Positions 1 to 33,725 of a DNA stretch of 33,725 nucleotides are shown here, piece after piece. Below the pieces are notes generated by a model that was not told the origin of the DNA, made no database searches, and saw nothing but the letters and a program-made list of their open reading frames with translations. The stretch is from contig DUBN01000017.1 in NCBI GenBank assembly GCA_012960315.1, forward strand, positions 1-33,725. Direction: 5' to 3'. Source of the stretch: Acidimicrobiia bacterium. Its GTDB lineage: Bacteria; Actinomycetota; Acidimicrobiia; Acidimicrobiales; Poriferisodalaceae. Position 1 is the first letter of the stretch. Each line of letters opens with the position of its first letter. Both the position numbers and the translations under genes were made by a program.

Positions 1-26
1 GCTCTAGCCAACTGAGCTAAGCGCCC
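1..26 (-). tRNA. Partial tRNA gene (5' half, cut by window edge)
   Basis: Read on the minus strand, the first bases give a 7-nt acceptor strand GGGCGCT, then TA and the D-arm AGCTCAGTTGGCTAGAGC typical of bacterial tRNAs. The anticodon arm lies outside the window, so the isotype cannot be assigned. It is a real tRNA fragment and not a pseudogene signal, because the D-arm is intact right up to the edge. Confidence 0.85.
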
Positions 27-39
27 GACTGCGAAGAGA

Positions 40-810
40 CTAACGGTCGAGTGCTTGGACTACACCGAGTTGTTTCAACAGTTGGGGTGTTGAGGCTGCT
101 GCTGGACCTAACCGACGTGTGTGGTCTAGGTGAACTAACTCGCGGCCCTCGAGTTCTCCAACTACTGCTCCAGCCTCGCGGCAGATCAGTAAACCTGCGA
201 CGTAGTCCCATACCCCGTGATGGGCTAACGGGTCGAGGTAGCCGTCGAGTCGACCAGCGGCAACTGAACACAAATCCAACGCCGCCGCACCAAATGCGCG
301 GAACTGGCGCGCAGCGATCGGGTTTGGAGGATTCCCGGCTATTCCGATGATTGCTTCGCCGAGTTGTGTGCACTGCGTCGGCTGGATCTCTTCACCATCG
401 AGGAACGCTCCTTGGTCTCTGACAGCGTGGAACAGTTCCCCGTTCGCAAGGTTCAGCACTAAACCGGCGAGGGGGCCTTGGTCGTCAACAACACACAGAC
501 TTGTGCAGTAGTGGGGTATTCGTCGAGATGCGTTTGTAGATCCATCTACAGGGTCAATGATGACCACTTCGTTTGTTTCGCCCTGAACAAGACCTGATTC
601 TTCACTCAACACCGTTGCCTTCGCTGTGGTTAACACAGCTAGAGCAGCGGAATCCGCGACTTGGTCAAGGGCATATTGGTCAGGTCGATCTCCGCCTTCT
701 GACCACCGCTGAAACGTTTTAAGCGATGTCTCAACAGCTTTCGCGGTTTGTTCGAGAAGTTCGAGCCAGTCATCTGACGTCACCCACTTGACGGTACCTG
801 CTGAACTCAT
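40..810 (-). CDS. Inositol monophosphatase family protein
   Basis: A Mg-dependent phosphatase of the IMPase/FBPase/CysQ superfamily, about 256 residues, the usual length. Counting from the ATG at 810, the metal-binding Glu pair lies in SEESG near residues 70-71. The signature DPVDGSTN, with metal-ligand Asp residues, lies near 86-93 (the classical form is DPLDGTTNF). The C-terminal motif VWDYVAGLLICREAGA supplies the last metal Asp. The true substrate (inositol-1-phosphate, histidinol phosphate, PAP or FBP) cannot be read from sequence. An in-frame GTG at 840 would add ten residues; neither start has a clear ribosome binding site, and I prefer the ATG. The gene diverges from the plus-strand gene at 859 with under 50 bp between them, and sits just upstream of the partial tRNA. 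Confidence 0.88.
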   Translation of the reverse strand: MSSAGTVKWVTSDDWLELLEQTAKAVETSLKTFQRWSEGGDRPDQYALDQVADSAALAVLTTAKATVLSEESGLVQGETNEVVIIDPVDGSTNASRRIPHYCTSLCVVDDQGPLAGLVLNLANGELFHAVRDQGAFLDGEEIQPTQCTQLGEAIIGIAGNPPNPIAARQFRAFGAAALDLCSVAAGRLDGYLDPLAHHGVWDYVAGLLICREAGAVVGELEGRELVHLDHTRRLGPAAASTPQLLKQLGVVQALDR

Positions 811-858
811 CAAGATCTGCAGTCGCCAAGTAGCCTGCACATCGCGGAAAGGTGGTCT

Positions 859-1416
859 ATGGCTGCGATTGATATGTCGGGGTATGTTGCTGATCTAAAG
901 GATCACGCGGCTGAACACGGTTTCCATATCCACGACGAGCGGCATTTTGTTGAAACGTACAGTCTTCGACAAGCTTGGGAAGTTGATCTTCACCCTGAAG
1001 AAGCTTGCGGCGGACCCCTTGACCTTCATCTGACTTTGGAAGCGGACCCAAGAACGATGTTGGCGTTCGAAGATGTGCTTTTAGCTGGAGCCGAGGGTGA
1101 ACTACCTCCGGACGAGTTTTGGGCGCAGTTGACTTTCACATGGGCGCTTCCACCTTTAGACAACAAACCTGATTTGCTGGTCCTCGCGACCGATCTGGCG
1201 GGTCTCGGCGGCCAAACTCTCCCTATCGAAGTATCAGCTATCGATTCTTTTCCGTCGGTCACTGATGCCGCACAACGGACCTTAACTATCATCGCCAGAT
1301 TCGACCTTTCGCTGCGAGGTCTACTCAACGGAGAAGACGGGATGTGTGTCGTTTTGGACCGATGCAATGAAATTTGTCGGGACTTACTTGTTCGTGCCGA
1401 TACTTGGTACGACTAG
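859..1416 (+). CDS. Hypothetical protein, 185 aa, unrecognised
   Basis: I do not recognise a family. The ORF is credible because a strong purine-rich ribosome binding site (GGAAAGGTGG) ends three bases before the ATG, and because the composition is that of a soluble acidic globular protein, unlike the Arg/Ser-rich shadow frames. Visible features are an N-terminal helix-like stretch with several His residues, a middle stretch rich in Leu and Asp, and two Cys near the C-terminus in the run CVVLDRCNEIC (three Cys in total). No signal peptide or membrane segment is visible. It diverges from the IMPase-family gene and precedes the tRNA pair. Function is unknown. Confidence 0.7.
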   Translation: MAAIDMSGYVADLKDHAAEHGFHIHDERHFVETYSLRQAWEVDLHPEEACGGPLDLHLTLEADPRTMLAFEDVLLAGAEGELPPDEFWAQLTFTWALPPLDNKPDLLVLATDLAGLGGQTLPIEVSAIDSFPSVTDAAQRTLTIIARFDLSLRGLLNGEDGMCVVLDRCNEICRDLLVRADTWYD

Positions 1417-1515
1417 CGCCAAGCTCGATCAGTTTCGAGAAACCCGATCCAATTCATGAGATGAAATCGCTCTCCTTGAATAGCGATGCGGGATCGCAGT
1501 GCCTACGCTCAGGGC

Positions 1516-1591
1516 GGGCCGGTAGCTCAGTGGTTAGAGCAGGCGACTCATAATCGCTCGGTCGCGGGTTCGATCCCCGCTCGGCCCACCA
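1516..1591 (+). tRNA. ileX: tRNA-Ile2 (anticodon CAT, lysidine type)
   Basis: A full 76-nt cloverleaf: acceptor GGGCCGG pairs with TCGGCCC (last pair G-T), the D-arm is AGCTCAGTGGTTAGAGC, the anticodon stem is GGCGA/TCGCT with loop CTCATAA (anticodon at 1549-1551), the T-arm has GGTTCGATCC, and CCA is encoded. Anticodon CAT alone would suggest Met. However, the D-arm, anticodon arm and variable loop match my memory of E. coli tRNA-Ile2 almost base for base. The acceptor also has C4-G69 and C5-G68, known positive determinants for TilS. I therefore read it as the AUA-decoding isoleucine tRNA whose C34 becomes lysidine. The alternative is elongator Met. Confidence 0.85.
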
Positions 1592-1630
1592 TCCGTTTAC
1601 TCGTATCCGTTGGTATCCTCGCCACTGCCT

Positions 1631-1706
1631 TCCGGGGTAGCTCAGTTGGCAGAGCAGCGGACTGTTAATCCGCTTGTCGTGGGTTCGAGCCCCACCCCCG
1701 GAGCCA
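1631..1706 (+). tRNA. asnT: tRNA-Asn (anticodon GTT)
   Basis: A 76-nt cloverleaf: acceptor TCCGGGG pairs with CCCCGGA, discriminator G, encoded CCA at 1704-1706. The D-arm is AGCTCAGTTGGCAGAGC, the anticodon stem is GCGGA/TCCGC with loop CTGTTAA, and the anticodon GTT is at 1664-1666. It lies 39 bp after the preceding tRNA in the same direction and is probably co-transcribed with it. A T-rich run (ATTTCTTTTTCTCG) follows directly and may help termination before the convergent dnaG stop. Confidence 0.95.
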
Positions 1707-1733
1707 TTTCTTTTTCTCGTCGTGCTTCTGGGT

Positions 1734-3539
1734 CTAATCCGTCGTTTCGTCAACTGCGTTGACTGTCTCTTGGCTTCTTAACCAGCCCACGACAGCTTCG
1801 ACAGCTGCGGTTCGTGTGTCGTCGCTGTGCATTTCTTCTTGTCGCTGAGCCAACCACTGGACCATGGGTTGATGTTCTCGCAGTTGTTCTATCTCAGTGA
1901 CGTCGTAACGCAGTTCCATATTCCAACGGTGAATCACAGCATCAAGTGCTCGTGAAACAAGTTCGATTGGGTCGGCATCAACTTCTTCGACAAGGGCTCG
2001 ACCTACCAGCGCGGTCACAGCAGTTGAGATGTTTCCGATCTGATCTCGCCACCCATCGGTCGTAACTAGATGGTAGGCGTCGACGGCTAATTGATCGCTG
2101 AACATGGATGGCAGCGCTAACGGCGCAACGATTTCAGAATGGTGGACTAGAGCCCGGAGAAGGTTCATTTCCGGTTGTGGGACTGCCTGTTGTTGACTCG
2201 CGTCACTCAGCACAGAGTCATCGGACGCAGGTTCGGTTGATGAGACGGGTTGACGGCGGGTCTGCGGGGGTTTCACGACGAGACGCCGCATTTGTTCGAT
2301 ATCGACCCGCACTTTTTGGGCGACGTCGACCAGGTACTGGTCGCGTACTACCTCGTTGGGATGTTCAGCAATGATTGCACCGGTGTTTGCCGCGGCTCGT
2401 GCTCTACCTTCAACATGATCCAAATCAGACTTGTCGAGGACTCGGCTAATTCGATAGCTCAGGAACGGCTCAGCGGTCGCAACAGCGTCGGTGAGAGCAG
2501 CCGGGTCCTCCTCGGCAAGCTGACCGGGATCCGCGCCTTCGGGCATGGCGGCTACGAAAACTTCGGCGTTGTGTCGGTCTTCCCATGCATAGAACCGGTC
2601 GGCTGCTGCTTTCCCAGCACCATCTGCGTCAAATGCGATCACGATTCGTTTCGCGAACCTAGTCATCAACTTCACGTGGTCATCGGTGAGCGCAGTTCCA
2701 CATGTCGCCACGGCGCGAGGTATCCCCGCTCGAAAACATCCGACGACATCGGTGTAGCCCTCACAAACAACAATTTCGTCGGCTTCAACGATGTGTTTTT
2801 TTGCCATGTGAAGCCCATATAGGACCTTGCTTTTGTCATACAGCCGCGTCTGTGGCGTGTTCTTGTATTTCGGTTGTTGTCCGTCAGGCAACATGCGTCC
2901 GCCAAACCCGACGACCGCTCCGTTGGTGTCGCACACAGGGAACATGACGCGGTCCCTAAAGAAGTCGGTCGCTCCTCCGCGTTGCCCTGGTCGACCTAAC
3001 CCAGCGGCTTCGAGTTTCGCCGCGGGAACACCAAGGTGCGACGCGAGAGAGTCCCAGGCGTCTGGGGCGTAGCCGATACGGAATTGTTCCACCGTTTCAG
3101 AGTCAAAACCGCGACCTCGTAGATATGAACGCACCTTGCCGGCCGAGCTTCCCGAACGCAAAGTTTGGTGGTAGAAATCCGCGGCTTTTTCGAGCAGTTC
3201 AGTGAGTTCTTGTCGTTCTTTGCGCGCCGTTCCGTCTGAAGTGTCGGTGTATCGGATTGCGATTCCGAGACGGTTCGCTAACCATTCCACGGCACCAACA
3301 AAATCAAGGTGTTCCACTTCGCGGACGAAAGTGATCGCGTCACCGGTTTTTTGACATCCGAAACAGTAAAAAAATCCTTCTTCCGCGTTGACTGAAAACG
3401 ATGGCGTTTTTTCGGTGTGGAATGGGCACAGGCCACTCCACCTCTGTCCGACCTTACGTAAAGCGACATACTGCGACACAACACCAGCGAGATCGGTTTC
3501 GATCTTGACTCGTTGAAGGTCTTCGTCGTGAATTCCCAT
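1734..3539 (-). CDS. dnaG: DNA primase DnaG
   Basis: Makes the RNA primers for replication. The 601-residue length fits the bacterial family. The N-terminal zinc ribbon has Cys38, His41, Cys59 and Cys62 (LCPFH and FYCFGC). The RNAP-basic region follows with the YAPDAWDSL stretch and GFGGRMLPDG. The TOPRIM domain carries VVCEGYTDVVG (catalytic Glu) and IAFDADGAGK (metal-binding DxD). The C-terminal 180 residues are the variable helicase-interacting part. The start is ATG; no strong ribosome binding site is visible. It is the last gene of the minus-strand run from glyS, 40 bp after the PPDK-like gene, and converges on the tRNA pair. Confidence 0.97.
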   Translation of the reverse strand: MGIHDEDLQRVKIETDLAGVVSQYVALRKVGQRWSGLCPFHTEKTPSFSVNAEEGFFYCFGCQKTGDAITFVREVEHLDFVGAVEWLANRLGIAIRYTDTSDGTARKERQELTELLEKAADFYHQTLRSGSSAGKVRSYLRGRGFDSETVEQFRIGYAPDAWDSLASHLGVPAAKLEAAGLGRPGQRGGATDFFRDRVMFPVCDTNGAVVGFGGRMLPDGQQPKYKNTPQTRLYDKSKVLYGLHMAKKHIVEADEIVVCEGYTDVVGCFRAGIPRAVATCGTALTDDHVKLMTRFAKRIVIAFDADGAGKAAADRFYAWEDRHNAEVFVAAMPEGADPGQLAEEDPAALTDAVATAEPFLSYRISRVLDKSDLDHVEGRARAAANTGAIIAEHPNEVVRDQYLVDVAQKVRVDIEQMRRLVVKPPQTRRQPVSSTEPASDDSVLSDASQQQAVPQPEMNLLRALVHHSEIVAPLALPSMFSDQLAVDAYHLVTTDGWRDQIGNISTAVTALVGRALVEEVDADPIELVSRALDAVIHRWNMELRYDVTEIEQLREHQPMVQWLAQRQEEMHSDDTRTAAVEAVVGWLRSQETVNAVDETTD

Positions 3540-3579
3540 CGCGCTTTGACGCTAGTACCTGTCGGGGGCGACTCAACGC

Positions 3580-5187
3580 TCAGCGGTCACCGCGTGCATT
3601 AATCGCAATATGTGCGGCCGCTAATCGTGCGATCGGAACTCGGGGCGGTGAACAAGACACATAGTCGACGCCTGCAGCGGCTAGGAGTTCGATGCTGGCT
3701 GGGTCGCCGCCATGTTCGCCGCAAACCCCAATGGGAAGGTCGGGTTTGGTACTTCGGCCTCGTTCGACACCTAAACGAACGAGTTCTATTACTGCGCTCG
3801 CGTCGACGTGTTGAAATGGGTTGGCTTCAAGTAATTCTTTTTCGAGGTACAGGCTCATAATTCGGTTCTCGATGTCGTCACGACTGAATCCGAAAGTGAG
3901 TTGCGTGAGGTCGTTTGTTCCGAAGCTAAAAAAATCTGCGTGGTATGCCAGTTCATCTGCGACCAGCGCTGCTCTGGGCGTTTCGACCATTGTCCCGATC
4001 TTGACTGACGCGACCTCGGGGTGGTGTTGAAGCACTGCTTCGATCCATTTACGGGCACCCGCTAGTTCGTTGGCACTCACCGTCAAAGGGATCATGATTT
4101 CAACTATCGGGTTCCCACCGGCGGCGATTCGGTCGGTAACCGCGTCAAGAAGCGCTTCGACTTGCATCTCATAGAGACCGGGCTTAACCCAGGCAAGTCG
4201 CACCCCTCGTGTCCCGATCATGGGGTTGCGTTCACGCCATTTTCGGGCAGCTTGCAGCATGGCTATGCCATCGGCATCAAGTTCGTTACGGGCGTTAGCT
4301 TCGACGAGTTCTTCGAGTTCTGGCAAAAATTCGTGTAGAGGTGGGTCGAGAAGACGAACAGTGACAGGTAATCCGTCCATCTCTTCCAGAAGGTCACCGA
4401 AATCATTGCGTTGTGCTTCTCTCAGTTGTTTGAGAGCTTTTTCCTCTACGTCGGGGCTTTGGGCAAGGATCATGCTTTGTATGATCGGCAGCCGTTCTTC
4501 GGTAAGGAACATGTGCTCTGTTCGGCACAAACCGATGCCTTCAGCTCCGTTTGCTCGCGCGAGTCGCGCATCTGCACCGGTATCGGCATTTGCTCGGATA
4601 GCTATTTCCCGTGATTCGTCGGCCCATGACAACAACGTTGCGATTTCGGGGATGTCTTCGGCTTGGCGGGATTCGACGGCCCCACGCATAACGTGACCCG
4701 ATCTACCGTCAATCGAAATGATTTCGCCTACTTCGATGCGTTCACCGTTGACCAAAATATGGTCGGCATGTATTTCGATGCCTTCGGCTCCGCAGACAGC
4801 TGGCTTCCCCCAGCCTCTGGCAACCACTGCGGCGTGGCTCGCTAGCCCTCCCTTTGTGGTGAGGATTCCGACAGCGACACCCATCCCGTGGACGTCGGCT
4901 GGTGATGTTTCTTCTCGAACGAGAATCACATCATCAGTCGCCATCATCGCGTCATCTGCGTTGAGAACAATGCTCCCCACTGCTGCTCCCGGGGATGCAC
5001 CCAGTCCCGTGGTGAGAACATTTTGGTTTGGTCCTTCAAAGCTGTCGTGGAGGACTTGTTCTAGTTGATCAGTGGAGATTCGCATCAGCGCATCATCATG
5101 AGAGATGGTGGCGTTGGGGCCCACAGCGAGCGCGACGGCTTGCCTGATCGCGGTGGCTGCGTCGCTTGATGATTCAGAAAGGCTCAT
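3580..5187 (-). CDS. PPDK-like PEP-utilising protein lacking the ATP-grasp domain
   Basis: This aligns by eye with the C-terminal 60% of pyruvate phosphate dikinase. It begins just at the linker that follows the ATP-binding half (ALMRISTDQLEQVLH), then has the phosphohistidine domain with TKGGLASHAAVVARG (His118 as phosphocarrier). It then runs through the PEP/pyruvate barrel with GLCRTEHMFL, GTRGVRLA and FSFGTNDLTQ, and ends with GVCGEHGGDP (catalytic Cys489). At 535 residues it lacks about 340 N-terminal residues found in full-length enzymes of roughly 875-900. The start is fixed by an ATGA overlap with the upstream propeller gene; a 20-residue in-frame extension exists but would overlap that gene. 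It cannot carry out the ATP half-reaction alone. Either a separate ATP-grasp partner exists elsewhere or the function differs. Confidence 0.85.
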   Translation of the reverse strand: MSLSESSSDAATAIRQAVALAVGPNATISHDDALMRISTDQLEQVLHDSFEGPNQNVLTTGLGASPGAAVGSIVLNADDAMMATDDVILVREETSPADVHGMGVAVGILTTKGGLASHAAVVARGWGKPAVCGAEGIEIHADHILVNGERIEVGEIISIDGRSGHVMRGAVESRQAEDIPEIATLLSWADESREIAIRANADTGADARLARANGAEGIGLCRTEHMFLTEERLPIIQSMILAQSPDVEEKALKQLREAQRNDFGDLLEEMDGLPVTVRLLDPPLHEFLPELEELVEANARNELDADGIAMLQAARKWRERNPMIGTRGVRLAWVKPGLYEMQVEALLDAVTDRIAAGGNPIVEIMIPLTVSANELAGARKWIEAVLQHHPEVASVKIGTMVETPRAALVADELAYHADFFSFGTNDLTQLTFGFSRDDIENRIMSLYLEKELLEANPFQHVDASAVIELVRLGVERGRSTKPDLPIGVCGEHGGDPASIELLAAAGVDYVSCSPPRVPIARLAAAHIAINARGDR

Positions 5188-6167
5188 TGATCGGGAATTA
5201 ACACCGAGGCTCGAATTTCTCCAAGTTCGCGCTCTAGTTTCCGCCAACTTTCGCAGTAGTCGTCACTGATGTAAATCTGTCCATATACGGAACTCGCTGC
5301 GACAACACCGGGAAGTTCCTCGTGGGTAGCGAGCCAATACATGGTGGCTTTGGGGTTGTCAGGCAGTTGGGCGCGTTGAAAGGATGCTCCTCCGTCGCGG
5401 CTCACTTCTATCGCTCCGATGCGGCCGGGAATGAAGTCGCCGACACACACAATGACGGTGTCATCTTCCCAGGGAGCGCGTACGCATCGCGAGTATGCGA
5501 ACTCAAACTTCGACCCTTCGAAGGGTTCGAATTCGTGCCAGTCCCAGGTGCCGCCTTCGTCTTGGCTTCGACCGAGACCGAAGGGTGACGTGACAAGTAA
5601 CTCTGTGCCGTCGCTGCAGCTTCGAAGAGCGAACCCGTGAACATCGTTATAGAACTCTGATGGGCCAAGGGACCCAAATGATTCCCATGTGACACCTCGG
5701 TCGCGGCTTCGGTGCAGGCCATCAATTTCGACTGAGGCATAGACGGTGCCGGAATCGTTGGGGTCAACTAAGACGTTGGTCGTTCGAGGAACACCGATTG
5801 CGCATCGGTCGCTAATAGTTGTTGCCATCTCCGCAAATGACACTCCCCCATCATCAGATACAAATACGCCGGGCCGAGTACCCGCGTACATTCGTTTGGG
5901 GTCATGCGGGTCAAACGACAGCGACCATATTGGTCGGTCTGGCAAAGGTGCTGCGTGTCCCCAACGGCTACCTCCATCAAAGGATGCATAGATTCCGTCG
6001 CCATCAACCGACGCGACAACATGTTGTGAATCTTGTGGATCTACCGCTAATGCGCGGACGTTGGATTCGGGGTCCATCGGACCCTGAATTTGTCTCCACT
6101 TTTCACCGCCGTTGTAGCCGACCCATAGGCCGCCTCCGACTGTGCCTAGTGCGATGGTGTAACTCAT
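5184..6167 (-). CDS. BNR/Asp-box repeat beta-propeller protein (sialidase/VPS10-like fold)
   Basis: A 327-residue protein built from about seven Asp-box repeats of the S-x-D-x-G-x-[ST]-[WF] type: YNGGEKW, SFDGGSRW, SDDGGVSF, SRDRGVTW, SQDEGGTW, SRDGGASF and SDDYCESW. Between them lie strands such as VRALAVDPQD and LSFDPHDPKRMYAGT. This predicts a single seven-bladed propeller. There is no signal peptide or membrane anchor, so it should be cytoplasmic, unlike secreted sialidases, and no sialidase arginine triad is evident. A good ribosome binding site (GAGGGGAG) precedes the ATG. The gene lies 43 bp downstream of glyS, and its stop overlaps the PPDK-like start (ATGA), so the two should be translated together. 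Annotated relatives are usually called glycosyl hydrolase on fold alone; I would not assign that activity. Confidence 0.82.
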   Translation of the reverse strand: MSYTIALGTVGGGLWVGYNGGEKWRQIQGPMDPESNVRALAVDPQDSQHVVASVDGDGIYASFDGGSRWGHAAPLPDRPIWSLSFDPHDPKRMYAGTRPGVFVSDDGGVSFAEMATTISDRCAIGVPRTTNVLVDPNDSGTVYASVEIDGLHRSRDRGVTWESFGSLGPSEFYNDVHGFALRSCSDGTELLVTSPFGLGRSQDEGGTWDWHEFEPFEGSKFEFAYSRCVRAPWEDDTVIVCVGDFIPGRIGAIEVSRDGGASFQRAQLPDNPKATMYWLATHEELPGVVAASSVYGQIYISDDYCESWRKLERELGEIRASVLIPDQ

Positions 6168-6210
6168 CGTTGCTCCCCTCGCTCACAGGCTAGTTCTCTC
6201 TACGAAATGT

Positions 6211-7530
6211 TTACAGGGCGAGCTGTTCGTTGAGATACGCCACGAGATTGTCAACTGGGATTCGTTGCTGTTCCATGGAATCGCGTTCGCGGACGGTGAC
6301 AGCGTTGTCTTCTAGGGTGTCGAAATCGATAGTGACGCAATAGGGCGTGCCGATTTCGTCTTGGCGCCGGTATCGCTTCCCTATCGCTTGGGTGATGTCG
6401 TAGTCACACATGAAGTGTGGTTGCAGTGAATGCAACACTTCTTCTGCTTTGGGTAGGAGCGTGTCTTTTTTGGAGAGCGGCAAAACTGCGACTTTGTAAG
6501 GGGCTAGTTGCGGGTGGAGTCGGAGCACTGTTCGGGTGTCGTCGTTGACTTGCTCTTCGTCATAGGCGGCCATCAGAAAAGCCATCATTGATCGGGTTGC
6601 GCCAGCAGCTGGTTCGATGCAGTGCGGCACGTACCTTTCGCCGGTTCCCTGGTCAAAATATTCTAATTTTTGACCGGAATGTTGTGCGTGTTGCGTGAGG
6701 TCGAAATCTCCACGATTCGCGATGCCTTCTAGCTCGCCCCACCCCCAGGGAAACAAAAACTCGATGTCGCTGGTCCCTGAGGAGTAGTGGCTGAGTTCGT
6801 CGTCGTCGTGAGCTCGGAGCCGAAGTTGGTCAGCTGGAATTCCTAGATTCAGGTACCACTGGTATCGCTCGTTCATCCAGTACTCGTACCAACTGTCTGC
6901 CTCATCTGGTGGCACAAAAAATTCAAGTTCCATTTGTTCGAACTCGCGTGTTCGGAAAACAAAATTGCCGGGAGTGATCTCGTTTCGAAACGATTTGCCG
7001 ATTTGGGCGATACCAAAGGGCGGCTTTTTGCGGCTGGTTTCTAAAATGTTTTTGAAGTTGATGAACGTCCCTTGAGCTGTTTCAGGTCGCAGGTACACGT
7101 CAGCGCCGGCGCCTTCTACCGGACCTGCTTGGCTCTTGAACATGAGGTTAAACGCGCGGGCTTCGGTGAATGTCCCCGACTCGCCACAAGACGGGCAGGT
7201 ATCGGCGTCGTCGAGTTGGTCTTGCCGGTGGCGGGTTTTGCATGACGTGCAATCCACGAGCGGGTCACTGAAGTTGTCAAGATGACCCGATGCCTCCCAT
7301 ACTTTTGGTGGACTGAGAATGGCGGCATCTAAGCCAACTACGTCGCTGCGCAGTTGGACCATGGATCGCCACCAGGCGTCCTTCACGTTTCGGAGCATCA
7401 GCACTCCGAGAGGGCCATAGTCGTAGGTGCTGCGAAACCCTCCATAAATCTCAGCGGACGGGAATACAAAGCTCCGCCGTTTACATAGATTTACGACCTG
7501 ATCGAAAAGTGTGGGTTCGGTCAATGCCAT
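6211..7530 (-). CDS. glyS: Glycyl-tRNA synthetase, single-chain dimeric type
   Basis: Charges tRNA-Gly. This is a class II synthetase of the alpha2 type used by actinobacteria, 439 residues from the ATG at 7530. The N-terminal motif-1 region includes FPSAEIYGGFRSTYDYGPLG. A zinc-ribbon insert follows with DCTSC (Cys94, Cys97) and DTCPSCG (Cys112, Cys115). Motif 2 is seen around RPETAQGTFINFK and FRTREFEQMELEFF, and motif 3 around AAGATRSMMAFL. The C-terminal anticodon-binding domain begins at LAPYKVAVLPL. An in-frame GTG seven codons upstream exists, but the ATG start fits the family's usual N-terminus. It heads the minus-strand run leading to dnaG and diverges from the SDR gene. Confidence 0.96.
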   Translation of the reverse strand: MALTEPTLFDQVVNLCKRRSFVFPSAEIYGGFRSTYDYGPLGVLMLRNVKDAWWRSMVQLRSDVVGLDAAILSPPKVWEASGHLDNFSDPLVDCTSCKTRHRQDQLDDADTCPSCGESGTFTEARAFNLMFKSQAGPVEGAGADVYLRPETAQGTFINFKNILETSRKKPPFGIAQIGKSFRNEITPGNFVFRTREFEQMELEFFVPPDEADSWYEYWMNERYQWYLNLGIPADQLRLRAHDDDELSHYSSGTSDIEFLFPWGWGELEGIANRGDFDLTQHAQHSGQKLEYFDQGTGERYVPHCIEPAAGATRSMMAFLMAAYDEEQVNDDTRTVLRLHPQLAPYKVAVLPLSKKDTLLPKAEEVLHSLQPHFMCDYDITQAIGKRYRRQDEIGTPYCVTIDFDTLEDNAVTVRERDSMEQQRIPVDNLVAYLNEQLAL

Positions 7531-7631
7531 GGCGCCGAGGGTACCGACCACTTGCCCTTCCTCACCAAGTAATTCTTTGACTATGTTTGCTTTACGGACG
7601 AGTCGAGCTCGTTAGCGCTCATGGGGGCAAC

Positions 7632-8462
7632 ATGCGATTAGAAGGCAAAGTGGCAGTCGTTACTGGCGGCGGTAATGGTTTAGGTAGGGCCACGGCCCGG
7701 CGTTTTGCTTCTGAAGGAGCTCGAGTGGTGGTCGCTGACCTCATTGACGATTTGGGGGAAGAAACTTCACAGATGATCGCCGATGCGGGCGGCACTGCAT
7801 CTTTTATTCATTGCGACGCTGTGAGTATCAGTGACAATCACCAAATGGCTGCTCACGCTTTAGAAACTTACGGGGCGATCGACGTGTTGGTCACTGCTGC
7901 GGGGGTAAGCCATCCGGGTTACAAGAGCGGCGACCAAGAAGCCAGCGTCAAGTGGTTCGCTAAGCGAATGGACTATGTCGAACGCCCTGCCGACGAGTTG
8001 TTAGAACTGGATTTAGAAGACTTTCGTCAGGTGATGGCAATTAATTTAGAGGGAACGCTTTTGGCAGCTCAGGCGTGTGGCGCGCCCATGGTGGAAGCCG
8101 GGAACGGCGGTTCCATAGTCACCATTGCTTCAATCGCAGCTAAACATCCCGATGCTGGGCCCTTGCCCTATGTGTGTTCTAAGTCAGCGGTTTGGATGTT
8201 GACGAAGAAGTTGGCTCGCTTGTTGGCTTCCTCGGGCATCAGAGTCAACGCGATAGGTCCGGGCTACATCGATACACACATGACAAGCATGATCGATCTC
8301 ATTCCCGAAGATCTCTTGACACAGTTTTTCGCCAATATCCCGATGGGACGCAAAGGGATTCCTGATGAAATCGCTAGTACTGCGTTGTTCCTCGCCAGCG
8401 ATGAGGCTTCCTATTTCACTGGTGAAATATTGCACCCCGATGGTGGGTACTTCACTGAGTAA
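7632..8462 (+). CDS. SDR family oxidoreductase
   Basis: A classical short-chain dehydrogenase/reductase, 276 residues. The Rossmann motif TGGGNGLG is near residues 11-18. An Asp in VVVADL at the end of beta-2 suggests NAD(H) preference. The active-site Ser lies in IVTIASIAA, with the catalytic YVCSK (Tyr and Lys), and the PG motif is in NAIGPGYIDTHMT. The C-terminus PDGGYFTE is typical. An insertion of about 20 residues rich in Lys/Glu (around VKWFAKRMDYVERP) enlarges the region before the alpha-4 helix. The start is the ATG preceded by GGGGGC; an upstream in-frame ATG has no such site. The substrate is unknown. It diverges from glyS. Confidence 0.93.
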   Translation: MRLEGKVAVVTGGGNGLGRATARRFASEGARVVVADLIDDLGEETSQMIADAGGTASFIHCDAVSISDNHQMAAHALETYGAIDVLVTAAGVSHPGYKSGDQEASVKWFAKRMDYVERPADELLELDLEDFRQVMAINLEGTLLAAQACGAPMVEAGNGGSIVTIASIAAKHPDAGPLPYVCSKSAVWMLTKKLARLLASSGIRVNAIGPGYIDTHMTSMIDLIPEDLLTQFFANIPMGRKGIPDEIASTALFLASDEASYFTGEILHPDGGYFTE

Positions 8463-8493
8463 GTGTCTCTAGCTGAGTTAGGGTGGGGTTGCC

Positions 8494-8889
8494 ATGTTGC
8501 GAGACCGAACTGTTACTTTTATTTGCCTAATGTTGACTGCTCTTGCCTGGTCAACACCGATCACGTTGTTCGAGGAGGTTGAGGGCATCGACAACGATCG
8601 GATGGAGTGGTCGTGCCCACGTCCAATTCTTTCTCCTTCACCTGACGCAGTTGACCTCGACGCGCTGCGTGTCGAGTTAATTGGGAGTCCGAACGAGACG
8701 GTGAAAAGCCAACATCCTCAATGCAGAATGCTTAATGGCACTCAGCTGGTGCTGGGGCTGTTGTCTCTTGCTGGGGCGCTTTGGAAGGGACGCATTTGGT
8801 GGTTATCTACCGCGGGTGCCAGAGCCGAAAAGAAGTTTGCGCGTCTCCACGCTGGGACATCAGGTAAACCCAAAGGCATGTTGAATTAG
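8494..8889 (+). CDS. Small two-TM hypothetical membrane protein
   Basis: A 131-residue protein not recognised as a family. It has an N-terminal hydrophobic segment (FICLMLTALAW, residues 9-20), a roughly 65-residue polar loop with two Cys, and a second hydrophobic segment (LVLGLLSLAGALW, near 85-97) followed by a basic tail. The two Cys could form a disulfide if the loop is outside the membrane. The first segment could also be a signal anchor. A ribosome binding site GGGTGGGG lies 5-6 bases before the ATG. It sits 31 bp after the SDR gene, likely in the same transcript, and converges on recO with a 25-bp gap. Confidence 0.6.
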   Translation: MLRDRTVTFICLMLTALAWSTPITLFEEVEGIDNDRMEWSCPRPILSPSPDAVDLDALRVELIGSPNETVKSQHPQCRMLNGTQLVLGLLSLAGALWKGRIWWLSTAGARAEKKFARLHAGTSGKPKGMLN

Positions 8890-8914
8890 CTCAACGTCGT
8901 TTCTTCGGTTTTGT

Positions 8915-9628
8915 TCAATGAAGCAGTTCAGTGCTTCTAAGTCGTCGCTCAACATGGAATTCCCATAAGCGGTGCGTCAACGCTGAGACTTCGTCGGTGT
9001 GAGGTGCTTGCTGTACCTCTAGGACTGTGGCAAGTGCACCGCCCAGAGTTGCTCGCATCAGTTCGAGCGCAGCGGAAGAGATTGGACGTCCGCGCCGGTG
9101 ATCTGCGCAAGTCACGCCGCCTGTGCCCGGGTCGAAATACTCAAGTGCACTGGTTTCCCCACCTATGACGCATTCGTTGAGTTCGGGGGCTACCCCTTCA
9201 TGAGCAAGGAGTTTCAACATGAAAGCTGGAACGATCAGCGCTGGGTCAGCGAGGTGAAGTGTTTCTAGACCGCCGCACAGCATCCGGTATAGCCCTTGGT
9301 CCGGTTTCCGATCTTGCGCGATTTGGTCCACTGCTTCGGCGATCGTTAAGGCTTTACCGAGACGGTCGAGGTTGTTTCTGATGTCTGGCCAGTGATCCCG
9401 AGTTTCTGCTTGGGTGACAATGTCGAGATCTCCTCGCCCTCTATAGAACTGAAGGTCGAGGTGACGTAATGGTTCAAGCCGTCCTCCGAAGCGGCTGCGA
9501 GTCTTGCGGACGCCTTTCGCTACAGCTCTGACTTTCCCATTGTTTTCGGTGATAACAGAAAGGATTCGGTCGGCTTCACCAAGTTTGTGGGTTCGTACGA
9601 CGACACCGCTGTCTCGGTAGTGCGGCAT
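8915..9628 (-). CDS. recO: DNA repair protein RecO
   Basis: Recombination mediator that helps RecR load RecA on SSB-coated DNA. It is 237 residues long. The N-terminal OB fold is clear: YRDSGVVVRTHKLGEADRI, then KVRAVAKGVRKTRSRFGGRLEP, a highly characteristic RecO stretch. A helical domain follows. The usual four-Cys zinc site is degenerate here: only NECVIGG and TCADHRR remain, so one Cys of each CxxC pair is lost. The ATG has an AAAGGGCG ribosome binding site and lies 11 bp after uppS. It is last in the phoH-era run. Confidence 0.94.
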   Translation of the reverse strand: MPHYRDSGVVVRTHKLGEADRILSVITENNGKVRAVAKGVRKTRSRFGGRLEPLRHLDLQFYRGRGDLDIVTQAETRDHWPDIRNNLDRLGKALTIAEAVDQIAQDRKPDQGLYRMLCGGLETLHLADPALIVPAFMLKLLAHEGVAPELNECVIGGETSALEYFDPGTGGVTCADHRRGRPISSAALELMRATLGGALATVLEVQQAPHTDEVSALTHRLWEFHVERRLRSTELLH

Positions 9629-9639
9629 CGTTCGCCCTT

Positions 9640-10368
9640 TTATCGATTGAGACCGCCGAAGCGGCGGTCGCGGGCTTGGTATTCAAGGATGGCGTGGTAC
9701 AGGTCGTTGCGGCGAAAGTCCGGCCACAGAGTTTCTGTGAACAAAAGTTCGCTGTAGGCAACTTGCCACAGCAAAAAGTTGGATAGCCGGTGCTCTCCTG
9801 AAGTTCTGATTAAGAGATCCACGTCAGGCATTGTGGGGTCGTACAGGTAGCGCTCCAGGGTGCCTTCATCGATGCGTTCCATTTCTATGCCATCAGCCGC
9901 CATTGTTTTGATGGCGTCAATAATCTCGGCTCGCCCTCCATAGTTAAATGCGATGGTCAATGTCATGTCGGTGTTGTGCTGAGTTAGCTCAACGGCGTCG
10001 TCCATTCGACGCAGCACACGTTTGGGTACGCGCCAATTTCTTCTTCCCGCAAATCGGATGCGGACACCCATTTCGTGCAGTTCATGTGAACGGCGAACAA
10101 GCAGCGATTCGTTGAACCCCATGAGAAACTTGACTTCTTCAGGTGGGCGTTTCCAATTTTCTGTGGAGAAAGCGAAAACGGTGAGCCATTTGATGCCTAC
10201 CTCTTGAGCTCCTTCGATGGTGTCGAAAAGAGCTTCCTCGCCAGCGGCATGCCCTTCTGTTCTCGCCATACCTTGCGCTTGGGCCCAGCGTCCGTTGCCA
10301 TCCATTACACATGCGACGTGTTGAGGAACACGCGACAGATCAAGGGCAGCAGGAATCACACTCCGCAC
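9640..10368 (-). CDS. uppS: Isoprenyl transferase (undecaprenyl diphosphate synthase family)
   Basis: Cis-prenyltransferase that extends farnesyl or similar diphosphate with IPP to make the lipid carrier for peptidoglycan. Motif I, HVACVMDGNGRWA with catalytic Asp23, lies near the N-terminus. It is followed by LTVFAFSTENWKRP, the GGRAEI stretch, and the C-terminal LLIRTSGEHRLSNFLLWQ and ELLFTETLWPDF. The length is 242 residues with the GTG start chosen here, two bases after the era stop, and GGAACC upstream. A TTG at 10392 would add eight residues and overlap era. Bacteria of this group may have a second cis-prenyltransferase for shorter chains, so the chain length is inferred. Confidence 0.95.
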   Translation of the reverse strand: MRSVIPAALDLSRVPQHVACVMDGNGRWAQAQGMARTEGHAAGEEALFDTIEGAQEVGIKWLTVFAFSTENWKRPPEEVKFLMGFNESLLVRRSHELHEMGVRIRFAGRRNWRVPKRVLRRMDDAVELTQHNTDMTLTIAFNYGGRAEIIDAIKTMAADGIEMERIDEGTLERYLYDPTMPDVDLLIRTSGEHRLSNFLLWQVAYSELLFTETLWPDFRRNDLYHAILEYQARDRRFGGLNR

Positions 10369-10369
10369 G

Positions 10370-11230
10370 TTAATCCGGTTCCTGGAAATCAAGTAGACGG
10401 TCTAACGACTCTGATTTCCTTTGCCAATCTTTGTCGACTTTGACCCGAAGCTCCAGGTGAATTCCTTCGCCTCCGTTTGCTAACTGGGATCGGACGGCTA
10501 TGCCTACTTGTTTGAGAACTTCACCGTTTCGGCCTATGACCATGCCTTTTTGTGACTCGCGTTCCACGAGAATTTCACATCTGATGCGAGGCCATTCCCA
10601 TTCGGTGACTCGAGTCGCGATGCTGTACGGCAATTCTTCGCGGAACTTGGAAAGTAACTGTTCGCGCACGAGTTCAGCGACGAACCAAGGTTCGGGTAAG
10701 TCAGTGATTTGATCTGACGGGAAATAAGCTGGTCCTTCGCTAAGGCGACCGTCGAGATGGTCAACGAGTGCTGGTAGTCCGTCCCCTGTAAGTCCTGATA
10801 CAGGAAAATATGCTTCAGCTTCAAAGGTTGATGCTTCTGCGAGTTGCTGTATCACCATGTCATGGGAGGCTCGATCACATTTTGTGAGCACCACGATCGA
10901 GTTTGGTGGCAACTTTTCGGCGATAAATCGGTCACCTTTACCGATGGCGGCCGTTGCGTCGATGACAAGGCAAGCAACGTCTACGTCTGCGAGCGCTCCG
11001 TGCGCAGTTTCGTTGAGTCGTTCTCCAAGTGGTGTCACCGGTTTGTGAATGCCAGGTGTGTCTACGAAGACGATTTGGCTTCCGGGTCGATGCAGTACCC
11101 CCATCACTCGGAGCCGAGTCGTCTGGGGTTTGTCCGAAACGATGCTGACTTTGGTTCCCAGCAGTTTGTTGATGAGTGTGGATTTGCCGGCATTGGGGCG
11201 GCCGACAAGGGTGACAAACCCCGATTTCAT
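10370..11230 (-). CDS. era: GTPase Era
   Basis: Ribosome-assembly GTPase that binds the 3' end of 16S rRNA. It is 286 residues. G1 is GRPNAGKS near residues 10-17, G2 is the TTR in KPQTTRLRV, G3 is DTPG, and G4 is TKCD rather than the usual NKxD. The C-terminal KH domain contains the GMVIGRNGEVLKQVG loop and ends shortly after VKVDKDWQR. The ATG overlaps the stop of the upstream CNNM gene (ATGA), and uppS begins two bases after its stop, so it is firmly in the operon with phoH and ybeY, a common rRNA-maturation cluster. Confidence 0.97.
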   Translation of the reverse strand: MKSGFVTLVGRPNAGKSTLINKLLGTKVSIVSDKPQTTRLRVMGVLHRPGSQIVFVDTPGIHKPVTPLGERLNETAHGALADVDVACLVIDATAAIGKGDRFIAEKLPPNSIVVLTKCDRASHDMVIQQLAEASTFEAEAYFPVSGLTGDGLPALVDHLDGRLSEGPAYFPSDQITDLPEPWFVAELVREQLLSKFREELPYSIATRVTEWEWPRIRCEILVERESQKGMVIGRNGEVLKQVGIAVRSQLANGGEGIHLELRVKVDKDWQRKSESLDRLLDFQEPD

Positions 11231-12465
11231 TCCTGTGCCTTTCGTCGAGCGGCGATGATGTTTATTCGTCGGTTGTCAATTTCTTTCGCTGTCAACTCCC
11301 ACCCGTTGTGGACGATGGTTTCGTCGACTTCTGGAACGTGACCAAGTAAACCAAAGACCAGGCCCCCAACCGTGTCCCAATCACCGTCACCCGTCGAAAT
11401 TCCTGTGAGTTCTTCGAAATCATCTACGGGTAGTCGCCCTGAAAGAAGCAGCGAGCCGTCAGATTGCTCTTCGACTAATGACTCTTCACTATCGAATTCG
11501 TCAACAATTTCGCCAATGAGTTCTTCAAGAATGTCTTCGAGGCTCACTAATCCCGCCGTGCCTCCGTATTCGTCGACGACGATTGCGAGATGCGATTTCG
11601 ATGCCTGCATTTCTCGCATGAGTTCGACCACTCTTTTCGACTCCGGTACAAATACCGCAGTCCGGACAAGGGAGCTGATCATGGAATCCGTTGGACCTTC
11701 CAAGTGGGCTGCTAGGAGGTCTTTAGTTAGCACCACCCCAAGGACATCGTCGGCTGTCTCGCCCACGACCGGGAGTCGCGTGAAGCCGCTATCAACGACG
11801 ACCGCTAATGCTTCTGCGACGCTGAGGTTGCGTTCGAGAGTCACCATGTCAGGTCGAGGGACCATGACTTCGCGAACAATCGTGTCACCTAATTCGATGA
11901 TCGACCCAATGAGGTGAGCTTCGTCATCCTCGATGAGTCGCGCTTCAGCGGCTGCTTCGGCTAAAGCAACAAGCTCGTCTTCCACCACGAGGTCGAAGGT
12001 TTCATCGCGTGCTCTTGGTCCGCAACGACGAGCGATCGCGGCAAGCGGCCGAGTGACCAACTGCAGCGGAGTCAACCGAGTGATCAGCCGGGCTGGTCGC
12101 GCGAACCACTTCGCCATTTCGTCATTCGCCTCAATCGCCCAGCGTCGAGGGATTGCTTCACCAAACAGAAACAAGACGACTGTCGCGATGATCGTTATTA
12201 ACAGAGTTCGCCCAGCGGCTTGGCCTATCAAGATGGCCGAGGCAATCAATCCGACTTGGCAAACGACTCGTAGGACGGTGACCGGCGCTAGTAACACTTC
12301 CCGGTCAGCTATTAGTTCCGACAGTTGAAGATCGTCTTTGCTGGCCTCGTCTAGGCCCGCAGCTCTCGCACGACCAAGTCGAACAAAGGTCACTTCGATG
12401 AGCCGGAAAGTGATTAATGCCACTAATAGGACGACGACTACCAGCGTCACCACTGCCCCACCCAT
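11227..12465 (-). CDS. CNNM/HlyC-CorC family membrane protein with CBS domains
   Basis: A 412-residue transporter-like protein of the so-called hemolysin family, relatives of which are linked to Mg/Co efflux. The N-terminal CNNM domain has about four hydrophobic segments: VTLVVVVLLVALITF, VLRVVCQVGLIASAIL, LLITIIATVVLFLFGE with the family's GEAIPRRWA, and a re-entrant segment. A pair of CBS domains begins at VREVMVPRPDMVTLE. The DEYGGTAGLVSLEDILEE stretch is diagnostic. The C-terminal CorC_HlyC domain (GDWDTVGGLVFGLLGHVP) follows. Its ATG overlaps the ybeY stop by one base (TAATG) and its stop overlaps the era ATG. The name hemolysin is historical and does not imply lysis. Confidence 0.94.
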   Translation of the reverse strand: MGGAVVTLVVVVLLVALITFRLIEVTFVRLGRARAAGLDEASKDDLQLSELIADREVLLAPVTVLRVVCQVGLIASAILIGQAAGRTLLITIIATVVLFLFGEAIPRRWAIEANDEMAKWFARPARLITRLTPLQLVTRPLAAIARRCGPRARDETFDLVVEDELVALAEAAAEARLIEDDEAHLIGSIIELGDTIVREVMVPRPDMVTLERNLSVAEALAVVVDSGFTRLPVVGETADDVLGVVLTKDLLAAHLEGPTDSMISSLVRTAVFVPESKRVVELMREMQASKSHLAIVVDEYGGTAGLVSLEDILEELIGEIVDEFDSEESLVEEQSDGSLLLSGRLPVDDFEELTGISTGDGDWDTVGGLVFGLLGHVPEVDETIVHNGWELTAKEIDNRRINIIAARRKAQE

Positions 12466-13007
12466 TAACGACCCTCGTAACTAAAAGCTGCGAGATGTGT
12501 CCGCTCTGACGCCTGCATCATGTTGCGTTCTTCGTCATCGGCATGGTCCATTCCAAGGACGTGAAGTATTCCATGCACGACGAGTAGGTCGATTTCGTCG
12601 GTGATAGAGCCGTCGTGACCTGGGTAGGAATCTTTGTTTATTAAACAATTGGCTGCAGCAACATTTGGGCAAATGACAACGTCGCCTAGCAGGATGGGCA
12701 TCGGTGCGGGAAAGTCTTGGTCCACGACGTGTTCGTCGATGGGAAACGCCAACACGTCCGTGGGACCTTCGTGACCCATGTGTTTGGAGTTGAGATCTGC
12801 CATCGCTTGTGACGACACAAACAAAACGGTGAGTGCCGCGCCTTCGGGTACACCTTCACTTGTCAGAACGGCCTCAGCAAGAGTTCGGTAACGCTCGAGG
12901 TCAAGTTTGTGGTCGCTCTGTTGATCGGCTACCTGAACATCTGGTTGGCTTTGGTTTCCGTTGGGCTCCGCAGCGGGCGCCGGATTCGATGGTTCAAGAT
13001 GAGTCAC
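12465..13007 (-). CDS. ybeY: Endoribonuclease YbeY, rRNA maturation factor
   Basis: A metal-dependent RNase involved in 16S rRNA 3'-end maturation and 70S quality control. The zinc triad is plain in HGILHVLGMDH (His145, His149, His155). Upstream are GPTDVLAFPID and GDVVICP, both family hallmarks. At 180 residues it carries an N-terminal Pro/Ala/Gln-rich extension of about 30 residues before the conserved fold, probably disordered. The GTG start overlaps the phoH stop (GTGA). It sits between phoH and the CNNM gene, a very conserved bacterial arrangement. Confidence 0.96.
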   Translation of the reverse strand: MTHLEPSNPAPAAEPNGNQSQPDVQVADQQSDHKLDLERYRTLAEAVLTSEGVPEGAALTVLFVSSQAMADLNSKHMGHEGPTDVLAFPIDEHVVDQDFPAPMPILLGDVVICPNVAAANCLINKDSYPGHDGSITDEIDLLVVHGILHVLGMDHADDEERNMMQASERTHLAAFSYEGR

Positions 13008-13963
13008 GGAGACTGTTGGGCCCTGTCACGTTGCTCGTAGGCGTTCACGATGTCTTGCACTATGCGATGGCGGACAATGTCGCGACCGCCTAAGTGCACA
13101 AATGCGATGTCCTCTACATCGTTGAGAGTGTTTGGAACATCGCGGAGTCCGCTCTTGCCTCCCGGGACGTCTATCTGTGTCACGTCGCCGGTTACTACGA
13201 CTCTGGAACCGAAACCGATGCGGGTAAGGAACATTTTCATCTGTTCGGGGGTGGTGTTCTGAGCTTCGTCGAGAATGATGAAACTGTCGTTCAAGGTGCG
13301 CCCGCGCATGAACGCGAGTGGGGCAACTTCGATAGTGTTTTTCTCGAAAAGCCTCCCGGCTGCTTCGGAATCGAACATGTCATGCAACGCGTCGTAGAGA
13401 GGTCGAAGATACGGGTCGACTTTGGCCATTAGATCGCCGGGCAAGAAACCTAAACGTTCGCCGGCTTCGACCGCTGGGCGGGTCAACACAATACGGCGCA
13501 CTTGCTTCGCTAAGAGGGCCTCAACTGCGAGCGCTACCGCGAGCCAGGTCTTTCCCGTGCCTGCGGGTCCGATGGCGAAAGTGATGATGTTGTTGCGTAC
13601 TGTCTCAACGTACGTTTTTTGTCCCAAGCTTTTCGCTCGAATAATTCGACCATTGGGTGCTTTCAGCACGTGGGTGGATAGCACTTCGCTCGGACGCTCG
13701 TCTGATTTCACCATGTCGATCATTCGCGTGACTTCTGCTTCGCCTAGGCGTTGACCGCCCTCGAGGATTTGCACTAATTCAGAGAACACCTGGCCAACGA
13801 CGGATGCCTCGGGTCCTTCAACCGTGATTTCGTTGCCGCGCACATGAATGACGGCGGTATCGAAGTGATTTTCGACAATGCGTAAGTGTTCGTCTCGCTG
13901 GCCGAGTACACCCACCATGAGGTGATTCCCGGGGACATGAATTTTGACTTGGGTGTCGCTCAA
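13004..13963 (-). CDS. phoH: PhoH-like ATPase (YbeZ type)
   Basis: A cytoplasmic P-loop ATPase of the PhoH family, 319 residues, thought to work with YbeY on RNA. An N-terminal KH-like region (GQRDEHLRIVENHF, IHVRGNEITVEG) precedes the ATPase core. The Walker A is GPAGTGKT at 132-139. The LTRPAVEAGERLGFLPGDL stretch is family-specific. The Walker B is in FIILDEAQN, and sensor I is in VVVTGDVTQID. The start is TTG with a strong ribosome binding site (AGGAG six bases upstream). It is the first gene of the minus-strand operon. The 136 bp upstream contain a short CCT/AGG hairpin and presumably the promoter. Confidence 0.95.
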   Translation of the reverse strand: MSDTQVKIHVPGNHLMVGVLGQRDEHLRIVENHFDTAVIHVRGNEITVEGPEASVVGQVFSELVQILEGGQRLGEAEVTRMIDMVKSDERPSEVLSTHVLKAPNGRIIRAKSLGQKTYVETVRNNIITFAIGPAGTGKTWLAVALAVEALLAKQVRRIVLTRPAVEAGERLGFLPGDLMAKVDPYLRPLYDALHDMFDSEAAGRLFEKNTIEVAPLAFMRGRTLNDSFIILDEAQNTTPEQMKMFLTRIGFGSRVVVTGDVTQIDVPGGKSGLRDVPNTLNDVEDIAFVHLGGRDIVRHRIVQDIVNAYEQRDRAQQSP

Positions 13964-14099
13964 ATCGGCTCCTGCGACTGCAACTCCTACAGGAGGCTAG
14001 CGCCGTGAGATGTCCTCGCGTAGCGGGTTTCTTGAACAGCGCACATGTGTGGCCGGTTTACTCTTCAGATAATGCACGAATTAGTCATTAGCTGCATCG

Positions 14100-16169
14100 T
14101 TACTGCAGGTTTCGACGCAAAAAATCGATTTGGAGTAGGAGCAGATTTTCTGCGACCTGTTCTTGTGACGTCATGTGGGTTACACCCGAAAGAGGTAACA
14201 CTTCGTGGGGGCGTCCAGCCGCTAACAACGCTGCGGAAAGTTGGAGAGTGTGGGCTGCTACAACGTTGTCGTCAGCAAGCCCATGTATGAGCAGCAGCGG
14301 CCGTTGGAGTTCTCCCGCGTCGGCTAACAGCGAAGTGCGGCGATAGTTGTCCGGTTCTTCTGTCGGGTGACCTAAATAGCGTTCGGTGTAGTGGGTGTCG
14401 TAAAGCTCCCAATCAGTCACGGGGGCGCCTGCAATTGCTGCGTGAAAAATGTCGGGGCGTCGGATGACCGCTAGGGCAGCTAAATATCCGCCAAATGACC
14501 ACCCGCGGATACCCACTTTTGTGAGATCAACTCTGTCGGGGTGACGTGCAGCGACTGACTGTAACGCTTCGATTTGAGCTTCAAGAACTGGGTGGGCGAG
14601 GTCTCCCCGCACCGACCTTTCCCAGCCGTCACCCCTCCCGGGGGTTCCTGGGCCATCGGCGATCACTACGCAAAAGCCTTGGTCAGCAAACCATTGGGAG
14701 ACCAGATATGCGTTGTGGGTCCGTAGGACCCGCTGCGCGTGAGGGCCGCCGTAGGGATCGAGGAGAACAGGGAGAGGTTCATCACAGTCATCGGTGGGGA
14801 ACAAGACCGCAGTGTGAATACCCGATGATTCTGTTTGAAGGAGCTCTACTGCAGGGGTAACCATCGGCGTTGCTTGCCAAGCGTCAATTCCCCACGTTTT
14901 TCCGTGGGCTTCGACTGTGACACGTGGGGAACTTTCAAGTGAGCTTTGTTCGATGATGGTGACGGATTTTGATGCGACCGCTTGGACAACACCATTTCCG
15001 TTCGTCAAACATTCGTTTTGGTTGTCGCTATAAGACCACAGATCAATAATCGTCGGGTCGATTGATGCTGTGTATAAAAGCCTGGCATCGTCAACATCTA
15101 CCAGCGACCGTACCCATTGATCAGGTCCAGAAAGTGGCGTCCCGTCGTGAAGGAGCGAACGAGTGTGGCCATTGTCTTCGATTGTGAGCCATCCGCCATT
15201 CCATTTTCTCGGGGTACCGGGAACAATTTCAACCCAATCGGGGTCATCAAGGGCAAGCACTGGGTTTGTGTCACCACTGGATTCTTCTACTTCAAGCACC
15301 CACATGGATCGTTGGTCTCGGCTCTGAACGGTGACGGTAAGAGATGATCCGTCTTCCCACCTGACATCAACAAGGTATGGATGGGTTGAACGGTCCCAAG
15401 TGACCTGGATCTGGGTTGCGTCGTGCACGTTCACTAACCACAGTTCAACGTCAGCGTTTGAAGTGCCTGCGGCGGGATAACGAACGGTTTGCGGCGGCTT
15501 GGCAGGATCGTCTGGAGCAGATATGTGCCACAGGTTCACATCAGCCACATCTACTCGAGCGACGACGAGCCTGTCGTTGTTTGGGTCCCACCAGTGTCCT
15601 CTGCTGCGACGCATCTCTTCAGCGGCGACGAACTCTGCGCTACCCCAGGTGACGGTCTTGCCGTCACCTTGGAGGAGCACCCTCGCCGGCTCTGATCCGT
15701 CGGTTAGGGCTACATGCAGGCTGTCTTCGACGACAAAAGAAACGTATCGGCCGTCTGCAGATAAACGAGGATCAAATCCCGCTCCTGTGCTGGTCATCGA
15801 AGTCAACGAACCATTGTCGACATCGGCGACCACGATCTCGGCGCCAAGAGTAAACGTCACCAGAGAGCCTTGAGAGTTCAGGGAATATGTCGTGATCCCT
15901 CCAGCGCTCTCTCGTGCTCGTTCTCTTCGAGCCAGTTCCGCTGCGGGCAGTTCACTATCTTGATCATCAACGAATTTTCGGGGATCCACGATCACCCGTT
16001 CGGTACCCGTCAAGGTGTTAATCGCCCACAATGCGTTGGTGGGGTCCTCTGGACCGGTGCTACGCAGAAACAACACTTCTGTTCCGTCGCCGCCGACAGT
16101 GAAGTTTCGAGGTGAGCCCAAAGTAAACCGTTGGGTGCGCGCATGTTGGCGTGGGAAGCTGTCCGACAC
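14100..16169 (-). CDS. DPP4-like S9 family serine peptidase
   Basis: A prolyl-oligopeptidase-fold peptidase of 689 residues. The N-terminal half is a beta-propeller with repeated strand/turn units and no signal peptide. Near residue 185 is AEEMRRSRGHWW, the Glu-Glu element that in dipeptidyl peptidase IV holds the substrate N-terminus, so removal of N-terminal dipeptides is the likely activity. The C-terminal alpha/beta hydrolase domain carries the nucleophile elbow GWSFGGY (near 556), the catalytic Asp in HGLADDNV, and the His in SGVTHMT. It probably acts in the cytoplasm on imported peptides. The start is GTG with AGGAG about 12 bases upstream. It diverges from the thioesterase with about 34 bp between. 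Confidence 0.93.
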   Translation of the reverse strand: MSDSFPRQHARTQRFTLGSPRNFTVGGDGTEVLFLRSTGPEDPTNALWAINTLTGTERVIVDPRKFVDDQDSELPAAELARRERARESAGGITTYSLNSQGSLVTFTLGAEIVVADVDNGSLTSMTSTGAGFDPRLSADGRYVSFVVEDSLHVALTDGSEPARVLLQGDGKTVTWGSAEFVAAEEMRRSRGHWWDPNNDRLVVARVDVADVNLWHISAPDDPAKPPQTVRYPAAGTSNADVELWLVNVHDATQIQVTWDRSTHPYLVDVRWEDGSSLTVTVQSRDQRSMWVLEVEESSGDTNPVLALDDPDWVEIVPGTPRKWNGGWLTIEDNGHTRSLLHDGTPLSGPDQWVRSLVDVDDARLLYTASIDPTIIDLWSYSDNQNECLTNGNGVVQAVASKSVTIIEQSSLESSPRVTVEAHGKTWGIDAWQATPMVTPAVELLQTESSGIHTAVLFPTDDCDEPLPVLLDPYGGPHAQRVLRTHNAYLVSQWFADQGFCVVIADGPGTPGRGDGWERSVRGDLAHPVLEAQIEALQSVAARHPDRVDLTKVGIRGWSFGGYLAALAVIRRPDIFHAAIAGAPVTDWELYDTHYTERYLGHPTEEPDNYRRTSLLADAGELQRPLLLIHGLADDNVVAAHTLQLSAALLAAGRPHEVLPLSGVTHMTSQEQVAENLLLLQIDFLRRNLQ

Positions 16170-16203
16170 AACGTTGACGGTACTCCTGGTTACCCTCGAT
16201 GGT

Positions 16204-16644
16204 GTGGCCTTACCTGATCCTTCCTCCTTCGAAGAACTCTCCGATCACCAAAAAGCGCTATGGGCTCGATACGGATCAGGAAACGATCCGTTGTTTGTGC
16301 AGCTAGTCGGGTTACAGGTCCAAGAAGTGCGTCGAGATTACTGCCGTCTAGGGTTGCCGTTTCGACCGGAGCTTCTTCAGGCAGGGGGCGCGATCCACGG
16401 TGGGGTTTTAACAACACTGTTGGATACATCGTGCGTGCCAGCAGTAGGTAGTGGATTCGAAAAGGCACGCCCGTACAGCACCATTTCGATGCATGTGCAA
16501 TTTTTGGCCGGTTCAAATGGCGGTGATCTGGTTGCAGCAGGGTGGGTGACGCGTCGAGGTAAATCGATCGCGTTTTGTGAAGCCGAAGTAGCGACAACGG
16601 CCGGAAAAACCTTGGCCAAAGGCGCACTCACATTCAAAATTTGA
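16204..16644 (+). CDS. PaaI-like hotdog-fold thioesterase
   Basis: Hydrolyses acyl- or aryl-CoA thioesters. The hotdog hallmark GGAIHGGVLTTLLDTSC is near residues 62-78 (HGG, then Asp on the central helix). It is followed by STISMHVQFLAG, and by RRGKSIAFCEAEV and LAKGALTFKI, typical of PaaI/YdiI relatives. It is about 146 residues from the GTG chosen here. A TTG at 16174 is also possible; neither has a strong ribosome binding site, and longer starts would overlap the divergent peptidase. It ends one base before the convergent mycoredoxin stop. The physiological substrate is not evident. Confidence 0.88.
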   Translation: MALPDPSSFEELSDHQKALWARYGSGNDPLFVQLVGLQVQEVRRDYCRLGLPFRPELLQAGGAIHGGVLTTLLDTSCVPAVGSGFEKARPYSTISMHVQFLAGSNGGDLVAAGWVTRRGKSIAFCEAEVATTAGKTLAKGALTFKI

Positions 16645-16645
16645 G

Positions 16646-16927
16646 TTACGAGGTTTCGCCGGTGAGCGCAGCAGAGCGGTGCGCTGTGACGGCTGCAACA
16701 ACTTCATCTGCGCTTGGGTTGACCATCACGGTTTCCCCGACTTCGATCGTGGGAACAATTTCGTTGCCATCAGCGCTAGCTCGCACAAACGCTGCTGCTT
16801 CGGGCTCTTCCCAAATATTGCGAAACGTGATCGCCATGTCAGTTGTACTGAGTTGGCGTTCCAACGCCATACAAAAGCCGCATCCAGGCCGCCAGTAAAA
16901 AATGAGGTCGTCCTCGTTTGTTGTCAA
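16646..16927 (-). CDS. Mycoredoxin/glutaredoxin-like protein
   Basis: A 93-residue thioredoxin-fold protein with the active site IFYWRPGCGFC (Cys16, Cys19) near the N-terminus. It has the cis-Pro region EIVPTIEVGETVMVNPS typical of actinobacterial mycoredoxins, which reduce mycothiol mixed disulfides. I choose the TTG at 16927 because it overlaps the stop of the upstream DUF3039 gene (TTGA) and has AAGGCGG a few bases upstream. An ATG at 16966 would add 13 unusual residues and overlap DUF3039 by about 40 bases. The mycothiol link is inferred from lineage and motif. It converges on the thioesterase gene with a single intervening base. Confidence 0.87.
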   Translation of the reverse strand: MTTNEDDLIFYWRPGCGFCMALERQLSTTDMAITFRNIWEEPEAAAFVRASADGNEIVPTIEVGETVMVNPSADEVVAAVTAHRSAALTGETS

Positions 16928-17157
16928 CGTCCAGCCGCCTTCAGGGTCGCATAAATATTTTTGCATTCAGGACACACCGGAAACTTCTCCGGGTTCCGAT
17001 TAGGTAGCCACTTTTTGCCACACAAAGCCTTGACCGACTCGCCGGTTACAGCCGATCGAGTCATATCAGTTTTGTTGACGTAGTGAGCGAAGCGTTCATG
17101 GTCGCCATCATCAAGCTGAATCTCGGCTCGTTGTCCAAGGGCCGTGCTCTCGTTCAT
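16924..17157 (-). CDS. DUF3039 family protein
   Basis: A 77-residue protein matching the actinobacterial DUF3039 pattern: GDHERFAHYVNK, SAVTGESVKALCGKKWLP, then NPEKFPVCPECKNIY. Cys46, Cys62 and Cys65, with His20 or His25, would make a zinc site, so a small metal-bound fold is likely. Function is unknown. It is coupled to the mycoredoxin by a TTGA stop/start overlap, hinting at a shared thiol- or metal-related role (inference). The start ATG has GAGAG upstream. It diverges from the MFS gene. Confidence 0.9.
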   Translation of the reverse strand: MNESTALGQRAEIQLDDGDHERFAHYVNKTDMTRSAVTGESVKALCGKKWLPNRNPEKFPVCPECKNIYATLKAAGR

Positions 17158-17231
17158 CTCAATCTCTCACTCTTGGTTCGCTCCCATTATGTATGGTGCA
17201 GCGGCAAACGCGTTGAGAAACTGGGGGCAAA

Positions 17232-18515
17232 GTGGCTGAACGGCCCAAGGGCATCGACTCAGCAGCAGGCTGGGTGGTAGTCGCAGCCACGGTAACTGCC
17301 ACTTTCGCAGTATTTGGAGTCGCTTATAGCTTCGGTGCTGTTTTCACCACGATTCGCGAAGAGTTCGGCGTCGGCAAAGGTCAGGCGTCGCTCTTTTTTT
17401 CGATCACTACGTTCATTTACTTTGTCGTTGGTGTCTTTACAGGCCGTCTTGCCGATCGCTACGGACCTCGACCGGTGGTTCTCGTCGGGGCGGTCGCTAT
17501 GGGATTGGGTTTATGCCTCACATCTCTGGTGCACAACATCATCGTTGGGTACCTGACGTACGGCCTGGGGGTCGGAATCGGTGTCGGGTGCGCATATGTG
17601 CCAATGGTCGCGACCGTTGGAGGATGGTTTGAGCGGGATCGAACAAAAGCGATGGGTGTGGCCGTCGCAGGGATTGGGTTGGGCACTCTTGTTGGGGCAC
17701 CTTTAGCGAAACAGCTCGTTCTCAGCTACGGGTGGCGGACAACTTTCGTTATTCTCGGCATCGGATCGGCGACACTTCTGGCGCTGGCTTCTATCGGAGC
17801 GCGACGTCCCCCAAGCTCCGGGACACAGGACGCACCTCCGCCGTTACGAGTGCTCCTTCACGATGCACGGTTTATTTGGCTGTACGGGTCCATGCTCTTT
17901 TTCAGTTGCGGTTTGTTCGTGCCGATGGTGTACCTCGATGATTACTTAGACGCGCGCGGGAAAACTGGAGGTGCTTTGCTCATTGGGATTATCGGGGCAA
18001 CATCTGTTGTGGGGCGCCTCGCGTTAGGCGCAATAGCAGCAAAATTTGATTTGATGCGGCTCTACCAGATCTGCGTTGCCGCTTTGGGTGCTAGCTACGT
18101 CATTTGGATGACAGCAGGCGCCAACTATGCCCTCTTGGTCATTTTCGCTATTTGTATGGGCACGGCTTACGGAGGTTGGATTGCGCTCTGCCCAGCCGTC
18201 ACTGCCTACCTTTTCGGACCTCTTGGGTTAGGGGGCGTGCTAGGTGCTCTCTACACGTCAGCTGGGATCGGTGGGTTGATTGGGCCCCCTGTCATCGGAA
18301 TGTTGATTGATGCAGTGAATTATGAAACTGCTATCGGGGTGGCAATCGCCTGTAGCGGGGCGTCGCTCACTTTGCTGATGGCAGCGAGTCGAGCGTCGGC
18401 GCCTATTGTTGACCGCCCGGCCGCGCTGACCGAGGAACGACCACCAGCCGACGACGCGACGCGAGCGTGGCTCGTTCGTTCTTCTAGTGGCGAAATGCGT
18501 CTTATCCGTCGGTGA
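17232..18515 (+). CDS. MFS transporter (monocarboxylate-porter-like)
   Basis: A 12-segment major facilitator, 427 residues. The loop 2-3 motif is GRLADRYGPRPV. Segment 1 is WVVVAATVTATFAVFGVAYS, which with FGAVFTTIREEFGVGKGQAS resembles the MCT/OFA-like actinobacterial permeases for monocarboxylates. A central cytoplasmic loop is rich in Pro/Ser, and the second half has a related VVGRLALGAIAAKFD motif. The start is GTG with GGGGGC a few bases upstream. The C-terminal 14 bases overlap the convergent cupin gene. Substrate class is a guess from fold similarity; drug or organic-acid export is also possible. Confidence 0.9.
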   Translation: MAERPKGIDSAAGWVVVAATVTATFAVFGVAYSFGAVFTTIREEFGVGKGQASLFFSITTFIYFVVGVFTGRLADRYGPRPVVLVGAVAMGLGLCLTSLVHNIIVGYLTYGLGVGIGVGCAYVPMVATVGGWFERDRTKAMGVAVAGIGLGTLVGAPLAKQLVLSYGWRTTFVILGIGSATLLALASIGARRPPSSGTQDAPPPLRVLLHDARFIWLYGSMLFFSCGLFVPMVYLDDYLDARGKTGGALLIGIIGATSVVGRLALGAIAAKFDLMRLYQICVAALGASYVIWMTAGANYALLVIFAICMGTAYGGWIALCPAVTAYLFGPLGLGGVLGALYTSAGIGGLIGPPVIGMLIDAVNYETAIGVAIACSGASLTLLMAASRASAPIVDRPAALTEERPPADDATRAWLVRSSSGEMRLIRR

Positions 18516-18972
18516 GTACTGGCGGGTTTTCCCAACCGATGGCCGAACATTCACCTACGTACCAGTCGAGCACCGAGCCTGCGTCGGTGACTGACTCCAC
18601 GTTGCCGGCTTCGTCCAGGTTCAAGTTCGCTCCATAGATTTGGAACCAAACGTCGGTGATCTCATCGTTGTCTTCTGGGACGAGCAAGGTATGCACCGAA
18701 CCGGCGGGTTCGTAGAGAAATGACCCCGATTTGTTGGTGTACTCACTTTCTGCGTAGTGCCAGGCACCAGCGACCGTGTACGCGTAGACCTGCCCGGTAT
18801 GGCGGTGAGTCTGAACTCGGGTTCCGGGCTGGAAGCGAGTGCGGACAATCCATAGGCCTTCTGTGATCTTTGCTGTAACAAGCTTGACCTCGTTGCCTCC
18901 CGTATTCGTGATCCAGGGCAGATCTTCCTCTCCGCGGTGAATCGCGCTAGGCGCCTTCTCGATCATTGTCAT
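18502..18972 (-). CDS. Cupin-domain protein (2,4'-dihydroxyacetophenone dioxygenase-like)
   Basis: A 156-residue single cupin. The metal site is HRH at 56-58 with His94 in AGSVHTLLVP, and the sheet motif YAYTVAGAWHYAE lies between. The overall layout (N-terminal LPWI, C-terminal WYVGEC) resembles the 2,4'-dihydroxyacetophenone dioxygenase/acetylacetone-cleaving cupins. The position normally held by a Glu ligand in HxHx3-4E cupins appears to be Gln61 here, so metal binding may rest on three His. The ATG follows TGGGGGAAC. Its 3' end overlaps the MFS gene by 14 bases. The reaction is not established. Confidence 0.82.
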   Translation of the reverse strand: MTMIEKAPSAIHRGEEDLPWITNTGGNEVKLVTAKITEGLWIVRTRFQPGTRVQTHRHTGQVYAYTVAGAWHYAESEYTNKSGSFLYEPAGSVHTLLVPEDNDEITDVWFQIYGANLNLDEAGNVESVTDAGSVLDWYVGECSAIGWENPPVLTDG

Positions 18973-19007
18973 GATGTTCCCCCATTGGATCTATCTGATC
19001 GTAGCTG

Positions 19008-19322
19008 TCACTCTTCTGGGCCGAAGATGAGATCAAAAACCTCGTCTGCTTTGCGTTCATCGTTGCGGTGGACAAGTAGTTGTGGGTTGCCGTCGATTAC
19101 CCAGCGAACACCCCTCATATCTAGCTGGTGAGCTGTTTCTGATATTTGGTCAACACTTAACTCCTCGATTTCATATGCAGGGCCTTCGGTCGCAGCGATG
19201 TCAAAAATGTCGATTTCTTCTGAGATCAACCCAGCAGATGCGAGAGCTTCTACTAGCAGTGACATTGCGTCCTCGGGGTTGTCTTCAACGAGTTCGCCTT
19301 CGAGAATTTCGTCGTCATCCAT
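19008..19322 (-). CDS. Small acidic hypothetical protein
   Basis: A 104-residue strongly acidic protein, not recognised. The N-terminal third is Glu/Asp-rich (MDDDEILEGELVEDNPED). The rest looks like alternating strands and helices with VRWVIDGNPQLLVHRNDERKADEVFD, which resembles a DUF2007-type or other small alpha-beta fold only loosely. No ribosome binding site precedes the ATG. CATACT lies seven bases upstream, so a leaderless transcript is possible. It diverges from hemH across 40 bp and lies 35 bp upstream of the cupin gene. Confidence 0.6.
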   Translation of the reverse strand: MDDDEILEGELVEDNPEDAMSLLVEALASAGLISEEIDIFDIAATEGPAYEIEELSVDQISETAHQLDMRGVRWVIDGNPQLLVHRNDERKADEVFDLIFGPEE

Positions 19323-19362
19323 AACAGCGAGTATGTCGCGCTTGGGCCTCTAGCCTGCAGAT

Positions 19363-20379
19363 ATGGGCGTCGGCCGATTTGACTCGCTGTTGTTGCTGTC
19401 GTTCGGCGGACCAGAGGGGCCAGAGGATGTTCTCCCATTCCTTCGCAACGTAACCAGCGGGCGGGGCGTACCAGATCATCGTTTGGCTGTAGTTGCACAG
19501 CAGTATGAGCGGTTCGGCGGGAAGAGCCCGATTAACGACTTAAACCGGCAATTACTCGCAGCAATAGAACAAGAACTAGCCGTGAGAGGCCATGACCTGC
19601 CAGCGTTTTGGGGAAATCGTAACTGGCACCCCTTTGTGTCTGAAACCCTTAACGCGCTTCAATTAGAGGGGTGCCGATCGACCGTTTGTGTGGTCACTTC
19701 GGCGTTCAGCTCATATTCAGGATGTCGCCAATATCACGAAGACATAGATCGGGCATGTGCCCAGGTCAGCGATCCTCCTCAGATAGAACGAGTGAGGGTT
19801 TTTTGGAATCATCCAAAGTTTCTGGAATCAGCAGCTGAGTTATTGACTGAGGCGCGTCACAAAGCGCACCTGTCGAACTCCACTCCAGTGCTGCACAGTG
19901 CCCATAGCTTGCCGATCTCGATGGCCGCGACTTCGGACTATGAGAACCAATTAAATGAAGCAGCTGCGATCGTGAACGATCTCGCTGACATGAACGGGCC
20001 CTCTGAAGTCGTATTCCAGAGCCGAAGCGGGCCACCGTCAGTGCCATGGCTATCGCCTGACATAAACAGTCGCCTGAGACAATTAGCGGAAGAGGGTGTC
20101 TCAGAGGTTTTGGTGCATCCAATTGGATTTGTTGCTGACCATATGGAGGTGCTCTTTGATCTCGATACTCAAGCAGTGTCCACCGCTCAAGAGTCCGGTG
20201 TAAGGATGGTGCGGACCCCTACGGTTGGCACCCACCCCGGATTTGTTTCCATGTTGGTGGATCTGGTCGAAGAAGCAGCTGGTTTACGTGAAGATCGACC
20301 GGCTTTGGGTGCTTTGGGGCCACGCCCAGATCATTGTTCCATGGACTGTTGCCCAGCACCGAAGCGCGACGGTTCCTAG
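19363..20379 (+). CDS. hemH: Ferrochelatase (coproporphyrin III ferrochelatase type)
   Basis: Inserts iron into a porphyrin in haem synthesis. In actinobacteria the substrate is usually coproporphyrin III (CpfC). It is 338 residues. The N-terminus LLLLSFGGPEGPEDV is diagnostic. SAFSSYSGCRQYHEDI follows, then catalytic His181 in LHSAHSLP, QSRSGPP with PWLSPD, and the Glu-bearing FVADHMEVLFDLD. The C-terminus has a Cys cluster (CSMDCC, residues 325-330) that could ligate an iron-sulfur cluster as in some actinobacterial enzymes; this is inference. There is no ribosome binding site, but TAGCCT lies six bases before the ATG, consistent with leaderless expression. Its stop abuts the tdk stop with no gap. 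Confidence 0.95.
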   Translation: MGVGRFDSLLLLSFGGPEGPEDVLPFLRNVTSGRGVPDHRLAVVAQQYERFGGKSPINDLNRQLLAAIEQELAVRGHDLPAFWGNRNWHPFVSETLNALQLEGCRSTVCVVTSAFSSYSGCRQYHEDIDRACAQVSDPPQIERVRVFWNHPKFLESAAELLTEARHKAHLSNSTPVLHSAHSLPISMAATSDYENQLNEAAAIVNDLADMNGPSEVVFQSRSGPPSVPWLSPDINSRLRQLAEEGVSEVLVHPIGFVADHMEVLFDLDTQAVSTAQESGVRMVRTPTVGTHPGFVSMLVDLVEEAAGLREDRPALGALGPRPDHCSMDCCPAPKRDGS

Positions 20380-20994
20380 TCAGCCTGCTGCCCGGAAACG
20401 GTCCGCTATGGGACCTGAGTCCCCCAAGATCCAATGGTTTCTGCACCGTAGCTCGTAGGTAACTTGAGCAGTTGAGCCATCATCGATGAGGACAACGTCT
20501 CCGTCGTACACCTGGACTCCGTCATGTAGACGCGCATTGTGGGTCGCGGCTCTGCCACACCAGCAACGAGCTTGGACCTGCAGTTCTAATCGTTGGTCAG
20601 CAACTTCAAGGAAGCGTGCTGAGCCTGGGAACAATTTCCCTCGAAAGTCCGTAAGAAGTCCGAAAGCGTAGACATCTACGCCAAGTTCATCAACAACTCG
20701 TGCCAACTGGTCAACTTGAGGGTCGGTATAGAACTGAGCCTCATCACACACCAGATAATCCAGTGCCCCGTGTCCCGATTGGTGGCTGTGCGCTAGCGCA
20801 TAAAAATCAAGTTTTGGATGCACTTCGACCGCCGGAGTTGAGACCCCTAGCGCACTGGATACATGAGCCCCAGCGCGGTCGTGCATGCTGCAAAGCAGCC
20901 CTGTTCCCGTTGCAGCAAGGTTGTGATGAATTTGCAGGGCGAGAGTCGACTTACCTGACGACATAGTTCCAAAGGAAAACTGGAGACTCCCCAT
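20380..20994 (-). CDS. tdk: Thymidine kinase (type II)
   Basis: Salvages thymidine to dTMP. At 204 residues it has the P-loop GTMSSGKST at 9-17, the catalytic CDEAQFY (Glu85), the substrate-binding FGLLTDFRGKLFPGS, and the zinc lasso CWCG (Cys144, Cys146) completed by ELRCRNHW near the C-terminus. A longer in-frame version starting at 21141 would overlap nrdJ and adds non-family sequence, so I use the ATG at 20994. It lies 40 bp after nrdJ, on the same strand, and ends directly against hemH. Pairing a salvage kinase with the ribonucleotide reductase gives a small dNTP-supply unit. Confidence 0.94.
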   Translation of the reverse strand: MGSLQFSFGTMSSGKSTLALQIHHNLAATGTGLLCSMHDRAGAHVSSALGVSTPAVEVHPKLDFYALAHSHQSGHGALDYLVCDEAQFYTDPQVDQLARVVDELGVDVYAFGLLTDFRGKLFPGSARFLEVADQRLELQVQARCWCGRAATHNARLHDGVQVYDGDVVLIDDGSTAQVTYELRCRNHWILGDSGPIADRFRAAG

Positions 20995-21034
20995 GGTCAA
21001 CAAATTACACAGGTGTGATACGTCATGGGACCAC

Positions 21035-23776
21035 TCACCCGCATCCGCTTGTGTTGCCACAAGAACGGCAGCTGTAGCACGTACCTGCCCGCACCATCCG
21101 ATCACCACAAGTCGAGCACAATGGTGCGTCGCTAAGAACACCGTGCTGTGTCGATGGTGGATCTAGGACCGGTTCAGCACCAATCGCTGTTTCGACTGTT
21201 GCTTCTTCAAACCCCGGAAGGTGTGGGTCCATTCGTTCTTCACTCGACAAAATGCCAAGTCCCTGGCGTTCTTGAGTCGGTAAGTATTCCAGGGCCAGTC
21301 GACGGAAGATGTAATCAACCAGACTGCTTGCGATTCGAAGTTGAGGGTCGTCGGTTATCCCCGCTGGCTCGAACCGAACGTTGGTGAAGGCTTCTATATA
21401 CGAACGAAGAGGAACCCCGTATTGAAGGCCATGGCTCACAGAGATCGCGAACGCGTCCATAATGCCGGCGAGCGTTGATCCTTGTTTCGCGACGGTAAGA
21501 AAGATCTCCCCGGGGCGACCGTCGTCGTATTCGCCAACGGTCATATAGCCATGACAATCTGCTACGCGGAATGAGAAAGTTTGTGACCGTCTAGTCCGGG
21601 GAAGCTTTTCTCGCTCTGGAGTGAATTGTGCTTCAACCATCGCTGCGTTGACTGCGTCGCCGATGAGCCCCTGATCGTCTCGTGTCGTTGACAACGGTTG
21701 ACCCACTTTGCAGTTATCCCTGTAGATCGCTACCGCCTTAAGCCCAAGTTTCCAGGCCATGAGATGAAGACTTTCCACGTCTTCAACAGTCGCGCTCTCT
21801 GACAGGTTCACTGTTTTCGAGATAGCTCCTGAAACGAACGGCTGTGCAGCGGCCATCATCAAAATGTGGGCTTCGTGATGAATGACGTTGTCTCCCATAG
21901 AACAAGCAAAGACAGGCAGGTGCCCATCTAGGAGATGGGGAGCTCCAACGATGCTGCCCCTATCAAGCACGTAGGCCTCGATGTCAGCTATCTCCTCTGC
22001 TGTATAGCTCAAACGACGCAGAGCACGTCCAAGGGTGCCGTTTACGATGGTGAGGTCGCCGCCTCCGACGAGCTTCTTGAACTTGACCAATCCAAGATCA
22101 GGTTCAATGCCCGTGGTATCGCAATCCATCATGAATGAGATCGTGCCCGTCGGCGCAATGACGGTTGCCTGCGAGTTCCGAATACCGTGCTTTTCGCATC
22201 CGCTGACCGCGTAATCCCATAGTTCTCGGGCTGCGCTGGTCACTTCTTCTGGAGCGACCTCCGCGAGTGTTCCCAACGCTTGACGATGCCGTCGCAGCAC
22301 GTCTTGCATGGGGACACGATTAGTGGCGTATCCCGAAAACGCTCCAACTCTTTGGGCAAGATCTACCGAAGTGGAATACGCCTGACCCGTCATCAACGCA
22401 GTGACAGCCCCGGTCCAAGCTCGGGCTTCTTTGGAGTTGTACGCCAAACCCAGCGCCATGAGCATTGCACCAAGGTTCGTGTACCCAAGACCCAACTGAC
22501 GAAAATCTCGGGATGTTTGGCCGATCTCTTCAGTCGGATAGTCGGCGTTACCGACCAAGATGTCTTGGGCCGTAAACACGACTCGTACCGCCTGACAAAA
22601 ACCTTCTACGTCGAATCGGTCAGTCTGGTCTGCGCCGAGGAAGGTAAGGAGGTTGAGGCTTGCGAGGTTACATGCGGAGTTGTCGAGATGAACGTATTCA
22701 CTGCAGGGGTTGGACGCGGTGATCGGACCGGTGTTGGGAGCTGTATGCCAGCGGTTGATTGTTGAACTGAATTGCACTCCCGGATCAGCGCACTCCCAAG
22801 CTGCTTCAGCGATTTGACGGAACAGAGACCGGGCGGAGTGGCGCTCGACGACTGATCCGTCGGTCCGAGCGGTGACTTCCCAGTCGCCGTCGCTTTCGAC
22901 GGCTGCCATGAACTCATCGGTGAGTCGTATCGAGTTGTTTGCGTTCTGATATTGAACAGAGTGAACGTCAGCCCCGTCGAGGTCCATGTCGAAACCTGCG
23001 TCGCGAAGCACCCTCGCCTTTCGTTCTTCGAGGGCCTTACACCAAATGAACTGCTCTACGTCAGGGTGGTCAACATCAAGCAACACCATCTTGGCTGCTC
23101 GTCGTGTCTTACCACCACTCTTGATGGTTCCCGCTGACGCGTCGGCTCCTCGCATAAAGCTCACGGGGCCGCTCGACTCTCCTCCGCCGCGTAGTGGTTC
23201 TGATGAACCCCGTATGCGGGACAAGTTAACGCCCGCACCCGAACCGCCTTTAAAGATCCGGCCTTCTTCGGCGTACCAGTTGAGAATTGAGTCCATATTG
23301 TCATCGACCGACAAGATGAAACAGGCCGAAGCCTGTTGAGGTACGCCGTCGACTCCTATGTTGAACCAGACCGGACTGTTGAAGGCGCAGCGTTGGTTCA
23401 ATAGCAGCCATGCCAATTCCGCTTCGAAGGTTTCTGCCTCGTCGGGATCTTCGAAATAGCCGTCGGCCTCGCCCCATGAGCGGATGGTCGAAGTTACTCT
23501 TGCAATGACTTGACGCAAAGAGGATTCACGGTCGCTAGCGCCGAGAGCACCACGAAAATATTTTTGTGTGACGATGTTTGAAGCTGTGAAACTCCAATCT
23601 GTCGGGAATTCAACATCGAGTTGCTCGAAACTGGTGGATCCGTCCAAATAGTTGGTGAGCCTGGCGTCGCGTTGTTCCCATTTGACCGTTGAGTATGGGT
23701 CGATTCCGTCTTGGGTGAAATGACGTGAGATTCGAGTCGGGGAAATCGATGCCGTTTGTTTAGAAGTAACAGTCAT
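21035..23776 (-). CDS. nrdJ: Adenosylcobalamin-dependent ribonucleotide reductase (class II)
   Basis: Reduces ribonucleotides to deoxyribonucleotides using AdoCbl, with no oxygen requirement. It is 913 residues. The N-terminal barrel begins with SRHFTQDGIDPYSTVKWEQR. The redox pair is likely Cys152 (SACFI) and Cys369, and the radical Cys358 is in SNPCSEYVHLDN with Asn356 and Glu360. The PTGTISFMMDCDTTGIEP loop is class-II-specific. The C-terminal tail ends in a Cys-rich stretch of CxxC pairs (residues 887-912) that probably receives electrons and binds zinc. The ATG has GGAGAA upstream and overlaps the stop of a small upstream ORF (ATGA). The cell should need B12 for this route. Confidence 0.97.
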   Translation of the reverse strand: MTVTSKQTASISPTRISRHFTQDGIDPYSTVKWEQRDARLTNYLDGSTSFEQLDVEFPTDWSFTASNIVTQKYFRGALGASDRESSLRQVIARVTSTIRSWGEADGYFEDPDEAETFEAELAWLLLNQRCAFNSPVWFNIGVDGVPQQASACFILSVDDNMDSILNWYAEEGRIFKGGSGAGVNLSRIRGSSEPLRGGGESSGPVSFMRGADASAGTIKSGGKTRRAAKMVLLDVDHPDVEQFIWCKALEERKARVLRDAGFDMDLDGADVHSVQYQNANNSIRLTDEFMAAVESDGDWEVTARTDGSVVERHSARSLFRQIAEAAWECADPGVQFSSTINRWHTAPNTGPITASNPCSEYVHLDNSACNLASLNLLTFLGADQTDRFDVEGFCQAVRVVFTAQDILVGNADYPTEEIGQTSRDFRQLGLGYTNLGAMLMALGLAYNSKEARAWTGAVTALMTGQAYSTSVDLAQRVGAFSGYATNRVPMQDVLRRHRQALGTLAEVAPEEVTSAARELWDYAVSGCEKHGIRNSQATVIAPTGTISFMMDCDTTGIEPDLGLVKFKKLVGGGDLTIVNGTLGRALRRLSYTAEEIADIEAYVLDRGSIVGAPHLLDGHLPVFACSMGDNVIHHEAHILMMAAAQPFVSGAISKTVNLSESATVEDVESLHLMAWKLGLKAVAIYRDNCKVGQPLSTTRDDQGLIGDAVNAAMVEAQFTPEREKLPRTRRSQTFSFRVADCHGYMTVGEYDDGRPGEIFLTVAKQGSTLAGIMDAFAISVSHGLQYGVPLRSYIEAFTNVRFEPAGITDDPQLRIASSLVDYIFRRLALEYLPTQERQGLGILSSEERMDPHLPGFEEATVETAIGAEPVLDPPSTQHGVLSDAPLCSTCGDRMVRAGTCYSCRSCGNTSGCG

Positions 23777-23928
23777 CGGTTTCTCCGAGATTCGTAGGAG
23801 CGATCGGTAAGTTTGCGGCGGGCCGGAGGCCGACTCGGTGGGTGTGATCCCGCTTCGCCCTGACCTTCAAAGCACGGAACCTCGTTGTGTACATCTGGTT
23901 GAGGGCTCATTGAGAACCCGTTCTCCAT
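23773..23928 (-). CDS. Candidate 51-aa small protein coupled to nrdJ
   Basis: An ATG at 23928 is preceded, with eight bases of spacing, by GGAAGGAG, the best ribosome binding site in this area. The ORF runs 51 codons, and its TGA overlaps the nrdJ ATG (ATGA). The product is hydrophilic, Pro/Arg-rich at the C-terminus (HPPSRPPARRK, SYESRRNR), has one Cys, and no membrane segment. I do not recognise it. It could be a leader peptide that sets nrdJ translation, or a small partner protein. The same frame is open further upstream, but only this start has a ribosome binding site. Confidence 0.45.
   Translation of the reverse strand: MENGFSMSPQPDVHNEVPCFEGQGEAGSHPPSRPPARRKLTDRSYESRRNR
23912..23925. 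repeat. Inverted repeat GAGAAC-2-GTTCTC
   Basis: Six-base arms separated by two bases, placed immediately after the ATG of the 51-codon ORF. In mRNA sense the arms could fold only as a tight, probably unstable hairpin, so it may instead be a dyad operator. The spacing (2) differs from the LexA-type spacing (4) found at lexA. Confidence 0.4.
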
Positions 23929-24014
23929 TTGTCGCACTCCTTCCGCCAGTCGGTCGCCCAACCCGCCGCATACACGAATGTAGGAACTATTCCTTGTGGA
24001 GCGATAGAGGGATA

Positions 24015-24029
24015 ACAGAAAAGTTCTGT
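24015..24029. repeat. Inverted repeat ACAGAA-3-TTCTGT
   Basis: Perfect six-base arms with a three-base spacer in the nrdJ/ribD intergenic region. The compact geometry suits a dimeric regulator's site; which regulator is not known. Confidence 0.4.
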
Positions 24030-24185
24030 GGGTGAGTTGGGGAATTCTTGGGGCAGTTCTACACACCCGTGCGGCCCGACACGCGCTGTGGTCACGCTGC
24101 ATTTCGTGGACGGATTCGAGGATAGTTCCGTTCGGCTTCGAAGAACTCATGGTTAAGCCTCTGACCTGGGAAAATAAGCGGACGT

Positions 24186-24220
24186 ATCTGCCGCTACCCA
24201 CCACCAATCTACCGGCAGAT
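24186..24220. repeat. 8-bp perfect inverted repeat with 19-nt loop
   Basis: ATCTGCCG at 24186-24193 is the exact reverse complement of CGGCAGAT at 24213-24220. It may be an RNA stem-loop in the nrdJ leader or a protein-binding dyad. The loop is rich in CCA repeats. No T-run follows on either strand, so it is not an intrinsic terminator. Confidence 0.5.
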
Positions 24221-24356
24221 CGTGCCTCCTCTGACGAGAGCCGCTTCGATCGGGTCGGCAGCCTGTGGAGAACCACTGATGGTGGTGAAAGCCGTAGTCG
24301 CGTGAAATTCGTGACGTGAAATCTCTTTTTCGCCAAAGTCGTGTCAACATCAAGGA

Positions 24357-25106
24357 GTGCATCGCCTGTTACCTCCACCTGTAGCCGAGGTCGAAATTGA
24401 CGACGTCTATCGCGATAGTCGACCGATGATTGATGGCCGTCCATGGTTGATGATGAACATGATCTCGACGATCGATGGTGCCACCGAGATCGGTGGGGTC
24501 TCCGGTCCGCTGGGAGGATCGGCAGACAAAGACGTTTTTGGAACGATACGTACCCTGCCGGACATTATTTTGGTCGGAAGCACCACCGCCATGGCCGAGC
24601 GTTACACCCCTCCTTCTAGCAGCGTCAGCACAAAGGCACGGCGGCTTTCTCACGGGGCGTGGCCGGTAGCTCGCGTAGCAGTCGTCAGCAGCAAACTGAA
24701 TTTTGATTTGGCGTTGCCGCTGTTCAATCGACCAGATCAACGCCCCATTGTGGTGACAACTGAAGATGCCGACCCGGCGGGGTTGCGTCGGGTCGCACAG
24801 CATGCCGACGTGTTGCAATGCGGCACCGGCACTGTCGATTTTTCGAACGCGCTCACCCAAATGGCAACGCTCGGTGCCAAAGTGGTGCTGTCCGAAGGAG
24901 GTCCTTCCGTCAACGGAGCTCTGAGTGCACAAGGTTTGGTGGACGAGGTCTTTCTTAGCGTTTCGCCACTTGTGGGAGGCGGGGATTCTGGCGGCATTAT
25001 CCGCGGCGCGACTCTCGAGCAACCTCAAGAGTTTGTTCTTCGACATGTTCTTACCGAAGACCATTTCTTGTTCCTTAGATATGTGCGCCAAATTGCGGAT
25101 TTCTGA
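24357..25106 (+). CDS. RibD C-terminal-like (pyrimidine/dihydrofolate reductase) family protein
   Basis: A 249-residue stand-alone RibD-C/DHFR-fold reductase. It resembles the actinobacterial Rv2671-type protein, which in M. tuberculosis can act as a dihydrofolate reductase. Signatures are RPWLMMNMISTIDGATEIGG, GPLGGSADKDVFGTIRTLPDIILVGSTTAMAE, and the C-terminal VVLSEGGPSVNGAL with DEVFLSVSPLVGGG (NADPH-binding and substrate-lid regions). It lacks the N-terminal deaminase of bifunctional RibD. It is either a riboflavin-pathway pyrimidine reductase or an auxiliary folate reductase. The start is GTG; the nearby AAGGAG partly overlaps it, so the start is uncertain. It diverges from nrdJ. Confidence 0.87.
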   Translation: MHRLLPPPVAEVEIDDVYRDSRPMIDGRPWLMMNMISTIDGATEIGGVSGPLGGSADKDVFGTIRTLPDIILVGSTTAMAERYTPPSSSVSTKARRLSHGAWPVARVAVVSSKLNFDLALPLFNRPDQRPIVVTTEDADPAGLRRVAQHADVLQCGTGTVDFSNALTQMATLGAKVVLSEGGPSVNGALSAQGLVDEVFLSVSPLVGGGDSGGIIRGATLEQPQEFVLRHVLTEDHFLFLRYVRQIADF

Positions 25107-25132
25107 ACAAGCCCCACGCCAAAATAAAAGCT

Positions 25133-25591
25133 CTAGGGCAACATCAAGGTCTGACCTGCAATCAGCGAATGACCACCATTGAGTTCAGCAATGCGGTCAA
25201 TAAGCGGTCGAACATCCCCGGTAGGTTGCAACCCCCGAGCTATGGACCACAAAGTATCGCCCGGTTGGACGAGGACGACTCGACCACCCACGAGGGTGTC
25301 GCTGGCGGCGCTTTCCACCATCGTCGGCGCTACTGCGAAATGCACGTCTGTTCCCTGGGCCGACACAAGTTGAGTAGTTCCCAATGTGAGCCAAAGCAGA
25401 CCTACCAGTAGACCCGCTACAACAATGCGACGACGCCAATAGGTCGACGAAGAATGGCGGCGTGTCGAAGAACGCTGCGCCGGAACCCCAAATCGGGCAT
25501 CCCCGTCAACCAGGCGCAGGTGAGGTCGGCTCTTATGCAGTGGCTCGCTCACGTCGAGATGTTCTGGTTGGGGGCTAAGTACTGCAACCAT
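25133..25591 (-). CDS. Membrane-anchored LysM protein divergent from lexA (SOS-linked)
   Basis: A 152-residue protein with a cytoplasmic basic N-terminal region, one membrane segment (IVVAGLLVGLLWLTLGTTQL, about 56-75), and a C-terminal LysM domain (VLVQPGDTLWSIARGL ... LNGGHSLIAGQTLMLP, 106-152) that should face the wall and bind peptidoglycan. The architecture and position next to lexA match the mycobacterial Rv2719c (ChiZ) and corynebacterial DivS genes, which are SOS-induced and slow cell division. No hydrolase domain is visible here. The ATG has GGAGGAA five bases upstream. The shared 233-bp region with lexA contains four LexA-type boxes, so damage induction is the likely regulation. A role in division arrest is inferred. 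Confidence 0.85.
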   Translation of the reverse strand: MVAVLSPQPEHLDVSEPLHKSRPHLRLVDGDARFGVPAQRSSTRRHSSSTYWRRRIVVAGLLVGLLWLTLGTTQLVSAQGTDVHFAVAPTMVESAASDTLVGGRVVLVQPGDTLWSIARGLQPTGDVRPLIDRIAELNGGHSLIAGQTLMLP

Positions 25592-25693
25592 TGCGGTTCC
25601 TCCAATTCCTCAGTGCGTTTACGGGTTTGTCCGCGAAGTAATTTTGCAGGTGGGGTCGGACACTGAACTCATCGCTGCTCACCTATTACAAGC

Positions 25694-25709
25694 TCGAACA
25701 CACGTTCGA
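25694..25709. promoter_or_regulatory. LexA box 1 (TCGAAC-ACAC-GTTCGA)
   Basis: A perfect 6-4-6 palindrome matching the actinobacterial/Gram-positive SOS consensus GAAC-N4-GTTC. It lies on the LysM-proximal side. Confidence 0.9.
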
Positions 25710-25715
25710 CTACAC

Positions 25716-25731
25716 CAGAACATTTGTTCGA
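25716..25731. promoter_or_regulatory. LexA box 2 (CAGAAC-ATTT-GTTCGA)
   Basis: A perfect GAAC-N4-GTTC core, 22 bp after box 1 (centre to centre), so two LexA dimers could bind on the same DNA face. Confidence 0.85.
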
Positions 25732-25744
25732 TGTCAAGTGAAAA

Positions 25745-25760
25745 TCGAACAAGTGTTTGC
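25745..25760. promoter_or_regulatory. LexA-like box 3 (TCGAAC-AAGT-GTTTGC)
   Basis: One mismatch in the right arm core (GTTT for GTTC), so it is probably a weaker site. It overlaps the candidate lexA -35. Confidence 0.6.
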
Positions 25761-25790
25761 CCGCGATGTCAGGTGCTGATACGGTTTGAA

Positions 25791-25806
25791 GCGAACAAAC
25801 GTTCGT
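25791..25806. promoter_or_regulatory. LexA box 4 (GCGAAC-AAAC-GTTCGT)
   Basis: A perfect core with CGAAC/GTTCG arms, 18 bp before the lexA GTG and close to the expected transcription start, a classical autoregulatory position. Confidence 0.88.
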
Positions 25807-25824
25807 AAGTCATTAGGAGGGGTC

Positions 25825-26457
25825 GTGGCTGACCACACCATTACCGATCGTCAGCGGGCCATTCTCGAGTACATCGAGATAACCATGCGCGAGCGCGGCT
25901 ATCCTCCGTCCGTTCGAGAGATCGGGGCGGCTGTAGGACTGAACTCCCCCAGCACGGTTCATTCTCATCTGGCGCAATTAGAGAGCGCCGGGTATGTGCG
26001 TCGAGATCCGACAAAGCCACGAGCGATTGAAGTGTGTTTTGATGCCTCTTCTGGAATTATTGCCGAACGTCGCCCGACCCGCCACGTGCCACTTGTCGGT
26101 GAGGTGGCGGCAGGCACGGACGTGTTAGCCCAAGAAAATGTTGAAGAGCTGGTGCCGGTACCGGAAGATTTCACCGGTGGCGGGGAGTTGTTCATGTTGA
26201 AAGTACGCGGCGATTCAATGATCGAAGCCGGAATCCTTGACGGCGATTTTGTGGTCGTGAGCCGTCAAAACACCGCCTCAAATGGCGACATTGTGGTCGC
26301 TGGTATTCCAGGGGATGAGGCCACCGTGAAGACCTTTACAAAGCAAGGTGGGACCGTCACTTTGTTGCCGTCCAATTCAACTCTCGAGCCGATGGTGTTC
26401 TCTGCGGCGGAGGTCGCAATATTTGGTCGCGTTGTGACGCTATTGCGTCGACTCTGA
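25825..26457 (+). CDS. lexA: LexA repressor
   Basis: SOS master repressor with latent self-cleavage, 210 residues. The N-terminal winged helix-turn-helix begins ITDRQRAILEYIEI and includes GYPPSVREIGAAVGL with SPSTVHSHLAQLE (recognition helix). The cleavage site is Ala96-Gly97 in GEVAAGTDVLAQE. The catalytic dyad is Ser131 in RGDSMIEAGI and Lys169 in ATVKTF. The start is the GTG preceded by AGGAGG four bases upstream; the longer in-frame version would place LexA box 4 inside the gene. It diverges from the LysM protein. Confidence 0.97.
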   Translation: MADHTITDRQRAILEYIEITMRERGYPPSVREIGAAVGLNSPSTVHSHLAQLESAGYVRRDPTKPRAIEVCFDASSGIIAERRPTRHVPLVGEVAAGTDVLAQENVEELVPVPEDFTGGGELFMLKVRGDSMIEAGILDGDFVVVSRQNTASNGDIVVAGIPGDEATVKTFTKQGGTVTLLPSNSTLEPMVFSAAEVAIFGRVVTLLRRL

Positions 26458-26521
26458 GTTGCACGCAGGGAACTCACCTAAACGCCCCGCAAACGATCGC
26501 TAGTTGTGATGGACTGCTGGG

Positions 26522-27322
26522 GTGTTTACGCCCGCACCAACTCCACCGCCCGATTTAGACTCAACTGAAGCTGTATGGATCCCAGTGCGCTCGGGAACAG
26601 TGTTCGTCGAACCCGGGGGAGGATTTGTTCGCGCGGCTACAGCACCTATAGAGGCACCGGACGTTTTTTTGGGTGTGCTGGATGGTCTCGCCGTCTACGC
26701 GCTTGATCTCCACGAAACGTCTGAAGAGGCAGACCTCGAGCCAGTTCACTTACGCAAACTTTTTGGTCGAATTCCTGACGAAGAATGGGTTGTTGCTGGA
26801 CGTGCGGAACAAATCATTAACTATGACCGCACACACGTGTATTGCGGTCGTTGTGCGACCCCCACCGAAACAAACCCTCACGATCGCGGAAAGGTCTGTC
26901 CGAGTTGTAAACACATGGCTTTCCCACGCCTGAGTCCTGCCATGATTGTCTTGGTCGAGAAGGGCGACCAGGTGCTACTTGCCTGGGGTCGACAGTTTCC
27001 GGGTCGCTTTTTCAGCACACTCGCTGGTTTCGTCGAACCTGGAGAAAGCCTGGAACAAGCAGTCGAGCGGGAAGTTATGGAAGAGGTAGGGGTGACGGTC
27101 AATGATGTTCGTTACTTCGGAAGTCAACCTTGGCCCTTCCCTCACTCTTTAATGTGCGGCTTTCACTGCACGTACGAATCGGGAGAGATCACTATCCAAG
27201 AGGAAGAGATCGTTGAGGCTGGCTGGTTCAATGCCACGGACCTTCCACCGTGCCCAATTGGCGGAATGTCAATCGCCGGATGGTTGATTCAAGACTGGCT
27301 ACAACGACACGGGGTCGCTTAA
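26522..27322 (+). CDS. nudC: NAD(+) diphosphatase, Nudix family
   Basis: Cleaves NAD(H) to NMN(H) and AMP, and in E. coli also removes NAD caps from RNA. It is 266 residues. An N-terminal domain is followed by a four-Cys zinc ribbon (Cys108, 111, 126, 129). The Nudix box from Gly169 to Val191 fits GX5EX7REUXEEXGU exactly. The NADH-pyrophosphatase tag SQPWPFPHS at 201-209 decides the subfamily. The start is GTG with only a weak ribosome binding site, 64 bp after lexA. Its stop shares TTAA with the convergent tesB stop. Confidence 0.95.
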   Translation: MFTPAPTPPPDLDSTEAVWIPVRSGTVFVEPGGGFVRAATAPIEAPDVFLGVLDGLAVYALDLHETSEEADLEPVHLRKLFGRIPDEEWVVAGRAEQIINYDRTHVYCGRCATPTETNPHDRGKVCPSCKHMAFPRLSPAMIVLVEKGDQVLLAWGRQFPGRFFSTLAGFVEPGESLEQAVEREVMEEVGVTVNDVRYFGSQPWPFPHSLMCGFHCTYESGEITIQEEEIVEAGWFNATDLPPCPIGGMSIAGWLIQDWLQRHGVA

Positions 27323-28140
27323 GAAGGCTTGTCGCGAAGGCGGACGAGGCCCTCTTGAGCGACGGTGGCGACGAGTTCGCCGCTCTCTGTGAACACGTCA
27401 CCGGTCGCTAAACCTCGCGTACCTTTTATTTGATGCGGAGAAAGGTCGAACAGCATCCATTCGTCTGCTCGGACAGCTCTGTGGAACCAGACGGCATGGT
27501 CAAGCGAAGCGGCCATGTAGACGTCATCCCAATTAGGTTCGTCCGATTTTCCGTCGAGAAGTGACTGAGCAGGATGGGCGTTGACGACGGCGTCCATTGG
27601 GTTGGTATCTGACAAGTACGCCAAGGCGGCGTAGTGATCATCGTGGGAATCTCCAATGGGGTCAGTGAACCGAGCCCAAACTCGATGACGAGCGGGGCTA
27701 GTTGACTCATGCTCTAAACGGGCGTCTAACCCAATACCCCAGTCGATTTTTCGGGATTCTTCGGGTGACTTGACGTCGGTCGGGAAGGTAGAGGTCGTTA
27801 CGTCTGGGCCGTCTTCGTCGCGTTGAAAGGAACATGACAGGTTCAATATCGCTCCCCCACTTTGCCGCGCTAGGACTCTTCGCGTAGAAAAACTTCTGCC
27901 GTTGCGGAGCCTGTCGACCTCGTAACGCACTGGTTCATTTGGGTCGCCACCCAAAATAAAATATGCGTGCAGTGAATGCGCTCTATGGCCTTCAATGTCG
28001 ACCGTGTACATCGCCGCACGTAATGCTTGCGCTATGACTAGCCCTCCGTAGATGCGACCCCACTCATACGCTGGGCTTTCCCCTACGAATGTGTCAGCTC
28101 CATGTGGCTCCAAGCTGAGTATTTTCTTCGAGTCAGTCAT
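27319..28140 (-). CDS. tesB: Acyl-CoA thioesterase II
   Basis: Double-hotdog thioesterase of the TesB family, 273 residues. The conserved start ESPAYEWGRIYGGLVIAQAL is followed by SLHAYFILGGDPNEPVRYEV and RNGRSFSTRRVLARQ. The second hotdog contains YMAASLDHAVWFHR and the C-terminal GLATGDVFTESGELVATVAQEG, with the family's active-site Asp, Thr and Gln in expected places. The ATG overlaps the cysS stop (ATGA), so it is translated with cysS; a TTG four codons upstream is less likely. It probably trims fatty acyl-CoA. The pairing with cysS has no obvious functional logic. Confidence 0.95.
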   Translation of the reverse strand: MTDSKKILSLEPHGADTFVGESPAYEWGRIYGGLVIAQALRAAMYTVDIEGHRAHSLHAYFILGGDPNEPVRYEVDRLRNGRSFSTRRVLARQSGGAILNLSCSFQRDEDGPDVTTSTFPTDVKSPEESRKIDWGIGLDARLEHESTSPARHRVWARFTDPIGDSHDDHYAALAYLSDTNPMDAVVNAHPAQSLLDGKSDEPNWDDVYMAASLDHAVWFHRAVRADEWMLFDLSPHQIKGTRGLATGDVFTESGELVATVAQEGLVRLRDKPS

Positions 28141-29528
28141 GCACGGTGCCAAACAACGCCATTGACGCTGTCTTCAATAACGACATCGGCAGATGCAAGC
28201 TCGTCGCGGATGCGATCGGCTGTCGCGAAATCCTTTTCCGCTCGAGCCTGGGCTCTTTGCTCAAGCAGGTCTTCTATCTTTTGGTCGGATGGACCAACGT
28301 TCGTCTCTGCTTCTTGAGATCCGATTTCGATGCCAAGAACAGAAAACATTTGTACCGCCGTGCGGCTCTTCAAACCAGCGGCTCCCAGATCACTGTTGTC
28401 GAGGTCACTGTTGGCGCTTCGAATGAGGCTAAAGGCGTTGTCGAGGGCAGTTGGGGTGCTGAAGTCGTCGTCCATTGCCAAACGAAACGCCGCAATAGAT
28501 GCTTCGTGTAGTTCGCCGCCGTTGAGATCAACGTTCGCCGTGACCATACGTCGGTGAAACGCGTCAAGTCGGTTGACGGCTGCGTCAGCAGCCATCAACG
28601 CGTCACGGCCCATCTCCATGGCGCGCCGATAGTGGGTTTGGAGAGCGAGAAGACGCAACGCCCGGGGTCCTGCGGTGTCTATGGCTTCAGCCAGGTTGGT
28701 GAAGTTGCCCAATGATTTGGACATTTTTTCGCCCGCGACATTCACCATCGCGCTATGCACCCAATACCGAGCAAACTGTTGTCCCATAGCAGTGACTTGC
28801 GCCCATTCGTTTTGGTGGTGAGGAAAACAGAGGTCATCACCTCCGCCATGGATATCGAAACCGGTACCCAAAGCACTGAGCGACATAGCGACGCATTCGG
28901 TGTGCCAGCCCGGCCGTCCCACTCCCCAAGGAGTGAACCACGACGGTTCTCCCGGTTTCGCGGCCTTCCAGAGTGCGAAATCGAGCGGAGATTTTTTGTC
29001 AGTATCAACGTCCACTCGTTGCCCTGCATCATCCAGAAGTTGATCTAACGTTCGACCCGCTAAACGCCCATATCCGCTGAGATTTCCCACCGAGAAATAC
29101 ACGCCTTTGTCTTCGACAACGTACGCCGCTCCACGATCAATGAGTTGGCTAATGATGTCGATCATCCCATCAATGAACTGTGTGGCATGAGGACGAGAAT
29201 CGGGGGGCAAGATGCCAAGCCGTTCCATTTGCTCGTCGTATTTGGCGGTGAACTCTGCAGCTACATCGGGTTCAGTACGTCCTTCTTGCTCCGCTCGCAC
29301 AATGATCTTGTCATCAATGTCTGTCACGTTTGATGCTACGAGCACCCGTAAACCGCTCCATGTGAGGTAACGGCGGATCATGTCATAGGTCAATGCCGTT
29401 CGGCCGTGACCGAGGTGGGGTAAGTCATAGACGGTTGGGCCACAGACATACATTGCAACTTCACCCTCGGCACGAGGGACAAAGGGCACCTTTTGGCGCT
29501 GCATGGTGTCGTATATGTGAAGGGGCAC
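28137..29528 (-). CDS. cysS: Cysteinyl-tRNA synthetase
   Basis: Class I synthetase, 463 residues. The HIGH motif is HLGH at 38-41, and KMSKS is at 268-272. Zinc ligands Cys29, Cys212, His237 and Glu241 correspond to those of E. coli CysRS, in CGPTVYDLPHLGH, GWHTECVAMS and DLCFPHHQNE. The C-terminal helical anticodon domain follows. The related MshC (mycothiol ligase) is shorter and lacks this C-terminal domain, so CysS is the better call. The start is GTG with a weak upstream GAGAT. It is followed directly by tesB and diverges from the MMPL gene across 188 bp. Confidence 0.96.
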   Translation of the reverse strand: MPLHIYDTMQRQKVPFVPRAEGEVAMYVCGPTVYDLPHLGHGRTALTYDMIRRYLTWSGLRVLVASNVTDIDDKIIVRAEQEGRTEPDVAAEFTAKYDEQMERLGILPPDSRPHATQFIDGMIDIISQLIDRGAAYVVEDKGVYFSVGNLSGYGRLAGRTLDQLLDDAGQRVDVDTDKKSPLDFALWKAAKPGEPSWFTPWGVGRPGWHTECVAMSLSALGTGFDIHGGGDDLCFPHHQNEWAQVTAMGQQFARYWVHSAMVNVAGEKMSKSLGNFTNLAEAIDTAGPRALRLLALQTHYRRAMEMGRDALMAADAAVNRLDAFHRRMVTANVDLNGGELHEASIAAFRLAMDDDFSTPTALDNAFSLIRSANSDLDNSDLGAAGLKSRTAVQMFSVLGIEIGSQEAETNVGPSDQKIEDLLEQRAQARAEKDFATADRIRDELASADVVIEDSVNGVVWHRA

Positions 29529-29716
29529 GTTGATCTCTAAGTTTTGCTTGATGCCGTGGGGCGAAGCTAAGCAGGAACGATGGTTCGCAGGGTATCGCTA
29601 GCCGCCGTGTCAACAGTGAGCTATTTGCGACATCCTCGTCTCAAAAATTCAGAATTGTTGGTGAATTAGCTCCCAGAAGGTGTGTGATCAAACATCGCGA
29701 AGGCGAGACTGACTCG

Positions 29717-31900
29717 ATGTCCGTGTTTCTGTATCAGCTAGGTCGCGCCTGTGTTCACCACAGATGGAGAACCATCGGTGCATGGCTCATCACTTCAATT
29801 GTTTTGATCGGACTCAACCAAGCGGTGGGTGGGGAGTTGACCAACGGCTTTGTGGTTCCGGACTTCGACAGTCAACACGCATACGACCTTCTGGGCGATC
29901 GCTTCCCCGCCGAAGGCGGCATCAACGCTCAAGTCGTAGTAGAAGCGCCAACTGGATCACTGCTGAGTGACCCTGTCCAACGAAAAGTGATCGAAGGAAT
30001 CTCCGCTGAGCTTCGAACAATTGAAGGCGTAGAAAGAGTTGTACCTCCGATCCCCGGGCAAACAATTAGCCCGTCGGGAACTATCGGGTTGTTTCGTGTT
30101 GTCTACAACCCTGATCTCATGCCGTCCCTCTCAATGTTGGAGGATCTTGAAGAAGCCGGACACAACGCTGTAGGGACCGGCGGTGCGTTAAGAATCGAAT
30201 TCGGAGGAGATCTTTACAACTCAGTCGATCAACCCGAGACCGGCGTCGGAGAAATCTTGGGTTTGGTCTCAGCAGTCTTCGTGCTTTTGCTGGCCTTCGG
30301 AAGCATCGTCGCTATGGGCTTACCAATTGGGTTGGCTCTGTTCGGTTTAGCCCTAGGAATCGGCGGAATCATTGGGCTTGTAGCCATCGCGATGAATGTG
30401 CCCGAATGGACTCCAAATATGGCGTCAATGATCGGTCTCGGTGTCGGCATCGACTACGCCCTGTTTATCGTCACTAGGTTCCGCGAAGGCTTAGCCGATG
30501 GTCTCACCGTTGAAGACGCCGCAGGTCGAGCAAACGCGACAGCGGGCCTTTCAGTAATTTTCGCCGGAGGAACCGTAGTTATAGCGATTTTGGGTCTCGC
30601 TACAGCGGGTCTGCCATTTATGACCGCCGCTGCCGTCGCCGTTTCGATCGTGGTCGCATTAATGGTCATTGCCTCAATCACGATTTTGCCCGCACTGTTG
30701 GGATGGGCGGGACATCGAGTGAATCCCAAAAAAATGCGGACCAACCAGGAAATTCGGCCTTCTAGCGGACCGGGAGGATGGCAGCGCTGGGGTGATCATG
30801 TCGCCAAACACGCGTGGCCCTACATGTTGTCGACCTTGGTGCTGCTGCTTGCCTTAACCGCCCCAGTCTTAGATCTGAAGCTTGGCTTTCCCGACCAGGG
30901 CAACGCCCCTGAAGAACGAACCTCCCGGCAAGCGTATGACCTACTCACGGACGGTTTCGGTCCCGGCTTCAGCGGACCTCTCTTGGTGGCACTGGACACC
31001 GCTACCGTCAGCGACCAAGAGCTGAAGGTACTGGCAACAACTTTACGAAACGATCCGGGCGTGGCGTTCGTTCAGCCACCCGAACGAAGCCCAGTCGGCG
31101 AAGCAGCAATCATTCTTATTTTCCCGACTACTGCACCCCAGGATCCCGAAACGGTGGCTTTGTTGAATCGGATCCGCGGCCCCATCTTTTCCTCGGTTTT
31201 AAGCAATCAGGGCAGAGCCCATGTAGGTGGAGCAACAGCGTCATTCGCTGACGTGTCAGAGCGGGTGCAAAACCGGTTACCGATTTTCATTGCCGGAGTG
31301 ATCGGTCTCAGTTTCATTCTGCTGATGCTGGTATTTCGCTCAATACTTGTCCCTATCAAAGCTGCTGTCTTGAACTTGTTGTCGATTGGTGCTGCCTATG
31401 GGGTGCTGGTGATGGTGTTCCAGTGGGGTTGGGGGCTCGGACTCATCGGCTTACAAGAGTCGGTCCCAATCGTTTCTTTCATTCCTATGTTTATGTTCGC
31501 TGTACTTTTCGGTCTCTCTATGGACTACGAAGTTTTCCTTTTGAGTCGGGTGAAAGAGGAGTACTTACTCAGTGGCGATAACTCTCAGAGCGTGATTTTC
31601 GGGATCTCCAATACAGCAAGGGTCATTACTTCTGCCGCGTTGATCATGATCTCAGTGTTTTTGGGTTTCGTTACCAACCCTGATCCGATCCTCAAGATGA
31701 TGGGATTGGGATTAGCAACTGCGATCTTCGTTGACGCCACAATCGTTCGGGTCGTACTAGTCCCGGCTTCGATGAAGCTCATGGGCGACGCGAACTGGTG
31801 GTTCCCTAAGTGGCTTGAGTGGCTTCCTCGCGTAGATATTGAAGGCGAAGCGGCGCTTCCACCTCGCGAACTGCAATCAGTTAGCCAATCCACTGATTGA
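29717..31900 (+). CDS. MMPL family RND-type transporter
   Basis: Inner-membrane exporter with two homologous halves, 727 residues. Each half has one leading membrane helix (RTIGAWLITSIVLIGLNQAV; YMLSTLVLLLALTAPVLDL), an outside porter domain, then a block of five helices. The Asp/Tyr relay is visible in GLGVGIDYALFIVTRFREGL in the first half and FGLSMDYEVFLLSRVKEEYL in the second. Substrate is unknown; relatives carry lipids or drugs. A GTG at 29684 would add eleven residues after AGAAGG; the ATG at 29717 fits the family better, because MSVFLYQLGRACVHHRW is the usual N-terminus. The last 24 bases overlap the convergent CPBP gene. Confidence 0.94.
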   Translation: MSVFLYQLGRACVHHRWRTIGAWLITSIVLIGLNQAVGGELTNGFVVPDFDSQHAYDLLGDRFPAEGGINAQVVVEAPTGSLLSDPVQRKVIEGISAELRTIEGVERVVPPIPGQTISPSGTIGLFRVVYNPDLMPSLSMLEDLEEAGHNAVGTGGALRIEFGGDLYNSVDQPETGVGEILGLVSAVFVLLLAFGSIVAMGLPIGLALFGLALGIGGIIGLVAIAMNVPEWTPNMASMIGLGVGIDYALFIVTRFREGLADGLTVEDAAGRANATAGLSVIFAGGTVVIAILGLATAGLPFMTAAAVAVSIVVALMVIASITILPALLGWAGHRVNPKKMRTNQEIRPSSGPGGWQRWGDHVAKHAWPYMLSTLVLLLALTAPVLDLKLGFPDQGNAPEERTSRQAYDLLTDGFGPGFSGPLLVALDTATVSDQELKVLATTLRNDPGVAFVQPPERSPVGEAAIILIFPTTAPQDPETVALLNRIRGPIFSSVLSNQGRAHVGGATASFADVSERVQNRLPIFIAGVIGLSFILLMLVFRSILVPIKAAVLNLLSIGAAYGVLVMVFQWGWGLGLIGLQESVPIVSFIPMFMFAVLFGLSMDYEVFLLSRVKEEYLLSGDNSQSVIFGISNTARVITSAALIMISVFLGFVTNPDPILKMMGLGLATAIFVDATIVRVVLVPASMKLMGDANWWFPKWLEWLPRVDIEGEAALPPRELQSVSQSTD

Positions 31901-32569
31901 CCATATGAGACCGTTGTGGGTCGCGTGGAGTACAAGACCGGCCCACCAGCCGTAACGCACCCTCGCGATAGTGAACATCAACCCCAACCAGATTTGTGGG
32001 CTCACAACTAGCGGTGCGACGAGAACCGCGTAGATCGACCATTCAACGTCAAAATTTACGATGTGAATCAAACCAAAAACCAGTGTCGCTGACCACACGG
32101 GGATTCTCGCGTTGATGGTCCACTTGTCTTGAATGTTTTGTCGAAGTTGAGGGCGGGTTCCAACGCTGCCTACTGCAACGGCCAACATCAAGATGACCCA
32201 AAACGATGCGCTCCCAGCGCCGGTGAAAAACAGGGCGCCCGTTGCTAATGAAAGCGCTATGAGGCCCGGACGGAATCGTCTTTGCAGGGGAAGCCGGTAG
32301 ATCGTTTCTTCAAGCACAGGTGCGAGCAATACCACCAAGATGAACTGTTGAGCGAGTGACCACTGTTCGAGTTCTGACTCCAGGACACTTTCGTACCCGG
32401 CAGCCTCTGAGAGAGCCCCAAAGATTTGCCATGCGAGTAGCGAACCTAAGAACCCGATTCCTAAAAGCTTGGCTAGTCCTCGTAGTAGACGTCGAGGTTC
32501 AGGCATCGCAGCCCAGTCAGGAGCGGCGATGAATCCTGGACCGATGGAAGGGCGGTCAGTATGGGGCAC
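31877..32569 (-). CDS. CPBP family intramembrane metalloprotease
   Basis: A multi-pass membrane protein (about 230 residues with the start used here) of the Rce1/Abi family. Motif 1 is EETIYR (EExxxR), motif 2 is FGLIH (FxxxH), and motif 3 is HATHN (HxxxN), in the expected order across the last 150 residues. The hydrophobic helices include LLGIGFLGSLLAWQIFGAL and FILVVLLAPVL. The start is unclear: ATG at 32506, GTG at 32569, or an ATG further up that overlaps the HTH gene by more than 80 bases. Roles in this family include prenyl-protein processing and bacteriocin immunity; none can be chosen here. Confidence 0.86.
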   Translation of the reverse strand: MPHTDRPSIGPGFIAAPDWAAMPEPRRLLRGLAKLLGIGFLGSLLAWQIFGALSEAAGYESVLESELEQWSLAQQFILVVLLAPVLEETIYRLPLQRRFRPGLIALSLATGALFFTGAGSASFWVILMLAVAVGSVGTRPQLRQNIQDKWTINARIPVWSATLVFGLIHIVNFDVEWSIYAVLVAPLVVSPQIWLGLMFTIARVRYGWWAGLVLHATHNGLIWSISGLAN

Positions 32570-32798
32570 TGTCAGAAGGTTTCGTTGAATCCGGGTAGAG
32601 GTGCTTGAGAGAACCGGGCTGAATCCGACTTGCATCAATAAAGGAATCCACGTCGGAGGTCTTGAGTCGGATCACGCGACCCAACCGATATGCGGGTAAG
32701 CGACCTTCGTCGATGAATCGGTACAGAGTGCGGGTGGTGATGCCGATCTGTTTCGCCGCTTCCTTGCTTGATAACCAAAGGTCTGCCGGGTCGGCCAT
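32556..32798 (-). CDS. Excisionase-type helix-turn-helix DNA-binding protein
   Basis: An 80-residue protein with one MerR/Xis-like winged HTH: LSSKEAAKQIGITTRTLYRFIDEGRLPAYRLGRVIRLKTSDVDSF (residues 9-53), followed by a polar tail ending SDSAPY. Such stand-alone domains are common chromosomal regulators in actinobacteria, and no integrase or att-like repeat accompanies it here, so a phage role is not supported. No strong ribosome binding site precedes the ATG. It overlaps the CPBP gene start and is probably co-transcribed with it. Confidence 0.85.
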   Translation of the reverse strand: MADPADLWLSSKEAAKQIGITTRTLYRFIDEGRLPAYRLGRVIRLKTSDVDSFIDASRIQPGSLKHLYPDSTKPSDSAPY

Positions 32799-33028
32799 TT
32801 CACAAGGTTAGGCGCAGTGGCAGCGTTGTCCCCCGTCACATAACAGTCCTGGGCGAGGTTATGAGTCGGTCGCTGACTAGTTACCGGATCGAGCTTCGGT
32901 CTTCTCATTACGATCGTCGCGTTGTAGGGCTTGGTGGTCTGAGTCGTCGGTCGTTTCAACCTCTCGATTGCGATGACGGGTCGTCTCGAGATACTCGGGG
33001 ATTTCGCGTTTGTCAGGGCACCGACCAG

Positions 33029-33725
33029 CTAGTTCCCCCCTCCTCCTGGGTTGAAGAAGCTTGGTCGAGTCGTCGCATCACTCGTCTTTGTCGAGGTAGC
33101 TAGGTTCGCAAAGAACGCGCCTTTAGGTTGCTCCTCGTTTACTGAACTTGGAGCCGTTGGAGCTTTGAAGAAAGCACTTGGCTGAGTTTCTTCTTCAGTC
33201 GCCGCTGCGCTTTCGGTTGGGTTGAAGAAACTCGGTGGCGGCGGTTCCTCGCTTTGCTCAGCTGGTTGAGGCTGAGAATCTCCGGTTGGCTCGGATTCTT
33301 GAGTATCAGTCAGTTTCTCGGCTCCAGCGAAGAAGAAGTCTTTCGCTCCACCCGCCATCGGGGCACCCTCATCACGGTCACCTTCACCACCGTCAGGGCG
33401 CGCCATAAAGAAGTTGTTCAAACCACCTCCAGGACGATCCTCGCCCTCCTCGTCGAATGACATGAAACCGCGACGGGCATTGTCATCTTGACCCGTCGGA
33501 GGCCGCACCCCTTCATCGTCTTCGAACCCAAACGCCTTAAACATCTCACCGCGATCAGCCGGTCCGTCGTCACCCATCGGCGGCAACCACGCATCATCAT
33601 CGGGATCCATTGGAGACGCAGGTCCATCTGGACTATCCGAGCCAAAGACCCCACCACGGAATCCGGCAAACAGCTCCTTATCAGGCAACGACCCATTCCC
33701 CGACTTGGCCATAGGGCCAGCAGCG
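33029..33725 (-). CDS. Acidic disordered protein with periodic FF repeats (may extend past window)
   Basis: From the ATG at 33712 this gives 227 residues, but the frame stays open to the window edge, so the gene may start further out. The composition is Asp/Glu/Gly/Pro-rich with almost no hydrophobic core, apart from Phe. Phe doublets recur at 101, 126-128, 162, 181, 200 and 219. The last four are spaced exactly 19 residues apart and sit in SFFNP, AFFKAP, AFFANL and SFFNP. Earlier single-Phe variants are ELFAGF, MFKAFGF and GFMSF. I do not recognise a family. The pattern suggests repeated short linear motifs on an unfolded chain, for docking a partner or for condensate formation (inference). 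The gene ends with GGGG before TAG. Confidence 0.7.
   Translation of the reverse strand, partial: AAGPMAKSGNGSLPDKELFAGFRGGVFGSDSPDGPASPMDPDDDAWLPPMGDDGPADRGEMFKAFGFEDDEGVRPPTGQDDNARRGFMSFDEEGEDRPGGGLNNFFMARPDGGEGDRDEGAPMAGGAKDFFFAGAEKLTDTQESEPTGDSQPQPAEQSEEPPPPSFFNPTESAAATEEETQPSAFFKAPTAPSSVNEEQPKGAFFANLATSTKTSDATTRPSFFNPGGGGN
33154..33252 (-). repeat. Degenerate 57-bp tandem coding repeat (19-aa FF units)
   Basis: Within the C-terminal part of the acidic protein the motif [SA]FF repeats with an exact period of 19 residues (57 bp) over three full units plus a partial fourth. The first two units lie about here, and the remainder runs to the stop. DNA identity between units is low, so this is protein-level periodicity kept by selection rather than a young duplication. 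Confidence 0.5.

Follow-up and report, generated by a model that had tools for sequence, protein, structure and literature searches.

The 3' end of a gene for a probably exported, acidic protein with conserved phenylalanine doublets in an Acidimicrobiales genome

The locus at the contig end

The window analysed here is the entire contig C17 of genome G000, 33725 bases in length. Next to its last base lies the 3' part of a gene for an acidic protein with paired phenylalanines, here called the FF protein, followed by two neighbouring genes. The features, all on the minus strand, are the following.

31877..32638, minus: CAAX/Rce1-like membrane protein (PF02517, E 1.9e-7), a neighbour used as synteny anchor, outside the system
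32556..32798, minus: HTH_17 protein (PF12728, E 3.5e-13), the downstream neighbour, common to relatives, bordering the slot and outside the system
32886..33011, minus: relic of the C-terminus, located past the stop in another frame (profile match, E 3.3e-4, and shifted-frame translation)
33029..33724, minus: FF-protein gene, 3' part, 231 codons and a stop (open reading frame, orthologs, dN/dS against the G005 ortholog)
33053..33058, minus: tail FF doublet 4, reading FL in G009 (alignment, spacing, codon columns)
33110..33115, minus: tail FF doublet 3, reading FL in G009 (alignment, spacing, codon columns)
33167..33172, minus: tail FF doublet 2 (alignment, spacing, codon columns)
33224..33229, minus: tail FF doublet 1 (alignment, spacing, codon columns)
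33329..33337, minus: FFF triplet (GAK[DAE]FFF motif), final piece of the repeat unit (alignment including distant homologs)
33407..33412, minus: FF doublet of the repeat-unit part (LN[NQ]FFM motif; ortholog alignment, codon columns)

The frame is open on its 5' side at the contig end. A first-pass annotation of this DNA had counted the chain from an ATG at 33712; this codon was dropped as gene start since the frame reaches the contig end and the relatives continue upstream. By comparison with these relatives, the gene extends beyond the frame seen here, which covers its 3' end only. With the ATG kept for numbering alone, Phe blocks stand at residues 101, 126-128, 162, 181, 200 and 219, exactly where that annotation had placed them, and the four doublets of the tail are spaced 19, 19 and 19 residues. 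Shuffles that preserve composition average 1.67 such blocks, and 13 of 20000 reach the six observed. The chain is acidic, as had also been stated, with 44 Asp and Glu against 17 Lys and Arg among 231 residues, and the content of acidic residues amounts to 19-24% across the eight sequences measured. No DNA repeat of at least 30 nt is present in the window fragment, so the linkers between the blocks are indeed unlike one another at the DNA level.

Phenylalanines are kept while spacers drift

A protein search of the window's own genome and 60 relatives matched the FF protein in six of the 61 genomes, own included, which bears out the expectation that orthologs exist in related genomes; the identical six were recovered by a profile search of 39 family members. 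The homologs of G009 and G033 escaped these searches and were found later via synteny, and a missing match is for this reason weak evidence of absence. Of 11 pattern matches in IMG/VR, none was confirmed as a relative.

The window protein was aligned with the orthologs of G002, G005, G018, G019 and G029. Every Phe cell of the doublets and triplet is kept in these six rows (78/78). In the codon alignment all 13 Phe columns are invariant, seven of them with TTT/TTC variation, including six of the eight tail columns. Over residues 133-228, the eight Phe columns are all invariant against 12 of 88 others (Fisher p 9.5e-7, with columns treated as independent), and among the tail columns lying outside positions -1 to +2 of a Phe, which represent the linkers, the proportion falls to 4 of 74. 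The prediction that FF would be conserved as the linkers drift was thus borne out by the ortholog alignment. More distant homologs depart from this picture at individual sites. The FFF triplet is retained in all eight rows, the six close sequences together with G033 and G009; G033 carries VF in place of the LNxFF doublet, while in G009 two of the tail sites read FL and 24 residues separate the two doublets that remain in the tail. Across the sequences compared, FF persists in all six close ones and is for the most part retained in the two distant ones; the spacers are not conserved.

The possibility of functionless, low-complexity drift, the period being what remains of a short repeat of ancient origin, can be weighed at this point. 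The composition is simple and the 19-residue tail unit could stem from a duplicated short unit, but not one Phe cell has changed while more than half of the Phe codon columns vary synonymously, and dN/dS lies below 1 against the G005 ortholog (0.095/0.263 over residues 8-133 and 0.161/0.628 over residues 134-228; in the four other ortholog pairs, dS of the tail is either at least about 1.2 or impossible to compute). We find this explanation scarcely credible.

The period itself is less strict than the first-pass annotation had proposed. The window, G005 and G018 have the exact spacing of 19 residues throughout, but the whole set does not: G002 shows 19, 20 and 19, G019 18, 18 and 19, and G029 19, 18 and 19, so that 14 of the 18 intervals in the six sequences equal 19 and the remainder 18 or 20. 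In the more distant G033, tail spacing is 14, 16 and 16. Small indels shift a spacing that is neither random nor exact, and selection on an exact 19-residue geometry was not upheld.

Repeat units and a gene probably divided between contigs

The CAAX-like neighbour was matched in 24 of the 61 genomes and served to fetch the corresponding stretches of relatives. Acidic units precede the tail, recurring every 399-423 nt in G002, G005 and G029. These units comprise about 133-141 residues, and about 157 in G009, where the spacing is 468-474 nt and the copies are 88-91% identical. Copies are identical over 81/81 nt in G002 (locus L004), 99% identical over 175 nt in G029 (locus L006) and 92% over 71 nt in G005. 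Their Phe motifs include GFMxFD, LNxFFMA and GAKxFFF, and the repeat unit also holds clusters of Asp.

Such Asp-rich segments could, together with the acidic content of all eight measured sequences, describe an ion or nutrient sponge that binds Ca2+ or other cations, its Phe residues packing only upon binding. Tail conservation is however centred on Phe rather than on Asp or Glu, and no calcium-repeat (RTX) family figures among the Pfam matches; we regard a sponge as distinctly unlikely.

Seven of the eight FF-tail loci (G000, G002, G005, G018, G019, G029 and G033) are open at a contig end. G009 alone has the gene intact: its frame of 663 codons (635 or 647 if counted from either of the two likeliest ATGs) combines FF motifs with two repeat units and a start resembling a signal peptide. 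The gene order there is hemN, a lipoprotein gene, the FF-protein gene and the CAAX-like gene; we take the first to be hemN, such labels (lepA and similar ones too) resting on the look of the sequence and not on a family search. A search for hemN matched 31 of the 39 family genomes. The region behind it was read for 14 of the 31 matches, plus G009, G010 and G023 and, in part, two genomes of genus g4. The 5' half was found there in five genomes (G000:C59, G005:C14, G001:C20, G002:C32 and G033:C15), each locus presenting hemN, the lipoprotein gene and the N-terminal frame of the FF protein, which runs off the contig within a Pro-, Ala- or Gly-rich stretch. Both halves of the gene were thus seen, on different contigs, in G000, G005, G002 and G033, and the near-identical repeats probably caused these contig breaks. 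Of the 5' end that the first-pass annotation left to be completed, the N-terminal half was recovered on G000:C59; the intact gene of G009, and the like division of the gene in G005, G002 and G033, suggest that C59 and C17 hold one gene.

The opposite end of the protein has also changed. G002, G018, G019 and G029 extend about 50 residues beyond the last FFNPGG, and this C-terminal end, in frame in the four orthologs, is broken by stops in G005 and persists in the window as the relic behind the stop. The stop after GGGGN is common to G000 and G005, which suggests one event before their divergence.

Putative export and a lipoprotein neighbour

At all six loci with a start, the N-terminus of the FF protein opens with basic residues, passes through a hydrophobic core to an AxA-like site and continues into sequence rich in Pro, Ala or Gly. 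The best 12-residue mean hydropathy of the six is 2.15-2.68 in our own pattern scan, which also gave spurious matches to a Pro/Ala stretch in G001 and to another frame in G033. With Sec-signal-like N-termini in six of six, export is likelier than a cytosolic role: as far as these sequences tell, the FF protein is probably exported and would reside at the surface or outside the cell.

The gene in front of it appears specific to the lineage.

L061 228-971, in G000:C59, minus: lipoprotein gene, lineage-specific, its end overlapping the FF frame (no family match above cut-off)

Its products, of 244-248 amino acids and 63-92% identical to the G000 copy, all carry, behind an N-terminal hydrophobic segment, a lipobox with Cys at position 25 (6/6), a pattern typical of bacterial lipoproteins, and two further conserved Cys near the C-terminus. 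Pfam and NCBIfam gave the lipoprotein weak matches only, none above cut-off, and these were set aside; the strongest, invert_tail, scored 22.5 bits where 37 are required. Matches to solved structures, one weak match each for the lipoprotein profile (E 0.19) and for P0001 (E 2.7), were dropped. A candidate start of the FF frame lies within the last lipoprotein codons in 6/6 loci, ATG in five and GTG in G005, and an additional candidate ATG overlaps the lipoprotein stop in G000 and G005.

These observations bear on the multivalent cargo adaptor or condensate former that had been put forward in the first-pass annotation, taken here as an intracellular scaffold working in the cytosol in the manner of CsoS2 and FG-repeat proteins. 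Repeated hydrophobic motifs on an acidic chain with no predicted fold, conserved as the linkers drift, are what such a scaffold would present, but it fits poorly with six signal-peptide-like N-termini out of six and with a lipoprotein gene overlapping the frame; we hold it to be highly unlikely. The lipoprotein is probably a partner of the putatively exported FF protein.

Distribution of the gene pair

The nearest genes to the FF protein are hemN, the lipoprotein gene, HTH_17, the CAAX-like gene and MMPL. Among loci read behind hemN in genera g1, g5, g6 and g7, lipoprotein and FF genes are both present in six genomes (G000, G001, G002, G005, G009 and G033) and both absent in three (G010, G023 and G035), where HTH_17 stands directly behind hemN; in G022, G025 and G031 the contig is cut too early for the pair to be read. 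Readable loci hold either both genes or neither, six against three, with G029 conflicting: there hemN is followed by HTH_17 on C31, yet an FF tail lies on C14 with a second HTH_17 copy behind it. The two HTH_17 copies of G029 (L065 on C31 and L006 on C14) share an identical stretch of 83 nt, so the bin may mix strains; a duplicated slot is the alternative. In genus g4, genomes G008 and G024 (L054 and L055) have several other frames between hemN and the CAAX-like gene, one of them CpaB-like by eye, and the slot is accordingly used differently there.

The lipoprotein occurs in eight of the 39 family genomes, the G031 and G022 copies being fragments at contig ends. The G022 match covers profile positions 1-48 only and was kept on account of its place directly behind hemN at the contig end. 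In a sample of the order (397 genomes, drawn evenly), three full matches were obtained, all in the window's own family and own genome included, along with two to the signal-peptide end only; the latter (G157 and G393, profile positions 6-63 and 4-65) were discounted. The FF-protein profile A4 matched five of the 397 genomes, all in the own family and all five being rows of A4, and in a sample of the phylum it matched one of 396, the window's own. With samples this thin and contigs breaking within the gene, the lineage restriction of both genes is provisional.

Presence or absence in one slot, near-identical units in L004 and L006 and a C-terminal end that two genomes have lost are features expected of a variable exported coat, whose fast-changing repeat number would serve as shield or decoy against phages or grazers. 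That FF never varies among the six close sequences suggests a defined binding task and not a mere shield, and we consider such a coat rather unlikely.

Fold and family assignment

AlphaFold2 run on the window protein with two relatives returned a mean pLDDT of 50.6 and a pTM of 0.10, and the model, built on this shallow three-row alignment, contains no helix of four residues and no strand of three. At that depth the prediction hints at a disordered FF protein, and the first-pass view of an unfolded chain is probably right. That view had also known of no named family, and the window protein indeed has no Pfam or NCBIfam match. The homolog of the intact locus differs.

L053 1473-3461, minus: G009 homolog, with ALTTAQ repeats C-terminal and a Gly-X-Y run near the N-terminus

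Its C-terminus matches ALTTAQ repeats (PF20080) in four stretches (E 1.4e-11; 44.3 bits, cut-off 26.4). PF20080 was not found in the window protein, and four orthologs carry a different C-terminal end. A Gly-X-Y run of 19 triplets occurs only in G009; runs of at most 5 appear in C-terminal parts of G033, G005 and G002, and the window protein and the N-terminal pieces from G000, G005, G001, G002 and G033 have none that reaches 5. No Pfam collagen family matched the proteins P0001, P0002, L050, L064 and L006. A collagen stalk was rejected as a family feature, the long run being limited to G009. Inspection by eye noticed no wall anchor or wall-sorting motif. Among the matches listed, the open-licence literature offered nothing on the FF protein and no paper on the ALTTAQ repeat.

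A proposed surface scaffold

Our judgement tilts towards a longer gene whose 3' end lies in the window and whose product is an acidic, disordered repeat protein that is exported, with FF/FFF stickers and a lipoprotein partner. As read from the sequences, the protein has a Sec-signal-like N-terminus, a Pro/Gly-rich stretch, acidic Phe-motif repeat units and a tail with four FF sites. The FF and FFF blocks may act as short hydrophobic binding sites, or stickers, on a flexible acidic chain, and could build an extracellular multivalent scaffold or adhesive coat, with the lipoprotein as a membrane-anchored partner that would hold the FF protein. More tentatively, and with a low probability in our eyes, the two genes might constitute a module, so far of one Acidimicrobiales family, in which the FF polymer docks on the lipoprotein or on itself and forms a sticker-and-spacer coat.

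Comparison with known systems

Exported bacterial repeat and collagen-like surface proteins combine a signal peptide, Pro/Gly-rich or Gly-X-Y sequence, near-identical repeats and patchy presence. The FF protein is similar in its signal-like start, its Pro/Gly-rich stretch, its near-identical repeats and its patchy presence. It is unlike collagen-like proteins in lacking a Pfam collagen match, in showing a long Gly-X-Y run in G009 only and in having FF as the conserved element. Likeness to ALTTAQ-repeat proteins (PF20080) is confined to the G009 C-terminus, the window protein being without match.

FG-repeat proteins are best known inside eukaryotic cells. They resemble the FF protein by Phe-based motifs on disordered hydrophilic spacers (PMC8311347). 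The FF protein departs from them by its FF/FFF motif, its acidic spacers, its probable export and its bacterial origin. CsoS2, the alpha-carboxysome scaffold, is likewise a long, disordered bacterial protein in which assembly is driven by conserved motifs that recur along the chain; it acts within the cell, together with shell proteins and Rubisco (PMC11365436, PMC10484944, PMC11481516). The FF protein is unlike CsoS2 in its signal-peptide-like N-termini, its lipoprotein neighbour and its want of a family match; no carboxysome genes are found among its nearest genes. P0001 has no match in the Pfam and NCBIfam libraries, which presumably hold a CsoS2 model. CsoS2 and FG-repeat chains would be nearest in mechanism, and the FF protein is filed under neither.

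Genes of this sort get missed, as near-identical repeats probably split them in assemblies and leave their ends on two contigs. Sticker-and-spacer proteins are studied mostly inside cells. A lineage-specific and probably exported one, with its motifs kept and its spacers drifting, would be a bacterial case beyond the cytosol.
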